Made by a program: the position numbers and the translations under genes. Positions 1-64,000 of a stretch of DNA of 64,000 nt are shown piece by piece; position 1 is the stretch's first letter; each line of letters starts with the position of its first letter. The notes under the pieces were generated by a model. It worked only from the letters and a program-made list of their open reading frames with translations. It did not search any database and had not been told where the DNA came from. The DNA comes from Methanosarcina barkeri str. Wiesmoor (GTDB lineage: Archaea > Halobacteriota > Methanosarcinia > Methanosarcinales > Methanosarcinaceae), in contig NZ_CP009526.1 in the NCBI RefSeq assembly GCF_000969985.1, forward strand, positions 1,550,001 to 1,614,000, written 5' to 3'.

Positions 1-1
1 A

Positions 2-1429
2 ATCATTCCTCAGTTCGAAAACATAGGCCAGAGCACTATTATACTTATTTCTGCTGCAATTGCAATAGCACTTTTTTCAGTTCAGAGCAAGGGAATAGAA
101 AAAATTACATGGGTTTTTGGGCCTATAATGGTTCTATGGTTTGCAACTATTGGATTCTCAGGCATCGCCTCTATTTTCTATACCCCAGAAGTACTCAAAG
201 CCATCAATCCTTATTATGCTATCAGGTTCCTTCTGGACAATGGGATTATAGGATTTTTTGTACTATCCGAAGTCATCCTGTGTGCTACAGGGGGTGAAGC
301 ATTATATGCTGATATGGGACACCTGGGAAGAGAGCCTATCTTAAAAGCCTGGAGATTTGTATTTCTAGCATTGGTTTTGAATTATCTCGGGCAGGGTGCA
401 TTTCTTATCCGAAACCCGGGTTCGACAAATTTTTTGTTTGAGATGATAAATCAGCAGGCAAACATACTTTATATCCCATTCCTTCTACTCAGTGTCGTAG
501 CTACAATTATCGCTTCTCAGGCTATGATCAGTGGCATGTTCTCTATAGTATATCAGGGAATAACTACTCGGATAATACCGATGTTGAAGATTGATTACAC
601 CTCCGGGGTATTTAAGTCTCAAATCTACATAAGTACCGTAAACTGGTTACTCCTCGTTTCTGTATTATTTATGATGCTTATATTCAAAGAATCAAGCAAA
701 CTTGCAGCTGCATATGGCCTTGCAGTTACAGGAACTATGTCTATTACGGGCATAATGATGACTTCTATATTTTATCACAGAAAAAACATAACCAAAGCTC
801 TTATTTCGCTATTTATAACGTTCATTGATGTGGTGTTCCTTCTCTCAAATAGCTATAAAATCCCTCACGGAGGTTACTGGTCAGTCATCATAGCACTTTT
901 CATCCTCTCTCTTATACTCATATATACGTCGGGACAAAAGAAGCTGTATAAACTGATGAAGCTCATGAAGTCCAAAGATTTTCTTGAAAAATACAAACAA
1001 GTTTATGCTACTCAAAATAAAATCATGGGAACTGCCCTCTTCTTTACACGCGATATCGAAAGAATTCCCCAGTATATTTCCCATGTAATGTTTAAAAACA
1101 ACATCATTTACGAAAACAACATTTTTATTTCCATTATCAAGTCAGACAGTCCTTTCGGAATAGAAACCTCGTTCACAAAAGAACCGGCAAAAGGGTTAAA
1201 AATTTTAGAGATACGAGCCGGATATATGGAGATTGTTAATGTTGAAAAGATCCTTAAAGACCAGGGAATTGGTGAAAAAACCATCTTCTACGGAGTAGAA
1301 GATATCTTTACTAAAAATATAATCTGGAGAATCTTTTCCATAATTAAAAAGGTATCGCCTTCCTTTGTCCAGTTTTACAAGCTCCCTACTGACGAACTTC
1401 ATGGAGTTATGACGAGGTTCGAAATGTAA
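2..1429 (+). CDS. kup: KUP-family potassium transporter, 3' part
   Basis: The frame is open from base 2, so the N-terminus lies outside the window; about 475 residues are visible. The protein should import K+ through the cytoplasmic membrane, probably with protons. The visible part has successive hydrophobic segments and the KUP-typical stretch with GGEALYADMGHLG followed by W-R and an LNYLGQGA motif. The last ~130 residues are hydrophilic and form the cytoplasmic tail (roughly 965-1429), which is usual for the family. The gene ends about 160 bp before the next start on the same strand; that gap is AT-rich with a T-run near 1500. Family assignment is firm; substrate is inferred from the family. 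Confidence 0.9.
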   Translation: MIPQFENIGQSTIILISAAIAIALFSVQSKGIEKITWVFGPIMVLWFATIGFSGIASIFYTPEVLKAINPYYAIRFLLDNGIIGFFVLSEVILCATGGEALYADMGHLGREPILKAWRFVFLALVLNYLGQGAFLIRNPGSTNFLFEMINQQANILYIPFLLLSVVATIIASQAMISGMFSIVYQGITTRIIPMLKIDYTSGVFKSQIYISTVNWLLLVSVLFMMLIFKESSKLAAAYGLAVTGTMSITGIMMTSIFYHRKNITKALISLFITFIDVVFLLSNSYKIPHGGYWSVIIALFILSLILIYTSGQKKLYKLMKLMKSKDFLEKYKQVYATQNKIMGTALFFTRDIERIPQYISHVMFKNNIIYENNIFISIIKSDSPFGIETSFTKEPAKGLKILEIRAGYMEIVNVEKILKDQGIGEKTIFYGVEDIFTKNIIWRIFSIIKKVSPSFVQFYKLPTDELHGVMTRFEM

Positions 1430-1552
1430 CAACTGATGTAAAAACTGATATTACATTCCGGACCTTCAAACGGTAATATTATTGTATCTAATTTTTATTA
1501 CTTTTTTTTTAAAATCCTTAATTATACACATACATTACATTGAATAATTAAA

Positions 1553-1591
1553 GAGTTATATTATATACTTCCCGGCTCTATATCCATTTAT
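1553..1591 (+). promoter_or_regulatory. TATA box and very short leader of the PIN/KH ATPase gene
   Basis: An AT-rich TATA-like element at about 1555-1568 is centred some 30 bp before the ATG at 1592. No Shine-Dalgarno motif is visible before that ATG. With the normal archaeal spacing of about 25 bp from TATA to start site, the transcript would be leaderless or nearly so. Inference from spacing only. Confidence 0.45.
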
Positions 1592-3514
1592 ATGGCTGAT
1601 GAGAAGCGGATATGGAGAATCATTCCGGACACAAGCGTGATTATTGACGGGAGGCTTTCGTCCCGTATTAGAAGTGGGGATTTCAGGGGTGCTGAGATCA
1701 TTATTCCCGAAGCTGTGGTCTCGGAACTTGAAGCCCAGGCAAATAAGGGCAGGGAAATAGGGTTTAAAGGGCTTGAAGAGCTTCTGGAACTCCGCAAGCT
1801 GGCAAAGAGGGACGAAATCCTTCTTCAATTCAGTGGGGTTCAGCCTACTCTTGAAGAAATCAAACTTTCTAAAGAGGGCAGGGTAGATGCCCTTATCCGA
1901 AGTACGGCTATTGAGGTAGGTGGGCTGTTTTTAAGCGAAGACAGGGTACAGTCACTTATAGCTAAAGCAAAAGGGCTTGATGTCGAGTACATACATCCTA
2001 CAGTCCTGAAACCATCCGAACTTCCGCCTCTTAAAGTAGAACATTTTTTTACTGACGATACGATGTCCGTTCATCTTAAAAATGGAGTCTCTCCTATGGC
2101 CAAAAAGGGATCTGTAGGGGATATACATTACGTAAAGATTCGAGATGAACCTGCAACTTCTGCGGAACTTTCTAGTATCTCGAGAGAACTTATTGAAAGG
2201 GCCAGGCTGGACCCCGAATCTTTTATCGAGATGTCTTCAAGTGGAGCTACGGTTCTGCAGATCCGGAATATGCGAATTGCAATTGCTCACCCACCTTTTT
2301 CCGATGATATGGAAATTACAGTTGTGAGACCAACTGTGGTTGTGGACCTTGAACACTACCGACTGAGCGATAAACTCAAAGAGCGGATTGTGAGTCAGCG
2401 TGGTATTCTTATTGCCGGTCCTCCCGGAGCCGGAAAATCTACTTTTGCCGCCGGGGTTGCTCGATACCTGAATGATCACGGGCAAGTAGTTAAAACGATG
2501 GAATCCCCAAGAGACCTCCAGGTGCCTCCTGAAATCACCCAGTATTCACCTCTGAATGGCAGAATGGAAAATACTGCAGACCTTTTGCTTCTGGTCAGGC
2601 CGGATTATACAATCTATGATGAAGTCCGGAAAACCAGCGATTTCCTAATTTTTGCGGATATGCGGCTTGCAGGTGTGGGAATGATCGGGGTAGTGCATGC
2701 AACCAGGGCAGTGGATGCGATTCAACGCCTGATCGGAAGGGTTGAACTGGGCGTAATTCCCCAGGTAGTGGACACCGTTATTTTCATTGATAAAGGAGAA
2801 GTAGCAAAGGTTCTGGTACTTGAGTTTACTGTCAAAGTTCCTCATGGAATGACCGAACAGGATCTTGCAAGGCCGGTAATCGTCATTGCCGATTTTGAGA
2901 CACGAAGAGTCGAATATGAGATATATACCTATGGGGAACAGATTGTTGTTATGCCAGTAGGGCCTTCTACCGAGCTAAGGAAACCTGCCTGGAAGCTTGC
3001 TGGAGAGGAAATAAGAAATGTTATTGGTAAGTATGCCTCCGGCCCGGTTGAAGTTGAAGTGACTTCAGACGACAGTGCAATCGTAAAGGTCCGGGAAGAA
3101 GAAGTGCGAAAAGTTATTGGCAAAGGCGGGAATGTCATTGACCGGATCGAAAATGTTCTTGGCCTGCATATCGACGTAAGAGAACTTGAGGTCGAAGCCA
3201 CAAGAGCTGCAAAAGGCCGGAAGTATGGAGCTGAAAGCAGAGCTCCTCGAGAGAAACGAAGGAAAACCAGCTTTGAAGAGATGCCTGCTGTTTCTTCCGT
3301 TCATCCTTTCATTGAAAGAGATAAAAAGCACCTTATTCTTGGTGCGCCGGAACTTGCAGGAAAAGATGTAGAAATATATCTCGAAGACCAGTACCTTTTC
3401 AGTGCAACTGTAAGCCGGCATGGAGACGTGAAACTCAGGGCGAACTCAGACCTTGCATCCGATATTATGGAAGCTCAGGATAAGGGGGAAACAATTGAAA
3501 TCAGAATGATCTAA
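1592..3514 (+). CDS. PIN domain-KH domain ATPase (PINc/VapC-VirB11-like)
   Basis: This 640-residue protein combines an N-terminal PIN nuclease-type domain (about residues 1-130, with IPDTSVIIDGR and later acidic residues), a VirB11/PilT-like ATPase core with Walker A GPPGAGKST near residue 275, and a KH RNA-binding domain near 505-540 (VIGKGGNVIDRIENVLG). A basic linker follows the KH domain. The family is conserved in archaea as a single-copy gene; a role in RNA handling is plausible from the PIN and KH parts but the target is not known from sequence. The start is the ATG directly downstream of a TATA box. It stands alone, between kup and an insertion sequence. Confidence 0.9.
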   Translation: MADEKRIWRIIPDTSVIIDGRLSSRIRSGDFRGAEIIIPEAVVSELEAQANKGREIGFKGLEELLELRKLAKRDEILLQFSGVQPTLEEIKLSKEGRVDALIRSTAIEVGGLFLSEDRVQSLIAKAKGLDVEYIHPTVLKPSELPPLKVEHFFTDDTMSVHLKNGVSPMAKKGSVGDIHYVKIRDEPATSAELSSISRELIERARLDPESFIEMSSSGATVLQIRNMRIAIAHPPFSDDMEITVVRPTVVVDLEHYRLSDKLKERIVSQRGILIAGPPGAGKSTFAAGVARYLNDHGQVVKTMESPRDLQVPPEITQYSPLNGRMENTADLLLLVRPDYTIYDEVRKTSDFLIFADMRLAGVGMIGVVHATRAVDAIQRLIGRVELGVIPQVVDTVIFIDKGEVAKVLVLEFTVKVPHGMTEQDLARPVIVIADFETRRVEYEIYTYGEQIVVMPVGPSTELRKPAWKLAGEEIRNVIGKYASGPVEVEVTSDDSAIVKVREEEVRKVIGKGGNVIDRIENVLGLHIDVRELEVEATRAAKGRKYGAESRAPREKRRKTSFEEMPAVSSVHPFIERDKKHLILGAPELAGKDVEIYLEDQYLFSATVSRHGDVKLRANSDLASDIMEAQDKGETIEIRMI

Positions 3515-3562
3515 ACTTTTTTATTTTTACTTTTTTATTTTTACTTTTTTATTTTTACTTAT
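3515..3562 (+). repeat. T-rich 15-bp tandem repeat after the PIN/KH ATPase gene
   Basis: Immediately after the stop codon come about three copies of a T-rich unit containing ATTTTTACTTTTTT. Long T-runs right after a gene fit archaeal transcription termination, so this probably serves as the terminator. Confidence 0.5.
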
Positions 3563-3595
3563 CTGAAAGTATCAAAATAATTAATAAAATAATTG

Positions 3596-5048
3596 CATGC
3601 GTCATCGGTTAAGCATTAAATTCCCTCTCTTGTATGTGTTTTTTATATTAATAATTTAAATATCTCTGTATCTATGTCTCCTTGTCCCCCACCTACTCTT
3701 GAAGACTCTCTTCGGGAAATATTTCCCGAAGAGTGGTTAAGGCAAACTGCCAAAGAAACTGGTCTTATAGTACGTGAACGTAAAATTGACCCTGTCATTA
3801 TCTTTTGGGTTTTAACTCTCAGTTTTGGTGTACGCTTGCAGCGTACACTTGCCAGTTTAAAACGAGAATATGAAACTGAGTCACAAAAAACCATAAGTGA
3901 TAGCAGCTGGTACTATCGTTTTACTCCAGAACTTGTTGAGTTTCTTCACCAGTGTGTAATTCATGGCATGGAAGAGCTTGCAAAAGAACCTGGTAGGAAA
4001 CTTAGCAAGAAACTCGAAACCTTCCAAGATGTTGTCATTCAGGACATCACAATTGTTCGTCTCCATTCCTCGTTAGCAGACAGGTTTCCTGCAGCAAGAT
4101 CAAGAACAGTAGCTGCAGGAGTAAAAGTTGGAGTTATGGTAAGTGCAATTGCTAACGGACCTAGAACCATTGCTCTGTACTCTGAAAAAACAGCTGAAAT
4201 AAAGACATTAAAAATAGGTACCTGGATCAAAGACCATATTCTCCTTGTTGATCTTGGTTTCTACAAAACTCAAATGTTTGCAAGAGTTGAAGAAAATGGG
4301 GGATATTTTGTCTCAAGGATTAGGAAGAATATGGACCCTATTCTTGTTTCTATTGAAGAGGGACTTTCTAAGACAAAAAGCAAAGAGTTCGCTGGAAAAC
4401 CTGTTAGTGAATGTATTAAGCAACTTTCTGGAAAAGATATTGATGCAGTTGTAAAAATAGAATTCAAAAGAAGAGAGTATAAAGGCAAGCAAAAACAGGA
4501 CGAGATGATTGTACGTCTTGTTGCCGTATATAACGATGAGGATGAAAAATACCACATTTACATCACAAATATTCATAAAGATATTTTGAATGCAAAAGAC
4601 ATTGCAAACTTATATGGGGCAAGATGGGACATAGAACTGTTGTTTAAGGAATTGAAAAGCAAATACTCGCTGGACGTTCTTGAAACAAAGAATGTGCAGG
4701 TAATTGAAGCTCTAATCTGGACAGCAATATTGACACTAATCGTTAGCAGAAGAATCTATTCTCTTGTCAGAAAATCAACAACTCATCCTGAAAAAATGGC
4801 TAGATATACGCAGTTACGTTGGAGTACAATATTTGCAGAGAATGCATCAGATTTATTGACAGTAATTCTGCATAGATGTGGAATTCAAAGAACTTTTGAA
4901 ACGATAATGAGCGTATATGAAAGTCAAGCATTAGATCCTCATGTAAACAGAGAAAGGTTTAGAGATGAATGGTTTGAGTAATAAATGAAAAAGTGGATTC
5001 AAAAAGAGTAACAGAAGAAGGAAATAAATCCTTAACCGATGACCAATG
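3596..5048 (+). mobile_element. Complete IS4-family insertion sequence with 10-bp target duplication
   Basis: The element is 1453 bp. Its ends are inverted repeats sharing the perfect core GTCATCGGTTAAG (3601-3613) against CTTAACCGATGAC (5031-5043), with weaker matching inward for about 28 bp in all and outward to CAT/ATG. The flanks carry an exact 10-bp direct repeat AAAATAATTG at 3586-3595 and 5049-5058, as expected for a target-site duplication. One intact transposase fills the interior. Intact ends, duplication and reading frame suggest recent transposition. A diverged copy of one end lies near 31470. Confidence 0.9.
3674..4981 (+). CDS. IS4-family transposase
   Basis: This 435-residue DDE transposase cuts and rejoins the ends of the surrounding element. 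Candidate catalytic aspartates lie in VIQDITIVRL (about residue 124) and LLVDLGFYKT (about residue 193). The IS4 signature Y(2)R(3)E(6)K is perfect in YGARWDIELLFKELK (from about residue 313), which also supplies the catalytic glutamate. The reading frame is uninterrupted and the length is normal, so it could be active. No clear ribosome binding site precedes the ATG, which is common in transposase genes. Confidence 0.95.
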   Translation: MSPCPPPTLEDSLREIFPEEWLRQTAKETGLIVRERKIDPVIIFWVLTLSFGVRLQRTLASLKREYETESQKTISDSSWYYRFTPELVEFLHQCVIHGMEELAKEPGRKLSKKLETFQDVVIQDITIVRLHSSLADRFPAARSRTVAAGVKVGVMVSAIANGPRTIALYSEKTAEIKTLKIGTWIKDHILLVDLGFYKTQMFARVEENGGYFVSRIRKNMDPILVSIEEGLSKTKSKEFAGKPVSECIKQLSGKDIDAVVKIEFKRREYKGKQKQDEMIVRLVAVYNDEDEKYHIYITNIHKDILNAKDIANLYGARWDIELLFKELKSKYSLDVLETKNVQVIEALIWTAILTLIVSRRIYSLVRKSTTHPEKMARYTQLRWSTIFAENASDLLTVILHRCGIQRTFETIMSVYESQALDPHVNRERFRDEWFE

Positions 5049-5172
5049 AAAATAATTGCAATGTTGTGAAAAGAGGATGAAGAGAGCACATGAGAGAGAT
5101 ATCCTCATGTATTTTCATGCTAAATAACAGGCTTGATAGAACATTTGAGATGTCAGTTCGATTTACTTTGAT

Positions 5173-5595
5173 TTATTCAGTAAAACCTATCTTCTGCATC
5201 ATTTCTGGATCTCGAAATAAAGCCATTCCTGTTTTCATTTTTTTAAAGTTTAGTTTCTCATAAAACGGTTCTTTTCCAGGTGAAGCGTATAATATAAAAT
5301 TACATTGCGGAATTGAGTTCAAAATGTGTTCAACAATTAGACTGCCTACCTTTTTACCCTGATACTCAGGCATTACTGCTACATCATAAATTGCAGCTTG
5401 ATATACTCCATCTGAAATTGCACGCCCAAAACCAATTAGTTTCTCGTTATCAAAAACAAATATAACAGTATGGCTATTTTCAAAGCACTTCTTATGCACA
5501 TCTCCTTCAAAAGATGCCATATTAACTTCTTTTAATATTTCAGATACACGATTCCAGTCAATGTTTAAACAATCATATTGAGTTTTCAGGTTCAT
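5173..5595 (-). CDS. GNAT-family N-acetyltransferase
   Basis: A 140-residue GNAT acetyltransferase transferring an acetyl group from acetyl-CoA to an unknown substrate. The acetyl-CoA binding motif A is visible as VMPEYQGKKVGSLIVEHIL (about residues 69-87), and the following ASPGKEPFYEKLNFKK fits motif B. The ATG at 5595 is preferred because GAGGAG lies just upstream; a longer in-frame ORF to 5655 would add 20 hydrophobic residues without homology to the fold. Base composition is AT-rich. It lies just outside the insertion sequence and reads toward it. Confidence 0.85.
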   Translation of the reverse strand: MNLKTQYDCLNIDWNRVSEILKEVNMASFEGDVHKKCFENSHTVIFVFDNEKLIGFGRAISDGVYQAAIYDVAVMPEYQGKKVGSLIVEHILNSIPQCNFILYASPGKEPFYEKLNFKKMKTGMALFRDPEMMQKIGFTE

Positions 5596-5665
5596 TCTAC
5601 TCCTCAAAAAATAGGTATATAGTATAAGCAAATATAAATTATAAATTTCGGGCATATTTCAAATC

Positions 5666-5850
5666 CTGGTCGTGCATTAGTAGATGGTTGATATTTTGTG
5701 TTTGAGTATTTTTACTCAGTCATATATGTTTTCTAAGCCTACCTGCCTACTGGAAATTGAGCGTATACAAAGCAAAAAATGAGAAAGAAAAGAGCGAAAA
5801 GCGAATGTGTGAGTACTCTGGAAAATATCAGCTGATTATTGAGGGACTAC
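5666..5850. repeat. Dispersed repeat, copy 1
   Basis: About 180 bp starting with GGTCGTGCATTAGTAGATGG and running through a GAGTACT motif. It matches 12461-12640 in the same orientation, and 51410-51798 in inverted orientation (there split by a MITE). No reading frame is kept between copies, so it looks like a non-coding dispersed repeat or a decayed mobile element. Confidence 0.7.
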
Positions 5851-6184
5851 CTCATTTTTAATCTCTCTATTAATTCCTTTCAAACTATTTTTTCCTTCTA
5901 TTACGTTCTTATTCTATTTTCACTTTCAATTTTCCTATATTATGCTTTATTTTTCCTTTTTTTTGTTATTATTCTTTTTTTCACGTTCAGTTTTCCTATG
6001 TTATTATGATTTTTCCTCTTTTCTTTTATTCTTCAATTTTCGTTCCTTTTTCATACTTTCCTTTTGTCATTCTTCTTTTCTGGTTCTGGCTTTGTTTTAT
6101 TAATCTTAACAACATATGAACCTCAAAAATTTTATATAGTCTCGAACCTGATTCTTTAGTACAAATTATGGGGGTAATGGTCGA
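5851..6184. other. Pyrimidine-rich intergenic region
   Basis: Long T- and C-rich stretches with runs such as TTTTCCTTTTTTTT and no supportable ORF. A TATA-like AAATTTTATATAG occurs at about 6127-6139, some 50 bp before the TTG start of the next gene, and probably marks its promoter. Confidence 0.4.
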
Positions 6185-7042
6185 TTGAATAAATTACATC
6201 AGGCAGATCCAGAAATTAGGGAGGATTTGCAGGGAAGAATTGAGGTTTTTGATCAGAGCATAAGAAGTTTTGAAAAACGTCTCCGGGCAGTCGAGAGACG
6301 CCTTTCTATGGAAACTTCTCCTGAACTGCAAACTGGCAGAGTTTTCTCAGGAGATTTCTCAGGACTTTTTCCAGGGGAGAATGCAGGAAATACTGCTTTG
6401 CACTCCTCAATTTTTCCACAGGTTCCCTCGGTTTCTCCTGAAGCTTCTATTCGTGGAAATTCTTTTTTTTCGGATATAGTTCCTTCAGTTTCGGAAGGAA
6501 ATATTTCAAATTTTGAAGTCAGTTCAGTACTTCCTCCAGGCGGGCCTTCGAATTTTTCTACATTTTCCGGGGAAAATTCCTCCGAGATGTCTGGAGCCGA
6601 TTATAAAATCAAGAGCATAAATGAGGTTTTTTCAAGCCTCTCCGAAGGTCTCCGTTCCCTTCATTCGGCTTTATCCGAGCTTTCGAATTTTACCCATAAC
6701 AACCTTAAACCCGAAATCGAAAAACTGGATATGGAGTTCCGTAACCTCAAGGTTCAGCAAGATGCAAAAAGTGAATATATAAAGGAACTTGAGTCCCGTG
6801 TAGAAATTCTCGAAAACCAAAACAGGCTTACTCTCGGCTCTATGAAAATTCCTTTTGAGATTTCAGGAATTGCCGGGTCTTCCGCACTTTTCCTTACTGG
6901 ATTCCTTGTCTGGTCAGGTAGATGGGATGTCATAAAATCTCCTTATTTCTCCATCGTGCTTGCCGTATTGATGGCAGGAGCCGTTTTTATGAAGTTTTAC
7001 ATGGCCAACCGCAGGAAGAAAGTACTGACAGACAAGTTATGA
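6185..7042 (+). CDS. Coiled-coil protein with C-terminal membrane anchor, unknown function
   Basis: I do not recognise this 285-residue protein. It starts with TTG preceded by GGGGGT at a suitable distance. Residues 1-45 are charged and helix-prone; about 46-135 are Ser/Gly/Phe-rich and low in complexity; about 140-215 have heptad-like leucines and charged residues consistent with a coiled coil (for example LEFRNLKVQQD-type segments and LESRVEILENQNRL). Two hydrophobic helices close the protein (about 220-245 and 252-272), ending in a basic tail. It therefore probably sits in the membrane with a large cytoplasmic stalk. The stop codon lies inside the first unit of an 18-bp minisatellite. Confidence 0.7.
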   Translation: MNKLHQADPEIREDLQGRIEVFDQSIRSFEKRLRAVERRLSMETSPELQTGRVFSGDFSGLFPGENAGNTALHSSIFPQVPSVSPEASIRGNSFFSDIVPSVSEGNISNFEVSSVLPPGGPSNFSTFSGENSSEMSGADYKIKSINEVFSSLSEGLRSLHSALSELSNFTHNNLKPEIEKLDMEFRNLKVQQDAKSEYIKELESRVEILENQNRLTLGSMKIPFEISGIAGSSALFLTGFLVWSGRWDVIKSPYFSIVLAVLMAGAVFMKFYMANRRKKVLTDKL

Positions 7043-7121
7043 AATATAAACAAGTTATGAAATACAGACAAGTTATGAAAAACAGACAAGTTATGAAATA
7101 CAGACAAGTTATGAAAATATA
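7032..7121. repeat. 18-bp minisatellite, five copies
   Basis: Units based on ACAAGTTATGAAATACAG begin at 7032, 7050, 7068, 7086 and 7104, an exact 18-bp period. The first unit overlaps the last codons and stop of the upstream gene. Each unit carries an ATG, but reading through gives only a monotonous repeat peptide. Confidence 0.9.
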
Positions 7122-7140
7122 GTCTCTACCGTAAAGATCT

Positions 7141-7195
7141 ACTTCAATATTTACTTCAATATTTACTTCAATATTTACTTCAATATTTACTTCAT
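7141..7195. repeat. 12-bp minisatellite ACTTCAATATTT, about 4.5 copies
   Basis: Perfect tandem copies start at 7141, 7153, 7165 and 7177, then a partial copy. Only 20 bp separates it from the preceding 18-bp array, so two unrelated arrays sit side by side downstream of the coiled-coil gene. Confidence 0.9.
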
Positions 7196-7567
7196 TTCGA
7201 GAGAAACCAGAAGAATACCCAGAGATGAGCTCCAGAGAGAAGACCCATAAATGTATCGTTCCCAATTATTTAGTTGATTGTATATCCAGAGTACCTTAAT
7301 GCTGTTCCCAGCCTATTATCTCTTTTCTGTGAGACTAAAGCATATCTTACAGTGAACCAAAAAATAATGTAACTATTCAGTCCTGGTAAGACCACACCAA
7401 TAACTTCCTTTAGTAAGATTTAACTGGTAAATTTCAACGAATTGATCATCTCTAATAAGTATCAAATGATCCTACTTTTTCTTTTTTCATCATTAGTTAT
7501 CTGGCATATCTATTACTTCAAAACTAATACGGTCTAACTAATTTTGATGATTAATAGTTACCAAAAA
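7196..7567. other. Intergenic region without recognisable gene
   Basis: AT-rich sequence between the minisatellites and the PadR promoter. No ORF with a ribosome binding site or recognisable product is seen on either strand. Confidence 0.3.
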
Positions 7568-7616
7568 GATATAAATATTATATTATCCACCGCTATATCA
7601 CTTGCCGATATATCGG
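7568..7616 (+). promoter_or_regulatory. Promoter and probable PadR operator
   Basis: A TATA-like element AGATATAAATATTA lies at 7568-7581. It is followed at 7605-7616 by the perfect palindrome CCGATATATCGG, which falls about where transcription should start and 10 bp before the ATG of the PadR gene. A dyad between TATA box and start codon of a PadR-type gene suggests autoregulation. The binding itself is inference. Confidence 0.5.
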
Positions 7617-7626
7617 GGTACGAAAC

Positions 7627-8094
7627 ATGGAAGAAAGCATCGATAATAATAATAAAATGTGTACAGAAATCAGGCGGGCTTTTCTCAAGTATATCGTACT
7701 GAAAATTATTAAAGAGAAACCTACTCATGGTTATGACATCATCAAAACGGTCGAGCTCCGCTCAAACGGGCGCTGGATTCCAAGTGCAGGCTCTATTTAC
7801 CCAATCCTGGAAAAACTTGAGTCAAAAGGTTTCATCCAGAGCGAGGGGATCGAACGCAGGAAAGTATACACGATCACCCCCAAGGGAGTAAAAGGACTGG
7901 ACCGCATGACACAGGAAAAACTGGAACTCCTGAACGAAATGTCCCGGATCGTTAACAATGTGATTGAAGGTAACGATAACAGTGATGCCGAAGGGAAGAT
8001 CGGCAATGCCCATGATGTTAGACAGAAATCTGAGACGGCGCACGACTGTGATTTCCAGAATCAAGAAGACGAAAAAGAGAAAAACAGAAGGTAA
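7627..8094 (+). CDS. PadR-family transcriptional regulator
   Basis: A 155-residue repressor of the PadR type. The winged-helix domain spans about residues 12-95 and shows the family pattern: a [20 protein letters not shown] helix-turn, then [18 protein letters not shown] and a wing with [11 protein letters not shown]. The C-terminus is charged and probably contributes to dimerisation. It is followed after 5 bp by a DHA2 exporter gene; PadR proteins often control adjacent exporters and release DNA on binding the exported compound. The pair's higher G+C than the surrounding intergenic DNA may hint at transfer. Confidence 0.9.
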
Positions 8095-8099
8095 TAAAA

Positions 8100-9878
8100 T
8101 TGAGTGAAACTCACAATGGGAAGAGTATTGCATACAAATGGGTTGCACTGTTTAATGTGACCCTTGCATCATTAATGGGCTCTATTAACGGTAGCATTAT
8201 CCTGATCTCTCTGCCCGCAATATTCAAGGGAATCCAGATGAACCCAATGGCTCCAGGTGCATTCCAGTACTTGCTGTGGCTCCTGATGGGTTTTGGCCTG
8301 GTAACGGCTACACTGCTCCTCACTATTGGTCGGCTAGCAGACATGTATGGTCGGGTAAAATTGTTCCGTCTGGGATTCCTGATATTCGCTATCGGTTCAA
8401 CCCTGCTCTATCTAACGCCTGGCACAGGCAGTGTTGGTGCTCTTGAGCTAGTTATTTTCAGGCTCATACAGGCTGTAGGCAGTGCATTCACTATAGCAAA
8501 CGGCTCAGCTATTATTACAGATGCGTTTCCGGTCAGTGAGAGGGGAAAGGCTCTCGGCATAAATATGGTCGCATTCATGTCAGGTCAGTTCATTGGCTTG
8601 CTGCTGGGTGGTGTACTGGCGACATACAACTGGCGCTATGTGTTCCTGGTCAACATTCCATTTGCGGTTCTTGGAACAGTATGGTCCTACTGGAAGATGA
8701 AGGATATTTCGTTCAGGGCATCCAAGACCAATCTCGATATTGTAGGAAACTTACTTTTTGTCGGCGGGCTGACCTCACTTTTGATAGGTGTCACTTATGC
8801 CCTGATGCCGTACGAGCATGATGGTATCACCGATGCAATGGGCTGGAACAACCCCTGGGTAATGACAGCTTTAGGTGTAGGAATCGCATTGCTGATTGCT
8901 TTCCCGTTTGTCGAGAGCAAGGTGAAGAACCCAATGTTCAAGCTGGAGTTTTTCAAGATCAGGGCTTTTGCCTACGGATGTCTCGCCAGTTTTACTGCGG
9001 CTATTGCGCGAGGTGGTGCCATGTTCATGCTTATTCTTCTGCTACAGGGTATCTGGCTGCCACTCCATGGTTACCGCTTTGAGGACACGCCGTTATGGGC
9101 AGGTATCTATATGTTGCCTATGACTCTCGGCTTTATGATCATGGGCCCGATTTCCGGGATACTCTCGGACAAATATGGGCCTAGATGGATCGCCACTACC
9201 GGGATGACTATCGTTACATTTGCCTTTGTCGGGCTCTCGCTGCTTCCCTATAACTTCGACTACTGGGAACTAGGAATACTAATTTTCTTCATGGGTATTG
9301 GTAATGGTATGTTTGCCTCTCCTAACAGCTCATCGATAATGAATTCTGTGCCGCCTCAGAATCGGGGTGTCGCGTCGGGCATGTTGTCCACATTGGCGAA
9401 TTCAGCCAGTACCCTGAGTATGTCCGTATTCTTCACCGTCGTGATTGTGGGAATTCAAAAAGCTTTCCCGGGCGCTATTCATGCCTCGTTAGCTAGCTTT
9501 GGGTCTGAACAGGTTATCCCTGCTGTGCAGCAGCTCTCCAGTTATCTAGCCAGTATGTCACCGACCAACGCTTTGTTCTCTGCTTTCCTGGGCTACAACC
9601 CTATGGATTCAGTTCTGAGCTCTATGAATTCGAGTATTGTTGGCTCAATACCGCAACAAATCGTGACCACACTGACAAGTAACTACTGGTTCCCACAGAC
9701 ATTACAGCAGGCATTCATGCCAGCGCTGCGGATTTCGTTCATAATCGGAGCTGTACTCTGTGGTATAGCTGCCGTGCTGTCGGCAATGAGGGGACAAAGG
9801 TATGTGTACGAGGCTCACAGCTCGGTTAGTAATGTTAACAAAGGTGATCTCGCAACAGTAGAAGAAACGCATTCCTAA
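8100..9878 (+). CDS. MFS multidrug exporter, DHA2 (EmrB/QacA) type
   Basis: A 592-residue integral membrane exporter with about 14 hydrophobic segments, which is the DHA2 count. Motif A appears as [16 protein letters not shown] after the second segment. The motif-C region is [17 protein letters not shown], followed by [10 protein letters not shown]. The start is TTG, 5 bp after the PadR stop, with AGAAGGT upstream, so the two genes form an operon. It probably exports a toxic organic compound by proton antiport; substrate unknown. Its last ~70 codons are duplicated at 13196-13417. Long extracellular loops between the last helices are unusual but occur in the subfamily. Confidence 0.92.
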
Positions 9879-10438
9879 TTTTTGGCATACTGGATAGGAT
9901 TATTGCTGTAATAAGCATAAATAAAAAGAGAATACGGAGAACAGAAAATACGGAGAACAGGAAGTACGGAGAAATAATGCAGAAGCAAGATCCAGTATCC
10001 TTCTTGCCTCAGACTCTTCCAGCATCAAATCTGTCCAGGGTAATTCAGCTCCGAAGCACCTCAGTAAATAATCGCTGGTGAAATCTCTGTATCCTTCTCT
10101 CATTACTTTTATCTTAATGTATCCTTCAGCTTTTCCCGGAGGCAGTCCGGGATTCAAAATTTTCAATATTACATTTCCTTCGAGATCTGTAACCCCTGAA
10201 TAGGCTTTCTTCCTATCCGGACTCCAGGCAATCACATTTGCGTCCCCTATACCGCGATTCTCGCTGTCAAACACTTTTACAGGCAAGCTCAGGTTTGTTT
10301 CCGTATTACTGCCTCCCTCAGTGGACGGTAAGGAAAGTACACTCATATCTGCTGTAGCATACATAGGTTTTGGAGGAGTAGGGGCATTGCTAAGGGCCGA
10401 GAGAACTGCGCAAAATCCTATAAGACCTACAACAGTAA
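9657..10438. repeat. Segmental duplication, copy 1
   Basis: This segment covers the 3' end of the exporter gene and most of a reverse-strand pilin-like gene. It matches 13196-13970 in the same orientation at high identity. Similarity stops abruptly at about 10440, within the pilin-like gene's 5' part. Confidence 0.9.
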
Positions 10439-10440
10439 GA
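10045..10440 (-). pseudogene. Truncated pilin-like Ig-domain protein (copy of 13576-14037)
   Basis: On the minus strand this encodes nearly the same peptide as the intact copy, from VVGLIGFCAVLSALSNAP through GYRDFTSDY. Two lesions break it: the 5' end is replaced by unrelated sequence at about 10440, which removes the signal region with its DEAG motif, and a one-base deletion near the 3' end (LLRCF against FLKVIRS) shifts the frame past the normal stop. The frame-shifted ORF continues to about 9900. It is best read as a dead duplicate. Confidence 0.8.
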
Positions 10441-11075
10441 AGGGGCAAGGGACACCAGAAGAAGCGCAAAATTATTGGTGTATATCCCGGGTAGAAAACA
10501 TGAGATTATATCCAGCAGGTAACCTCCGAGAACTGAATAAAAAGTAAGAGTAAGGAGACGTCTTCTACTCAGCCAACTGCCCAGAATTTGATTCAAACTA
10601 TAGTAAAGATACACCAGAGATCGCAATTATAACTGTTTATAAATATTTTTAACATTTTTGGTAAAGAGATTGTTCTGGTCGCGTTCGTGAGTTATTGATT
10701 AATTATGAAACTAATTTTCTTACTAAAAATTCAGACAAGTTTTTCGAACATACTTAATTCGAACATCTGAAAACTTCCTCAACGCCCGAATGCTCACGAA
10801 GTGGGCAGATATCGGGTGGCCACTGCAGAAAATAAGAAAAATTTGCATCGATACTATTGCGTTTACATGTTGGTACATATCAGAAGCAGCCCAAAGAGCT
10901 CAGTATGAACGGATACTCGGATATACGGGTTTATTGCAATTTTTATAACATATCACTTTTGACTTTTCGGATAGGCTCTAAATGAAAGTTGTGGGCTGGT
11001 GAAGATGTATAGTTTCGCCCTTGCTTGGAGAGGGGACATGATGAATCAATAAGGCCTGCACACGTAGCGCAATTG
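10441..11075. other. Unique segment between duplicate copies, no gene seen
   Basis: No ORF with a convincing start or product is visible. An ORF on the minus strand at 10390-10626 crosses the duplication junction and is not credible. Sequence near 10780-10850 is richer in G+C (with CGGGTGGCCACTGCAG) but I see no clear fold. Confidence 0.3.
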
Positions 11076-11693
11076 TTACTTCCTCTTTCTTACATACATG
11101 ACTGCCCCAAGCACTGCTGCAAGTACCCAGAAAGAGCTTATAAAGGGAGTACTTTTTAATTTAGTATCATTGGATTTTCCTTCCTGCTTGCTTGCTGTTT
11201 GTGTATTTTCTATAGTTTCAGTTTCGTTCGTCTTATTTCCGGCCTGACCTTCTCCTTGCCATTTACCCTGAGCTTTCAACTCCTCGATTACTGCATCCCT
11301 ATCTGAAACAGGGTGTTTTCCTGGAACGCCGATACCAACACGGAAAAGTTGTTTATTGAGATCCACATCATTCAGCATCAAGAGAACTGACTCGTTCTGG
11401 ATGAACTCAACTTCGACTTCGGTCTTTATATTAGTTCCCCTTTCGGATCTCACTTCTATAGTTTCTGTAGGCAGGGGGTTATAAAGCCACTCGCTAACTG
11501 TAATTGTAGCAATTGTATGGTCACGAAACATATCAACCTTACTTACTGTACCAATAACTATACGGTCAGAGTTGTTTACCTGGTACGGGATTTCTAATGC
11601 TTCTGAAGCAAATGAAGCTACTGCTAGATTTAAAGTCAAAAAAAGTAGAACGAATGTAAATAATAACATGGAAAATGAACTCAATCGTTTCAT
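11076..11693 (-). CDS. Secreted, C-terminally anchored protein of unknown function
   Basis: A 205-residue protein with a signal peptide (MKRLSSF then a hydrophobic run ending near ASFASEA), an extracellular domain of about 110 residues with alternating beta-prone segments (DRIVIGTVSKV, HTIATITVSEWLY), a Thr/Asn/Gln-rich linker, and a C-terminal hydrophobic helix followed by RKRK. That tail resembles archaeal sorting or anchoring tails on surface proteins. The ATG at 11693 has GGGAG upstream; the longer frame to 11747 adds residues before the signal peptide. I cannot name the domain. It lies in the 2.75-kb segment between the two duplication copies. Confidence 0.75.
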   Translation of the reverse strand: MKRLSSFSMLLFTFVLLFLTLNLAVASFASEALEIPYQVNNSDRIVIGTVSKVDMFRDHTIATITVSEWLYNPLPTETIEVRSERGTNIKTEVEVEFIQNESVLLMLNDVDLNKQLFRVGIGVPGKHPVSDRDAVIEELKAQGKWQGEGQAGNKTNETETIENTQTASKQEGKSNDTKLKSTPFISSFWVLAAVLGAVMYVRKRK

Positions 11694-11770
11694 CAAAATT
11701 CTCCCATTCCTTATTGTAAAAGATAAAAGGATTAATCTCATATTCAACTTATTAATCCTAAAAAATTGTG

Positions 11771-11786
11771 TAGCCTTCGAAGGCTA
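11771..11786. terminator. Small palindrome TAGCCTTCGAAGGCTA
   Basis: A perfect 16-bp palindrome between the 54-residue gene and the secreted protein gene, both on the minus strand. It may act as a weak terminator or operator. Confidence 0.35.
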
Positions 11787-11806
11787 CTTGAATAGTTAAA
11801 TTACTT

Positions 11807-11971
11807 TTAGATTGTACTCAGTAACTCTTCCTGACTAACAGTTTCATCAGGTCTTATAGCTTTTCCATCGTCAGTTAATGTGAATTTGCACCTGCATTGT
11901 TCCACGTATTTGTAGATGCAGTTAAAGCGCTTGACCAAGAACTCGGAATTGTTAAATCCTTCTGGATTCAT
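11807..11971 (-). CDS. 54-residue hypothetical protein
   Basis: A small ORF starting at the ATG 11971, with a strong ribosome binding site (CTAGGAG, 8 bp upstream) and a TATA-like GCGTATATTTAAG on the minus strand at about 12024-12036. The peptide begins MNPEGFNNSEFLVKRFNC and has cysteines at about residues 18, 26 and 28, which could bind a metal or form a disulfide. The C-terminus is acidic. No family recognised. The coding call rests on start signals and length only. It precedes the secreted protein gene on the same strand by about 110 bp. Confidence 0.55.
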   Translation of the reverse strand: MNPEGFNNSEFLVKRFNCIYKYVEQCRCKFTLTDDGKAIRPDETVSQEELLSTI

Positions 11972-12460
11972 TTATTTCACTCCTAGTTATTTTCCCCTAG
12001 GAGGCAGAATCAGACAAGCTTAAATATACGCAAAGCTAACATACTTACTGACTCTTATGCATACTTTATGGAGTTCGGGCGGTACCTGGAAAGCACTTCT
12101 GAACTCTATAAACTCTTTTTTATTAAATCCTTTATAAGTTTTCTGTGTAAATTATCAAACTGATTGTTTTTAGCATTCCTTTGAGTTAGTAAATGCTTTC
12201 TGATCTTTGATTGTTTGAGAGTTTGCACGGAAAGTTTATATAGTCCTACCTGCCGCGAGTATCCCCCAGATATCAATAAAAAAGAAAGGTATAATTATAG
12301 ATATTAACTAAGATATATATTTATGAAATACTTCCCTAAGATAAAAATACATTTTACTATATTTCAATAAGTTAAACAAAAATACGCCATAGATGACGAA
12401 TTTTTAATAGGAACAAAATTTTTGAGTTTACTAATTTTTATTACTTTAAACAACAAATTT

Positions 12461-12640
12461 TGGGTCGTATATTAGTAGATGGTTGATATTTTGTGTTTGA
12501 GTGTTTTTGCTCAAGTTACATCTGTTTTCTAAGCTTACCTGCATACAGGAAATTAAGTGTACACAAAGCAGAAAATGAGAGCGAAAAGCGAATTCGTGAG
12601 TACTAGAGGAAATATCAATTGATTATTAAGGGATTATCAA
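12461..12640. repeat. Dispersed repeat, copy 2
   Basis: Closely similar to 5666-5850 in the same orientation, with the shared start TTAGTAGATGGTTGATATTT and the shared later part AAAGCGAAT...GTGAGTACT. It shows what the uninterrupted site looked like for the MITE insertion at 51512. Confidence 0.7.
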
Positions 12641-13195
12641 TCGTTTGGTAAAGATTCTTATTACGGGATCGATGACAGTGGTATTCACTTTCACTTTGGT
12701 CCAAAAGATAACGTTTTATTAGAGATGATGGGAGATTCATATGTAGGCCTAGTTTTTGCGGAGTTCTTGCAATTTTAGTTCCTGTAGTGAGTGGTTATTG
12801 GGAGTTTTTGCAACATTATTAATTGCGAAGATCTCTTTGGTGGAATATACAGAATCTAACTCTAATGGAAGCCTTGACGTTTTAATAACCTACAAAACCT
12901 TACTAGTGAAGCTCCCATGTACTATAATGACGTCTGAACTACAACCTATACCTGTGAAAATTGGATCACACACGTATAATTTGTATAAGTAACTGAATTG
13001 TATTTTATATAAACAAAGCAGATAACTATAAGATCGAATTGCATATTTTATAGACCCTTGAAAGATGATTAGTTTTTTAATGGATATTAATCCTTATTTG
13101 CCCAATTAAATGTAGTGTCAGTCCTTCCCCAATTAAGATACGTTTGTTAAACAGTTTATTACTACGGGAGTGCAGAGGGTCACGAATATCCCATT
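12641..13195. other. Probably decayed sequence, no intact gene
   Basis: A 78-codon plus-strand frame at 12756-12992 has a hydrophobic start (around EWLLGVFATLLIAK) but no ribosome binding site. Adjacent frames have interrupted hydrophobic stretches. This looks like the remains of a membrane-protein gene, but I cannot identify it. Confidence 0.3.
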
Positions 13196-13417
13196 CAAAT
13201 CGTGACCACACTGGCAAGTAACTACTGGTTCCCGCAGACATTACAGCAGGCATTCATGCCAGCGCTGCGGATTTCTTTAATAATCGGAGCTGTACTCTGT
13301 GGCATAGCTGCAGTGCTGTCGGCAATGAGGGGACAAAGGTATGTGTACGAGGCTCACAGTTCAGTTAATAATATTAACAAAGGTGATCTTGCAACAGTAG
13401 AGGAAACACATACCTAA
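13196..13417 (+). pseudogene. 3' fragment of the MFS exporter gene
   Basis: Encodes the last ~70 residues of the exporter at 8100-9878 with few substitutions (for example NN for SN in the tail), still in frame to the stop. It has no start, promoter or upstream coding sequence, so it is a leftover of the duplication. Confidence 0.85.
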
Positions 13418-13970
13418 ATTTGGCATACCGGGTAGGAATTATCGCAACGTAACAAGCATGAAAATACAGAGAACAGAAAGTACAGAGAACAGAAAGCAAG
13501 GAGAAATGATGCAAAAATAAGATTCAGTATCCTTTTTGCCTCAGACTTCTTCAGCATAAATATATCCAGAGTAATTCAGCTCCGAATCACCTTCAGAAAA
13601 TAATCGCTGGTGAAATCTCTGTATCCTTCTCTCATTACTTTTATCTTAATATACCCTTCAGCTTTTCCCGGAGGCAGTCCGGGATTAGAAATTTTCAATA
13701 TTACATTTCCTTCGAGATCTGTAACCCCTGAATAGGCTTTCTTCCTATCCGGACTCCAGGCAATCACATTTGCGTCCCCTATACCGCGATTCTCGCTGTC
13801 AAACACTTTTACAGGCAAGCTCAGGTTTGTTTCCGTATTACTGCCTCCCTCAGTGGACGGTAAGGAAAGTACACTCATATTTGCTGTAGCATACATAGGT
13901 TTTGGAGGAGTAGGGGCATTGCTAAGGGCTGTAAGAATCGTGCAAAATCCTATAAGACCCACAACCGTAA
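13196..13970. repeat. Segmental duplication, copy 2
   Basis: Matches 9657-10438. The left edge lies at an AAATCGTGACCAC sequence inside the exporter reading frame; the right edge lies near ACAACCGTAAG inside the pilin-like gene, which continues intact here. Confidence 0.9.
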
Positions 13971-14037
13971 GCACGACAATCCTTATTGGAAGCCCCAGAG
14001 TTCCTGCTTCGTCGTGTTTGAATTTTTCACGCAGCAT
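13576..14037 (-). CDS. Type IV pilin-like protein with Ig-like domain
   Basis: A 153-residue protein with a short basic N-terminus ending in KHDEAG, one hydrophobic helix (about residues 17-42), a Pro-rich hinge (APTPPKP) and an extracellular domain with a carboxypeptidase-regulatory-like beta-sandwich (VFDSENRGIGDANVIAW, then GVTDLEGNVIL and GYIKIKVMREGYRDF). The N-terminal layout resembles archaeal pilin precursors processed by a prepilin peptidase, although the canonical motif is not exact. AGGAGG lies just before the ATG. It is 42 bp downstream of a paralogue and probably co-transcribed. A truncated copy lies at 10045-10440. Confidence 0.7.
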   Translation of the reverse strand: MLREKFKHDEAGTLGLPIRIVVLTVVGLIGFCTILTALSNAPTPPKPMYATANMSVLSLPSTEGGSNTETNLSLPVKVFDSENRGIGDANVIAWSPDRKKAYSGVTDLEGNVILKISNPGLPPGKAEGYIKIKVMREGYRDFTSDYFLKVIRS

Positions 14038-14079
14038 GTACGGCCCCTCCTTTCAGTTTTACTTTTGGAAGATGCACAA

Positions 14080-14565
14080 TCACCTGGTCTTGATGATCAT
14101 TACAGCATCTTTTTTCTCGTAGTCATAAAAACCGTCGGCTACAATTTTCAGGTCCATTGTTCCTTCATTCTGGTTAGGGTCAAGACTAACTTTTGCATTA
14201 TCAGGCGTTGTTAGGGTAGCAATCCCGTCAGCATCCGTAGTACTTGATGCTGCTCCACCAAGCCCCCTCAAAATAACGTTTGCATTCCTTACAGGATTTC
14301 CGTCGTTGTCAGTTACCTTTACAACTGCGGTTATGTCAAAAGGGTTTTCTGCAGTACTGGCCTCCACTATTATTGAGTTTCCGTCCTCAAGGGTGCTTAC
14401 ACTAAGCCCTGCAGATTCCACAAATACCGACATGTCCTTTGTCGGGGTCGGCATGATCGAAATGAGTGTTGCAAGGGCAACCATCCCGACAACGAGCATA
14501 ACCACAATATTGATCGGGAGTTCCATGGCTTTCTCATCATGTCTGATAAATTTAAATTTCTTCAT
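14080..14565 (-). CDS. Type IV pilin-like protein with Ig-like domain, paralogue
   Basis: A 161-residue paralogue of the following gene. The N-terminus is MKKFKFIRHDEKAMELPINI, then a hydrophobic helix to about residue 40. The extracellular part holds one carboxypeptidase-regulatory-like/Ig-like domain (VKVTDNDGNPVRNANVIL, TDADGIATL, IVADGFYDYEK). Both proteins share the HDE-K/A-...-LPI-IVV start and the beta-sandwich plan, so they may assemble together on the cell surface. A third N-terminal copy of this type is decayed at 17244-17312. Calling them pilins is an inference from the N-terminus. Confidence 0.72.
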   Translation of the reverse strand: MKKFKFIRHDEKAMELPINIVVMLVVGMVALATLISIMPTPTKDMSVFVESAGLSVSTLEDGNSIIVEASTAENPFDITAVVKVTDNDGNPVRNANVILRGLGGAASSTTDADGIATLTTPDNAKVSLDPNQNEGTMDLKIVADGFYDYEKKDAVMIIKTR

Positions 14566-15671
14566 ATGTTCACCACTCTCAATAATTTTATTAAGTTATT
14601 AACACAAGACATTATTAATATTTTGCTACAGTTCTGTAATATCTCTTGAAGATTTAGAACAAGCGAAGAATGGAAGCCTGGCAGAAAATCGATGTTATAA
14701 ATCGGATCCTTGAAAGCCTGGACCTGAATATGTCTCTGAGTTTAAAAAGAAAGATTAGCTCATAGTATACAACTGAAGCCTGTAAGATAGTAACACTTGC
14801 AGACCTCTGGAGAAGGCTAGAAACACTTGAGTGTGGCCCATTTCACATATAGAGTATATTTTTACATACGGAGTATATTTTACGTAGGTAATGGTGTATT
14901 AACTTCGGTTCCTTACGTCACCCGGAGGGCTCTCTCGAAGAGCTAGATAGCCTGTATATACCCGAACACGGAAAGAATCAGACATAGTGTAGCGAAGCGG
15001 AACCTATCTGCCACTTGACGCGCACAGGATGAACACGTATAACGGCGAGCGTGCAGTAAATCTTCACAAATTTGATTCTTTTCTTTGTTTTGTTACTTTT
15101 GTAAAGCTCACTCTTGGCATATATAGAATAGTTGACAGGGGTTTGCCAGGTGTCGTTTTTTTGTTACCATTATTGTTTTATTTGCTTTTTTGTTCCCTGT
15201 AGGCTTGTACTTACTTAAATTAATATAAAAATATTAAGTCCCGGTGAGCACTTTAAAAGGATTAATCGAGACTTTCCTGCCTTCTGATTTGAGGCATACA
15301 AAACACATATCTGCGATTATCTAGATCTAGATCTAGATCTAGATCTTTTACTCTATCAAGCATTTTTTTGAACTTTCTGTATTTTGCTGATCTTCTTTTT
15401 TCCTGGAGACTCCGTGTTCCAATTGCCAATCTAAATCAAAAACAAAAGCGTGCGCAATGCTTGAAAGTTTTTCGTTAGTATTCATATCAATCAATTGAAC
15501 TCTAGCAGTAGCTAAAGAGTGCAATATAACCGTGATTTTCGTAAAATGTGATTGAGTTTTCTTTTATATTTTCATCATAATAAGCCTAAATGGCAGTGTA
15601 GTGAAAGTTCTGTAAAATATGATTGACTCTGTATCCTTTTTCTTCACCACAAAAAATAGGAAGCAGAGTCA
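14566..15671. other. Long intergenic region with a G+C-rich island
   Basis: No ORF can be supported. Bases 14895-15060 are clearly richer in G+C than their surroundings and contain short complementary blocks: GGTTCC 14907-14912 with GGAACC 14999-15004, and AGATAG 14945-14950 with CTATCT 15004-15009. The two pairings share base 15004, so at most one can form fully. Two similar sequences with TGTAAAATATGATTGA or CGTAAAATGTGATTGA at 15540 and 15612 may be decayed ends of an IS256-type element. Confidence 0.35.
15319..15346. repeat. GATCTA hexanucleotide tandem repeat
   Basis: About 4.5 perfect copies of the 6-bp unit, itself containing overlapping GATC and CTAG sites. Confidence 0.9.
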
Positions 15672-15950
15672 ATGGTTAATCTATTCTCATTCATAAAAGA
15701 TTCTCTTGTCGATCAGGAAGATGGAATTCGCCAGTTAATTACCTGGTTTTTAAACCTTGTCATGGAGGAGGAAGCCCTCCTCCAATCTGGTGCACAACGT
15801 TATGAGCGTACTGCTTCACGGAAAGCCAGTAGACACGGCTACAAATCCCGAACTCTCCTTACTAAATATGGAGACCTTGAATTGTTAAAGCCCCAATTCT
15901 GTGAATTTCCCTTTGAAAATAAGGACAACGAATATGATGGAGAGAACTAA
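15672..15950 (+). pseudogene. IS256-family (mutator) transposase, N-terminal fragment
   Basis: About 80 residues match the start of IS256-type transposases: an EEEALLQSGAQRYERT segment and a RHGYKSRTLLTKYGDLELLK segment followed by PQFCEFPFE. The protein should be roughly 400 residues but the homology stops near 15908 and an out-of-context tail leads to a stop. The ATG has AGGAAGCAGAG upstream. The DDE catalytic region is absent, so this is inactive. Confidence 0.85.
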
Positions 15951-16000
15951 CAAGGAGATAAAAAGAAGAAGCAAAGTTGTGGGAGCATTCCCAAACAAGG

Positions 16001-16035
16001 AATGAGTATTGAGACTGGTAGTCTCAATACTCATT
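16001..16035. other. Perfect 15-bp hairpin
   Basis: AATGAGTATTGAGAC at 16001-16015 and its exact complement at 16021-16035 enclose a five-base loop. It sits between the IS256 fragment and the methyltransferase gene. No T-run follows, so it does not look like a standard terminator; it may be a mobile-element end or a structured transcript. Confidence 0.7.
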
Positions 16036-16240
16036 GATATAAATGAAGACTGGATTACAGAAAATAGGCATATAGTGATGGAGCAGTAATCAAAAAAGAA
16101 GAATAAGGGGTATAGAGAAAATTTTACAGAAAAACAGGCACACTGCCCCAGAATCACGAAAAGGAAATGGACATTAACGTAATTACTAAATAACAGGAAC
16201 ATTAAAAATATCAACTAATTAATAAAGGAGCACCAGAACT

Positions 16241-17014
16241 TTGAATAAGACTTTTTTTAGAAAACACTGGTATGCTGATATCTATGAAAAACAGGTTATT
16301 CAAGCAGACGAAGTAAATTTTATTCTTTCGATTGTTGGAATTGAGCCTAAAAATATTCTAGATGTTGCTTGTGGTGGAGGGAGAATAACAGTACCATTGG
16401 CTAAAGCGGGACACAAGGTAACAGGATTTGATTCTGATAAATTTATGCTTGAGAAAATTTCAGCCCGGGCAAAAAGTCTATCAAATATATCTTTCTATCA
16501 AGCAGATGCTATCTTGGAAGACTGGGGAAATAACTTTGATGTTATCATTTTAGCTGGAAATATTCTTTTGAATATTGAATCAGAAATGCCTTATGAACAA
16601 GCTCAAGAGCTTTTTATTAAGAAAGCATCAGAAAGTGTAAAACAAAACGGCCATATGTATTTGAACTTTGATTGTTATGAAAGACCAGAACAGTCTTCAG
16701 AAAATAATGAGAAATGGGTTTGTTTTGAAGGCATTGACGATATCGGAACATACGGAAAATATATTGTCATTAGCGGTGACTACAGCAATGAAACACGTAT
16801 AGACAAAAGTTCCCGTCGCTACGAAATCACACCAAAAGGTAGTGAAACGTTTACATTTGAAACGATATCAATCAAACATTTTCCAACATTTTCTCAAGTG
16901 AAAGGTTGGCTCGATAAATACGGTTGGGAAATTGTAAACCTTTATGGTGATTACGGAAAAAATCCTATGAGTACTAAAACTACTCGTGCAATTATCTGGG
17001 CAAAGAAAAGTTAA
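16241..17014 (+). CDS. SAM-dependent class I methyltransferase
   Basis: A 257-residue methyltransferase with the Rossmann SAM site ILDVACGGGRITVPLAKAGH (about residues 39-58, motif I), the acidic end of strand 2 in VTGFDSD, and DVIILAGNILLNIE as motif IV. The substrate cannot be read from sequence. The TTG start is chosen because AAAGGAG lies just upstream. The gene is AT-rich and lies between an IS remnant and a decayed pilin fragment, so horizontal acquisition is plausible. Its own promoter is not obvious. Confidence 0.85.
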   Translation: MNKTFFRKHWYADIYEKQVIQADEVNFILSIVGIEPKNILDVACGGGRITVPLAKAGHKVTGFDSDKFMLEKISARAKSLSNISFYQADAILEDWGNNFDVIILAGNILLNIESEMPYEQAQELFIKKASESVKQNGHMYLNFDCYERPEQSSENNEKWVCFEGIDDIGTYGKYIVISGDYSNETRIDKSSRRYEITPKGSETFTFETISIKHFPTFSQVKGWLDKYGWEIVNLYGDYGKNPMSTKTTRAIIWAKKS

Positions 17015-17243
17015 AACGATAACCAAACAGCCTATATATCCAGTTATGTAGCGACTGTTTATTCTTCCATACTTTATGCTATACTCCTCTCGATTGTATA
17101 ATCTATTAAGAGCTCATCCCAAAACTTGATGTAACCTAATAATTGTCAAAACGTATATATTTCAAAAATAATTTACTGGAATTTTCCCGTATATATTCAA
17201 ATCTGAAATATAATTCTAGATCAGTCTTGTAGTATGAATTATA

Positions 17244-17312
17244 ACATAACCACGATATTGATCGGGAGTTCCATGGCTTTCTCGTCATGTCTGACCAATC
17301 TAGATTTCTGCA
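17244..17312 (-). pseudogene. 5' remnant of a third pilin-like gene
   Basis: Sixty-nine bases match the start of the gene at 14080-14565 with about eight differences. Read on the minus strand from a GTG, it gives a peptide with RLVRHDEKAMELPINIVVML and then a stop. Nothing downstream matches, so only the N-terminal signal region survives. Confidence 0.7.
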
Positions 17313-17534
17313 CATTTTATCCCATTAAAAACTTTGCTAAATTATTACAATTAAATTCTATTAACATTTTGATAATATGGATTTACTCGTTTATTTTTAG
17401 TCAGGCATGTTTTTTAATAGCAGAACTTCTTAGTATTTTCCATAAAAACTATGTATTTATATAGTTCTTTTAACCATAATTTACTTATTATTGTAGAATA
17501 AATTTAACAATCAGAAACGAGGAGAAACAGTTTT

Positions 17535-17750
17535 TTGGCTCAAGAATGCTCTGACGACTCAGACGAATCGGATCGTAACCGTAGTTTCTTGTGTTTTTTA
17601 GGACTGCATGAATGGAAGCGGAAAAGTGGGGCATTGTTCTTTTTGCCAACAGTGCTCGAAAAACGCTATGAATGTATACATTGTGGCAAATACAAGGTGA
17701 CTTTTGAAAGGGAGAATAGCTCTTATAGCCTTCCTGCGGGGAGGTCTTAA
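17535..17750 (+). CDS. Small zinc-ribbon-like protein
   Basis: A 71-residue protein starting with TTG after a good GAGGAG motif. It carries a CFLGLHEWKR segment and a YECIHCGKYK segment; the pattern of a first Cys and His, then CxxC, looks like a small zinc-binding fold similar to DUF1660-type proteins. An acidic Ser/Asp-rich leader precedes it. Function unknown; assignment to that family is tentative. Confidence 0.6.
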   Translation: MAQECSDDSDESDRNRSFLCFLGLHEWKRKSGALFFLPTVLEKRYECIHCGKYKVTFERENSSYSLPAGRS

Positions 17751-17874
17751 CTGCAAAAGATTTTATAATCCCTTTATATTTTGTCTAATTTTTTCTTTTC
17801 ATATTCTATCTTTCTTTTAATTGGTTTTCTTCTGTTCTTCAATGATCTTCGTGCTGTACTTTTCGTTATGCGTA

Positions 17875-17894
17875 AAGTTAATCTATCTTAACTT
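17875..17894 (+). promoter_or_regulatory. Inverted repeat upstream of hisH
   Basis: AAGTTAA and TTAACTT, seven bases each, are separated by six bases and end 14 bp before the hisH ATG. It might be an operator or a chance dyad in AT-rich DNA. Confidence 0.3.
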
Positions 17895-17908
17895 AGTTTG
17901 TTAAAGCT

Positions 17909-18517
17909 ATGAAAAGAATTGTGATTCTCGATTACGGGCTTGGAAACCTCCGCAGTGTTCAAAAAGGGCTTGAACACGTCGGATCAAGTCCCGCAATCTC
18001 AGGGGATCCTGAGGAAATTCTTGCCGCAGACGGTTTAATTCTCCCGGGGGTCGGCGCTTTTGTGGACGCGATGAAGTGCCTTGACCCCATCAAAGGGACT
18101 ATAGAAGAATACGCAAGGTCAGGCAAGCCGATGCTCGGGATCTGTCTTGGACAACAGGTTCTCATGAGTTCTTCGGAGGAAGGAAAGCTTACTGACGGGC
18201 TTGACCTTATTTCCGGAAAGGTGCTGCGCTTTCCAAAATCCGAACTAAAGGTGCCTCATATTGGCTGGAACAATATCAAAATCAAGCAGGACCACCCTCT
18301 GTTTGAAGGGATTCCTGACAACTCTTTCGTATACTTCGTCCACTCTTTCTATGTGGACACAGCATCTGAAAACACCCTTGCGTCCTGCAATTATGGGCTG
18401 GACTTTTCAGCTTCTGTCGTAAATTCTAAAGGCAATGTTATGGGTACCCAGTTCCACCCTGAAAAAAGTGGAGCTATCGGGTTGAAGATTCTGAAAAACT
18501 TTGTAGACATGTGCTGA
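17909..18517 (+). CDS. hisH: Imidazole glycerol phosphate synthase subunit HisH
   Basis: A 202-residue class I glutamine amidotransferase that makes ammonia from glutamine for HisF in histidine biosynthesis. The nucleophile elbow is GICLGQQVLM (catalytic Cys near residue 77), and the His-Glu pair is in GTQFHPEKSG (about residues 175-184). The oxyanion region PGVGAF is near residue 48. Length is normal. It stands without other his genes nearby except hisS 30 kb away, so it is probably a single transcription unit. Confidence 0.96.
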   Translation: MKRIVILDYGLGNLRSVQKGLEHVGSSPAISGDPEEILAADGLILPGVGAFVDAMKCLDPIKGTIEEYARSGKPMLGICLGQQVLMSSSEEGKLTDGLDLISGKVLRFPKSELKVPHIGWNNIKIKQDHPLFEGIPDNSFVYFVHSFYVDTASENTLASCNYGLDFSASVVNSKGNVMGTQFHPEKSGAIGLKILKNFVDMC

Positions 18518-18721
18518 AAGGATTTCTCAAAGGAATTTTCCCTTGGGCTCTATATTTATTTTTTCATTTTTTCTGGTTATTTACTTCTGATTCCTGTGCA
18601 CTTTACACTAAAGTATCTGAAATCAACAGAATACCTAAAATAAATGGATTAATACTTGAATGCCAAACTATTCTGTCCTGTACAACTTTCAGGGCAGAAA
18701 GATCTGCAAGAGATGGTTACT

Positions 18722-20047
18722 ATGGATATAGAAGGCTACGCAAAACGGGCTCTCAGGGAGAACCCTTCAAACGAAGCAGGGCTTGAAACAAAGCTTGCTT
18801 CCAGAATTCTTGAGATTAAGCATATAAGCCCAGAGAAGGCTAATGAGATCGCAGCTGCGGTCGTTTGTGAGGCAAAAGCAACACTTGATGTGAAAGGAGA
18901 TGTGTTAAGCCCCACTTTCTCAGGAGTTTCAATGGGAGAATTCGGGGTAGGTTCCAGGGGTACAGGAGATTTTTACGTTCATTCCAAGCTTGGAGAAGTT
19001 ATAGGCAAGACAGGGGCTGTTGTGGATAGCTCCCAGCTAGACGATTCTGGAGTTGTCAAAATTGGCGAAGACTACCTCGTGGTCACGATTGACGGGCTTC
19101 ATTCTCGCCTGAGCGATTTTCCTTTTCTCTCGGGTTTTCATGTAGCTCGGGCAGCTCTGCGCGATATATATGCTATGGGAGCTCGACCTCTGGCAATGCT
19201 CTCCGATATTCATGTAGCAGACGACGGAGATGTAGCAAAGATCTTCGACCATATTGCAGGAATAACCACGGTCTCGGAACTTACCGGAATACCTCTTATT
19301 ACAGGAAGCACGCTTCGAATCGGCGGGGACATGGTCATAGGTGAACGCATGACAGGCGGGGTTGGAGCTGTAGGCATAACTTCTTCTCTTACATCGCGGA
19401 ACCGAACCGAAGCAGGAGACCTTATCCTTATGACCGAAGGCGCAGGTGGAGGCACGGTTTCCACAACTGCGCTTTACTATGGGATGCATGATGTTGTTGA
19501 GGAAACCATTAATATTCGTTTCCTGGAAGCCTGTGAGGCCCTGTTGCAGTCTGGGCTGCATAAGAAAGTCCATTCGATGACTGATGTTACGAATGGTGGG
19601 ATCAGGGGCGATGCCAAGGAAATCTCAAAGACCGCAAGGATAAAACTGGTCTTTGAAGAAGAAAAGCTAAGGGCTCTTGTGAACCCAAAGGTGCTTTCAA
19701 TGCTTGAAAGCCTGAAAATCGACTACCTTGGAGTTTCTCTCGACGCCCTGCTCATAATTGTTCCTCCTGCATATGCTGATGAAATCCTTGATACTGTCAG
19801 AGCTGCAGATATTAAAATTGATGTCATAGGACATGTTGAGGAAGGAAATGGAGCTGAAATATTCTTAAATGGCGAATGCCAGGACTTCACGCCAAGGTTT
19901 AGAGAGTCGGCATATACACCAGTTAAAAAAGTTCATGGAGAAGGAAATCCCAGAGGTTTTGAAGAAATGAGAGCAGCAATTGATAAGGCTGCGCTTGAAG
20001 CTATTGAAAAGAAACAAAAAGTCCTCGAAAAAATAAGAAGTAAATAA
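18722..20047 (+). CDS. AIR synthase-related protein (PurM/HypE fold)
   Basis: About 441 residues of the PurM/HypE/SelD/ThiL superfamily. A Gly-rich N-terminal ATP-binding region (SMGEFGVGSRGTGDFYVH) precedes the dimer core with the acidic metal-binding segment VVTIDGLHSRLSDFPFLSG, then DIYAMGARPLAMLSD and a C-terminal domain with MTDVTNGGIRGDAKEI. A charged helical tail follows. It corresponds to the archaeal HypE-related group, whose substrate I cannot give. Upstream in-frame starts at 18656 (TTG) and 18713 (ATG) exist; 18722 fits the MDIEGYAKRAL beginning, but the choice is uncertain. It is followed by terminator-like repeats. Confidence 0.8.
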   Translation: MDIEGYAKRALRENPSNEAGLETKLASRILEIKHISPEKANEIAAAVVCEAKATLDVKGDVLSPTFSGVSMGEFGVGSRGTGDFYVHSKLGEVIGKTGAVVDSSQLDDSGVVKIGEDYLVVTIDGLHSRLSDFPFLSGFHVARAALRDIYAMGARPLAMLSDIHVADDGDVAKIFDHIAGITTVSELTGIPLITGSTLRIGGDMVIGERMTGGVGAVGITSSLTSRNRTEAGDLILMTEGAGGGTVSTTALYYGMHDVVEETINIRFLEACEALLQSGLHKKVHSMTDVTNGGIRGDAKEISKTARIKLVFEEEKLRALVNPKVLSMLESLKIDYLGVSLDALLIIVPPAYADEILDTVRAADIKIDVIGHVEEGNGAEIFLNGECQDFTPRFRESAYTPVKKVHGEGNPRGFEEMRAAIDKAALEAIEKKQKVLEKIRSK

Positions 20048-20272
20048 AGCCTTTTGAAAAAAGGCTTTAGCGAAAATTAGTAAAGTTGCGTAATCTAAGG
20101 TAAAATCAAAAACATTTTAAAAAAGCCTTTTAAAAAAGGCTTTAGCGAAAATTAGTAAAATTGCGTAATCTAAGGTAAAATTGAAAGACTTTTTTAAAAG
20201 ACTTTAGCGAAAATTGGATGAATCAGGTTAAATCCTGAAATTAGTAACTTTGCAATCTAAGGTAAAAGAAAA
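20043..20272. repeat. Three imperfect tandem copies of a ~76-bp terminator-containing unit
   Basis: Each unit holds a hairpin (20046-20068, 20122-20143, degenerate near 20187-20207), then TTTAGCGAAAATT, a GTAAA/GTAACTTTGC-type segment, and CAATCTAAGGTAAAA or TAATCTAAGGTAAAA. The third copy has an inserted block. The array lies between two convergent genes. Confidence 0.8.
20046..20068 (+). terminator. Stem-loop terminator
   Basis: AAAGCCTTTT and AAAAGGCTTT form a 10-bp stem with a three-base loop immediately after the stop codon of the AIR synthase-like gene. It is the first of three related copies. Confidence 0.6.
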
Positions 20273-20301
20273 AAGAAATTGAGCTGGGAAAAAGGGAATA
20301 A

Positions 20302-21630
20302 TTACATTTTTCGTTTTACTAAAAGGGTTTCCCTTACTTTTCCAGTGATTTCTACCTCTACATTTGGTTCAATTTCCTCTTCTGAACGAGCTTTCCAGTA
20401 TTCTCCTTTATAGCGGACAAAACCTGTCTTTTGAGGCCCTAAAGGATCTATTGTTTCGGCAGTTTCCCCTATAAACTCTCCAATAACCGGTTTTTTCTTT
20501 CTGCTCTCTGTTACTTTGTAGATTGCAAAAACCAGGAACAATCCGAAAACAACCGTAGGGGCAACAACCGTCAGGGCAAGAACCTTTCGAAATTCGGGAG
20601 TGTAAATATTTTCGCTTCCCATAGGTACAAGGAGTATACTTCCTATTACGAGGCTGATTAGACCCGCAACCCCGAATATCCCAAAACCAGGTACTTTAAT
20701 TTCAATAATCAGAAGTCCTATTCCTAAGAGAATGAGGAAAATTGCCCCTATATTGATATCAAAGCCTGTTCCCATCAACCCGAGTGCGATTGAAATGAGT
20801 CCAAAAATTTCTGCTCCGGCTCCCGGACTTGAGATTCCAAAAATTAGCCCATAAATTCCCAGGGTCAAAAGAAGGGAAGAGATAATCGGGTTTGAAATGA
20901 GTCCTAAAAGGGAGAGAGAAAATGGAGGTTCATAGTTTTCTATCCCTGCATTTTCGGTTTGCAGGACTTTTCCTTTTATCTCCTGCCCGTCAATCTGTGT
21001 CAGCAAATTCGGAATAGAAGGAGCTACATATTCTATTACGCCAGTCTGTAGGGCTTCTTGTGCGTCGAGATTTTTATTTTTCGTTATGACTTCTTCTGCA
21101 AAAGTCTCGTTTCTACCGTGCTTACCGGCTGTTGCAACCGAAAATTTGACAAGGGCATTTATTATTTTCTCATCTGTTATGGGTTTTGTTCCCTCTATAG
21201 ACACCTGAACGGGCTGAGCCGATCCTATAACCGTGAAAGGCGCCATTGCAGCAATATCTGTTCCCATGAGGATGAGAGTCCCGGCTGACCAGGCTTTACC
21301 ACTTTCAGGCACATACCCGATAACAGGCACGCTCGCATTCTCAATTGCGCTTATGATTGTTTGAGTTTCATCCAGGCCTCCGCCTGGAGTATTCAAGCTA
21401 ATTACAAGAGCCTCAAAATTTTCATTTTCAGCTTTTTCTATCGCATCTGCTATAATATCATCTGAAGCTGGTGTAATGGCCTCGGATACTTCAAGCACAA
21501 GTACTTTCTGTTGAGGTCCTGCATCCCCAGATGGCATAGAAACGGCTATGAGGACGAAACACAGGAATAAAATAAAGAAGAGATGTGGACCTCTTTTTAC
21601 AGACATGGTTATCGGCCTTTTCTTGCTCAT
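20302..21630 (-). CDS. nfeD: NfeD-family membrane serine protease
   Basis: A 442-residue NfeD1b-type protein: signal peptide or first helix (about 14-36), ClpP-like protease domain with ALVISLNTPGGGLDET and the catalytic-type serine in WSAGTLILMGTDIAAMAP, four to five membrane helices (about 245-370), and a C-terminal OB-fold NfeD domain. It probably cleaves the hydrophobic tail of the partner stomatin. The stomatin gene lies 45 bp upstream on the same strand, so the two form an operon. An alternative ATG at 21606 would still keep the signal sequence. Confidence 0.93.
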   Translation of the reverse strand: MSKKRPITMSVKRGPHLFFILFLCFVLIAVSMPSGDAGPQQKVLVLEVSEAITPASDDIIADAIEKAENENFEALVISLNTPGGGLDETQTIISAIENASVPVIGYVPESGKAWSAGTLILMGTDIAAMAPFTVIGSAQPVQVSIEGTKPITDEKIINALVKFSVATAGKHGRNETFAEEVITKNKNLDAQEALQTGVIEYVAPSIPNLLTQIDGQEIKGKVLQTENAGIENYEPPFSLSLLGLISNPIISSLLLTLGIYGLIFGISSPGAGAEIFGLISIALGLMGTGFDINIGAIFLILLGIGLLIIEIKVPGFGIFGVAGLISLVIGSILLVPMGSENIYTPEFRKVLALTVVAPTVVFGLFLVFAIYKVTESRKKKPVIGEFIGETAETIDPLGPQKTGFVRYKGEYWKARSEEEIEPNVEVEITGKVRETLLVKRKM

Positions 21631-21674
21631 CCATTTATTTCAGTTCTTTTTGCTGATTTTAATCCTTTTTATGC

Positions 21675-22469
21675 TTATTTTTGCCTTTGCTGCTCTTTTC
21701 TTTCGGCAATAGATGTAGATAAAGCCGCTATATTTCCGGATTCAAAAGCCTGGGACTGGGTAACTACTATGAGGTTCTTTTCCCTGGAAATCTCGGCTAA
21801 TGTTTGCAGTTCTCTCAATTTGATTGCTGCAGATACTCCTTCATAGGAAGTTGCAGCTTCTCTCATTTTTTGCGCAGCCTGAGATTCTCCTTCCGCAAGG
21901 ATAATCCTGGCACGTTTTTCTCTTTCAGCTTCAGCCTGTTTGGCAATTGCTCTCTTCATCGTATCAGGCAGGGAGACATCTCTAATTGTAACTCCTGTAA
22001 CCTTAATACCCCAGGGATCGGTATACTTGTCCAGAAGCTCCTGAATTTGCTTATTAATATTTTCTCTTTCCGAAAGCAATTCATCAAGTTCCATCTGTCC
22101 CATAACGTCTCTCAGAGTAGTCTGTGAAAGGGTAGAAGTTGCAAACATGTAATTTTCAACCTGCGTTATGGCAGCTCCAGGCTCTATGACCTTATAATAA
22201 ACAACCGCATCTACTTCAACCGTGACGTTATCTCTGGTAATTACGGCCTGCTTGGGTACATCGATTGCAACAACTCTCAGATCTATTTTCAAAGCTCTAT
22301 CGACAATTGGGATAATCAGAAAAATCCCGGGACCTTTTACATCACTGAGGCGGCCCAACCTAAAAATAACTACTCTCTCATATTCGTTAACCATTTTTAT
22401 TGATTGTGAGAGTATTAATATTACAACCAATAATACAGGAATGTAGATTTGACTGGTAAAGATACTCAT
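21675..22469 (-). CDS. Stomatin/slipin (SPFH/band 7) membrane protein
   Basis: A 264-residue slipin: an N-terminal hydrophobic anchor (about 8-24), NEYERVVIFRLGRL at the start of the SPFH domain, the KVIEPGAAITQVENY segment, then a coiled-coil segment rich in Ala, Glu and Arg (AEAEREKRARIILAEGES), and a hydrophobic C-terminal stretch. Such proteins oligomerise in membrane microdomains and work with NfeD proteases, whose gene follows directly. Length and domain order are typical. Confidence 0.95.
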   Translation of the reverse strand: MSIFTSQIYIPVLLVVILILSQSIKMVNEYERVVIFRLGRLSDVKGPGIFLIIPIVDRALKIDLRVVAIDVPKQAVITRDNVTVEVDAVVYYKVIEPGAAITQVENYMFATSTLSQTTLRDVMGQMELDELLSERENINKQIQELLDKYTDPWGIKVTGVTIRDVSLPDTMKRAIAKQAEAEREKRARIILAEGESQAAQKMREAATSYEGVSAAIKLRELQTLAEISREKNLIVVTQSQAFESGNIAALSTSIAERKEQQRQK

Positions 22470-22533
22470 AATTTTTGTGACCTCTCATTCCATTAATATT
22501 TAAATTAGACTTAATAATAACTAGGTATTCATT

Positions 22534-22765
22534 ATTCAGACAATCAATAATAATCTTTCTATAAAGTAAGTATTCATAATTCAAAAAGTTTGTACCCAGA
22601 ACTCTACAAACATCTGAATAGCCATATTATTGTACTATTATTACTATTATTATTATATTCAGACAATCAATAATAATCTTTCTATAAAGTAAGTATTCAT
22701 AATTCAAAAATTTTGTATCCTGAACTCTACAAACATCTGAAAAGCTATATTATTGTATTATTATT
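22534..22765. repeat. Tandem duplication of ~105 bp upstream of the stomatin operon
   Basis: The block starting ATTCAGACAATCAATAATAA occurs at 22534-22640 and again at 22657-22765, 123 bp apart, with only a few differences. It lies just upstream of the stomatin start on the minus strand, so the operon promoter region may be doubled. Confidence 0.85.
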
Positions 22766-23068
22766 TATTATTACTTCCTTCTCTATATTCTCAATTGAAT
22801 TCACTTTTCAGATTTTGAGCGATATCGGAGAAGGAAATAAATGTCAAAAATGCAGATTCCTGATTGGATGAAATTATGAAGAAACTGCGAGAGACCTATT
22901 CTGATAAATAGTTGTCTCTGAAAACACTTATATTTGGAACATAGAAAATATAAAACAGGAAAAAGTGAGTTAAAAGGGAAAAAGAAACAGAATGATATTG
23001 ATTTTTGGTCCTGATAAGGCCGCAGAGTTAGATCGGCATACTTAAAAGCTGACAATAAGAACGAGAAA
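22766..23068. other. Intergenic region between divergent stomatin and DHH genes
   Basis: A minus-strand ORF at 22801-23055 has no ribosome binding site and no recognisable domain; I do not regard it as a gene. The stretch should hold the promoter of the DHH gene but no single TATA box stands out. Confidence 0.3.
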
Positions 23069-23069
23069 C

Positions 23070-23138
23070 ACTGTCAGGTTCAGAAACGCGTTCTGAGCCG
23101 CAAACAGTAGGTCAAGAAAACGCAGGTTCGGAAGAACC
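23070..23138 (+). promoter_or_regulatory. Structured leader of the DHH nuclease gene
   Basis: Two nested helices are visible: ACTGT 23070-23074 with ACAGT 23104-23108 encloses a 9-bp hairpin, GGTTCAGAA 23077-23085 with TTCTGAGCC 23091-23099 (one G-U pair, loop ACGCG). A second hairpin follows, GGTTC 23125-23129 and GAACC 23134-23138 closed by the GNRA-type loop GGAA. The start codon is 17 bp further on. Hand-folded; a cis-regulatory role is inference. Confidence 0.5.
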
Positions 23139-23154
23139 ATTGGTGTTGATATTA

Positions 23155-25287
23155 ATGATTAAGGAATGTCCAGACTGCCACGGGCGTGGCTATGAAGTTG
23201 TTTCAACTGAAATCTGCCCTCAGTGTAAGGGCAAAGGTAAATCAAAATCAATTGATTTCATGAAAATGTCAGAAAAAAATCTTGACAGCATTTTAAAAAA
23301 TGGTGCTGCATGTGAGAAATGTAAAGGTACTGGAAGTATTGAAGTAACAACTCCCTGTAAAACCTGTAATGGTCTTGGAAAGATATACACATGCAAGGTT
23401 TGTGGAGCACGTATCGAGAACCCTCAGGACCCCGATGAAGAAGTATGTGATTCCTGTTCCCATTCTCAGTATGTTTATGCTCTTGACGAGTCCTGCGACC
23501 TTAAGGACGTGGAAGCAGGAAAACTTTACCACGGGGTAGTGAGCAGTAAAGCTTCTTTTGGGGTCTTTGTCGACTTTAATCCTCATGTAAGAGGACTTAT
23601 GCACTCTAGCAATATCGTTGTTTCTCCTGAAGTAGGGGATTCCGTGATTGTTCTGGTAAAAAGCATCAAGGCCGGAGGAAAGCTGGATCTGATACCTAAA
23701 ACCATTAAAAAATACGAAACTGTCGAGCTTGAAAAGGAGCTTCCACTCAAGAATTCAGCTGAAATCGACTCCAGTATGAAAGGCAAGCTCCTCAGAATCG
23801 AAGGAGAGGTAATTCAGGTAAAGCAGACCAGCGGGCCCACGATTTTCACAATTAGCGATGAGGGAGGCTTTGTGCCCTGTGCAGCCTTTGAGAGTGCAGG
23901 GAAAAGGTCCTATCCGCATATTGATGTAGGAATGATTGTTTCCATTACCGGAGAAGTGACTCTGCGAGATGACCAGATCCAGATCGAGGTCATGAGCATG
24001 AAATTGCTGACAGGAGAGAAGGAAGCAGTTGTCAAGGGCAGAGTTGAGAGAGTAATTGATGAAAAGGCATCTCCTGCGGATATTCCTTTCCTTGTCCAAA
24101 GCGAGATTATGGAGAAACTTAAACCCAGGATGCTCCATGTTGCCAAAGAAATCAAAAAAGCTATTCTCCATTCAACCCCGATTATTCTAAGGCATCATGC
24201 CGATGCTGATGGCATTACTTCGGCAATTGCAATTGAAAGGGCGATCCTGCCCCTTATTACGGAAATTGGGGGAATGGATGCGGAATATTATTTCTACAAG
24301 CGTGCTCCGTCCAAAGCTCCTTTTTATGAACTTGCCGATGTTACGAGGGATATTTCGTTTGCGCTTGAAGACCTTTCCAGACATGGGCAGAAAATGCCGC
24401 TTATAATTCTCGTAGACAACGGATCAACAGAAGAAGACGTACCTTCAATGCGGCAGGCCAAAGTCTATGGAATCGATATGCTTGTTATCGACCACCATCA
24501 TCCGGATGAGATTGTTGACCAGTACCTGATAGGGCATGTAAATCCTGCGCATGTAGGAGGGGATTTCGGAGTCACTGCCGGAATGCTCTGTGCTGAAGTC
24601 GCTCGTATGATTAATCCCGACATTAGCGATACAATAAAACATCTCCCAGCGGTTTCAGCAGTCGGAGACCGTTCAGAAGCTCCGGAAGCTGAAAGGTATA
24701 TCTCTCTTGTCTCGGACCGTTATACTCTTGAAGAGTTGAAGGAAATGGCTCTGGCCCTGGACTACGAACAGTTCTGGCTGAAATTCAGTAGTGGAAAGGG
24801 CCTTATCGATGATATTCTGGACCTTGGAGATCATGAAACCCATAAAAACCTTGTTTCCCTGCTATGCGAACAGGCAAATACCATGATCCAGGACCAGCTT
24901 GAGACCTGCCTCTTTAATGTAAAGTCCCAAAAACTGGCAAATGGAACCATCATGAACGTGATAGACGTTGAAAACTACGCCCAGAAATTCACCTTCCCGC
25001 CACCAGGAAAGACTTCAGGAGAAGTTCATGACGTGCTTACCAAAAAATATCCGGATAAACCCGTGGTAACCATTGGATACGGCCCTGACTTTGCGGTCAT
25101 CCGTTCAAAGGGTGTGCTCATGAATATTCCGAAAATCGTCAGGGAACTCAGGGAAGAAATGAAAGGTGCAGGTGTCAGCGGAGGAGGACATCTGGTTGTA
25201 GGCAGTATCAAATTTGTAGAAGGAATGAGAACTGAGGTGTTATCAAGGCTTGCCGAAAAGATAGCAGCCACCGAGGTTGAATATTAA
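23155..25287 (+). CDS. DHH-family phosphoesterase with DnaJ zinc finger, S1 and OB domains (RecJ-like)
   Basis: A 710-residue multidomain protein. The N-terminus has DnaJ-type CxxCxGxG repeats (CPDCHGRG, CPQCKGKG, CEKCKGTG, CKTCNGLG), then an S1-like RNA-binding domain (about 115-190, KLYHGVVSSKASFGVFVDF), an OB-fold (about 205-305), and a DHH/DHHA1 phosphoesterase core with RHHADADGITSAIAIE, IDHHHPDE and the terminal GGGH motif. These are metal-binding signatures of RecJ-like nucleases. The ATG at 23155 is preceded by GGTG; a TTG at 23140 would add five residues. In archaea such proteins are exonucleases possibly linked to replication or RNA decay; the S1 and zinc-finger parts suggest RNA. 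Confidence 0.92.
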   Translation: MIKECPDCHGRGYEVVSTEICPQCKGKGKSKSIDFMKMSEKNLDSILKNGAACEKCKGTGSIEVTTPCKTCNGLGKIYTCKVCGARIENPQDPDEEVCDSCSHSQYVYALDESCDLKDVEAGKLYHGVVSSKASFGVFVDFNPHVRGLMHSSNIVVSPEVGDSVIVLVKSIKAGGKLDLIPKTIKKYETVELEKELPLKNSAEIDSSMKGKLLRIEGEVIQVKQTSGPTIFTISDEGGFVPCAAFESAGKRSYPHIDVGMIVSITGEVTLRDDQIQIEVMSMKLLTGEKEAVVKGRVERVIDEKASPADIPFLVQSEIMEKLKPRMLHVAKEIKKAILHSTPIILRHHADADGITSAIAIERAILPLITEIGGMDAEYYFYKRAPSKAPFYELADVTRDISFALEDLSRHGQKMPLIILVDNGSTEEDVPSMRQAKVYGIDMLVIDHHHPDEIVDQYLIGHVNPAHVGGDFGVTAGMLCAEVARMINPDISDTIKHLPAVSAVGDRSEAPEAERYISLVSDRYTLEELKEMALALDYEQFWLKFSSGKGLIDDILDLGDHETHKNLVSLLCEQANTMIQDQLETCLFNVKSQKLANGTIMNVIDVENYAQKFTFPPPGKTSGEVHDVLTKKYPDKPVVTIGYGPDFAVIRSKGVLMNIPKIVRELREEMKGAGVSGGGHLVVGSIKFVEGMRTEVLSRLAEKIAATEVEY

Positions 25288-25429
25288 AGGGCTTTAATAG
25301 CCTCTTTCCTTCCTTTGCTTCTATTCTGGATAGAAAAATTCTATTCTTAAATAGTCTATTTTTAAGAAATTGGGTTTCTGAATAAATTATTCTCAAAAAG
25401 TTATAATCTTAAAACATGTTTATTTAAAA
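25288..25429. other. AT-rich spacer after the DHH gene
   Basis: Contains T-runs (TAGTCTATTTTTAAG) that may end DHH transcription. No gene seen. Confidence 0.3.
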
Positions 25430-25668
25430 CCTACATTCCGCAGTATTTTTTGAAAATCAATATTTTTCCTGATAGCGTTTTTGGAACAGAGTAAATAATT
25501 TGGATTTTTAATGGTATTTGGTGAAAATTGAATGATATCATTTTTGGTCTCTAAATACACCACATCGTTGCTTTTACCTACTGCATAAAAGTCCAATAAA
25601 TCTACATTTGATTGAAAATCGATAGCAGTAAAAATATGAATTTACGTAAATTTACTGCGGAAAGTGGG
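25430..25668. mobile_element. MITE-like element, copy 1
   Basis: A 239-bp element with imperfect terminal inverted repeats CCTACATTCCGCAGTA and (complement of the other end) CCCACTTTCCGCAGTA, flanked by TTAAAA at 25424-25429 and 25669-25674. An inverted copy about 90 percent identical is at 51512-51752. It has no transposase gene, so it needs a helper in trans. Confidence 0.8.
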
Positions 25669-25853
25669 TTAAAAGGTTCTAATTTTTACATAAAGTTCCT
25701 TTGAAATGACTCCTCAGACTATTTTTCATAAAATAATAAAGACAATCTTAATTAAACACTAATTTTAAAAAATACTGCAAGTTCTGGGAAACCTTTCACT
25801 TGGAAAGGCTCCCATACAAAAAAGTAATTAACAGTTTATCCTTGCTTTGCTTT
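25669..25853. other. Spacer downstream of gfcR
   Basis: AT-rich, no ORF supportable; lies between the MITE and the stop codon of the reverse-strand PRTase-like gene. Confidence 0.25.
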
Positions 25854-26468
25854 TTAGTCCAGGCGTACAATCCTTACAAGAGACCGGATCGGGACATTAG
25901 CAATCATATCTGCGCCTTTTTTATCTACGAGAACTGCTACAGCTCTTGGCTTTGCGCCCATTTCCCGAAGCTGCTCAATGACTTCCATAGTTGTAGAACC
26001 GGTGGTAATAACATCGTCTACGATCACACAGTTCTTGCCGGCAACGCCTCCGAAGTTTCTACTTATTGTTCCTTTTTGACCTGGCTGGACTACATCCTGT
26101 CCTTTACGGGAATGATACAGGGCAAAATCAGCTCCCAGTTCATTTGCCATCATGCTTGCTAGGGGAATGCCGCTTGCAGCGACACCGACAACAACGTCGA
26201 CTTCGGCGTTTGTTTCTTCCAGAGTCTCAAGCACCATGTCGCAAAGCGCAAGTGAGATGTAGTGGAGTCGTGTAGCACTTTTTCCTATGTTGCTCCAGTT
26301 TACGGAAATATCCTTTGGAGCGGGGGCTGCTACTTCTTTTTTCGAACGGGTTAAAAGCCAGGTAACCGTTTCCCTTGAAACATTGAGTTCATCGGCAATC
26401 TGGCCGGTTACAAGCCCGTTACTCTGCAATTCCACAGCTTTCTGGATTAAATCTTCTATGTTCTTCAT
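25854..26468 (-). CDS. gfcR: GfcR-type regulator (HTH plus orotate PRTase-like domain)
   Basis: A 204-residue protein in which a short helix-turn-helix (about 1-50, [20 protein letters not shown]) is fused to a phosphoribosyltransferase fold with the PRPP motif [12 protein letters not shown] (about residues 145-156) and [17 protein letters not shown]. In haloarchaea the GfcR homologue is a transcription regulator of sugar metabolism; whether this one does the same in a methanogen is inference. The ATG at 26468 has GGAGG directly upstream; the longer frame to 26594 adds unrelated Lys/Cys-rich residues. It is downstream of nob1 on the same strand. Confidence 0.88.
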
Positions 26469-26656
26469 GCCTCCATTCCCACCTGAATTTTTATCTGGCT
26501 GTATTTTTCGGCACATTTTTCGGCACTTTTTTGGCACATTTTGCAACTTATTCACAATGTTTGCCTCGAATACTGCCTGGAAAACTATATTCAAATGTAC
26601 ATTCTCTCAATTAAAGACACTATTACATTATCAAGCATTATATCTTTTTCTTCAGC

Positions 26657-27157
26657 TCAAAAATAACTCTTTTCTTTTCTACTTTTTTTCCTTTTCTTTT
26701 TAAGGGGGGAACCACAGATAGGGCAGACATCCCCTTTGTCAAAAGTTTTTTTACAGCCTATACACTGCTTTTGCCAGATAATAATATCCTTTATTTTTTT
26801 CTGGGCAATGGGTTTAACCTGAATTCCAAGCTGCACAGCAACGTTCTGGACTGCATAATCGTCCGTAAGCAATATGCCCCTGTCTTTATATTCAAGAGCT
26901 TTTGCGAGGATTTCAAGGTCCGTTTTTGAGAGCTCTTCGGAGTCACGCGTGTGCTCAGCCATTTCCCGAACCTCTTTTACCATTTCGGGATCTGGCCATT
27001 CCACACGTAACCCTCCTTCTTTTGCAAGATCAAAACGAAGTGCGGAGTCCCTACTTTTCAATTCTTCCGTAACCGAAGGAACGGTAATTATGAGGGAACT
27101 GTCCAGGTCACAGTTTCCCATTATAAAAACAGCTGAGTCTGCTATGTAATAGGTCAT
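26657..27157 (-). CDS. nob1: Endoribonuclease Nob1
   Basis: A 166-residue archaeal Nob1, which trims the 3' end of 16S rRNA during small-subunit maturation. The PIN domain opens with YYIADSAVFIMG, continues with the acidic TDLEILAKALEY segment, and has LLTDDYAVQNVA as the second metal-binding stretch. A C-terminal zinc ribbon follows (CIGCKKTF...CPICG), then a Lys/Arg-rich tail (KKKRKKSRKEK) suited to RNA binding. The ATG at 27157 matches the start of the PIN fold; the track to 27304 lacks homology. Confidence 0.93.
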   Translation of the reverse strand: MTYYIADSAVFIMGNCDLDSSLIITVPSVTEELKSRDSALRFDLAKEGGLRVEWPDPEMVKEVREMAEHTRDSEELSKTDLEILAKALEYKDRGILLTDDYAVQNVAVQLGIQVKPIAQKKIKDIIIWQKQCIGCKKTFDKGDVCPICGSPLKKKRKKSRKEKSYF

Positions 27158-28213
27158 TTTTCTTCTCTTTTCTCTTTTAGTATATAATTGATTCCCGTCT
27201 TGGTAGATTTGTGGCTCTATAGCCCAAGTTCTGTCTCGGGAAGACAGTGCTCCTTTCAGCAGTTTGCGCTCTTTAGTGTTCCCCAAATTTCGTGTCTTGA
27301 GCATGGAACCGGTTTGCTTACTTTGCTTACTCGAGAGGACTAACTCATGCGAAGTTTCAAAACTCTATTTTCCAGCATGCAGTGAAGCCTTTCAGTAACA
27401 TGTTATACGTAGCAAAAATTATGGAATTCATTCTGGGCTGTCCTTCCTATCTTGAGCTAAAGTAATATATATACGTAGCAAAAGTGATAGTAGTATGCCA
27501 TATTAGATAAATAAAAATTCTGACTCAGTATCAAAATCCAGTGATGAACATAAAATTAAAAATCACTAGATTTTGTAATTGGTCCCAATCCTTGAAATAC
27601 AATTTAGGGATTGAAGTATTTAGATGCCGAATATTGATGTTGATGAAAACCGGATTTTTCTTGCGGATTAAGATTTTCAATCAAGAAATGCAAAAATCAC
27701 TAGATTTTGGAACATAGTCAAAAATTCTCCAAGTATTATATTTAAAAAAACTTGTTATTTTTTCCAGTGTTCTTAGTTCTACTTTTTCGGGGAAGCTAAA
27801 CTTTCACTTGATAAAGAAATAGGTTCAAGATAATTAATCTGGTTTTCAGGTTAAGTTCTGTCGCCGTTTAGCTATCAAAATTGCGCCTCAGATGTCTGTT
27901 CCTTTATTCAGAAAGAAAATAACCATTAGAACAGTTGAAAAACAAAAAATAGTTCTTACGCTTTTTGTATTAAAGCTTTTATATCAAATACTGTAATAAA
28001 CACAAGACAATTACTTCAACAGACAATTTGTTTCAGTGTGAAAAATTGTTCAACATTTATAGTTCTGTTTTGTAATTATATCTAAAAAGCCTACTCCAAA
28101 ATATATATCCAAAATATATACATCAAAAACATAATGTAAAGCCCATACGGGATGGCTGCTTCCTACTACAATCATAAAACTTAAAGTGGTATCGTCAATT
28201 TATCGAAGTATAT
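27158..28213. other. Long intergenic region with repeated AAAATCACTAGATTTTG blocks
   Basis: No ORF is supportable. The near-palindromic AAAATCACTAGATTTTG occurs twice (about 27558-27574 and 27690-27707), and ATACGTAGCAAAA also occurs twice (about 27404 and 27471). This may be decayed mobile-element DNA or hold regulatory sites. The 28214 gene has a TATA-like AAAATATATACATC region near 28108. Confidence 0.35.
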
Positions 28214-28822
28214 ATGGAATTTAAAATGAGAGAGAAAGAAAAAATGCTAGCAGGCAAACCGTATAGAGCTTTTGGGGAAGAACTAGTCGCAGAACGTCAG
28301 GCTGCAAAAGAATTGATTTTTGAATTTAATTCTCTTCATCCAAGTAAAATTGAGCAACGAAACAAAATCATTCAAAGACTCTTTGGCAAAACGGGCAAAA
28401 ACTTCATTATTGAACCACCCTTTCGCTGCGATTATGGATACAATATCTCCATAGGAGAGAATTTTTACGCCAATTATAATTGCACAATTATCGACTGCGC
28501 TAAAGTTACCATCGGTGACAACGCTTTTATCGCACCCAATGTGAGTCTTTTTACTGCAGGACATCCCGTACATTCCGATATACGGAATTACCAGTTAGAA
28601 TATGCCACCCCTATTTTTATAGGCGATAATGTTTGGCTTGGTGGTGGTGCTATTGTGAATCCGGGTGTTATCATTGATGATAACGTCGTCATTGGTTCTG
28701 GAAGTGTAGTAACAAAGGATATTCCGGCCAATGTAATCGCTGTTGGCAATCCTTGTAGGGTGAAACGCAAAATTACAGAAAAAGATAAAACTAATTTTTT
28801 GGAGATGATGCATAATGACTAA
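28214..28822 (+). CDS. Sugar O-acetyltransferase (Maa/LacA family)
   Basis: A 202-residue acyltransferase of the left-handed beta-helix type. The N-terminal maltose-acetyltransferase helix region (MLAGKPYRAFGEELV) is followed by hexapeptide repeats (ISIGENFYANYNC, VTIGDNAFIAPNVSL, IFIGDNVWLGGGAIV, VVIGSGSVVTKDI) and the catalytic His in FTAGHPVH. It transfers acetyl from acetyl-CoA to a sugar. Its stop overlaps the start of the next gene by 8 bp, so the pair is translationally coupled. The family is common in bacteria; the pair could have been acquired by transfer. Confidence 0.9.
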   Translation: MEFKMREKEKMLAGKPYRAFGEELVAERQAAKELIFEFNSLHPSKIEQRNKIIQRLFGKTGKNFIIEPPFRCDYGYNISIGENFYANYNCTIIDCAKVTIGDNAFIAPNVSLFTAGHPVHSDIRNYQLEYATPIFIGDNVWLGGGAIVNPGVIIDDNVVIGSGSVVTKDIPANVIAVGNPCRVKRKITEKDKTNFLEMMHND

Positions 28823-29366
28823 AAATATACTGATACTTACTGGTAGTCCACGGAAGAACGGAAATAGCGATATGTTAGCAGATGCCTTTATGAAAGGAGC
28901 ACAGGAAAAGGGACATACAGTAAATAAACTAGAAGTGGCAAAACTCAATGTTAATGGATGTAAGGCCTGTATTATGTGTTGGACAAAGGATAGGGCCTGT
29001 GTTCAATGTGACGACATGGAGGAAATTGAACCACTACTCGAGAATGCAGATATGCTTGTACTAGTTTCCCCGTTATATTTCTTTGGGATTTCTGCACAAT
29101 TAAAAGCTGTAATTGACAGGTTTTGTGCCTACTGTGTGAATAGCCGTAAAAAATCTCTGAAAATAACGGAATCTGCTTTGATTATGTGCGGAGCGTGCGA
29201 TGACAAACGGTTTTTCAGCGGTGCTATAGATACCTACAAGCATACGGCAGATTATATGAAATGGGAAGACAGGGGTATCTTAATAGCTACCAGTGTATCA
29301 GCAAAAGGAGATATTTTACAAGGAGATTGGCTAACTAAAGCGCAAGCTTTTGGCACTAGCATTTAA
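28815..29366 (+). CDS. Flavodoxin-fold NADPH/FMN reductase, iron-sulfur flavoprotein-like
   Basis: A 183-residue flavoprotein starting MTKNILILTGSPRKNGNSD, the FMN phosphate loop typical of NADPH-dependent FMN reductases and Isf proteins. A compact Cys cluster CKACIMC followed by CVQC (about residues 50-70) resembles the [4Fe-4S]-binding motif of Methanosarcina Isf, and the LVSPLYFFGISAQLKAVIDR segment is the second flavin contact. It probably moves electrons between ferredoxin-like carriers and small acceptors. It is coupled to the upstream acetyltransferase by overlap. Confidence 0.85.
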   Translation: MTKNILILTGSPRKNGNSDMLADAFMKGAQEKGHTVNKLEVAKLNVNGCKACIMCWTKDRACVQCDDMEEIEPLLENADMLVLVSPLYFFGISAQLKAVIDRFCAYCVNSRKKSLKITESALIMCGACDDKRFFSGAIDTYKHTADYMKWEDRGILIATSVSAKGDILQGDWLTKAQAFGTSI

Positions 29367-29387
29367 AGAACTTATCCTTTTCCACAA

Positions 29388-29430
29388 ACCGAGTTTCACT
29401 ACACTCCACAAACCGAGTTTCACTACACCC
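29388..29430. repeat. Two copies of a 22-bp unit
   Basis: ACAAACCGAGTTTCACTACACT/C occurs twice in tandem just after the flavoprotein gene. Too few copies for a CRISPR. Confidence 0.8.
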
Positions 29431-29668
29431 TAATTGCGTCTCGGGAATAAGTTGCCCTTTTGCTACGCTTCACTCAAAAAGACTAATTTATGGTTTTGAA
29501 TCTTGATCCTCTTTAATGGATTAATTTACGGTTCAGGATTGTTTTTCCATTGTTTTATTCTGAATTACGCCTTAAATAACGAAAAAAAGTTAGTATTTGT
29601 TCAAAAAAGATGGAAGTTAAGTTGTTTTGGGGTTAGATATATACAAAAGTTTTTGCCTCTATATTTGA

Positions 29669-29713
29669 CAAGCCCTTTCACGATTTTTTTTGGAAACATC
29701 TTGAAAGGGCTTG
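29669..29713. other. 12-bp stem-loop
   Basis: CAAGCCCTTTCA at 29669-29680 and its perfect complement at 29702-29713 flank a 21-base T-rich loop. It lies between the convergent flavoprotein and DUF169 genes and may act as a bidirectional terminator. Confidence 0.55.
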
Positions 29714-29757
29714 AAAATGAATAAATTTTTATTTAAAACAGATTCGCTTTTCGCAAC

Positions 29758-30447
29758 TTACTTTGGGCAAATTTCCTTGAGGCCGGTGGCTACATCAGCC
29801 AGGAGTTCAATGGGAATTCCCATAATCATTTCTTCGTCTGCGATTTTGGAGTATGTTCTGCTGCCACTGCAGCCGACTGTGACTCCGATTTTGCCTTCTT
29901 TGTATACATTCACAACCCCGTCGGAGCACAGACTCTGCTTTCCTGCAAAACTCGCTTCGACCCTGCCTCCGGTTTTGTACATTGCAGCCTGCGTAAGTAG
30001 CATTATTTGTTTAGGATTACCGATAATCACAACAACATCGGGGATAAAAGTGGCTTTTTCCAGAGGAGAGTACAGGATAGCTTCTGTTGATTTTGGGGGA
30101 AGCTTGGGAACTCTTTCAAGGGTACGCCTTGCAGCGCCCTGGGTGCTGAACTGTTTGAGTTTATTAAAATAAAATTCTCCACTTGCGACTTTTGGAGGCA
30201 TTTCGCCAAGGCCCATTGCGCCAGCGCCACCTTTACACATCTGGTCTTCGACAAGGGTATAGAACTCTTCGCCTGTTCTTCTCACTCTGTCAACCAGCTG
30301 GCAGTGCCTCATAGCTTCATCTACTTCTTTCATTCCTTCAGGAATTTCCCCTCCTTTCGGGATCAGCTTTACTGCAACAGGAGAAGTCTTCAGTTTCAGG
30401 CAGTCTACAAGTTCTTGTCCATATTTATTTATCTCTTTTACATCCAT
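29758..30447 (-). CDS. DUF169 family protein
   Basis: A 229-residue DUF169 protein, a family common in methanogens and some anaerobes. Visible landmarks are LKTSPVAVKLIPKG near the N-terminus, MRHCQLVDRVRR, the Gly-rich DQMCKGGAGAMGL segment, and the C-terminal VTVGCSGSRTYSKIADEEM stretch. The conserved cysteines suggest cofactor or metal binding, but no function is established that I can cite. It appears monocistronic. Confidence 0.88.
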   Translation of the reverse strand: MDVKEINKYGQELVDCLKLKTSPVAVKLIPKGGEIPEGMKEVDEAMRHCQLVDRVRRTGEEFYTLVEDQMCKGGAGAMGLGEMPPKVASGEFYFNKLKQFSTQGAARRTLERVPKLPPKSTEAILYSPLEKATFIPDVVVIIGNPKQIMLLTQAAMYKTGGRVEASFAGKQSLCSDGVVNVYKEGKIGVTVGCSGSRTYSKIADEEMIMGIPIELLADVATGLKEICPK

Positions 30448-30812
30448 GCTCTCGCCTCGGGTTTTGAAACTTTTGTTACTTCCAAGATAGCAATACTGTT
30501 TTAGTGTTTCGTAAGCGTTGTCAAAAGTCGTTTGTCTAGTTGTCTAGTTCTGGGCAAATTCTAGTTCTGGGCAAATAAGACATGACAATTTTTGATCAAA
30601 ATATTCCTAAAAAGTTTAAGAGTTGTCTTCTCAGTTACGGGCAAATTCTTGCCAGTTACAGACAAATAATACATGATAAGATCCGATATAAGTATTCCCG
30701 AGTTTATATGTATACAGGTAGTTTCTCACAGTACTATCATTTTCAGCTGATTTTTTTCAGTACTGTGGATATTTCCAAAGGAAATATCTGAGTTGTTTGG
30801 AGTACGGGAAAT
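30448..30812. other. Intergenic region with short direct repeats
   Basis: Two copies of CTAGTTCTGGGCAAAT lie in tandem at about 30544-30575, and related GGGCAAATTCT and GACAAATAATACATGA segments follow. No gene supportable. Confidence 0.35.
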
Positions 30813-31139
30813 TTACTCCAATTTATCAAAGATAATTTCCATCTTTCCCATTTCTCGAGCAAGATTCTTCGAAATCATGCCATTTTCGAGCCAGCAAGCG
30901 TTCATTACTGCTGCCGGGACAAGACAAGTAGGTGTAAGGGGTGATTCAGCTGATTTCTGGCTAAGAATGTTTTCTGGCCCTCCCATAAAGTCTTTCATTT
31001 CCATATCAAAATGTGTACCCCATTTTCGAAGTTTTTTGCATGTGGACTTAATATGTATGTGCGTGCTCTTTCCCTCTTTAGTGGCAATTATCTTTGTCTT
31101 ATGTCCACATATTGTATTCAATGAAATCTCTGTAACCAT
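30813..31139 (-). CDS. Small conserved protein, unknown function
   Basis: A 108-residue protein beginning MVTEISLNTICGHKTKI. The N-terminal half has alternating beta strands with a basic central patch (STHIHIKSTCKKLRKWG); the C-terminal half holds CLVPAAVMNACWLENGMIS. Similar small proteins with a CG-H and a S-TC-K motif occur in methanogens (possibly the DUF6951 group, unverified). The ATG at 31139 is preceded by AAGGAGA, which decides the start over the longer frame to 31190. Confidence 0.75.
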   Translation of the reverse strand: MVTEISLNTICGHKTKIIATKEGKSTHIHIKSTCKKLRKWGTHFDMEMKDFMGGPENILSQKSAESPLTPTCLVPAAVMNACWLENGMISKNLAREMGKMEIIFDKLE

Positions 31140-31469
31140 TATTTTCTCTCCTTGTTGTTTCTCCTGAAACATCGGGTCTTTTTTTAGCATTAAGAATTTA
31201 AATTGGAAATTAATATTTCAACTTTAACTTGCAACAGATTTATTCATCTTAGATATTCACCTTAAATTTATTTACCTCAAATCCATTCACTTTGGATTCA
31301 TGCATCTTCGGTTAAGTGAGGAATCGTGATAAATTGCCTCAATTTCCCCAATATTTTCCAAATATTTTAATAAATGATGAACTGAAACAGGGTATCGATT
31401 TCATATAAAGAGGCCAAAATTTAAGGTCGGATTTTAATACAAAATCGATAGCTTTCAGGCAAAAAAATT

Positions 31470-31488
31470 CCTTAACCGACGACCAATG
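31470..31488 (-). mobile_element. Solo end of an IS4-type element
   Basis: CCTTAACCGACGACCAATG differs in one base from the right terminal sequence of the complete element ending at 5048. No transposase sequence adjoins, so this is a relic of an earlier insertion or a coincidental end fragment. Confidence 0.5.
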
Positions 31489-31501
31489 ACTTTGGATTTA
31501 T

Positions 31502-31600
31502 TTACCTTAGATTACTTACCTTAGATTACTTACCTTAGATTACTTACCTTAGATTACTTACCTTAGATTACTTACCGTTAGATTACTTACCTTAGATTCA
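31502..31600. repeat. 14-bp minisatellite GATTACTTACCTTA
   Basis: About seven copies in tandem, one with an inserted base, then shorter ATTCATTCTTAA repeats to about 31625. Confidence 0.85.
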
Positions 31601-32080
31601 TTCTTAAATTCATTCTTAAATTCATTCACCATATTTATATAATTTCTAGAATATGCCTTTTTTCTCTTTACCTGCGTTTGTGAACTTGCCATCAGATTTT
31701 TATTTCCGAGTCTGTAGCTATACTTACACCCCTGTATCTGTATTTACAACTCTCAAATCAAATCTCCTTTTACGGATACAGGCAGGATGTAAAATTGAGT
31801 TTTATTCTGGCTGCCTGATCGTAAAGTTCTTATACGATTCTATTTGTATTGATTAGTCCATAGCAAATATGCTAATTATGTACTCCTGCTAATATAATTA
31901 ATATATAATCAGAGCAATAAGCGGTAAGTATGCTTATGCCCTGAAGCGATCACCAGATCAGGATAATCAGGATTACAGTATATTTACAATCGGAAAGTAC
32001 AGAATTACAATAGAAAAATACATAAATAATCATTAAAGATAAGCATTGATTATAATTTCGATACACGATGAGGTTTTAAA

Positions 32081-32458
32081 ATGAGATGGCAAGGTAGCTC
32101 CAGAAGAAAAGTGACCGGTGGGAAAGTTATTAATGCTCGCGGAAAGCGCAAGTTTGAAATGGGCCGTGAGTCTGCAGAAACCCGTATAAGTGAAATAAAG
32201 AGGAAAAATGTTCACACTATGGGAGGCAACAGGAAGGTAAGACTTCTTCAGTGCGATGTTGCAAACATAACCAATCCCAAAGATGGGAAAACCACCTCTG
32301 CTCCCATTGAAACAGTTCTCGACAACATTGCAAACAAGCACTATATCAGGCGTAACATTCTGACAAAAGGCTCAGTAATAAGGACTCCTCTTGGAACTGC
32401 TAAAGTTACAAGCAGACCAGGGCAAGACGGAGTTGTAAATGCTGTATTAATTGAATAA
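32081..32458 (+). CDS. rps8e: 30S ribosomal protein S8e
   Basis: A 125-residue archaeal/eukaryotic-type small-subunit protein with the S8e start [16 protein letters not shown] and the later [20 protein letters not shown] segment. GAGG lies six bases before the ATG. It stands by itself, unlike the large ribosomal operons; no neighbours share its function. Length is normal for archaea. Confidence 0.97.
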
Positions 32459-32528
32459 ATTAAATTTAATTTACCCCCGAGATGGGGATTGCTTATAAAA
32501 TCCCCTTACCTCTGTGCCGGTGACCAAC

Positions 32529-33020
32529 ATGGATGAAAAGATTCGACATATACTGGAAATTCTTGAGAATGATGCACGAACGAGTCCAGAAGAAATAGCA
32601 TCCCTTACAGATATGTCTGCACAGGATGTTTCCCAGACGATTGCAAAACTTGAAGAGACGGGAGTTATCCGGCACTACAAAACCATCGTTGATTGGGATC
32701 TGGTCGGGGAAAACGATGTTTATGCCGTTATTGAGCTGAAGGTTACTCTCGAGCGCAATCAGGGCTATCAGGCAATTGCAGAAAGAATCTACAAGTTTCC
32801 GGAAGTCAGGTCAGTTAGGCTCTTATCTGGAAATTACGACATATCCCTTACTGTCCGAGGAAAATCGATGAAGGACGTGGCTTTTTTCGTAGCAGAGAAA
32901 ATTGCAACCCTTGATCAGGTACAGAGCACTTCAACCCACTTCGTACTGAAAACGTATAAAGAAGATGGGGTCATCCTTCATGAACCTGAAACGATTCAAA
33001 GGCTACCGGTATCATTTTGA
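32529..33020 (+). CDS. Lrp/AsnC-family transcriptional regulator
   Basis: A 163-residue regulator: N-terminal helix-turn-helix (about 1-55, IASLTDMSAQDVSQTIAKLE) and a C-terminal RAM ligand-binding domain (VYAVIELKVTLE, VRSVRLLSGNYDISLTVRG). The ATG at 32529 is preceded by GGTGA; a GTG at 32514 is less likely. An aminotransferase gene follows by 80 bp on the same strand, and Lrp-type proteins often sense amino acids and control such neighbours. Confidence 0.92.
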   Translation: MDEKIRHILEILENDARTSPEEIASLTDMSAQDVSQTIAKLEETGVIRHYKTIVDWDLVGENDVYAVIELKVTLERNQGYQAIAERIYKFPEVRSVRLLSGNYDISLTVRGKSMKDVAFFVAEKIATLDQVQSTSTHFVLKTYKEDGVILHEPETIQRLPVSF

Positions 33021-33100
33021 TACGAGCCGGTTCAGAACCTGATATCCCTATCCGATTTTAAAGTTCACAATACTTATATGATTTTTACAGGGTGTTTTGC

Positions 33101-34282
33101 TTGAGACCTTCATGTGATCCTTCTAAGTTTGTTGCCGACGTTGTGAAAGAAATTCCTCCTTCGGGAATACGCCGTTTTTTTGATCTGGTTTCCGGACTTG
33201 AGGATGTAATCTCCCTTGGTGTAGGAGAGCCTGACTTTATAACTCCATGGCATATCCGTGAGATGTGTATTCATTCTCTGGAAAAAGGGCAAACCTCATA
33301 TACATCAAATTACGGGCTTCCTGAGCTCAGAGACGAACTTACCAGAACTTATTACAGGCGCTATGGTCTGGATTATGATCCTTCATCCGAGATACTCATC
33401 ACAACAGGGGTGAGTGAAGCTCTGGATATAGCAGTAAGGACGGTGGTCAACCCTGGTGATGAGGTTATTATCGTCCAGCCTTCATATGTGGCATATTTAC
33501 CTTCTGTTGTTCTTGCAGGAGGTAAGCCGGTTATCGTTTCCACCCACAGGGATGATGAGTTTAGCCTGACTGCAGAAGCCCTCAAACCTGCAATCACGGA
33601 CAAGACGAAAGCAATAATTCTCAACTTCCCTAACAATCCTACAGGAGCGATCATGTCAAAGGAAGGCCTCGAGGATATTGCTGACCTGGTTGTGGAGAAT
33701 GATCTATTTGTTATCTCGGACGAAGTTTACGAGTGCCTTACCTATGAAGGCAAACACGTTCCGTTATCTTCCCTTGATGGCATGAAAGAACGGACTGTTA
33801 TGCTTAACGGGTTTTCCAAGGCTTATGCAATGACAGGGCTCAGGCTCGGTTTTGCAATGGGTTCTCCTGAGATTATACATTCAATGATGATGATCCATCA
33901 ATATTCCATGCTCTGTGCTCCCATAACAGCTCAAATTGGAGCAATTGAAGCACTCCGTCACGGTAAAGATGAAATGGAGCGGATGGTCCGGGAATATGAC
34001 CGGCGCAGGCACTTTATTGTCAGAGGCTTTAACAGGATAGGGCTTGAATGCTGCAACCCTAAAGGAGCATTTTACGCTTTCCCCTATGTAGGAAATACCG
34101 GACTCTCTTCCTCTGAGTTTGCAGAACGCCTTCTGGATGAAAAGAAAGTCGTTGCAATCCCCGGAGATGCCTTTGGAGAGGCAGGTGAGGGCTTCCTTCG
34201 CTGCGCCTACGCAGCATCCATAAATGATATCAGAAAAGCGTTAGACAGAATGGAAGACTTTGTGGACAGGTTAAAGCAGTAA
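33101..34282 (+). CDS. Class I/II PLP-dependent aminotransferase
   Basis: A 393-residue fold-type I aminotransferase of the aspartate/aromatic group. The PLP lysine is in NGFSKAYAMTGLRLG (about residue 248), the cofactor-binding Asn in LNFPNNPTGA and the Asp-Tyr pair in VISDEVYECL; the C-terminal substrate Arg is in GFLRCAYA. The TTG at 33101, with AGGGTG upstream, gives the LRPSCDPSKF start; a GTG at 33092 is the alternative. Its substrate cannot be fixed; pairing with an Lrp regulator supports amino-acid metabolism. Confidence 0.9.
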   Translation: MRPSCDPSKFVADVVKEIPPSGIRRFFDLVSGLEDVISLGVGEPDFITPWHIREMCIHSLEKGQTSYTSNYGLPELRDELTRTYYRRYGLDYDPSSEILITTGVSEALDIAVRTVVNPGDEVIIVQPSYVAYLPSVVLAGGKPVIVSTHRDDEFSLTAEALKPAITDKTKAIILNFPNNPTGAIMSKEGLEDIADLVVENDLFVISDEVYECLTYEGKHVPLSSLDGMKERTVMLNGFSKAYAMTGLRLGFAMGSPEIIHSMMMIHQYSMLCAPITAQIGAIEALRHGKDEMERMVREYDRRRHFIVRGFNRIGLECCNPKGAFYAFPYVGNTGLSSSEFAERLLDEKKVVAIPGDAFGEAGEGFLRCAYAASINDIRKALDRMEDFVDRLKQ

Positions 34283-34581
34283 ACTCAGCAAGTGCTCTCC
34301 CGTCACTTTTCAAAATTTCCATCGAATCTTAATTTATTTGGGTCTCTTTGTTAACCGATTCTTCATTATTTGCTTTATTCCCTAAAGTTCGATGGAACTC
34401 GTTGTCTTATTTGCTTATTTACTTATTTTTGATTACTTTTACTTATTTTTGATTACTTTTACTTATTTTTAATTATTTTTAATTACTTTTGAGTTTCCTT
34501 TGATTAGTTTACTCACGCCCAATTCAATTTTTGAAAACATTTCCCAAACTCATAAAACCCTGCAGCTACCGAAGTTAGTTA
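34283..34581. other. AT-rich spacer with tandem TTTACTTATTTTTGATTACT units
   Basis: Bases 34408-34490 carry several imperfect copies of a T-rich unit. These may end aminotransferase transcription. No gene seen. Confidence 0.4.
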
Positions 34582-34594
34582 ACTATATATATAA
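34582..34594 (+). promoter_or_regulatory. TATA box of the DUF5591 gene
   Basis: ACTATATATATAA ends about 19 bp before a TTG and 28 bp before an ATG start. The implied transcript start falls at about 34610, so the message has almost no leader. Confidence 0.45.
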
Positions 34595-34612
34595 TTTCCA
34601 GGCTCAATTAGC

Positions 34613-35305
34613 TTGAAGTTTATGAAACCCATTATTCCTGAAGATGAGCGTTCTAAAGAACCTCTTGACACTGATAGGGTAATTTATCACCCGGATATGA
34701 TAAGGGCTAATGAATGGGTCCTGAACGAATACGAAGCTCCTTATAGGGAACTATGTATTTTTGTTCCCTGTGCCAAAAGGAAACCCTATCATGAAAGTCC
34801 CTCTCACAAAAAATTCGATCGAATAATCTTCGGGATTGCAAAACCTGAAGATGTACATATAGTAACCTTCGGAACCTGTGGAATTACCCCACGGGAACTT
34901 GATACGCAATACCCATTCATGCATTACAGCTTTATGATGGGTAAATGCAACGTGGCAAAGATCAAGCGAGATTTCATAAAAATGGAAAGTGAAAGACTTG
35001 CTGCTTATCTTGAAAAAACAAGGGATAATTACAAACACAGAATAGCTTACTGTATTGGGGATTTCCGAACTGCAATGGAAAAAGCCGTAGAAATGGTTGA
35101 CGTAGAAGTTGACATCGTGCCGAGAGAATCAACGATTCAGAAGATGATTCAGCCAGATAAGCCTTTTATTTATAACAGCCTTTCCTCAAGAGAGTACCTT
35201 CAGGACTTTTCAGACGCGATTACGGATGCTCTTAAGCTTCCAAAGAGAAAAGTAGGTCTTAAAGAAGATCTTTCTGTTGATGATGCTGACTGGTATCTTC
35301 TGTGA
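34613..35305 (+). CDS. DUF5591 protein related to archaeosine synthase
   Basis: A 230-residue protein with the DUF5591 hallmark FVPCAKRKPYHESPSHKKFD near residues 45-65 and FGTCGITPRELDTQYPFMHY further on. That domain is also part of archaeosine synthase ArcS, which modifies G15 in archaeal tRNA. Here it stands alone without the TGT-like and PUA parts, so its role is inferred only as tRNA-modification related. The start is uncertain: TTG at 34613 or ATG at 34622; both lack a ribosome binding site. Confidence 0.78.
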   Translation: MKFMKPIIPEDERSKEPLDTDRVIYHPDMIRANEWVLNEYEAPYRELCIFVPCAKRKPYHESPSHKKFDRIIFGIAKPEDVHIVTFGTCGITPRELDTQYPFMHYSFMMGKCNVAKIKRDFIKMESERLAAYLEKTRDNYKHRIAYCIGDFRTAMEKAVEMVDVEVDIVPRESTIQKMIQPDKPFIYNSLSSREYLQDFSDAITDALKLPKRKVGLKEDLSVDDADWYLL

Positions 35306-35554
35306 ATTGCTCTTCCCTGAATCCTTCATCTTATGGCTCAGGTTCGAGGGAGGAGCTTCCTGAATCATTCTTTCCTCTATTGAGGGCAAGTCCTACTCTT
35401 GAATATTTACATTTTTTCTATTTGCTTATTACTCTTTCATTTTTTTAATTATTAATTTATATATTTCTTAGAGATGTTTTTGCCTTCTGTTTTTTAACTG
35501 CATATCCAGGTTAAAGCATATTGTTTTTTGTCCCTGTACTTCTATCTAAGATAC
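35306..35554. other. Spacer between convergent genes
   Basis: T-rich segments around 35420-35470 and 35485-35530 probably contain terminators for both strands. No gene seen. Confidence 0.3.
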
Positions 35555-38500
35555 TCAATTACTAACTATAATGTATCTGGTTCTGGTTTCAGTACTGCTG
35601 CTTTCTAAATTATCTACGGTTAAACTAACAGTATATCGTCCTGTTTTGTTGTACATATGTACAGGATTCTTTTCGGTTGAAGTATTTCCATCTCCAAAGG
35701 CCCATCTCCATGAAGTTGGTGATCCGGTGCTATTGTCAGTAAAACTGACATTAAGCGGTACAGATCCTGAAGTTGGAGATGCAGAAAAAGCAGCGTCAAG
35801 GGAGTTTGAAACCGCAATATAGCCGGTTTTTATCAGTGCATTACTGCCGTTTGCATTACTTGCTGTCAATGTAACAGAATATAGTCCTGATTTATTGTAT
35901 GTGTGCACAGGATTCATCTCTGTAGAAGTGTTCCTATCTCCAAAAATCCATCTCCATGAGGTTGGTGATCCGGTACTCTGATCAGTAAAACTAACCGTAA
36001 AAGGCACTTTTCCTGAAAGTGGGGACGCAGAGAAACCGGCAACAGGAGCAGTTAAAACACCTGAGACAGCAATGTAGTCGGTTTTTGTCAAGGTATTACT
36101 GCCGTTTGCATTACTTGCTGTCAATGTAACAGAATATAGCCCTGATTTATTATATGTATGCACAGGATTCTTTTCTGTTGAAGTATTCCCGTCTCCGAAA
36201 GCCCATTTCCATTTAGTTGGCGACCCTGTACTCTGGTCCGTAAAACTAACAGTAAGTGGGGCTTTTCCTAAAGTAGGAGACGCAGAGAAGCTGGCAACAG
36301 GAGCAGCTAAAACGCTTGACACAACAACATGACCTGATTTTGTCAAGGTATTACTACCATTTGCATTACTTGCTGTCAATGTAACAGTATATCGTCCGGA
36401 CTTATTGTATTTATGTACCGGATTTTTCTCTTTTGAAGTGTTCCCATCTCCAAAAGTCCATCTCCATGCCATTGGTGACCCTGTGCTCTGGTCAGTAAAA
36501 ATTACCTTAAGAGGCATATTTCCTGAAGCAGGGGATGCAAAGTAACCAGTGACAGGAGGAGATAAAACGTTTGATACATAAATATAGCTGGATTTTGTCA
36601 AAGTATTACTGCCGTTCGCGTTACTTGTTGTCAATGTAACTGCGTATCTACCGGATTTATTGTATGTGTGTACAGGATTTTTCTCTTTTGAAGTGTTCCG
36701 ATCCCCAAAATTCCATGTCCATGAAGTTGGAAAGCCTGTGCTCTGGTCAGTAAAACTAACCTTAAGAGGCATACTTCCTACAGTTGGAGTTGCTGAAAAG
36801 GCGGTGACAGGAACAATATACCCTGGGCTCGATACCACACTACCGTTTACAGGAGTTACATTTATACAGTTTGATTTTTGCACCTTATCACTGCCTTCCT
36901 CATTAGTCGTCGTCAAAGCAACAGTATAATTTCCTGATTTATTGTATGTGTGTACCGGATTCTTTTCGGTTGAATTAGTTCCATCTCCAAAAGTCCATTT
37001 CCATGCAGCTGGTGACCCTATGCTCTGGTCAGTAAAACTAACAGTAAGAGGTGTTTTTCCTGAAGTTGGGGAAGCTGAAAATTTGGAAACAGTTGTGTTG
37101 TTTAAAACGTTTGAGACGACAGCAATATAACCGGTTTTTGTCAAGGCATTACTACCATTTGCATTACTCACTGTCAATTTAACAGGGTAAAGCCCTGATT
37201 CATTGTATGTATGTACCGGATTTTTTTCGGTTGAATTAGTTCCATCTCCAAAAATCCATTTCCATTTAGTTGGCGATCCTGTGCTCTGGTCAGTAAAACT
37301 AACTGTAAAAGGCACTTTTCCTGAAGTAGGGGACGCAGTGAATTTGGAAACAGGAATATTTAATGTGCTTGATACAGCAATACAGCCGGTTTTTGTCAAG
37401 GCATTACTGCCTTTTTCATTACTTGCTCTCAATGTTACAGAATAAAGTCCTGATTTGTTGAATGTGTGCACAGGATTCTTTTCTGTTGAAGTATTCCCAT
37501 CTCCGAAAGACCATTTCCATGAAGTTGGTGATCCTGTGCCCTTGCCAGAAAAATCAACCGCTAAAGGTGCTTTTCCTGAAGTAAGGGATGCAGAAAAGCT
37601 GGGGACAGGTGGATTTAAAACGTTTGAAACAGCAACATAGCCGGTTTTTGTTAATGTATTACTACCATCTGCATTACTTACTGCTAATGTAACAGAATAT
37701 AATCCTGCTTTGCTGTATGTATGTACAGGGTTCTTCCCGGTTGAATATGTACCGTCTCCAAAAGTCCACTTCCTTGAGGTTGGCGATCCGGTACTCTGAT
37801 CAGTAAAACTAACAGTAAGAGGTGCTTTTCCTGAAACCTGAGATGCAGAGAAAGCAGCAATGGGAGCTTCATACCCGTTTGAAACAGTTATATAGCTGGA
37901 TTTTGTTACTGCAGTCTTGTTTCCAGTTTCGTTCAATGTCAACGTAACTGAATATTTTCCTGACTTTCGATATGTATGCACAGGGTTCTTTTCCGTTGAA
38001 TAAGTTCCATCTCCAAAAGTCCATTTCCATGAGGCTGGCGATCCTGTGCTCTGGTCAGTAAAACTAACGCCAAGTGCCGATTTTCCTGAAGTTGGGGAGG
38101 CAGAAAATCCTGGATGTGCCAGAACAGTTACTGTGGCAATTTTCGAATCAGTACCGTTTTTATTGTTTACTGTAAGCGTTACATTGTAATTCCCTGCCCT
38201 GGAGTAAGTGTGTGCTGGATTCTGCTGTGTCGAAGTGGATTTGTCTCCAAAGTCCCAGCTCCAACCATCCGCATTCATCGAGAAATCCGTAAACTTGACT
38301 GAAAGAGGAGCGTAACCGGATGTGACATTGCTGCTGAAGTTTGCAACAGGATAAACTGGTTGTGCTGGAAGAGGACCAATAAATTGACCGAAAGCAATAG
38401 GACGGAAACCTGTGTTTACTGTGGCTGTAACTCTGTCTGTAGCAGTGTCAATTATAGAGGCAGTGTTTCCGAGATTATCGCTATTACCGGAGTTTGCTAC

Positions 38501-40558
38501 ATATACCTTTTTTCCATCAGGAGTGATTGCAATTCCGTAAGGGCTTTTTCTGACTTTCACAGTCGCTATAACAGTTTTTGTTGCGGTATCGATTACCGAT
38601 ACGTTGTTGCTGCCTTCATTTACCACATATACCTTTTTTCCATCAGGAGTTACTGCAATCCCCATAGGCCATTCCCCTACAGGTACTGTGGATGTAACAG
38701 TATTTGAACTTATTTCAATTATAGAAATAGTATTGCTTTCACAATTCGTCACATATAGTTCTGTTCCCATCGGGTTAATTGTAACTCCACAGGGGCCAGA
38801 TCCAACTTCCACAGTCGATATAACATTATTTGTACTGGTATCAATTACAGAAACAGTGTTGCTATAACGGTTCGTTATATATACTTTTTTTCCATCCGTT
38901 GTGATTGCAACCCCTAGTGGATTAACTCCTACAGGCACGGTGGCTGTAACAGTGTTTGTAGATGTATCAATTATAGAGACAGCTTTGATATCACGATCCG
39001 CCACGTATAGTTTTTTTCCGTCCGGTGTGACTGCAATTCCACAGGGACTATATTTATGGCCTACATCCACAATAGCTGTAACCTTGTTTGTTGCTGTGTC
39101 AATTACAGAAACCGTACCCCTCTCGCCATACTTGGTATTTGTCACATATACTTTTGTTCCATCCGGGTTAACTGCAGCTCCAAAAGGCTCGGTCCCTACG
39201 GGCACTGTGGCTGTAAGAGTATTGTTTCCTGTGTTAATTACAGAAACAGTGTTGCTGTTGAGATTTGTAATAAATGCATATGAAGGTGCAGGAGAACCTT
39301 TTGGTACAACATTTACTGTAGCAAGTTTTGAATCTGTACCGTTTGAATTGTTTACCTTCAGGCTAACAGTATAAATTCCTGTTGTAGAATAGGTATGCGT
39401 GGGATTCTGCTTTGTTGAACCAGACCCGTCTCCAAAGTCCCAGACCCATTTAGTTGCATTTTTTGAGAGATCTGTAAACTGCACAGGTACAGAAAGGAAA
39501 ACATAATCTGATGTGATATTGCTGCTGAAGTTCGCTAAGGGATAAACTGGTTGTATTGGGATAGAACCTATAAACTGGCCTGAAGCGTAAGGGCTGTTTC
39601 CTACAAGCATCGTGGCTGTAACAGCGTTAGTAGCAGTGTCAATTACAGAGACAGTGTTATAGAAATTGATTGCTACATATACTTTTTTTCCATCCGGTGT
39701 GACTGAAATTCCCACAGGATCGGGGCCTACAGGTATCGTGGATATAATTTTGTTTGTTGCCGTGTCAATTACCGATACAGTACTGAAATGTTCAGCGTTA
39801 TTGGTCACATACACCTTTTTTCCATCTGGATTGACTGCGACTCCAAAGGGAGTTCCCCCAAGCTTCACCGTGTTTGTAACACTGTTTGTTGCCGTGTCAA
39901 TTATGGAGATACTCCTGCCATCGTAGTTTACCACGTACACCCTGTTCCCGTCTGGTGTGACCACAATTTCTTTAGGACCTTTTCCTACGGATACCGTGGT
40001 TATAATAGCTTTCGTGGCAGTGTCAATTATAGAGACAGTATTGTCCGCGTAATTTGTTACATATATTTTTTTTCCATCTGGACTTACCGCTACTCCTTCA
40101 GGGTACTTTCCTGTATTCACTGTGCTTACAACAGTATTTGCGGTGGTATCAATCACAGAAACATTGTTGCTATATCGGTTTGTTACATATACTTTATTTC
40201 CGTTAGGGCTAACTGCAACCCCCTGGGGTGAATTTCCTACACTCACTGTGGTTATAACATTATTTGTTGCCGTGTCGATTACAGATACATCATTACTAAG
40301 GACATTTCCTACGTAAACCCTTGTCCCGTTCGGATTAATTACAACTCCCATAGGATTGGACCCTACAGGTATTGCAGCTGTAACTTTGTTTGTGGCTGTG
40401 TCAATTACAGAGACACTGTTACTCTCTGCATTTGTAATGTATGCAAATGGCGCGGCGCCTGCTATGCTCACTAACATTAAAAAAGCAAGTACCGCCATCC
40501 CCAAAACTTTATTTAAGGTTCGCCTCCTAAGTTCTCTATTACAATTCTTTCCTTTCAT
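35555..40558 (-). CDS. Giant surface protein: two YVTN beta-propellers and 12 PKD domains
   Basis: A 1667-residue secreted protein. After a signal peptide (about 18-36) come seven YVTN-type blades (PYITN/VYVTN starts with SVIDTATN strands), one PKD domain, a second set of seven blades, then eleven PKD domains in tandem to the C-terminus. PKD cores are marked by WxFGDG followed by NPVHTY, repeated about every 80-90 residues. The two seven-blade sets fit two closed propellers. Asn-rich sequence suggests glycosylation. No C-terminal membrane anchor is visible, so it may be held by the S-layer or released. Role probably adhesion or surface architecture (family inference). Confidence 0.92.
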   Translation of the reverse strand: MKGKNCNRELRRRTLNKVLGMAVLAFLMLVSIAGAAPFAYITNAESNSVSVIDTATNKVTAAIPVGSNPMGVVINPNGTRVYVGNVLSNDVSVIDTATNNVITTVSVGNSPQGVAVSPNGNKVYVTNRYSNNVSVIDTTANTVVSTVNTGKYPEGVAVSPDGKKIYVTNYADNTVSIIDTATKAIITTVSVGKGPKEIVVTPDGNRVYVVNYDGRSISIIDTATNSVTNTVKLGGTPFGVAVNPDGKKVYVTNNAEHFSTVSVIDTATNKIISTIPVGPDPVGISVTPDGKKVYVAINFYNTVSVIDTATNAVTATMLVGNSPYASGQFIGSIPIQPVYPLANFSSNITSDYVFLSVPVQFTDLSKNATKWVWDFGDGSGSTKQNPTHTYSTTGIYTVSLKVNNSNGTDSKLATVNVVPKGSPAPSYAFITNLNSNTVSVINTGNNTLTATVPVGTEPFGAAVNPDGTKVYVTNTKYGERGTVSVIDTATNKVTAIVDVGHKYSPCGIAVTPDGKKLYVADRDIKAVSIIDTSTNTVTATVPVGVNPLGVAITTDGKKVYITNRYSNTVSVIDTSTNNVISTVEVGSGPCGVTINPMGTELYVTNCESNTISIIEISSNTVTSTVPVGEWPMGIAVTPDGKKVYVVNEGSNNVSVIDTATKTVIATVKVRKSPYGIAITPDGKKVYVANSGNSDNLGNTASIIDTATDRVTATVNTGFRPIAFGQFIGPLPAQPVYPVANFSSNVTSGYAPLSVKFTDFSMNADGWSWDFGDKSTSTQQNPAHTYSRAGNYNVTLTVNNKNGTDSKIATVTVLAHPGFSASPTSGKSALGVSFTDQSTGSPASWKWTFGDGTYSTEKNPVHTYRKSGKYSVTLTLNETGNKTAVTKSSYITVSNGYEAPIAAFSASQVSGKAPLTVSFTDQSTGSPTSRKWTFGDGTYSTGKNPVHTYSKAGLYSVTLAVSNADGSNTLTKTGYVAVSNVLNPPVPSFSASLTSGKAPLAVDFSGKGTGSPTSWKWSFGDGNTSTEKNPVHTFNKSGLYSVTLRASNEKGSNALTKTGCIAVSSTLNIPVSKFTASPTSGKVPFTVSFTDQSTGSPTKWKWIFGDGTNSTEKNPVHTYNESGLYPVKLTVSNANGSNALTKTGYIAVVSNVLNNTTVSKFSASPTSGKTPLTVSFTDQSIGSPAAWKWTFGDGTNSTEKNPVHTYNKSGNYTVALTTTNEEGSDKVQKSNCINVTPVNGSVVSSPGYIVPVTAFSATPTVGSMPLKVSFTDQSTGFPTSWTWNFGDRNTSKEKNPVHTYNKSGRYAVTLTTSNANGSNTLTKSSYIYVSNVLSPPVTGYFASPASGNMPLKVIFTDQSTGSPMAWRWTFGDGNTSKEKNPVHKYNKSGRYTVTLTASNANGSNTLTKSGHVVVSSVLAAPVASFSASPTLGKAPLTVSFTDQSTGSPTKWKWAFGDGNTSTEKNPVHTYNKSGLYSVTLTASNANGSNTLTKTDYIAVSGVLTAPVAGFSASPLSGKVPFTVSFTDQSTGSPTSWRWIFGDRNTSTEMNPVHTYNKSGLYSVTLTASNANGSNALIKTGYIAVSNSLDAAFSASPTSGSVPLNVSFTDNSTGSPTSWRWAFGDGNTSTEKNPVHMYNKTGRYTVSLTVDNLESSSTETRTRYIIVSN

Positions 40559-40621
40559 TTTAGACCGCCATTATATGGATCATTTAAATTTGTTGAGTTT
40601 TGAATAACCTTGAAACTTAAC

Positions 40622-40637
40622 CGACTTTATAAAAATA
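40622..40637 (-). promoter_or_regulatory. Probable TATA box of the giant surface protein gene
   Basis: Read on the minus strand the region gives ATTTTTATAAAGTCGG about 65-80 bp before the ATG at 40558, which would leave a leader of about 40-50 bases. Confidence 0.4.
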
Positions 40638-41682
40638 ATATAGCAATTCATTGAAGCCAGAGTTTTTGGGTTAAGTTGATTATTGCAACCATGTGTAATT
40701 CTAAAGATGACAAGATAAAGAATACTTTACAGAATTATGTAGAATACTTGTAAGTTAAAAGATAATAATTTTTCTTCTATTAACTGGAAAGCTTGATAAT
40801 AAATGAATTCATTCTTTACAGTATATATTTGAATTTTTATACTAATCTGAGTTTTTATATAATCTAAGAGTTTCAAAAACAGAGATTTAGGAAATTAAAA
40901 TTTATTTTCTGAACCAAAAATAATAGAAAATGAAAAAGTTTCTATTCATGAACTAACTTTCTGCAGATGTGCTTGGAACATACTTCTTGTAGATGTGCTT
41001 GGAGCATACACCTCGAAGATAACCTTGTAGCCTTCAGAATTTAAGTCTAAATCTGGATTTTTGAAGCCATTTTCAGATTTTTCAGAGGGCCATTGCTCAC
41101 TGGAATTAACAGAATTATTGTAGATCATATTTCTGGTTTTCTTTTAATCTATAACCAAAATTTAAAAACTTTCAGAATGAAGAAGTTTCCAAAGAAAACG
41201 ACAAAGAAAACGAACATGATATTCATTGAACAAAATGCACAACCAATGAAAGTACTTGCAGATGGCAGCATTTCCGTGCTAAAAAATATTTACTCGGTAA
41301 CAGCTATACTCGTAACAGCTATCCTCAATAGAATATCCTAAGGATTTTTCTGGTGAAAGTATTAAAGCTCGTTAGCTTTCGAGGAGAAAAGTTGATCTTA
41401 ATTAATAATTCTTCAATGTTTATTTCATATCCTGCAACATTGTAGTATCGGTGTAACATTAATGGAAAAGATTCATTTTTAGCATATACTCTTCCATCAT
41501 ATACTTTTCCATCATGAATTTTTCCATTATGAATTTTTCCATCATGAATTTTTCCATCATGAACTTAATAATCTTTTGTATAAAACCAATGAAAAATCAA
41601 AGGATTTTCTAAAATTTAATCTAAAATTAATGAAGAACCGAAGGTTTTATTACAAAAAGCTATAAAAAAATAAGTAAAGCAA
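40638..41682. other. Long intergenic region, no convincing gene
   Basis: A minus-strand frame at 40946-41128 and a plus-strand frame at 41093-41341 lack start signals and overlap each other. Two direct GATGTGCTTGGA(A/G)CATAC copies lie at about 40964 and 40991. A 16-bp repeat based on CATCATGAATTTTTC (41500-41570) sits downstream of the suf-linked gene. Confidence 0.35.
41500..41570. repeat. 16-bp tandem repeat ATTTTTCCATCATGA, about four copies
   Basis: Consecutive imperfect units with TCCATCAT or TCCATTAT. Located just 3' of the minus-strand suf-linked gene. Confidence 0.75.
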
Positions 41683-42135
41683 TTAATCCCCTTCTATGCC
41701 TGAGTTTTCTCCTACAGAGAGCATAAGCTCTCCATAGAGCAGCTTTTCCAGGGTTTCGGCTACATACTTCCTTTGCTGGTATTTCTGGATATCCTCATGC
41801 ATCCTGAGGTCAGAGTCAACCTGGACTCTTACGAGTGCGAAGTGAAATGCTTTTTCATTCTTAATCGGCGCAGTATAGAAAGCTTCCAGCAAGTAAGGGA
41901 GTTTGAGGGGGTCTTCTATAACTTCACTTAAAAGCAGCATTTCTTCAGGAATATCCTGGTAGTGCGAAGATATATCTTTTTTTCCGGTAATAAGTTGCAG
42001 GTTTTTTTCTGAATATTTTTTCTCAAATATAATAATTTCACCAATAATACTTTCCCACCTCTTACTCAAACTAAATTTTGGTTCCCTTTTGTTAATTTCC
42101 GGGAAAACTTCCTGAATTTCCTTACTGGTACACAT
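41683..42135 (-). CDS. Unknown protein at the end of the cob-suf gene run
   Basis: I do not recognise this 150-residue soluble protein. It starts MCTSKEIQEVFPEI, is mainly helical and charged, and has a middle block around VIEDPLKLPYLLEAFYTAP and a C-terminal segment with QQRKYVAETLEKLLYGELML. One Cys lies at position 2. It follows sufB by 32 bp on the same strand, so it may be co-transcribed with sufCB and act as an accessory of Fe-S assembly; this is guilt by association only. Confidence 0.7.
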   Translation of the reverse strand: MCTSKEIQEVFPEINKREPKFSLSKRWESIIGEIIIFEKKYSEKNLQLITGKKDISSHYQDIPEEMLLLSEVIEDPLKLPYLLEAFYTAPIKNEKAFHFALVRVQVDSDLRMHEDIQKYQQRKYVAETLEKLLYGELMLSVGENSGIEGD

Positions 42136-42167
42136 AATTGGTGGCCTGTAAAAGGGAATAAGAGGCT

Positions 42168-43130
42168 TCAGGCCAGCATTCCCTTTACAATAGTATCAAT
42201 AGCATCGTCTTCTTCAAGACCACGGGCCATAAGAGTTTCGACTTCTTTTTTATCCACACATCCAATTGCAGCTTCGTGAGTTACTTTGGCCAGAGGATTA
42301 TCGACACGTACAATGGGAACAGCTTCGGCTTTTGCATTGCCCTGAAGAACCTCCATGCAGTCTACGTGCCCCCTTGATCTTGGGGCGTGACCTTCAGTAA
42401 TTCCCCTGAACTCCGACTCCGCATCTTCGGTAATGGCCAGTCGACTTTTGATCACACTTCTGGCATTTTCCCCATTGAGGGATACTTTTTCCAGGATTTT
42501 TATTTTGTCATCCTTTTTCCCATAGACTTTGGTAACCATTTCACAGACAGAGTCTTTTTCAGCTTCCACATCGTAGTCGAATTCCAGATACCCTACCCTG
42601 CCCGAGACAAGTGAGAAATTTGTGTAGTAGCTGCCTCCTTCCTCTATTCTTATATGGGACTTTGGGATTACCTGAATTCCTCCGTGGGGACCATGGAAGT
42701 GCGTTTCAGTATATTTTAGGGAGGCATTTTTTCCTACATGCATTTGAGCATCCATTCTATGAATGATCTTTACAGCATTGGGAAATGTACAGTGAGCGAC
42801 GAGTTCAACAGCCGAGTCTTCTTCGGCTATAAAATTCATATTTATTTCCTGGAGCCCGTCTTCATGAATAAGCCCGAAGCAAAGGTGGACGGGAAGTGGA
42901 ATTTTGTACCCTTTCTTAATGGTCAGTTTAACGTCCACCCCATGTTCTGTCTCCTGGGGTTCGAGCACAATTCCTTCTATCCCGTTTGCATTAAGCACTT
43001 TATTTCCACTTATCACAAGACTTGCAAGCTCATGATTATGCAGGACTGCAGCATCTCCTCCGGCTGCCGAATAGGCTGCGTCCATATCTTTGGTTTCGCT
43101 GGAAAGTGTATTAAGAGTTATCTGAGTCAT
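42168..43130 (-). CDS. sufB: SufB/SufD-family Fe-S cluster scaffold protein (minimal archaeal type)
   Basis: A 320-residue single SufBD-fold protein with the right-handed beta-helix core; recognisable parts are LKYTETHFHGPHGGIQ and SRGHVDCMEVLQGNAKAEAVP, with the C-terminal HEAAIGCVDKKEVETLMARGL. The Cys in AIGC and the preceding His-Glu-Ala match the SufB active-site region. Archaeal methanogens carry a two-gene SUF-like system (SmsC/SmsB) of this size in place of the full SufBCD complex. The start is 3 bp after the sufC stop, so the genes are coupled. Confidence 0.9.
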   Translation of the reverse strand: MTQITLNTLSSETKDMDAAYSAAGGDAAVLHNHELASLVISGNKVLNANGIEGIVLEPQETEHGVDVKLTIKKGYKIPLPVHLCFGLIHEDGLQEINMNFIAEEDSAVELVAHCTFPNAVKIIHRMDAQMHVGKNASLKYTETHFHGPHGGIQVIPKSHIRIEEGGSYYTNFSLVSGRVGYLEFDYDVEAEKDSVCEMVTKVYGKKDDKIKILEKVSLNGENARSVIKSRLAITEDAESEFRGITEGHAPRSRGHVDCMEVLQGNAKAEAVPIVRVDNPLAKVTHEAAIGCVDKKEVETLMARGLEEDDAIDTIVKGMLA

Positions 43131-43133
43131 TTT

Positions 43134-43865
43134 TCAGGCCGCCTTTTGTGGGGATATCCTGCTATCGCAAGGTATGCACCTGTTTTTGAAAAATTCACTG
43201 ATTTCCAGAGGGTCTCCGCTCCTGAGGATAACCCCTTCGCACATCAGGGATGCTTTATCGGAAGCGGCTGCGATTTCCTTTCTGTGTGTAATTACAAGTA
43301 CTGAGGAGCCGTTTTCTTTAAAAGTTTGTATCAGGTTTACGATTTCCTTTAAGGAAACGACATCAATTCCGGAATCGGGTTCGTCGAGAATAGCAAGCTT
43401 TGGCCTCATTGTAATTATGGATGCAAGCTCTATGCGTTTTCTTTCGCCTCCACTGAGCGCCTCTCCAACTTCCCTGTACAGGTATTTTTCAGGTTTAAGA
43501 TCTACTTTCCTCAGGGCCTCTTTCAGCTCTTCTTCGGTAACGCCTCCATTGCCTTTTGCCCCGATTGCCAGGTAATCTCTGACTTTCAGCCCTTCAAAGC
43601 GGGCGGGTTCCTGCCAGGCAAGAGTAATGCCTTTTCTTGCACGTTCAGTTATTGAAAGTTTTGAAATATCTTCCCCATTAAAGATGAGGCTGCCTTCCTC
43701 GTGTTCATAACCCTGGAGTCCCATCAGGGTATAGGCAAGGGTACTTTTTCCTGCACCGTTTGCACCGATAATGCTGTGAATTTCCCGGTCGCCTACCTCA
43801 AGATTGACCCCTCGCAGGATTTTCTTCCCATCGCGGCTCAACACCAGGTTTTTTACAGATAGAAT
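43134..43865 (-). CDS. sufC: SufC Fe-S assembly ATPase, probable ATT start
   Basis: An ABC-type ATPase of about 243 residues driving Fe-S assembly with SufB. Walker A is GANGAGKST, the signature LSGGERKRIELA, Walker B KLAILDEPDSGID. The conserved beginning LSVKNLVLSRDGKKILRG extends upstream of every ATG/GTG/TTG that would keep it; directly before it the frame reads ATT, preceded by an in-frame TAG, and GAGGTG lies six bases before that ATT. I therefore place the start at ATT 43865. GTG at 43850 would remove part of the first beta strand. It begins 22 bp after cobY. Confidence 0.9.
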   Translation of the reverse strand: MLSVKNLVLSRDGKKILRGVNLEVGDREIHSIIGANGAGKSTLAYTLMGLQGYEHEEGSLIFNGEDISKLSITERARKGITLAWQEPARFEGLKVRDYLAIGAKGNGGVTEEELKEALRKVDLKPEKYLYREVGEALSGGERKRIELASIITMRPKLAILDEPDSGIDVVSLKEIVNLIQTFKENGSSVLVITHRKEIAAASDKASLMCEGVILRSGDPLEISEFFKNRCIPCDSRISPQKAA

Positions 43866-43887
43866 CTATGACACCTCTATAAGTTTT

Positions 43888-44499
43888 TTAGTCTTGGCCC
43901 TGCAGCATCTCCTTGCAGTGCTGCAAATCCTCAACAGTATTTACGTTTATTGCTAGTTTGGGATTATCAAGTATTAGATTAAAATCTTCCTGTTCTTTTC
44001 GGATTTGAGAACTGTCTAGAATATTAATTCCGGCAGGTACTATCAGCTTTCCATCTTTGTTAAAGACCGTATCCGGCCTGATTCCGGCTCCTTTACAGAC
44101 ATTGATAGGAACATATACCGAAAGCGCCGGCTTTCCTTCTTCCTTATATTTCTCGATTACAGAATCGATAAGTTCAGAGTTTATAAGGGGAAGGTCTGAC
44201 ATAATAATCATTACAGGCCCAACGGTTTCTGCGGTTTCGACTGCATGGATCATATCCCCTACATAGTTTCCGCCAAAAGTCCTGATTACTCGAACTTCTC
44301 CTTTGTAGCGTTCCTGGATCATAATTTCTGTCCTGGGGGTAACAGGTGAAACCGCTACGAAAACCCTGTCTATATTTTCTGAGGCCCTGAGGGTATCTAT
44401 CACGTAAGCGATAAGTGGTTTTCCAAGCAGTTCAACACAGGGCTTTTCCCCCATTCCAAGCCTCTGTCCAAACCCCCCTGCCATTACAATAGCGTCCAT
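43888..44499 (-). CDS. cobY: GTP:adenosylcobinamide-phosphate guanylyltransferase CobY
   Basis: A 203-residue nucleotidyltransferase that activates adenosylcobinamide phosphate with GMP, the archaeal non-homologous replacement of CobU. The N-terminal [20 protein letters not shown] is the nucleotide-binding loop and [11 protein letters not shown] the metal site. Its start overlaps the end of cobS by 16 bp, so translation is coupled. It acts in the cytoplasm just before CobS. Confidence 0.95.
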
Positions 44500-45326
44500 T
44501 TAAAACCTCCCATGTATCCGTTTAATGAAAGTTGCAGGAGAACTGCGAGAATTATGAGTGCAGTTACCCGACCAATTTCGTTAGCAGTACCAATTCCGTC
44601 GCCATTTAATCCTCCGAAATGAGCATAGCTTCGGTTAAGAATCACCAGAGCCACCAGGCAGGCTCCCAGATAAGGCAACAGTCCTATCCACCCAAAAGGC
44701 AGAAAGCAAACGATGGCTCCGAATACAAATCCAATCAGAAAGTTCTTTCTGGTTGCTCCGTTTATAGTCATAGCTCCCAAGCCAGGATAAGCCTGTTTTT
44801 CCCGTGGAGGTATGGGCTTTCCAAAGGCAGCAATAGTTAGCATGGACTGTTTTGCACTGACCTCTGCAATAAACATTGATTCAAACATTAAAACCGGAAG
44901 GTTAGACCCAAAAACGGCGGAACCTTCTTGCTGTACTGCCCTTATCGAACCATACAGAGTAAGTAATAAGAGAATACAGAAGGACACGCCTCCTGTCCCG
45001 ATGGTCGTGTCTTTCAGGGCCTTGATTTTTTTCTCAAGTGACCCGTGGGCCATAAAACCGTCCCCGATATCCGTGATACCATCAAGGTGATTAAAACCTG
45101 TAATATAATATATGAATCCCATTAGAAGGGCTGCAAGCACAGGACCAGGAAATATTACCTGCCCTATGAATGCAACTGCCCCTATGAGAAGCCCGAGTAC
45201 GGCTCCCACTACGGGATAAAAGTAGATTTTCTTCATGAGTTCGTCGATTCCTTCCATGCTGATTCCCACAGGGATGGTGGACAGGAAGCCAAACCCAGAT
45301 TTAAAAGCAAGCAAATATGAATTCAT
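44484..45326 (-). CDS. cobS: Cobalamin-5'-phosphate synthase CobS
   Basis: A 280-residue integral membrane enzyme that joins adenosylcobinamide-GDP to the lower-ligand riboside. Landmarks are the [22 protein letters not shown] motif region (with the DGxTD-type acidic site) and [22 protein letters not shown] near the C-terminus, with several hydrophobic helices between. The ATG at 45326 is preceded by GGCGGTG; an upstream ATG at 45347 lacks that. It lies between cobZ and cobY in the same orientation. Confidence 0.95.
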
Positions 45327-45360
45327 CGTGCACCGCCTGTTTTTCAATCCTTTCCTTCTT

Positions 45361-45903
45361 TCAGTCCTTTCCTACAAATTCTGCCATACCTCTTGAATAC
45401 ATATTGGAAGACACGCCTCCTATAAGGCCCCCGATAACGTCATCCATAAAAGGCCCGAGCTTTGCAAGGATTCCAGGCTTCTGTTTGTCAAACCTGACAA
45501 ATTCAAAAGCTCCCTTGGAACCGCTTATATAGGTTGCAATACTTGTGCCGAGCACTTCATCCGCAATTATAAAAGTAAGGTCCTTTTCATAAGAACTTTT
45601 GCTGAGGTTCGGAAGGGTTCCTGCCCTACCTTCTCGCTCCAGCAAGATCCCGGAGTAGATTAGAAGGCAGAGGTTTGGATCTGAAAGTGCGTACTTAAGT
45701 TCCCTTTTAAATAAAGCGTCGGCTTTCTCTCTGGTCTCAAGCCCTGGATGGGGAACATACATTTCCAAAGCTGTATCAGCAAGGTCCTGAACACTGATGC
45801 CTTCTTCAGCAAGGACATCGAGGATGTTGACTGTAGCTTTTTCTTCTATTTTCTCAGGCTGCCCTTTTTTCAGGTCTCTTTCCTCAATATCGGATAACTT
45901 CAT
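45361..45903 (-). CDS. cobZ: Alpha-ribazole-5'-phosphate phosphatase CobZ
   Basis: A 180-residue protein of the PgpA-like fold with [35 protein letters not shown] and [20 protein letters not shown]; the acidic residues in those segments form the metal site of this phosphatase group. It removes the 5' phosphate in the late cobamide pathway and replaces bacterial CobC in Methanosarcina. It is 34 bp upstream of cobS. A 142-bp spacer separates it from cbiB. Confidence 0.92.
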
Positions 45904-46045
45904 ATGATCACTTCGGGGTGTTAAAAAATGGTTTTATTAGCTTTCGAAAATCTTTAACGCTATACACTGGCTTTTCTCAAAACCCGTATTCCCATGAAGG
46001 ATTTGGATTATCTCAGGAATCAGGCTCTTGCAGGCAAAGGAAGGG

Positions 46046-47032
46046 TCACGGATACAGGTATATCCCTGCTAACTGAATTATTGCCGCACAGGCAGCAAGC
46101 GAGAAGCCTGAAGCAATTGCTATTAATTGGGATACCCTTTTTATATCCTTTACTTCGGTCGGGGGATATAAAGCCCCAAGTATATAAGTATCGGGTTTTT
46201 CAAGTTTGACTCCGAGCGCTCCTGCAGTAGCTGCCATGGGATAGCCGGAATTGGGAGACGGAGTTTTCATTCCGTCTTCAAGAGCACTCTTTATGCTGTT
46301 AAGGGGAGAAGTTTTTCCCTGTTTTTTCGAGAGCAGCGACACTGTAAAAGCTGCTGCGAGAATGAATATAACGGAGATGCGGGCAGGGATCCAGTTCAAT
46401 ACGTCATCGGCTTTCGCTGAGAAGTAACCAAGTTCCCTGTAGGGTTCGGTTTTGTACCCAACCATTGAATCCAGAGTACTTATGGCTTTAAATGCATATG
46501 CCGCCACAAGCCCGAATTCCCCAAAAAGGGTATAATAAAAAATGGGGCTCAGGATGCCGTCAACATAGTTTTCGGATACGGATTCGATAACTGCGGAAGA
46601 CATCTGAGTTCTGGTAAGTTTTGAAGTGTTCCGGCTTACATATATTGGGAGTAGTTCCCGGACATTCTCAAGCCTGTTTGCTTCGAGATGCCCATAAATC
46701 TCCTTTGCAGGGCCGAGCAGGCAGTTAACAGCAAAGGTGGCTTTCAGGAAATATGCCTCTATAAGAAGGGCAAGCACCCTGGGAATTCCCGGAAGGGCTG
46801 CAATGTAAAGCACGGAGTAACCCAGAAAAGCTGCAAAAAAAACACAGCAAAAAGCCATTGCAACTCCATAGGCTTTCCTGTGGGTCTGAGGAGCTGCATT
46901 TTTTAAAACATTGATTAATTTTCCTATCCACACGACAGGGTGTACGGCAGCAGGCGGCTCCCCAAAAACTATGTCTATAGCGGCTGCAAGCAAAAGTACC
47001 AGAGCAAGATGCCCGCTGTCTGGTACAATCAT
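46046..47032 (-). CDS. cbiB: Adenosylcobinamide-phosphate synthase CbiB
   Basis: A 328-residue membrane protein with about five hydrophobic segments. The CbiB signature is visible as EPPAAVHPVVWIGKLI near the N-terminus, LLPIYVSRNTSKLTRTQ and SVSENYVDGILSPIFYYTLFG in the middle, and AFKAISTLDSMVGYK further on. It attaches the aminopropanol phosphate linker to adenosylcobyric acid. Its ATG overlaps the cobD stop by 4 bp, so the two enzymes that make and use aminopropanol phosphate are translated together. Confidence 0.96.
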   Translation of the reverse strand: MIVPDSGHLALVLLLAAAIDIVFGEPPAAVHPVVWIGKLINVLKNAAPQTHRKAYGVAMAFCCVFFAAFLGYSVLYIAALPGIPRVLALLIEAYFLKATFAVNCLLGPAKEIYGHLEANRLENVRELLPIYVSRNTSKLTRTQMSSAVIESVSENYVDGILSPIFYYTLFGEFGLVAAYAFKAISTLDSMVGYKTEPYRELGYFSAKADDVLNWIPARISVIFILAAAFTVSLLSKKQGKTSPLNSIKSALEDGMKTPSPNSGYPMAATAGALGVKLEKPDTYILGALYPPTEVKDIKRVSQLIAIASGFSLAACAAIIQLAGIYLYP

Positions 47033-48519
47033 AGGATAGGCTCCATCACTTTCTTCCAGGCAACTTTTACGAGTTCGTCCGTATCTCCTTCCTGCATAAG
47101 GCAGTCAAGGATTTTCTGTGCAGTTTCTGTCTTGTGAACCAGATGACAGTCAACACAGCTCCAGATTTTTCCGCCTCTTGAGCTCTGGATCCATTTTCCT
47201 CCTGTGCGCTCGTCTTCACAGGGATAGAACGGACAGAAGCAGAAGGTACAGTTCTGGCCTTTAAAGTGGCAGGGATAATATTCACAGGTTTTCCTGCCTC
47301 CAATGCCTTCTTCAGAAGCCTTTTCGATCACATTCTTCAGTTCTTGTTTTGCCTGTTCTCTACCCCACTCGGTAATTACATCCCCGACTGCAGTAATTAG
47401 CCTGTCGTTTTCTTCGGCAGTCCGGACTGCAAGCCTTATGTAATCCTTTCCAAGGCCGTGGAGGGAAAAACAGTCCCTTATAAGAACTCCACGAGCTGCC
47501 ATACGTGCAGTTAATTCCGTTGAATCAAGCATGAATTTGCTGATATCAACCAGGATAAAGTTTACATTCACTTCTCCAGCTTTAAAACCTCTTATACTAT
47601 CGAGTTTAGCTTTAAAAACCTCTCCTTCTTCCCTGATCATGTCCCTCGCTTTTTTCAGGTATGGGTTTTCAATCCCGCCTTCAATATTAAGAAGGGAAGT
47701 TGCTACAGCGTCTGCCACGGTTCCGAGGTTCCAGGAAAGCCTGGCTGTATCCAGGATTTCAGCCACTTCAGGGGAAGCTATTCCGAAGCCCATCCGGATT
47801 CCCGGGATTGCAAAGTCCTTTGTAAGGGAACGCATGACAAAAACGTAATTATTGTTTACTGTAAGGTCTGCAACACTCTGCGAAGGGTCTGAAAGCTCTA
47901 TAAAAGCTTCGTCCACAAAAAGAAGGGTTTTGTGCTGCGTGCAGCGTTCTGCAAGAGCCTTGATTTCTTTTCGGGTACGGAGTTTCCCTGTCGGGTTATT
48001 GGGGTTGCAGATGAACAGGATTTTTGCTTTTTCCAGAAGCTCGTCAGGAAGTGTTTCGACTTCGTCCTGGCTTGGATACTGCAGTTCTGCTCCCATAATC
48101 CGGCACTGCATTTCGTATTCTCCGAAAGTGGGCCAGGGTAGAAGGACAGTATCTCCTTTTTCAACTACGCATTCCACTACAAGTCTGATAATTTCCGTTG
48201 AACCGTTACCCGGAATGATATTCTTTGGGCCTACTCCAAGCCCTACGAACTTTGCAGCAGCTTCTCGAAACTCAGGATACCTGTTGTCAGGATATTCGGT
48301 AAGTTTCTTAAAACCAGTATTAAGAATCTCATCAAAGTTCAATCCGCTTTCTGGATGCTCAAAAGGGTTTCCCAGAGGATTAAAGTTTGCACTGAAGTCA
48401 ATAATTTCACTTTCAGGAATCCCATAAGTTTCAGATGTTTCCTGAACTAACCCTCCATGCCTGCAGGGCTTCAGGTCCAGTAGATGTTTCCTTAAAGGTA
48501 CACTTCTTTGCTCGGACAC
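47029..48519 (-). CDS. cobD: CobD L-threonine-phosphate decarboxylase with C-terminal Cys-rich domain
   Basis: A 496-residue fusion. Residues 1-385 form a PLP fold-type I decarboxylase (PGNGSTEIIRLV, ICNPNNPTGKLR, PLP lysine in MRSLTKDFAIPG, near residue 236). Residues about 415-496 hold a Cys-rich module with CEYYPCHFKGQNC, CFCPFYPC and CVDCHLVH, the PF04071-type domain. In M. mazei the same fusion has been reported to be a threonine kinase and decarboxylase with metallocentres in the C-terminal part. GTG start; the ribosome binding site is weak. First gene of the minus-strand cob-suf run. Confidence 0.94.
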   Translation of the reverse strand: MSEQRSVPLRKHLLDLKPCRHGGLVQETSETYGIPESEIIDFSANFNPLGNPFEHPESGLNFDEILNTGFKKLTEYPDNRYPEFREAAAKFVGLGVGPKNIIPGNGSTEIIRLVVECVVEKGDTVLLPWPTFGEYEMQCRIMGAELQYPSQDEVETLPDELLEKAKILFICNPNNPTGKLRTRKEIKALAERCTQHKTLLFVDEAFIELSDPSQSVADLTVNNNYVFVMRSLTKDFAIPGIRMGFGIASPEVAEILDTARLSWNLGTVADAVATSLLNIEGGIENPYLKKARDMIREEGEVFKAKLDSIRGFKAGEVNVNFILVDISKFMLDSTELTARMAARGVLIRDCFSLHGLGKDYIRLAVRTAEENDRLITAVGDVITEWGREQAKQELKNVIEKASEEGIGGRKTCEYYPCHFKGQNCTFCFCPFYPCEDERTGGKWIQSSRGGKIWSCVDCHLVHKTETAQKILDCLMQEGDTDELVKVAWKKVMEPIL

Positions 48520-48873
48520 GGTAATCGCAAATATTTAGTGTGAATCATGTATATTAATCTGCTTATTATATTATTCAACGTAAGCTTGCCTTTATTTGCT
48601 TTACAATTGTTTGATTGCGAAAACTTCGGCTTCTGGAATCCATTCTACTTTATTTTACAAGAGAAATATATTAGTTTTGTATTTAAGCTGTTATTTTTTT
48701 GGTGGCTTTAGCTAGCATCGAAAAAGTAAAATAGATTGCTTTTAACTAGTACAGTCCAGAGGCGCTAAAAAGCTCCAAATTATACCTTAAAGTAAAATTA
48801 TACCTTAAAGTAAAAACTCTAAATTAAGCCTTAAAATAATTGTTTTAAATTTGATTATCAGGTGCATTTAAAA
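48520..48873. other. Divergent promoter region between cobD and hisS
   Basis: Contains promoters for both genes. TATTATACCTTAAAGTAAAA occurs twice in tandem (about 48779-48813) on the hisS side. No B12-riboswitch-like sequence was recognised. Confidence 0.4.
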
Positions 48874-50103
48874 ATGACAGTTAATAGACCAAGAGGGACC
48901 CGGGACTTTTTACCTGCCGATACTGCCCGGAGAAGATACGTGGAAAGTGTTATGCGAGATGTTGCCCGCAAATGGGGCTACAGTGAAATCATTACGCCCA
49001 CGTTTGAACATCTGGACCTTTTCACCCTTAAATCAGGGGAAGGGATCATAGGGGAACTCTACAATTTTACGGACAAAGGCGGCAGGGAAATGACCCTCAG
49101 GCCCGAGCTTACTGCTCCTGTCATGCGCCTGTATATAAACGAACTTCAGCCTTTCCCGAAGCCTTTAAAATTGTTCTACTTCGAAAACTGTTTCCGCTAT
49201 GAGCGTCCCCAGAAAGGCCGTTTCAGGGAGTTCTGGCAGTTCGGGGTTGAACTTATAGGAAGCGGAAAACCTGATTCCGATGCCGAGGTTATTGCCCTTG
49301 CCGATGCCATGTTAAAAGCCGCCGGAGTGAAGGGCGACATGAAGCTCGGAAACCTTGCGGTCATACGTACGCTCTTGAGCGGGCTTGAACCCGAAATTGT
49401 GAGCAAGGTCATGCGGCTTGTGGATAAAAAAGAGTACGCCGGCCTTGAAGCCCTGCTTGAAGAAATAGGAGCCGAAGAACAGCTCAAGTCCGACCTTTTC
49501 CACCTGATAAAACTGGAAGGCAAGCGTATCCTCCCAGAGGTAATAAAAATCGTAGGAAATATCCCTGAGCTTGTAAGCTTTGAAAAAACCCTTAAGCTTC
49601 TCGACGCATACGGAGTCGATTACTCTCTTGACTTCGGGATTGCACGCGGGCTTGATTACTATACAGGCATGGTTTTTGAGGTCTATGCCGAGGGCCTCGG
49701 AGCTCAGAAACAGGTCTGTGGTGGAGGTTCTTACCAGCTTATCAAGCTTTTCGGAGGCGGAGACGTGCCTTCAACCGGCTTCGGAATAGGTTTTGACCGG
49801 ATTATGGAAATCTGTCCTCTCACCCCCCCTGCTCCTAAAACCCTTATGCTGATCTCGAAACCCGATCTTCACCTGAAAGCAATAGGTTTTGCAAATAAAT
49901 TAAGGAAGTACGTGCCAGTCCATGTAGATCTCATGCAGCGTAATTTCAAAGCCCAGCTTTCCTATGCAAATACCATCAACGCCGATTACGTGGTTATAGT
50001 CGGGGAAAAAGAACTTGAAGTCGGAAAACTGACTCTGAGAGATATGGTTTCAGGAGAACAGGAACTTCTGACGCTGGAAGAGATTATTGAGAAAGTTTGT
50101 TAA
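48874..50103 (+). CDS. hisS: Histidyl-tRNA synthetase
   Basis: A 409-residue class II synthetase charging tRNA-His. It begins [14 protein letters not shown]; motif 2 is [18 protein letters not shown] (about residues 110-127), the histidine-specific segment is [14 protein letters not shown], and motif 3 is [13 protein letters not shown] short anticodon-binding domain closes the protein. The ATG at 48874 has AGGTG upstream, deciding against the GTG at 48862. Confidence 0.97.
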
Positions 50104-50125
50104 GAAACGGGATAAGACAGCTCTT

Positions 50126-50286
50126 TTGAGGCTGTCTCAAAACTTTGCTAATTTATTCCAGTTGGATACTCGATATTTTTACTTAAATTCAGATAGAAAA
50201 TCATTCCGAATTCAAATATGAGTTAATCTCATAATGAAGTAATTTATCCAATTGTAGAATCAAATATAGTTTTGAGACGGCCTGCA
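50126..50286. mobile_element. Small MITE-like element with GAGGCTGTCTCAAAACT ends
   Basis: GAGGCTGTCTCAAAACT at 50128-50144 is repeated inverted as AGTTTTGAGACGGCCTGC at 50268-50285. The 160-bp unit between has no ORF. The same GAGGCTGTCT end sequence sits next to an IS5-type transposase remnant at 55321, suggesting a helper family. Confidence 0.6.
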
Positions 50287-50289
50287 TAA

Positions 50290-50610
50290 TTAAACAGTAT
50301 TATTATTGATTTTCTCTGCTGTTTTATAAGCATCATAAATAGCATATGCCCAGAATATAGGAAGTGTTATAAATCCGATTACAACAAAAAGTAATAATAT
50401 ATTAATACCTTCAATAACCATAAATAATAGCCCTTTTCCTATCTGTCCGTTGTATATTTGACCTAATCCAACCCAAAAAAACGAAGCTACAGCCGCTAAT
50501 CCCGGATTCTTAACTTGAGCTGGTTTTTGTCTGACTCCACATTTGGGACATATCTCAGTTTCGTCTAATATCTCAGCACCACAAGCACGGCAAAATGCAT
50601 TTCCAGCCAT
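50290..50610 (-). CDS. Zinc-ribbon and TM2-type membrane protein
   Basis: A 106-residue protein: an N-terminal zinc ribbon (FCRACGAEI, then CPKCGVRQ), then a hydrophobic part with FFWVGLGQIYNGQIGKG, typical of TM2-domain proteins, and a second helix pair (ILLLFVVIGFITLP) ending in AYAIYDAYKTAEKI. It is a small membrane protein of unknown role. The stop lies just beside a MITE end, which might serve as its terminator. Confidence 0.85.
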   Translation of the reverse strand: MAGNAFCRACGAEILDETEICPKCGVRQKPAQVKNPGLAAVASFFWVGLGQIYNGQIGKGLLFMVIEGINILLLFVVIGFITLPIFWAYAIYDAYKTAEKINNNTV

Positions 50611-51409
50611 TTCGTATATTCACCGGGTTCTATTTTGTACAAGACATATTAAAGTTTTTATATTCTGTTATTTGCACTTATATTATATTTATAAACATAC
50701 TTTTAGTGTCCGCAACGAAATAACCTATACAACTTATAATTTATTGTAACTCTGACTGAGACCATGATAGTGAAAATCATAAAGTCCGACGGGAATATGC
50801 ATAGGTTGTTCTGTGAAGGGGCCTTAGTACTGCGATTCTGAAATAGGTTCATAAAACTTGGTTTTAGAATAGATCCGAAGATAGGATTTTTCCGAGAAAT
50901 AAGGAATCGATTTTGGGATCGAAGCACTAGTGTCGAATCAATCATCAAGGATTCAATGATCCCAAATAATTGCAATCAATTTTATCCGTAGTTTGACAGT
51001 ATAAATTAAATTTAGTGAGAGGCTTCAATTTTTTGTCAAAAATCAATTGACAGTATCCATAAATTTTGTCAAATTGCCTCTGATTTTCCAGCTTCACAAT
51101 CACTATAAGGTAAATTAGTAGGATTTTTATCCCATTTTAGCACTTTTGGACCTGACTTTTTGGATAGTATCTATATTTTATCTGAGATTCATGCTATCTG
51201 TCAAATTCTATACCAAAAATTTGGTCAAAAATCACAAAAATGGCCATCAAGAGATAGAAAATCATCTGTCAAATAGAATCGTAAAAAATGGGCAAAAATT
51301 TGTTGAAATAATATTACTTATCATTCCAACGGATATGAAAACAATCTTCCCACATAAAAATCAAACTGTCAAACAGGTTTTATACGACATTTTATGTTTG
51401 ACTCGACAC
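50611..51409. other. Decayed intergenic DNA
   Basis: Frames at 50703-50975 (minus) and 51146-51412 (plus) have no start signals or recognisable domain. A plus-strand stretch near 50878-50950 reads as a peptide with FFREIRNRFWDRS, possibly a degraded mobile-element protein. TTTGTCAAA-type motifs recur from 51030 to 51380. Confidence 0.3.
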
Positions 51410-51798
51410 TAGAGTACTCACACATTCGCTTTTCGCTCTCATTTTCTGCTTTATGTACACTCAATTACCTGTAAGCAGATAAGCCTAGAAAACAAACTCA
51501 ACGAGCAAAAACCCACTTTCCGCAGTAAATTTTCGTAAATTCATATTTTTACTGCTATTGATTTTCAATCAAACATGGATTTATTGGACTTTTATGTAAT
51601 AGGTAAAAGCAACTATGTGGTGGATTTAGAGGCAAAAAACGATATCATTCAATTTTCACCAAATACCACTAAAAATCCAAATTATTTGCACCTGTCCAAA
51701 AAACGCTATCAGGAAAAATATTGATTTTCGAAAAAATACTGCGGAATGTAGGAAAAATAATCAAACACAAAATATTAACCGCCTACTAATGCACGACC
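51410..51798. repeat. Dispersed repeat, copy 3, interrupted by a MITE
   Basis: Inverted relative to 5666-5850 and 12461-12640. The outer parts are 51410-51511 and 51753-51798; together they restore the same repeat when the MITE is removed, leaving one AAAAA. Confidence 0.7.
51512..51752. mobile_element. MITE-like element, copy 2 (nested)
   Basis: A 241-bp copy of the element at 25430-25668, inverted, with the same CCCACTTTCCGCAGTA and CCTACATTCCGCAGTA ends. AAAAA flanks both sides. A short frame of about 44 codons starts near 51571, and its reading is partly kept in the other copy, but there is no ribosome binding site. Confidence 0.8.
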
Positions 51799-51836
51799 AA
51801 CAAAATGAATTGGTTCAAGATTTCACCTTTATATTT

Positions 51837-52514
51837 TTAATTAACAAGTAACTTCCCAATATTGAAATTTTGAGAAATATTTCTAATTATCTTTGTAATG
51901 TGTCCTACAAGTATAGCAGAAATAATTGTTCCTTCTCCCAATCCATTTATACTTCTAAAAGCAAAAAGTGAGATGACAATTGCAGTTAGAACCAGTGTAC
52001 AATCAAACATAATTTTTATATTCCCGAACTCTTTTTTCGTTTTATTAGCAATTGTTTTCACCAGGCCTTCACCAGGGTTTATGATTACATTGGCAATAAC
52101 TTCCAAATGTATTCCTAAAGCAAGAAGAATGCAACCAAGCAGTAGAAGAATGATTTCTTGAGAATAAAATTTTGAATCTACGAAAGAAAATATTTTCATT
52201 CCAAAATCTATGAAGAAACCAAAAATCGGACCTACCAGTACCTGAAGATATTGCTCCTTTGGAAAATCTGTTTTTAGTATCAATATTTGAATAAGTATGA
52301 ACAGGAAGCTTACTAAAAAAGTGGTTACTCCAAATGTAAGAGGAAATATCAAACTAAGTACATATGAGACGCTTGCAATTGGAGACGTCCCCAAGTTTGA
52401 TTTTGTGATTAGGTCTACTCCTAATCCCATAAAAAACAATCCGGCTACTAAAACAAAATATCTTTTAATCATTTTAAAGTTTACCAACTCTGATATTCTC
52501 CTGAAAATAGGCAT
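51837..52514 (-). CDS. YczE/YitT-like membrane protein
   Basis: A 225-residue membrane protein with about six hydrophobic helices. The segment LFFMGLGVDLITKSNLGTSPIASVSY and the LALGIHLEVIANVIINPGEGLVKTIA stretch match the YczE/YyaS/YitT family. Transported compound unknown. GAGG lies a few bases before the ATG at 52514. It is isolated between repeats and a 1-kb empty region, so its promoter is probably its own. Confidence 0.85.
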   Translation of the reverse strand: MPIFRRISELVNFKMIKRYFVLVAGLFFMGLGVDLITKSNLGTSPIASVSYVLSLIFPLTFGVTTFLVSFLFILIQILILKTDFPKEQYLQVLVGPIFGFFIDFGMKIFSFVDSKFYSQEIILLLLGCILLALGIHLEVIANVIINPGEGLVKTIANKTKKEFGNIKIMFDCTLVLTAIVISLFAFRSINGLGEGTIISAILVGHITKIIRNISQNFNIGKLLVN

Positions 52515-53502
52515 TAAGCCTCGTTTTTTTCAAATTTTGGGTTTCATAGAAAACTTCTCAAAATTAACTTCAATAGGCTGAAAAACAAATAAATAAAATA
52601 ATCATCTTATTCGCTCAAATTCACAGAAATTAGTTGTTTCTGAGGATCTCTACAAAGCCAAAGTTTGTGCTATGTTTCCTGTAGCTATTCCTTCTTGTTT
52701 ATATATGTTTGTAGTAATCCAGTATTCTTTTACCTAAAAAGGCAAGAAAAAATCCCCTCTCCTCAAAGCTACAGGTGAAATATAAAAATCTTCAACTTCG
52801 TAGATCAAAAAATATAGAATTATACGTTCTATAGCCCACGTTAATTCAATCTCTTTTTGCTTTTATGCGGGTGAAACAAACCTAAAAACATGGAAATGAT
52901 TACACGGAATATTTGTAAGATCTAAGGTTTACTTTGTAGATCTGAACAATTTTAAGCTTAAATTAAAAAGAGAAAAGAACAACTCGTTATTTTCTTTGTT
53001 CTGAGGATATTTTTTGCAGAAACTAATATCTTATTTTTCTTCTTAAAACATTTTTAAGTTCCATAAACACTTTTTCTCGGTATTAACTGAAATTAGAGTC
53101 TAATTGAAGTCTATAAACATTTAAAGTTTAAAATTCCTTCAAAAATGATTTTTTAGAGGGTAATATCTCTTATAATGTAAGTTCTTGCTCTCTGAACCGT
53201 AAACCAAACCATTTAATATCATGAAGGCAATTTCCAGTTATAATCTTCTTTTACTTCGTAATAGAAGGTTTCAAAAACGTTTACGAAAGCTGTTACTCGT
53301 CCACTCTGTGGATTTTACAATTTTTTTAAAAATAAAATTGAATTTTATACAAAATAAAAAGTATTTTTAAGAAAAATCTAAATTTGGCGGTATTTTAAGA
53401 AATAAAACGTTATACAACGTGTTGTTTCAAAATGTTTTAAGGCCTTATATTTTCCCTAAAGCTTAAAGAAAAAATAAAGATTGTATTAGTGGAGGAATAG
53501 GC
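52515..53502. other. Long AT-rich intergenic region
   Basis: No ORF or repeat can be supported. The region upstream of 53503 has a TATA-like CCTTATATTTTCC at about 53443-53455 that may drive the rhodanese gene. Confidence 0.35.
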
Positions 53503-54015
53503 TTGAATAAACAATACTTATCAGGTTTTGCTGCAATTCTTATTGCGCTTCTCATAATTGTCCCGGGAATCGCAGGAGCAGTACCTAAGATTGGTTGTAC
53601 TGTCACAGCTGGATATGAAAATGTTACGGCTTGTCAAGCTAAAAGCATACTCGAAGATAAGGGAGTATTCCTTCTGGACGTTCGTACGCCTGCAGAGTAT
53701 AGCTATTCTCATATTGAGGGCGCGACATTAATACCATTAAAAAATGTGCCATCACATGATCCTGTTAATTTGTCAGACGACCAGTTACTGCCTAACCGGA
53801 TGAATGAACTGCCAAAAAACAAAAACACAAAAATCGTTGTTTACTGCTATACCGGGAAACGGGGTAGCGCCGCAAGTCAAATGATAGCAGATGCCGGTTA
53901 CAAGAGAGTATATAACATTCAAGGCGGCCTCACAGCATGGGTAAATGCTGGATGTCCAGTTGTAGTTGTAACTGATTCTGCAACCTGGTCAGCTAATTAT
54001 CCTCATTATGTGTAA
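53503..54015 (+). CDS. Secreted rhodanese-like protein
   Basis: A 170-residue protein with a signal peptide (about 1-26, cleaved near GIAGA-VPK) and one rhodanese domain: GVFLLDVRTPAEYSYSHIEGA, and the active loop CYTGKRG with the persulfide-carrying Cys near residue 121, followed by GYKRVYNIQGGLTAWVNAGCP. Located outside the membrane, it may transfer sulfur or detoxify sulfur compounds. The TTG start follows GTGGAGGA at a good distance. No neighbour suggests a partner. Confidence 0.92.
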   Translation: MNKQYLSGFAAILIALLIIVPGIAGAVPKIGCTVTAGYENVTACQAKSILEDKGVFLLDVRTPAEYSYSHIEGATLIPLKNVPSHDPVNLSDDQLLPNRMNELPKNKNTKIVVYCYTGKRGSAASQMIADAGYKRVYNIQGGLTAWVNAGCPVVVVTDSATWSANYPHYV

Positions 54016-54936
54016 GGAAATGACGTAGGCATATTCTCGGCTTTTGTAGAAATCCTGTAATTTAGAAATTACCAAATACTTATAACCAGAGCTACAAAGT
54101 TATATTTCAGCGATTGAACAGAGGATTTCTACAGAAACTGAATTTTATACTTTGGACTTATTTTTTGTGGCAGCATGCCAAAAATTCTATATAAGTATGA
54201 TTTTTTGCATATGTTTCTCTTCATCACAAAAAGCAGAATTTATCATTTTTACTGATGCTGTGCTTTTGTATCAAAACCTATGTATTTCACTGAGTACTTC
54301 CTACAATTTTACCACTGGAATTAGTACAAAATAAGCAAGAACACAACTTTTAAAGTTTCCAGGGCAACAGTTGCAAAGACTCAGATAGAATGGAACTCAT
54401 GAGCCTTCTCAAAATGTGGTACTTTTCTTTATAAACAGCTGAGCCAAGGTAATCAATATAAAAACGTTACCTGATTATTTAACGAATAACTTGAAATTGA
54501 ATATCAATACAATTTCATGTACAATCGTAAATAATAAAAGAATAACTAATATTAAAAATTTGACTCAAATTCAAATTTAATTTATATAAAGCCTTGTTAA
54601 CCGAAGGATTTTTTAAGTTGAACTGTGTAAAATAATTTATTTATCACAGATTTGGGCTTCTACCGTCGTTGCTGTTCGTTCCATCTCCCATCTCTGTGAT
54701 AAATACCCAGATAAAACAGAATTCTTCTTATTATATTTTGCTTCTTTGGTTAGAGTATCCGTTTCCTGGTCAGAAAATCCAGTTGTTTTCATCTCAGATT
54801 CTCTCAACTGAACCTTCCGGAAATAGAGGTTAGAATCTTTCAATGAAGGCACAAAATTGGAAAGTGTAATATATTTCAAAAACACATGCTTGAATAAGCA
54901 GGGCAATTTTCAAAAAAAACGATCTCAAGAAAACTT
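54016..54936. other. Intergenic region, no convincing gene
   Basis: A minus-strand frame at 54637-54906 lacks start signals. A hairpin-like pair with AATTTGACTC and AATTCAAATTT near 54555 is weak. Possibly decayed sequence associated with the IS5-type remnant. Confidence 0.3.
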
Positions 54937-55304
54937 GTAAAAATTGAATGGATATCTGCAGAAATTCAGGTTCAGTTCTTAGTGAAGCGTTTATGCGTTC
55001 CCAAAATCCAGTAAGTCACCAAAGATGGAAATAGTGGTAGACGGTTTTTCTAAGGTGGAAATTCGTGGGGTAACGTCCGCCAGGCATAACCAGAAAGTAA
55101 CAAATAGAAGATGACATTCAAGAAGAAGATGGTATTCAAGATTGCTCGATAAGGATGAACGCGCATTTTACCTTTTATTCTACCTTTATTCGTCCTGGAA
55201 TTTGAGAAATCGGGATTAATTATTTTCCATTCCCGATCAGATAAATCACGAAGAATAGAAATTCTTTTAATTTGTTTCAAGGCCAACGAATAATATAGTT
55301 GCAT
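54937..55304 (-). pseudogene. IS5-family transposase remnant
   Basis: The minus strand encodes an IS5-type N-terminus: LSDREWKIINPDFSNSRTNK, then ILNTIFFLNVIFYLLLSGYA followed by WRTLPHEFPP. After HEFPP a stop and a frameshift intervene, and in another frame the expected continuation KTVYHYFHLW then TGFWERINASLRTEPEF is found. The catalytic C-terminal part is missing. The AGACAGCCTCT at about 55322-55332 is probably the left element end. Confidence 0.85.
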
Positions 55305-55332
55305 GTAGTATTTAATATTAAGACAGCCTCTA

Positions 55333-55682
55333 AAGAATAAGCGTTGGAATACTTTCAGCTTTTAGTGGGTTTCACTGATTCAAAACAGGTAAATAAGATG
55401 TTTTTAGTGAAAGAAACCGTTTTGAAGAAAAAGCTTTCTTAATTTCAATATTACAGGTAAATCAAAATAGTGCCTTTGTCATTTATAAAAGAGCTTAGAG
55501 TATTTTTTTACCAGTGGCTGAGGTTATTCTCTTTGCTTATTTTCTCCAATCTCAATTTTACTTTTTTCTGATTTACTCCTTTCTTATTTACTTTTTTCTG
55601 ATTTTCAAATTCACTGTGTCAAGTAAGGATTCACTCTAGGCTTTTATCGAGGTCTTACAGGTCCAGGCATGTAGTGAAACAT
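55333..55682. other. Spacer between the IS5 remnant and the response regulator
   Basis: Contains T-rich TACTTTTTTCTGATTT repeats near 55558-55600, downstream of the response-regulator gene on the minus strand; probably its terminator. Confidence 0.4.
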
Positions 55683-56114
55683 TTACTCAGGAGTCATTTC
55701 ATTTTCTTTTCCAGCTTCTTTTTCAGCTTCTTTTTTTTTGGCTCTGTGCTTGTGAAGTGCCATTTCGATATTGCTATGCAGATCCTCTTCTTTAAAAGGT
55801 TTTGAGATATATCCTGCAGGCTCTGTTGTTTTTGCCCTCTCAAGAGTTTCGTCATCAGTATAGGCGGTAAGATATAGTACTGGAATCCTGAGCCGGTTTT
55901 TAATTTCACGGGCAGCCTCAATCCCGTCCATTTCACCTTTTAACATGATATCCATCAAAACAAGGTCTGCATTCGTCAACTCTGCTTTTCTTATTGCTTC
56001 CTCTCCTGTGGATGCAGTGCCTGGCACGGTATAACCAAGATTTTTCAGTTTGTTTCTGATATTAAGAGCCACTATATTCTGGTCTTCGACAACCAGAATT
56101 TTTGCTTTTTTCAT
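55683..56114 (-). CDS. Response regulator, receiver domain only
   Basis: A 143-residue CheY-like receiver. The acidic pocket is VVEDQNIV (Asp/Glu near residues 10-11), the phospho-acceptor is Asp55 in LVLMDIMLKGE, the Thr/Ser switch is in YLTAYTDDE, and the conserved Lys is in YISKPFKEED. A charged helical tail follows instead of an output domain. It lies 38 bp after the multi-PAS histidine kinase gene and is most likely its partner, passing the signal to another protein by contact. Confidence 0.94.
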   Translation of the reverse strand: MKKAKILVVEDQNIVALNIRNKLKNLGYTVPGTASTGEEAIRKAELTNADLVLMDIMLKGEMDGIEAAREIKNRLRIPVLYLTAYTDDETLERAKTTEPAGYISKPFKEEDLHSNIEMALHKHRAKKKEAEKEAGKENEMTPE

Positions 56115-56152
56115 CGTATCTCCCCTTTGATATTGGATGAGCCTCCAGATAA

Positions 56153-59100
56153 TCAGTTGTTTTCCCTAAATAATATTTTGAAGGTGGTCCCTGAATCTTT
56201 TTGAAGTTCAATTGTGCCTTCCAGTTGTTCAACAAGAATGTTTACAAGCTGTAGACCCAAAGAACTAGTGTTTCTGAAATCAAGACCTTCCGGAAAACCC
56301 AACCCATTGTCCGAAACTACCAGTGAATATTGACTACTTTTATTAATTGAGCTCTTTGCACCAATATTATTAGTGATATTACTTATACTTTTATTCTTTA
56401 CATTCTCTTCAGCCTTGCAAAGTTTTATTCGGATTTCTCCTTTTCTGTCCTGAGGAAAAGCATGTTTCAAGGAATTGGATACAAGCTCATTAATAATTAT
56501 TCCCAGAGGGACTGCCGTGTCCATTCCAATAAAGGTTTCTTCAACATCCAGTTGCATCCTTACATCGCCTCCGACACTGTATGAGCGAAGAAGATCTGCA
56601 GTCAATTTTTGAAGATATTCCGAAAAATCGAGGACTTCGCTATTTCTTGACCTGTACAACTCTTCATGGATTATAGCCATGGTGGCAACCCGATTCTGGC
56701 TTTCACGGAAAGCTTCAAGTACTTCCTTTTCGCTGAATTTTTCAGCCTGGAGTTCCAGAAGGCTGGAAATAACCTGAAGATTGTTCTTTATGCGGTGATG
56801 GATTTCTTTTTTACGGATTTCTTCTATTTTCCTCAGAGATTCTTCAGCTTCTTTTTGCCCGGTTATATCATAAACCGCACCATGCAGGATTCTTTTCTTG
56901 CCTGCAGGGTCCGAAATATTCTGGACAATCTCACGAACCCATTTTATTTTTCCATCCCTGTGCCTTATACGATATTCATGCTCTATGAAAAGTAGTGCAT
57001 CATTCTTTAATCTTTTATTACTTTTAACGAGTTTTTCCCAGTCTTCAGGAAGAACAATCTGGCGCCAGTTTACTTTTCCTGAGATGAAATCTTCTCTCCG
57101 ATATCCTGTAATTTCCTCTACACTTCCTTCCAAAAGAATGAGTTTGAAATCCAGATTTCCCTGGAAGGCTATACCCCTATAATTTTTCATAAAGAATCTG
57201 TACCGCTCTTCACTTTCTTTCAGTTTTTTCGATGCAAGTTTTAGCCCTGTAATATCTTTCATTACCCCGATATCTCTGTAAGAGTGTCCCTGACCATCTT
57301 TCAGGAAAATCCTGCTGTCTTCAAAATACAGATATGTTCCGTCTTTCCTTTGGAATCTATACTCGATAACGAATCTATTTCCTCTCTCTCTGTATTTTTC
57401 AAGCTGTTCAATTATCTCTTTGCGATCTTCGGGATGAATATGTACTTCCCAGGCCTTCATGTTAAAATTCTGGAACTCTTCCAGGCTATACTGAGTAAGC
57501 TCTTTAATGGCTCCCGACCATTCTATTTTACCTGTGAGCCTATCATAATCGTATACTATCTGGCCTGTCTGTTCTGTAACAATCCTATACCTTTCCTCAC
57601 TTTTCTGGACTCTTTCAGTTGCCTTCTTTCTCTCTGTAATGTCTTTAATGACCCCAAGAACCCTGTATATTCCCTTGCTTTCATCTTTCAGGTAAACGCC
57701 GCTGTCTTCTACAGGAAAATAGTTACCATCCTTTCTACGGAATCGGTATTCTTCAATGTATTTTTCTCCATTATTCATACAACTTTCATGGGCTTTTCCA
57801 GCTTTTTTCCTGTCTTCAGGATGGACGTGATCAGCCCAGAGTTCAGGAGTGAGACCCTGAAACTCTTCAAAGCTATATCCTGTAAGTTCCTCAATTGCGC
57901 CTACCCACGAGCTGCAATTACTTTTCACATCATAATCATAGATGAGCTGCCCGGTCTGTACTGCAACTGCCCTATAACGTTCCTCATTTATCTCAAGAAC
58001 TTCACCGGCAAGTTTTCTTTCAGTTATATCTTTTATTACTCCGACAGCCCTGTATGTTTGACCTTTTTCACCTAAAAAGTAAATCCCGCTGTCTTCAGCA
58101 TGGAAGTAACTCCCGTCCTTCTTTTTGAACCTGTATTCTTCAAGATATTTTCCCCCGGTTTTCATACAGTGCTGATGGTTTTTCCATGCTCTTTCCTGAT
58201 CGTCTTCATGGATACGTGTGATCCAGTCTTTGATGTCTACCTGTTTGAAATCCTCAGAACTGTAACCCGTAAGCTTTGATATGGCTCCTGCCCAGTCAAT
58301 CTTCCCTGAATCGAGATCATAATCGTAAACAAGCTGCCCGGTCTGCTCGGCAGCGATCCGATATCTCTCTTCACTTTTCCTGAAGGTTTTTTCAGCTGCT
58401 TTACGCTGAGTTATATCATGCATTATTCCGACAATACCGGCTACTTTCCCTGATCTGTCCTGATAGGTGGTCTTGTGGAAAAGGAAATCCCTGTGCACAC
58501 CGTCAGCACAGATCACCTTTGTTTCGTAATAGTTGCTTCCCTTTTCTTCAATAAGGCTCGTTTCATCCTTAAGATATATTTCTGCAAGCTCTTTTGGAAC
58601 TCTTTTGTGAAACTCAAGGAAAGAACTTCCTATAACCTCTTCCTTGGGAAGTCCCATAATCTGCCTGGCGAAGCTCTCATTACAGTTTACATATGTTTCA
58701 TTCAGATCCCTCTGGAAAACAGGGCTTGGGATATTATCAAGCAGAGTTTCCAGAAACTGCACATTGTTCTGAAGTTTATTCTCAATTTTTCTTCTTTCTA
58801 TTACTTCATGTACAAGTTTCTCATTTGCTTCCATGTACGCAAGGGTCTTTTTTTCGACAAGTTCTTCCAGTTCTTGCTGATGAATCTGAAGTTCTTCCTC
58901 GGCATGCAGGTGTTTTATTATCTCAGACAACAAAAAAGCGGCAGAATCCAGGAAATATATATCATCTTCAGTGAATTCTTTCTTTTCTCGGCTGTAAACT
59001 TCCACTACCACAAAAGGCTTATTTATACTTCCTATCAGGACTGTTACTCCGCTGGCTATGCCATATTGCCTGAGAAATTCAATGCATTCAAAGCGGGTTT

Positions 59101-59785
59101 CGTTTTCGATACCTTCCTGGATAATCGGTCTTCCCAAAACAAGGGTATATTCTGCCTGATCCTTTTCTTTTATGATAACACTGTCCATGGCTTCGCCTTT
59201 CCAGCCATATCCTGCCCTCATAATGAAGGTTCCATCAAGCTTGAGTTCCAGAATCCTGGTAAATTCTGTATCAAGGCCCTTAGCAATAATCAGAGCGCTT
59301 TCTTCCAGAATCGCCTGAACGTTTTTACATGTTATGGATAACCTGCTGAGGTTACTAAGGGACAGGTATTGTTTTTCCTTTTTACTAAGTTTTTCTTCGG
59401 TAAGGAGTCTGAGACTTATGTTAAATCCCTCAAGATTTACATACTTGTTTTCCGGAAAAGGGTAGAGTACTGCAACATATGTTGTTTTTCCGGCCTGAAT
59501 CTCAAGATTTTCCGGAGTTTCCTGTGTGAGAACTCTTCTTATATTGTGTCTTAACTCCTGAGGAACCTTTTCCCCTTCTTTTATATCCCAGTATTTGAGA
59601 AGAGCATTAGCTGCCTTGTTTGCACAGAGAACTGTTCCTTCTTTTCCTAGTCTCAGGAAAATATTAGGAGTTGTTGGAGAAAGCTCCTCTATAATTATTT
59701 CTTTACATCTTTCTGGTATTTTTTCTGCTTTCTCGAGTAAATCGCTATTTTTAATGACTTCCAGTCCTCCATTTTTTATTTGCAT
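56153..59785 (-). CDS. Multi-PAS/GAF sensor histidine kinase (HisKA_2 type)
   Basis: A 1210-residue cytoplasmic sensor kinase without membrane helices. An N-terminal PAS-like part (about 35-135) precedes a GAF domain (about 140-297), a coiled coil (about 298-345), a PAS domain (about 345-468), three near-identical PAS-PAC units (about 470-850, each opening SEERYR/NEERYR and ending with a G-V-K/M-DIT-R-K/L block) and a last PAS. The phospho-acceptor helix EIHHRIKNNLQVISSLLELQ (about residue 995) is of the HisKA_2 class, followed by an ATPase domain ending in GTTFKILFREN with the G box LVVSDNGLGFPEG. The tandem PAS units probably arose by internal duplication. Confidence 0.94.
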   Translation of the reverse strand: MQIKNGGLEVIKNSDLLEKAEKIPERCKEIIIEELSPTTPNIFLRLGKEGTVLCANKAANALLKYWDIKEGEKVPQELRHNIRRVLTQETPENLEIQAGKTTYVAVLYPFPENKYVNLEGFNISLRLLTEEKLSKKEKQYLSLSNLSRLSITCKNVQAILEESALIIAKGLDTEFTRILELKLDGTFIMRAGYGWKGEAMDSVIIKEKDQAEYTLVLGRPIIQEGIENETRFECIEFLRQYGIASGVTVLIGSINKPFVVVEVYSREKKEFTEDDIYFLDSAAFLLSEIIKHLHAEEELQIHQQELEELVEKKTLAYMEANEKLVHEVIERRKIENKLQNNVQFLETLLDNIPSPVFQRDLNETYVNCNESFARQIMGLPKEEVIGSSFLEFHKRVPKELAEIYLKDETSLIEEKGSNYYETKVICADGVHRDFLFHKTTYQDRSGKVAGIVGIMHDITQRKAAEKTFRKSEERYRIAAEQTGQLVYDYDLDSGKIDWAGAISKLTGYSSEDFKQVDIKDWITRIHEDDQERAWKNHQHCMKTGGKYLEEYRFKKKDGSYFHAEDSGIYFLGEKGQTYRAVGVIKDITERKLAGEVLEINEERYRAVAVQTGQLIYDYDVKSNCSSWVGAIEELTGYSFEEFQGLTPELWADHVHPEDRKKAGKAHESCMNNGEKYIEEYRFRRKDGNYFPVEDSGVYLKDESKGIYRVLGVIKDITERKKATERVQKSEERYRIVTEQTGQIVYDYDRLTGKIEWSGAIKELTQYSLEEFQNFNMKAWEVHIHPEDRKEIIEQLEKYRERGNRFVIEYRFQRKDGTYLYFEDSRIFLKDGQGHSYRDIGVMKDITGLKLASKKLKESEERYRFFMKNYRGIAFQGNLDFKLILLEGSVEEITGYRREDFISGKVNWRQIVLPEDWEKLVKSNKRLKNDALLFIEHEYRIRHRDGKIKWVREIVQNISDPAGKKRILHGAVYDITGQKEAEESLRKIEEIRKKEIHHRIKNNLQVISSLLELQAEKFSEKEVLEAFRESQNRVATMAIIHEELYRSRNSEVLDFSEYLQKLTADLLRSYSVGGDVRMQLDVEETFIGMDTAVPLGIIINELVSNSLKHAFPQDRKGEIRIKLCKAEENVKNKSISNITNNIGAKSSINKSSQYSLVVSDNGLGFPEGLDFRNTSSLGLQLVNILVEQLEGTIELQKDSGTTFKILFRENN

Positions 59786-60700
59786 ATTTTCCAGTTTACA
59801 AGAACGGGTATCAATATCTTGATTGAAATCCAGGCTAACAGCATCTTACGAGGATTTTTTACTTTATGTTTTTATTCCTTTAGTTCAACATTTCTTAGTA
59901 TCTCCAACTTAGGACTTACGCACTTGAGGAACAAAATAAATTATGTCAAAGACTGTAGGTTCGAGTCCGATTTTAAACAGTTATCTGTCTGATGCTGTTG
60001 ATTCTTCAGTTCAACTGCGTAAGTTTTTCAACTTATAAAATTAATATGGATTCATATGTATTCACCATTTAAAAAGTTATATGCAATTATTGGAATTTTT
60101 AGAAGTTCCACGAGTTATTCAAAATTAGATAGGTTTAAGTAGAGTATGTGGGGATACATTTTTTTGAATATCTGCCAGTATGCGAGGATACATTTTTTTC
60201 TGAATATCTGCCAGAATATTGTCGGTTTACTTCAAACATCCTCAACCTGAAGGAGGCTATCTTTAATTTAAATGCTCCTATATTTTAGTGGCAAAAAATG
60301 AGAGAAAAATTTAATTTTAAAACAACTTTTATAAAATTTTACAATTTGTGAGTTTACTATCTATGATTTTTAAGAATTGCCTTTATTAATTTTTATCAAT
60401 TTTTATGGATTAAAAATTTGATTTAAAGTTAATTACAGTTGCTTTTTATGGAAAAAACTCTATGTTATATTTTTAAAAAAGCTCAGTATATAATAAAATC
60501 ATAATTAATATTAAATTGTTGTCTGTTAAAAAAACATTTTACATAGGAATATTTTTTGTTTGCAAGCAATTTTTCATATAATTTATTTTAAATAAGTTTA
60601 GGGATAATTATAGATTGTAAACTGAAGAGAATAGGTCAAAACAAACTGATCAAAGAGAACAGATTTAGACGACGGTAAAAAACGGATGGATCAACACAAT
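59786..60700. other. AT-rich intergenic region with a small MITE-like element
   Basis: Apart from the inverted-repeat unit at 59911-60026 and a TACGAGGATACATTTTTTT(C)TGAATATCTGCCAG duplication at about 60148-60217, no feature is seen. No ORF is supportable. Confidence 0.35.
59911..60026. mobile_element. MITE-like element with ACTTACGCA ends
   Basis: GGACTTACGCACTTGA at 59911-59926 is matched by the inverted TTCAACTGCGTAAGTTTT at about 60012-60029. The ~115-bp interior has no ORF but contains GGTTCGAGTCC at about 59958, which looks like a tRNA T-loop. A tRNA is otherwise absent. Confidence 0.45.
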
Positions 60701-60736
60701 GGGAAATAACTGGTAGGGTATGTGAGTAAAGAATTG

Positions 60737-60862
60737 CCTGGAAGATGTCCTAATCCGAACGATATACTAATGAGATATTTTCGGAGTTACTGTATCGGGA
60801 GCTACAGTAAAAGGAATAAAACTCTTCCAGGTTCTTTCTAATCATTTTAAAGCGCTTTTTTA
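60737..60862 (+). ncRNA. Candidate structured RNA with a three-way junction
   Basis: CCTGGAAGA 60737-60745 pairs with TCTTCCAGG 60823-60831; inside it TCCT 60748-60751 pairs with AGGA 60812-60815. Enclosed are two hairpins: TCCGAA 60754-60759 with TTCGGA 60780-60785, and TTACTGTA 60787-60794 with TACAGTAA 60803-60810. The palindrome AAAGCGCTTT plus T-run at 60849-60862 may terminate it. A TATA-like ATATAATTTATTTT at about 60577-60590 may be its promoter. Strand is inferred from the T-run. Hand-folded, no family recognised. Confidence 0.5.
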
Positions 60863-61109
60863 GGATTTCAATTGCTTTTCATGGATTTCAATTTTTTTGA
60901 TTGATATCTTTTTGAACCTGCGCATCCGTAAAGCAAAAATTAACGTCAAACTTTTTTAACTAAAGTAGTCTTGAACAAAGTTATATGTCTGTTGGTTACA
61001 GAATCAAGAATTGGACTCAAGAATTTGACACCAACCGACATTTTCCATCCATAATTTATACGGACAATAGTAATATTTTTATAACTAGCATTCCTTATAT
61101 TCAAAAGAT

Positions 61110-61250
61110 ATGGGGAAAATGCACATGCAATTTTCAAAACAAACAAATAGACTGATACTTCTTATAGCAATACTAATTGCTATAATTGCTATCGGATATT
61201 ACTTCGTCTCAGTATCACATAATTTCGCCTTCAAAATAATTCATACATAA
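61110..61250 (+). CDS. Small membrane peptide, 46 residues
   Basis: The frame starts at ATG 61110, with further ATGs at 61119 and 61125; the last has GGGGAAAATGCAC upstream. The peptide holds MQFSKQTNRLILLIAILIAI followed by IAIGYYF, a single hydrophobic helix after a basic start. No family recognised. It could be a small membrane protein or the remains of a secreted protein's signal region. It lies 250 bp after the structured-RNA candidate and is convergent with the ABC ATPase gene. Confidence 0.4.
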   Translation: MGKMHMQFSKQTNRLILLIAILIAIIAIGYYFVSVSHNFAFKIIHT

Positions 61251-61382
61251 TGTTGCTCATTACCAGACTCATTGTTTCTTTTTTCTCCTGGCGCTTCAAT
61301 TGCCTTCTCCTTCTGATTGATTAATTCTGGCTCTCAGGGTAACACTGTTTGTAAAAACCAATGTCAATTTTCTGTTTTTTCT

Positions 61383-62066
61383 TTACTGAACCGTAATTTT
61401 CCCATCAACAAGCCTGATGATTCTATCAGCTTTTAAAGCCATATCATCGTTATGAGTAACTACAATAAATGTCTGATTATACTCCTTATTCAGCTGTCTC
61501 AGCAGCTCGTAGATCATGTCACCTGTTTTTGTATCAAGGTTGCCTGTAGGTTCGTCCCCCAGTACAATTGCAGGGGAACAGCTTAACGCTCTTGCTATTG
61601 CAACTCGTTGATTCTGCCCTCCTGAAAGTTCACCGGGTTTGTGATCCATTCTATCTTCAAGTCCGACTTCTTTCAGGAGTTTTTCGGCAGTTTCCTTTGC
61701 TTCTTTCCTCTTTTTTCCAGCAATTAAAAGTGGTATCATTACATTTTCCAGGGCTGTAAAATCAGGGAGCAAATGATGGTACTGGAAGACAAAACCAAGC
61801 ATCCTGTTCCTTATCTCAGAACGTTCTTTGTCAGACATATTTGTTACATTATTTCTGTCTATCAGTAGAGTACCTGAGCTTGGAGTATCCAGCAGGCCTA
61901 TTAAATGCATAAGTGTACTTTTGCCTGAACCTGATGGCCCGACAATTGCAACGAATTCCCCCTTTTTTATTTTCAGATTTGCATTATCAAGAGCACGGAA
62001 TTCCATCCCGTTTTGATAGGTTTTTGTAAGATTTTTAAGCTCGATTATTGGGCTTTCTTCTGTCAT
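61383..62066 (-). CDS. ABC transporter ATPase, LolD/MacB type
   Basis: A 227-residue ATPase powering export or membrane extraction. Walker A is GPSGSGKST (about residues 40-48), the signature LSGGQNQRVAIARAL, Walker B IVLGDEPTGNLD; the FVFQYHHLLPDFTALENV segment is the Q-loop region typical of LolD/MacB. It follows the permease genes on the same strand but is separated by a 270-bp repeat-bearing gap. The ATG at 62066 starts MTEESPIIEL; the upstream frame to 62087 adds seven residues. Confidence 0.95.
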   Translation of the reverse strand: MTEESPIIELKNLTKTYQNGMEFRALDNANLKIKKGEFVAIVGPSGSGKSTLMHLIGLLDTPSSGTLLIDRNNVTNMSDKERSEIRNRMLGFVFQYHHLLPDFTALENVMIPLLIAGKKRKEAKETAEKLLKEVGLEDRMDHKPGELSGGQNQRVAIARALSCSPAIVLGDEPTGNLDTKTGDMIYELLRQLNKEYNQTFIVVTHNDDMALKADRIIRLVDGKITVQ

Positions 62067-62183
62067 ACTTTTTCCACGCCTCATCAAAGTTATTGAAATT
62101 TAAACAGTCGGGGTTTTATTGACTCTTACAGTCAGGGTTTTATTGACTCTTTTTGATTTTAACTGCGCAAATTCTCAAATTTT

Positions 62184-62258
62184 ATTAGGTGATTATTAGG
62201 TGATTATTAGGTGATTATTAGGTGATTATTAGGTGATTATTAGGTGATTATTAGGTGA
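62184..62258. repeat. 11-bp minisatellite TTAGGTGATTA, about seven copies
   Basis: Perfect tandem units between the permease and ATPase genes. A duplicated block ending GGGTTTTATTGACTCTT occurs just beside it at about 62112-62152. Confidence 0.9.
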
Positions 62259-62337
62259 GCAATCTTAAATTTATAAATAAATTGTACACTAAAATCAGGC
62301 CGCAACAGCTTTTTTACACCCATGAAAAGTGACCATA

Positions 62338-63507
62338 TCAGGCACTTTCTATGGCTTTTACAGGGTCAAGCTTTGCAGCTTTCCTTGCAGGGTAAATACC
62401 TGAGATTATGTTGATTATGAAAGCAAAGAAAGCAGCATATACGAAGTTGAGAGGTTCGACTTCAAGAGGAAGTGTCTGGAGCCCGAAATACATCTCCTGA
62501 GGAACTGCGATTTTATAACTCTGCAGAGTAATGGTTGCAATATAACCCAGAATAGTACCCAAAACCAATCCCATAGCTCCGAGAATTACAGACTGGAAAA
62601 GAAAAACAATCATTATGCTTTTTTGAGAGGCTCCCATAGCTTTTAAGATGCCTATTTCTCGGGTTCGCTGGGCAACAATGGTAATCAGAGTATTTGCAAT
62701 CCCGAAACCAGCAATCCCGTAAATAAGGATGTAGAAAACGTTTACGAAAACCTTCTGAGTGTTTAGAAGATTAAGGATTTCTGCATTTGCTTCTATCCAG
62801 CTTACTGCGTTAAGCTCGGTTTCTCTTTCAATTGAACTTGCTATAATGTCAGCCTGGTAAGGGTCTGAGACCCTGACCCCTATTGTGCTTACAACTCCGG
62901 GTTCATTGAAGAAATCCTGTACCGAGTCCAGCCTTGCATAGGCTGTTACTTCATCTGCCTCAGTTCCTGTGTGAATCAGACCTATAACCTTAAAAGAAGT
63001 TGTTTTTGAGCCAGGAAACACCGCATCTACCCGGTCCCCAGGCTGAACCCCAAGATTTTCCGCAAGTTTATCTCCAAGTACTATTCCGTGCCTTGTATGG
63101 GTAAGCGATAGAAAGCTTCCTTCTATCATATCCTTGCTTACTCTCATAACCTTATCTTCAGCCTCAGGTTCAATCCCCTGAAGTGAAATAGCCTCTGCAT
63201 TATCCTTATATTCCAGGGCTGCCTGACCCAGATATTTGGGAGACACTGCTATAACTCCTTCTTTTTCCATAATCAGGGCCGAATTGGATTTGTAAAGATG
63301 AATGAACCCGTCTTTTTCATCCTGAGGATTGATAACAATATGGGGACTGTTCTCAGTACTGGACTTTATAAGCTCTCCTTGAAAGCCAGAAAGCATCGCC
63401 ATCATTACCGTAATTACGGCTACGGCGAGGGCAACTGCAAGTATGGCAAAAAAGGTTTGCCGTTTTCTGGAAAAAACTTGCCTCAAAGCTATTTTCAATT
63501 CATACAT
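62338..63507 (-). CDS. ABC transporter permease, FtsX/MacB type
   Basis: A 389-residue permease. The first helix (about 18-42, after MYELKIALRQVFSRKRQ) is followed by a large extracytoplasmic domain (about 45-260) and three helices, with the FtsX motif REIGILKAMGASQKSIMI at about 290-310. It ends in ARKAAKLDPVKAIES, shared with the next permease. With the ATPase at 61383 it probably forms a LolCDE/MacB-like exporter. The ATG at 63507 has AGGAGC upstream; the frame to 63534 adds nine residues. Confidence 0.93.
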   Translation of the reverse strand: MYELKIALRQVFSRKRQTFFAILAVALAVAVITVMMAMLSGFQGELIKSSTENSPHIVINPQDEKDGFIHLYKSNSALIMEKEGVIAVSPKYLGQAALEYKDNAEAISLQGIEPEAEDKVMRVSKDMIEGSFLSLTHTRHGIVLGDKLAENLGVQPGDRVDAVFPGSKTTSFKVIGLIHTGTEADEVTAYARLDSVQDFFNEPGVVSTIGVRVSDPYQADIIASSIERETELNAVSWIEANAEILNLLNTQKVFVNVFYILIYGIAGFGIANTLITIVAQRTREIGILKAMGASQKSIMIVFLFQSVILGAMGLVLGTILGYIATITLQSYKIAVPQEMYFGLQTLPLEVEPLNFVYAAFFAFIINIISGIYPARKAAKLDPVKAIESA

Positions 63508-63654
63508 CTGAACAAGCTCCTGGAGATGATACATCTTAGGGTTTTTAGTCAGTTGGGAATCTCATAATTTCCAGAATATTCAATCTATTAAAATATTTTA
63601 TTAAATTTAATAATTTAATCTGAAAGAAACCCGGGAATAATCTTAAATCTGTAC

Positions 63655-64000
63655 TTACTTTGAACTGATAGCCTTCACAGGGTCGAGTTTAGCTGCCTGC
63701 TGAGCAGGGTAAATCCCAGCAATAAGATTCAGCAGAAAAACTGCAAGAATAATGACCAGAATATCTCCAGTTCGGACTATAATGGGAATGGTCGCCATGC
63801 CGCCGTAAAGTTCTGAGGAAGCAGCTGGCATTTCGTACTGGCCTAATCCCAGAGATATTACAACTCCTGTAAGAGTCCCGATAAGAGCACCTAGCAAACC
63901 CAGAATACTACTTTGAAGTACAAAGATTGTCCTTATACTGGAAATAGTAGCTCCCATAGCCCGGAGCATACCGATCTGGCTTGTAGCACCGATAACTGAA
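63655..64000 (-). CDS. ABC transporter permease, FtsX type, C-terminal part
   Basis: The frame continues beyond the window edge; only the last ~115 residues are present. The end carries the FtsX-type SQIGMLRAMGATISSIRTI motif, two to three helices, and a GIYPAQQAAKLDPVKAIS tail nearly identical in plan to the downstream permease. It therefore is the second permease of the same transporter or a duplicate of the first. A 147-bp gap separates the two genes. Confidence 0.9.
   Translation of the reverse strand, partial: SVIGATSQIGMLRAMGATISSIRTIFVLQSSILGLLGALIGTLTGVVISLGLGQYEMPAASSELYGGMATIPIIVRTGDILVIILAVFLLNLIAGIYPAQQAAKLDPVKAISSK

Follow-up and report, generated by a model that had tools for sequence, protein, structure and literature searches.

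An apparently new multicopy family of three-way-junction RNA genes in Methanosarcina

A structured RNA gene of Methanosarcina barkeri str. Wiesmoor is, to judge from sequence comparison, almost certainly one copy of a new, uncatalogued family of stand-alone noncoding RNA genes. The gene lies in the 64,000-nucleotide stretch of contig NZ_CP009526.1 (positions 1,550,001 to 1,614,000) that was analysed here and is called the window; the RNA occupies 60736-60832 and its promoter 60568-60595. The original prediction, which read this region as a novel structured RNA of no known family, is supported by the existence of the family, by covariation and by the absence of an Rfam match. The best overall explanation, to which we give about an even chance, is that the copies are co-regulated, trans-acting RNAs that carry twin G-rich loops for a common partner, more likely a protein. 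That the family is robust and new is well supported by the sequences compared; it would fall into the general kind of multicopy intergenic sRNA genes, with a twin-loop architecture that appears unusual.

By plain DNA search, 24 of 31 Methanosarcina genomes proved to contain related sequence, in many cases at several places. Twelve of these matches were used to build a covariance model, R1, which found 1-19 copies per genome in 30 of the 31 genomes. A second model, R2, was built from 48 copies with the window copy left out and was applied at a threshold of E <= 1e-4; it gave about 254 matches, 1-22 per genome, in 31 of 31 Methanosarcina genomes, and it matches the window copy at E 5.4e-15. Beyond Methanosarcina, the family was found only in one sister genus within the Methanosarcinaceae, where each of the four genomes has it; counted together with Methanosarcina, this makes 2 of 27 genera for the order, 2 of 39 for the class and 2 of 136 for the phylum sample; the model search returned it from 0 of 37 further genera in the class and 0 of 134 in the phylum sample. 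An Rfam search, proposed along with the original prediction, agreed with it: the Rfam 15 covariance models, at gathering score, left the window unmatched and matched nine paralogue loci only at a neighbouring tRNA. In M. mazei, 199 intergenic sRNAs have been reported (PMC5867862). Some family copies may be in that list as unnamed transcripts, which bears on priority but would not make the family known.

At the sequence level, the gene model begins with a promoter block and a leader. A Y-shaped RNA of about 120 nt follows, in which P0 and P1 form a long closing stem and P2 and P3 are hairpins, and a T-run comes last. Its parts in the window are the following.

60568-60595, plus strand: promoter block AATTTTTCATATAATTTATTTTAAATAA, an exact match to the family consensus, with the TATA box TTTTAAATA at 60586-60594
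60616-60728, plus strand: predicted 5' leader, from alignments and with its start placed by the archaeal TATA-to-start spacing of about 26 nt
60729-60733, plus strand: 5' strand of P0, AAGAA, with its partner TTCTT near 60833-60837 (family consensus AAGAA/UUCUU)
60736-60745, plus strand: 5' strand of P1, GCCTGGAAGA, with 95.4% of cells paired and double changes in 9 of 10 pairs
60746-60751, plus strand: inner extension of P1, TGTCCT, paired in the MFE fold with AGG and ATA in 60812-60818
60754-60785, plus strand: P2 hairpin, from the fold and covariation, with the stem TCCGAA (60754-60759)/TTCGGA (60780-60785)
60787-60810, plus strand: P3 hairpin TTACTGTA/TACAGTAA, with the stem 60787-60794/60803-60810 and the G-rich loop TCGGGAGC at 60795-60802
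60823-60832, plus strand: 3' strand of P1, TCTTCCAGGT, which closes the three-way junction in the fold and by covariation
60856-60861, plus strand: T-run, by its position a probable archaeal terminator

The region 60737-60862 has a fold energy of -31.7 kcal/mol, against -22.3 +/- 2.9 kcal/mol in 200 dinucleotide shuffles (z = -3.27, 0 of 200 as stable), and the median folding z of 45 members of the family is -4.2. A closed three-way junction with helices of 9, 4, 6 and 8 bp had been predicted, and the same helices (9, short inner, 6 and 8) are present in the computed fold. The TATA-like sequence noticed about 150 bp upstream likewise proved real, in that it lies about 145 nt 5' of the RNA and inside a 28-bp block that is conserved throughout the family. 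A terminator-like palindrome with a T-run stood only in part: both the T-run and the palindrome AAAGCGCTTT (60849-60858) are present, but in the alignment homologues hold other sequence at the position of the palindrome, for example TAAAGTGCTTTTTT and TAAAAGGGGTTTTC. Since homologues do not keep it, the palindrome was dropped as a functional part, and the T-run alone is likely to matter.

When 134 copies were aligned to R1, compensatory double changes were found in 22 of 24 pairs, including 6 of 6 in P2 and 7 of 8 in P3, and 90.5% of cells were paired. Because this alignment is fitted to the structure, more weight is carried by 48 copies aligned by MAFFT alone, an alignment that is not so fitted. 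Over an extended structure of 42 pairs, these copies have double changes in 31 pairs (6 of 7 in both P2 and P3) with 90.3% of cells paired, which bears out the covariance search proposed at the outset. The 160 double-change cells compare with 61.5 +/- 8.1 after shuffling, and the covariation score of 0.372 with 0.267 +/- 0.007 after shuffling and at most 0.123 for slid partners. RNAalifold recovered P1 alone from the raw MAFFT alignment, because P2 is shifted by one base in some copies, a problem that was solved by the structure-guided model. Double changes are also present in the family counterpart of the P1 inner extension, CGCUGAUC/GAUACAGCG. Judged from these alignments, the fold is under compensatory selection, and the window RNA has the closed P1/P2/P3 junction with compensatory changes that characterizes the family.

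The family consensus is AAGAAUUGCCUGGAGGCCGCUGAUCCUGCUCCGAAUCAAUAUGCUUGGGGGAGCAUAUCUUCGGAGCGACUGUAUUGGGGGAUACAGUAAAGGGAUACAGCGCCUCCGGGCUUCUUCU, in which the loop UGGGGG typically terminates both P2 and P3. Of 133 copies, 118 have GGGG in the P3 hairpin (21 expected from shuffled letters), 87 have it in the P2 hairpin (16 expected) and 77 have it in both. The clade of the window copy has lost the typical P2 apical stem and its UGGGGG loop and retains the P3 loop of this type (TCGGGAGC), so that not every copy needs both loops. The bodies of paralogues within a genome are only about 65% identical, and the closing stem P1 is kept in sequence as well as in structure.

The copies appear to be transcription units of their own, each made up of promoter block, leader, structured body and T-run. 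With up to five mismatches allowed, the 28-bp block AATTTTTSATATAATTWATTTWAAATAA stands in front of 118 of 130 copies and of none of 130 shuffled controls; its median distance to P1 is 78 nt, within a range of 59-199 nt that includes the window copy. The M. barkeri str. Wiesmoor genome contains 11 sites with at most three mismatches, and none for the reversed pattern; eight of the 11 lie before recognisable copies and three before copies judged by eye to be truncated or decayed. One further copy in this genome, at 4341952, is without a block site within three mismatches. A T-run (at least five T, no more than 70 nt from P1) was found for 117 of 130 copies, weakly above the background of 96 of 130 shuffled tails. 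Given that T-runs are nearly as common in shuffled tails, the terminator claim rests mainly on position. The 3' part of the leader, ACTGGTAGGGTATGTGAGTA, shows almost no variation within the window clade, and within that clade alone.

Several other features were observed in and around these units. Decayed RNA bodies, apparently dying copies, lie behind the promoter blocks at 1053630 (positions 3620-3900 of locus L073), 2132943 and 2968233 in the genome of the window. In the array of the sister genus (positions 4460-4580 of locus L065 and the rest of the array), the units have an inverted-repeat element, CTCTCCTG...CAGGGGAG, before the promoter block. In the window itself, a 14-nt inverted repeat, ACTTACGCACTTGA/TCAACTGCGTAAGT, with its arms 83 nt apart at 59914-60024, resembles a small transposon remnant, and GGACTTACGCA recurs in 15 of 178 loci, some of them beside RNA copies (e.g. 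L014 and L136). A 34-nt unit, AGTATGCGAGGATACATTTTTTTCTGAATATCTGCC, occurs twice in tandem upstream of the RNA gene at 60143-60214, and seven perfect tandem copies of TTATTAGGTGA lie at 62182-62258, just 5' of an ABC transporter gene.

The genomic setting of the copies bears on readings other than that of trans-acting RNA genes. No consistent gene follows the copies, and unrelated neighbours are found at different loci; 22 of 65 downstream genes of at least 150 aa are convergent, on the opposite strand, and 16 of the 65 lie on the same strand within 300 nt. Arrays of 3-7 copies, with no gene between the copies, are found beside tRNA-Gln, and many of the copies have their own promoter. In several species (loci L066, L067, L144 and L142, and relatives), the array is flanked on one side by a divergent tRNA-Gln gene and on the other by two genes that we take, from reading the protein sequences, to be HicB-like and UroD-like. 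The UroD-like gene is present without an RNA array in Methanolobus and relatives, where no family copy was found at the locus beside it. Further conserved positions are the locus of a MASE3-PAS-HisKA_2 kinase and sites adjoining CitMHS genes and genes presumed, again from their protein sequences, to be purH-like and idsA-like. The kinase locus is what would suit a cis-regulatory leader of the adjacent downstream gene, in that the RNA lies 108-297 nt upstream of, and co-directional with, the kinase gene in about ten genomes, all at one conserved locus. A cis leader or riboswitch would lie consistently 5' of related genes, whereas neighbours and orientations are mixed at the other loci, copies have their own promoter and usually their own T-run, and the next large gene downstream in the window is on the strand opposite to the RNA; this reading is improbable. 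At nine of the loci where MASE3 kinase genes stand beside the RNA, the kinase genes have apparent CTG or TTG starts, with a conserved ribosome-binding-like GGGGG(C/T)AA upstream.

The original prediction had also offered the RNA as a cis-element for a 46-residue membrane peptide downstream. This option found no support, as the RNA is retained (88% identity) in genome G003, where the peptide is missing; it was rejected also because the RNA comes with a promoter and T-run of its own and relatives of the peptide occur only at the orthologous locus. The predicted 1.3-kb stretch is indeed gene-poor, from 59786 to 61110, but the ORF of 46 residues at its end shows conservation among related loci. 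The peptide (61110-61250, plus strand) has 76-80% identity in three orthologous loci, with in-frame codon loss in two orthologous loci, and is absent from the G003 locus. For 119 of 134 copies of the RNA the nearest relative is in another genome, which together with the roughly 65% identity within genomes suggests that the copies are mostly old; they seem to have been kept vertically at syntenic positions, with some recent duplications. It is thus very improbable that the family is a mobile or selfish repeat with no cellular function, although copy number is high and variable, a few pairs within a genome are very similar and some copies are decayed. Compensatory selection on structure also argues against such a repeat, as does the lack of copies in viral, plasmid and phage collections with the queries used: no match was found in plasmid and phage collections, two exact patterns returned no family member from IMG/VR, and two viral contigs carrying the exact P3 loop string gave no covariance-model match. 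A small protein gene misread as RNA has a negligible probability. The window copy does have a 35-codon open frame through the structure, but core lengths modulo 3 number 55, 42 and 37, the same frame averages 1.5 stops, and base changes follow pairing; a coding reading is refuted for the family by the absence of a common open frame and of conserved lengths.

Two readings concern RNA partners for the G-rich loops. The copies could be paralogous base-pairing sRNAs in the style of Qrr or sRNA154, of which the G-rich loops or the leader pair with mRNAs and alter translation or decay. M. mazei sRNAs of known function act in this way (PMC3510493, PMC5867862), and the leader sequence ACTGGTAGGGTATGTGAGTAAAG is nearly invariant inside the window clade. 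However, the leader differs between clades, so that the G-rich loops are the only antisense region the copies could have in common. In the M. barkeri str. Wiesmoor genome there are 15 occurrences of the exact complement, TCCCCCAATA, four of them opposite RNA copies, against six for a reversed control; the counts are near chance and define no clear target set. Base pairing is thus possible but rather unlikely. It is decidedly improbable that the RNAs are directed to the ribosome by pairing of their GGGGG loops with the anti-Shine-Dalgarno CCUCC of 16S rRNA. The 16S 3' end of the same genome, GGATCACCTCCT, would allow it, and a five-pair loop duplex is predicted at -8.4 kcal/mol, but this is without a clear margin over a shuffled loop at -7.4 kcal/mol, a perfect Shine-Dalgarno sequence reaches -15.1 kcal/mol, and the loops keep GGGGG instead of the better GGAGG.

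In the preferred reading, that of co-regulated RNAs with a common partner, each copy would give a transcript of about 200-250 nt, and the shared promoter would switch on all copies together; a promoter common by descent need not imply co-regulation. The two identical UGGGGG loops of P2 and P3 would then be offered in trans to one common partner, which may be an RNA-binding protein, scaffolded or titrated by the RNAs as in systems of the CsrB/RsmZ type. Action in trans is likely, given the mixed strand and distance of neighbouring genes and the arrays in which many copies have promoters of their own. Copies that otherwise differ have in common their shape, the P1 stem and the G-rich loops, suggesting a common partner that reads these features. 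A protein is favoured over base pairing because clades have different leaders and the loop complement shows no clear enrichment in the genome of the window, and binding to a protein is given somewhat less than an even chance. Loop binding alone does not explain the sequence conservation of P1. A search for CsrA/RsmA matched 0 of 12 genomes, nine of them Methanosarcina, with the controls E. coli, B. subtilis and T. maritima matched, and CsrA was rejected as the partner because the protein was not detected in these 12 genomes. A search for ANTAR proteins matched 0 of 31 genomes, with the control genomes equally silent.

The presence of 1-22 copies in every Methanosarcina genome searched, normally each behind the one distinctive promoter, points to an important RNA function. 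Archaeal sRNAs of known function are few. This family is shared by all of the best-studied methylotrophic and acetoclastic methanogens, among them several that are genetically tractable. With its strong covariation, its signature promoter and its 1-22 copies in each genome, it provides defined genes for experiment, and the covariance model allows annotators to mark about eight overlooked RNA genes per average Methanosarcina genome. Should the loops bind a protein, archaea would prove to have a type of post-transcriptional control that has so far not been described in them.

Known RNAs resemble the family in part. CsrB/CsrC and RsmX/Y/Z are redundant, co-expressed RNAs with repeated identical G-rich loops on serial hairpins, which carry the motif ANGGA and need CsrA/RsmA. 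The new family shares the repetition of identical G-rich loops, but its loops are UGGGGG, its junction is closed and CsrA/RsmA was not detected. ANTAR-binding RNAs have two adjacent hairpins with six-base loops, and these hexaloops need A1 and G4. Two adjacent, similar six-base loops are also found in the new family, some loci of which are near HisKA_2 kinases; its consensus loops, UGGGGG, have U1 and so lack the ANTAR signature. The Qrr RNAs of Vibrio are encoded by several paralogous sRNA genes with alike promoters and use a common linear base-pairing region in an Hfq-dependent manner. The paralogous genes behind alike promoters are shared, whereas what is common to the copies of the new family is structure and loops.

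Within Methanosarcina, there is likeness in gene organization to sRNA162/sRNA171, which are intergenic, paralogous sRNA genes of similar length (191 nt) with conserved promoters (PMC3510493). The sRNA162 of M. mazei has a serial arrangement of SL1, SL2, a 39-nt single-stranded linker and SL3, and homologues are reported only in M. acetivorans and M. barkeri (PMC3510493). Compared with this published description, the window fold does not have the SL1-SL2-linker-SL3 order, and the new family is set apart by its closed three-way junction and many copies. The available portions of two accounts describe the sRNA154 of M. mazei as having a stable structure of which two loops act on nitrogen-metabolism mRNAs (PMC5867862, PMC11456600). 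Conservation in Methanosarcina and functionally relevant loops are points of likeness, and in those portions sRNA154 is described with neither a multicopy array nor a three-way junction. As a tentative and rather doubtful proposal, the family could be a genus-defining, co-regulated set whose members each show the UGGGGG loop twice on a three-way junction. These RNAs would then be one half of a so far undescribed regulatory system of RNA and protein in archaea, which would follow CsrA/CsrB-like logic with another protein.
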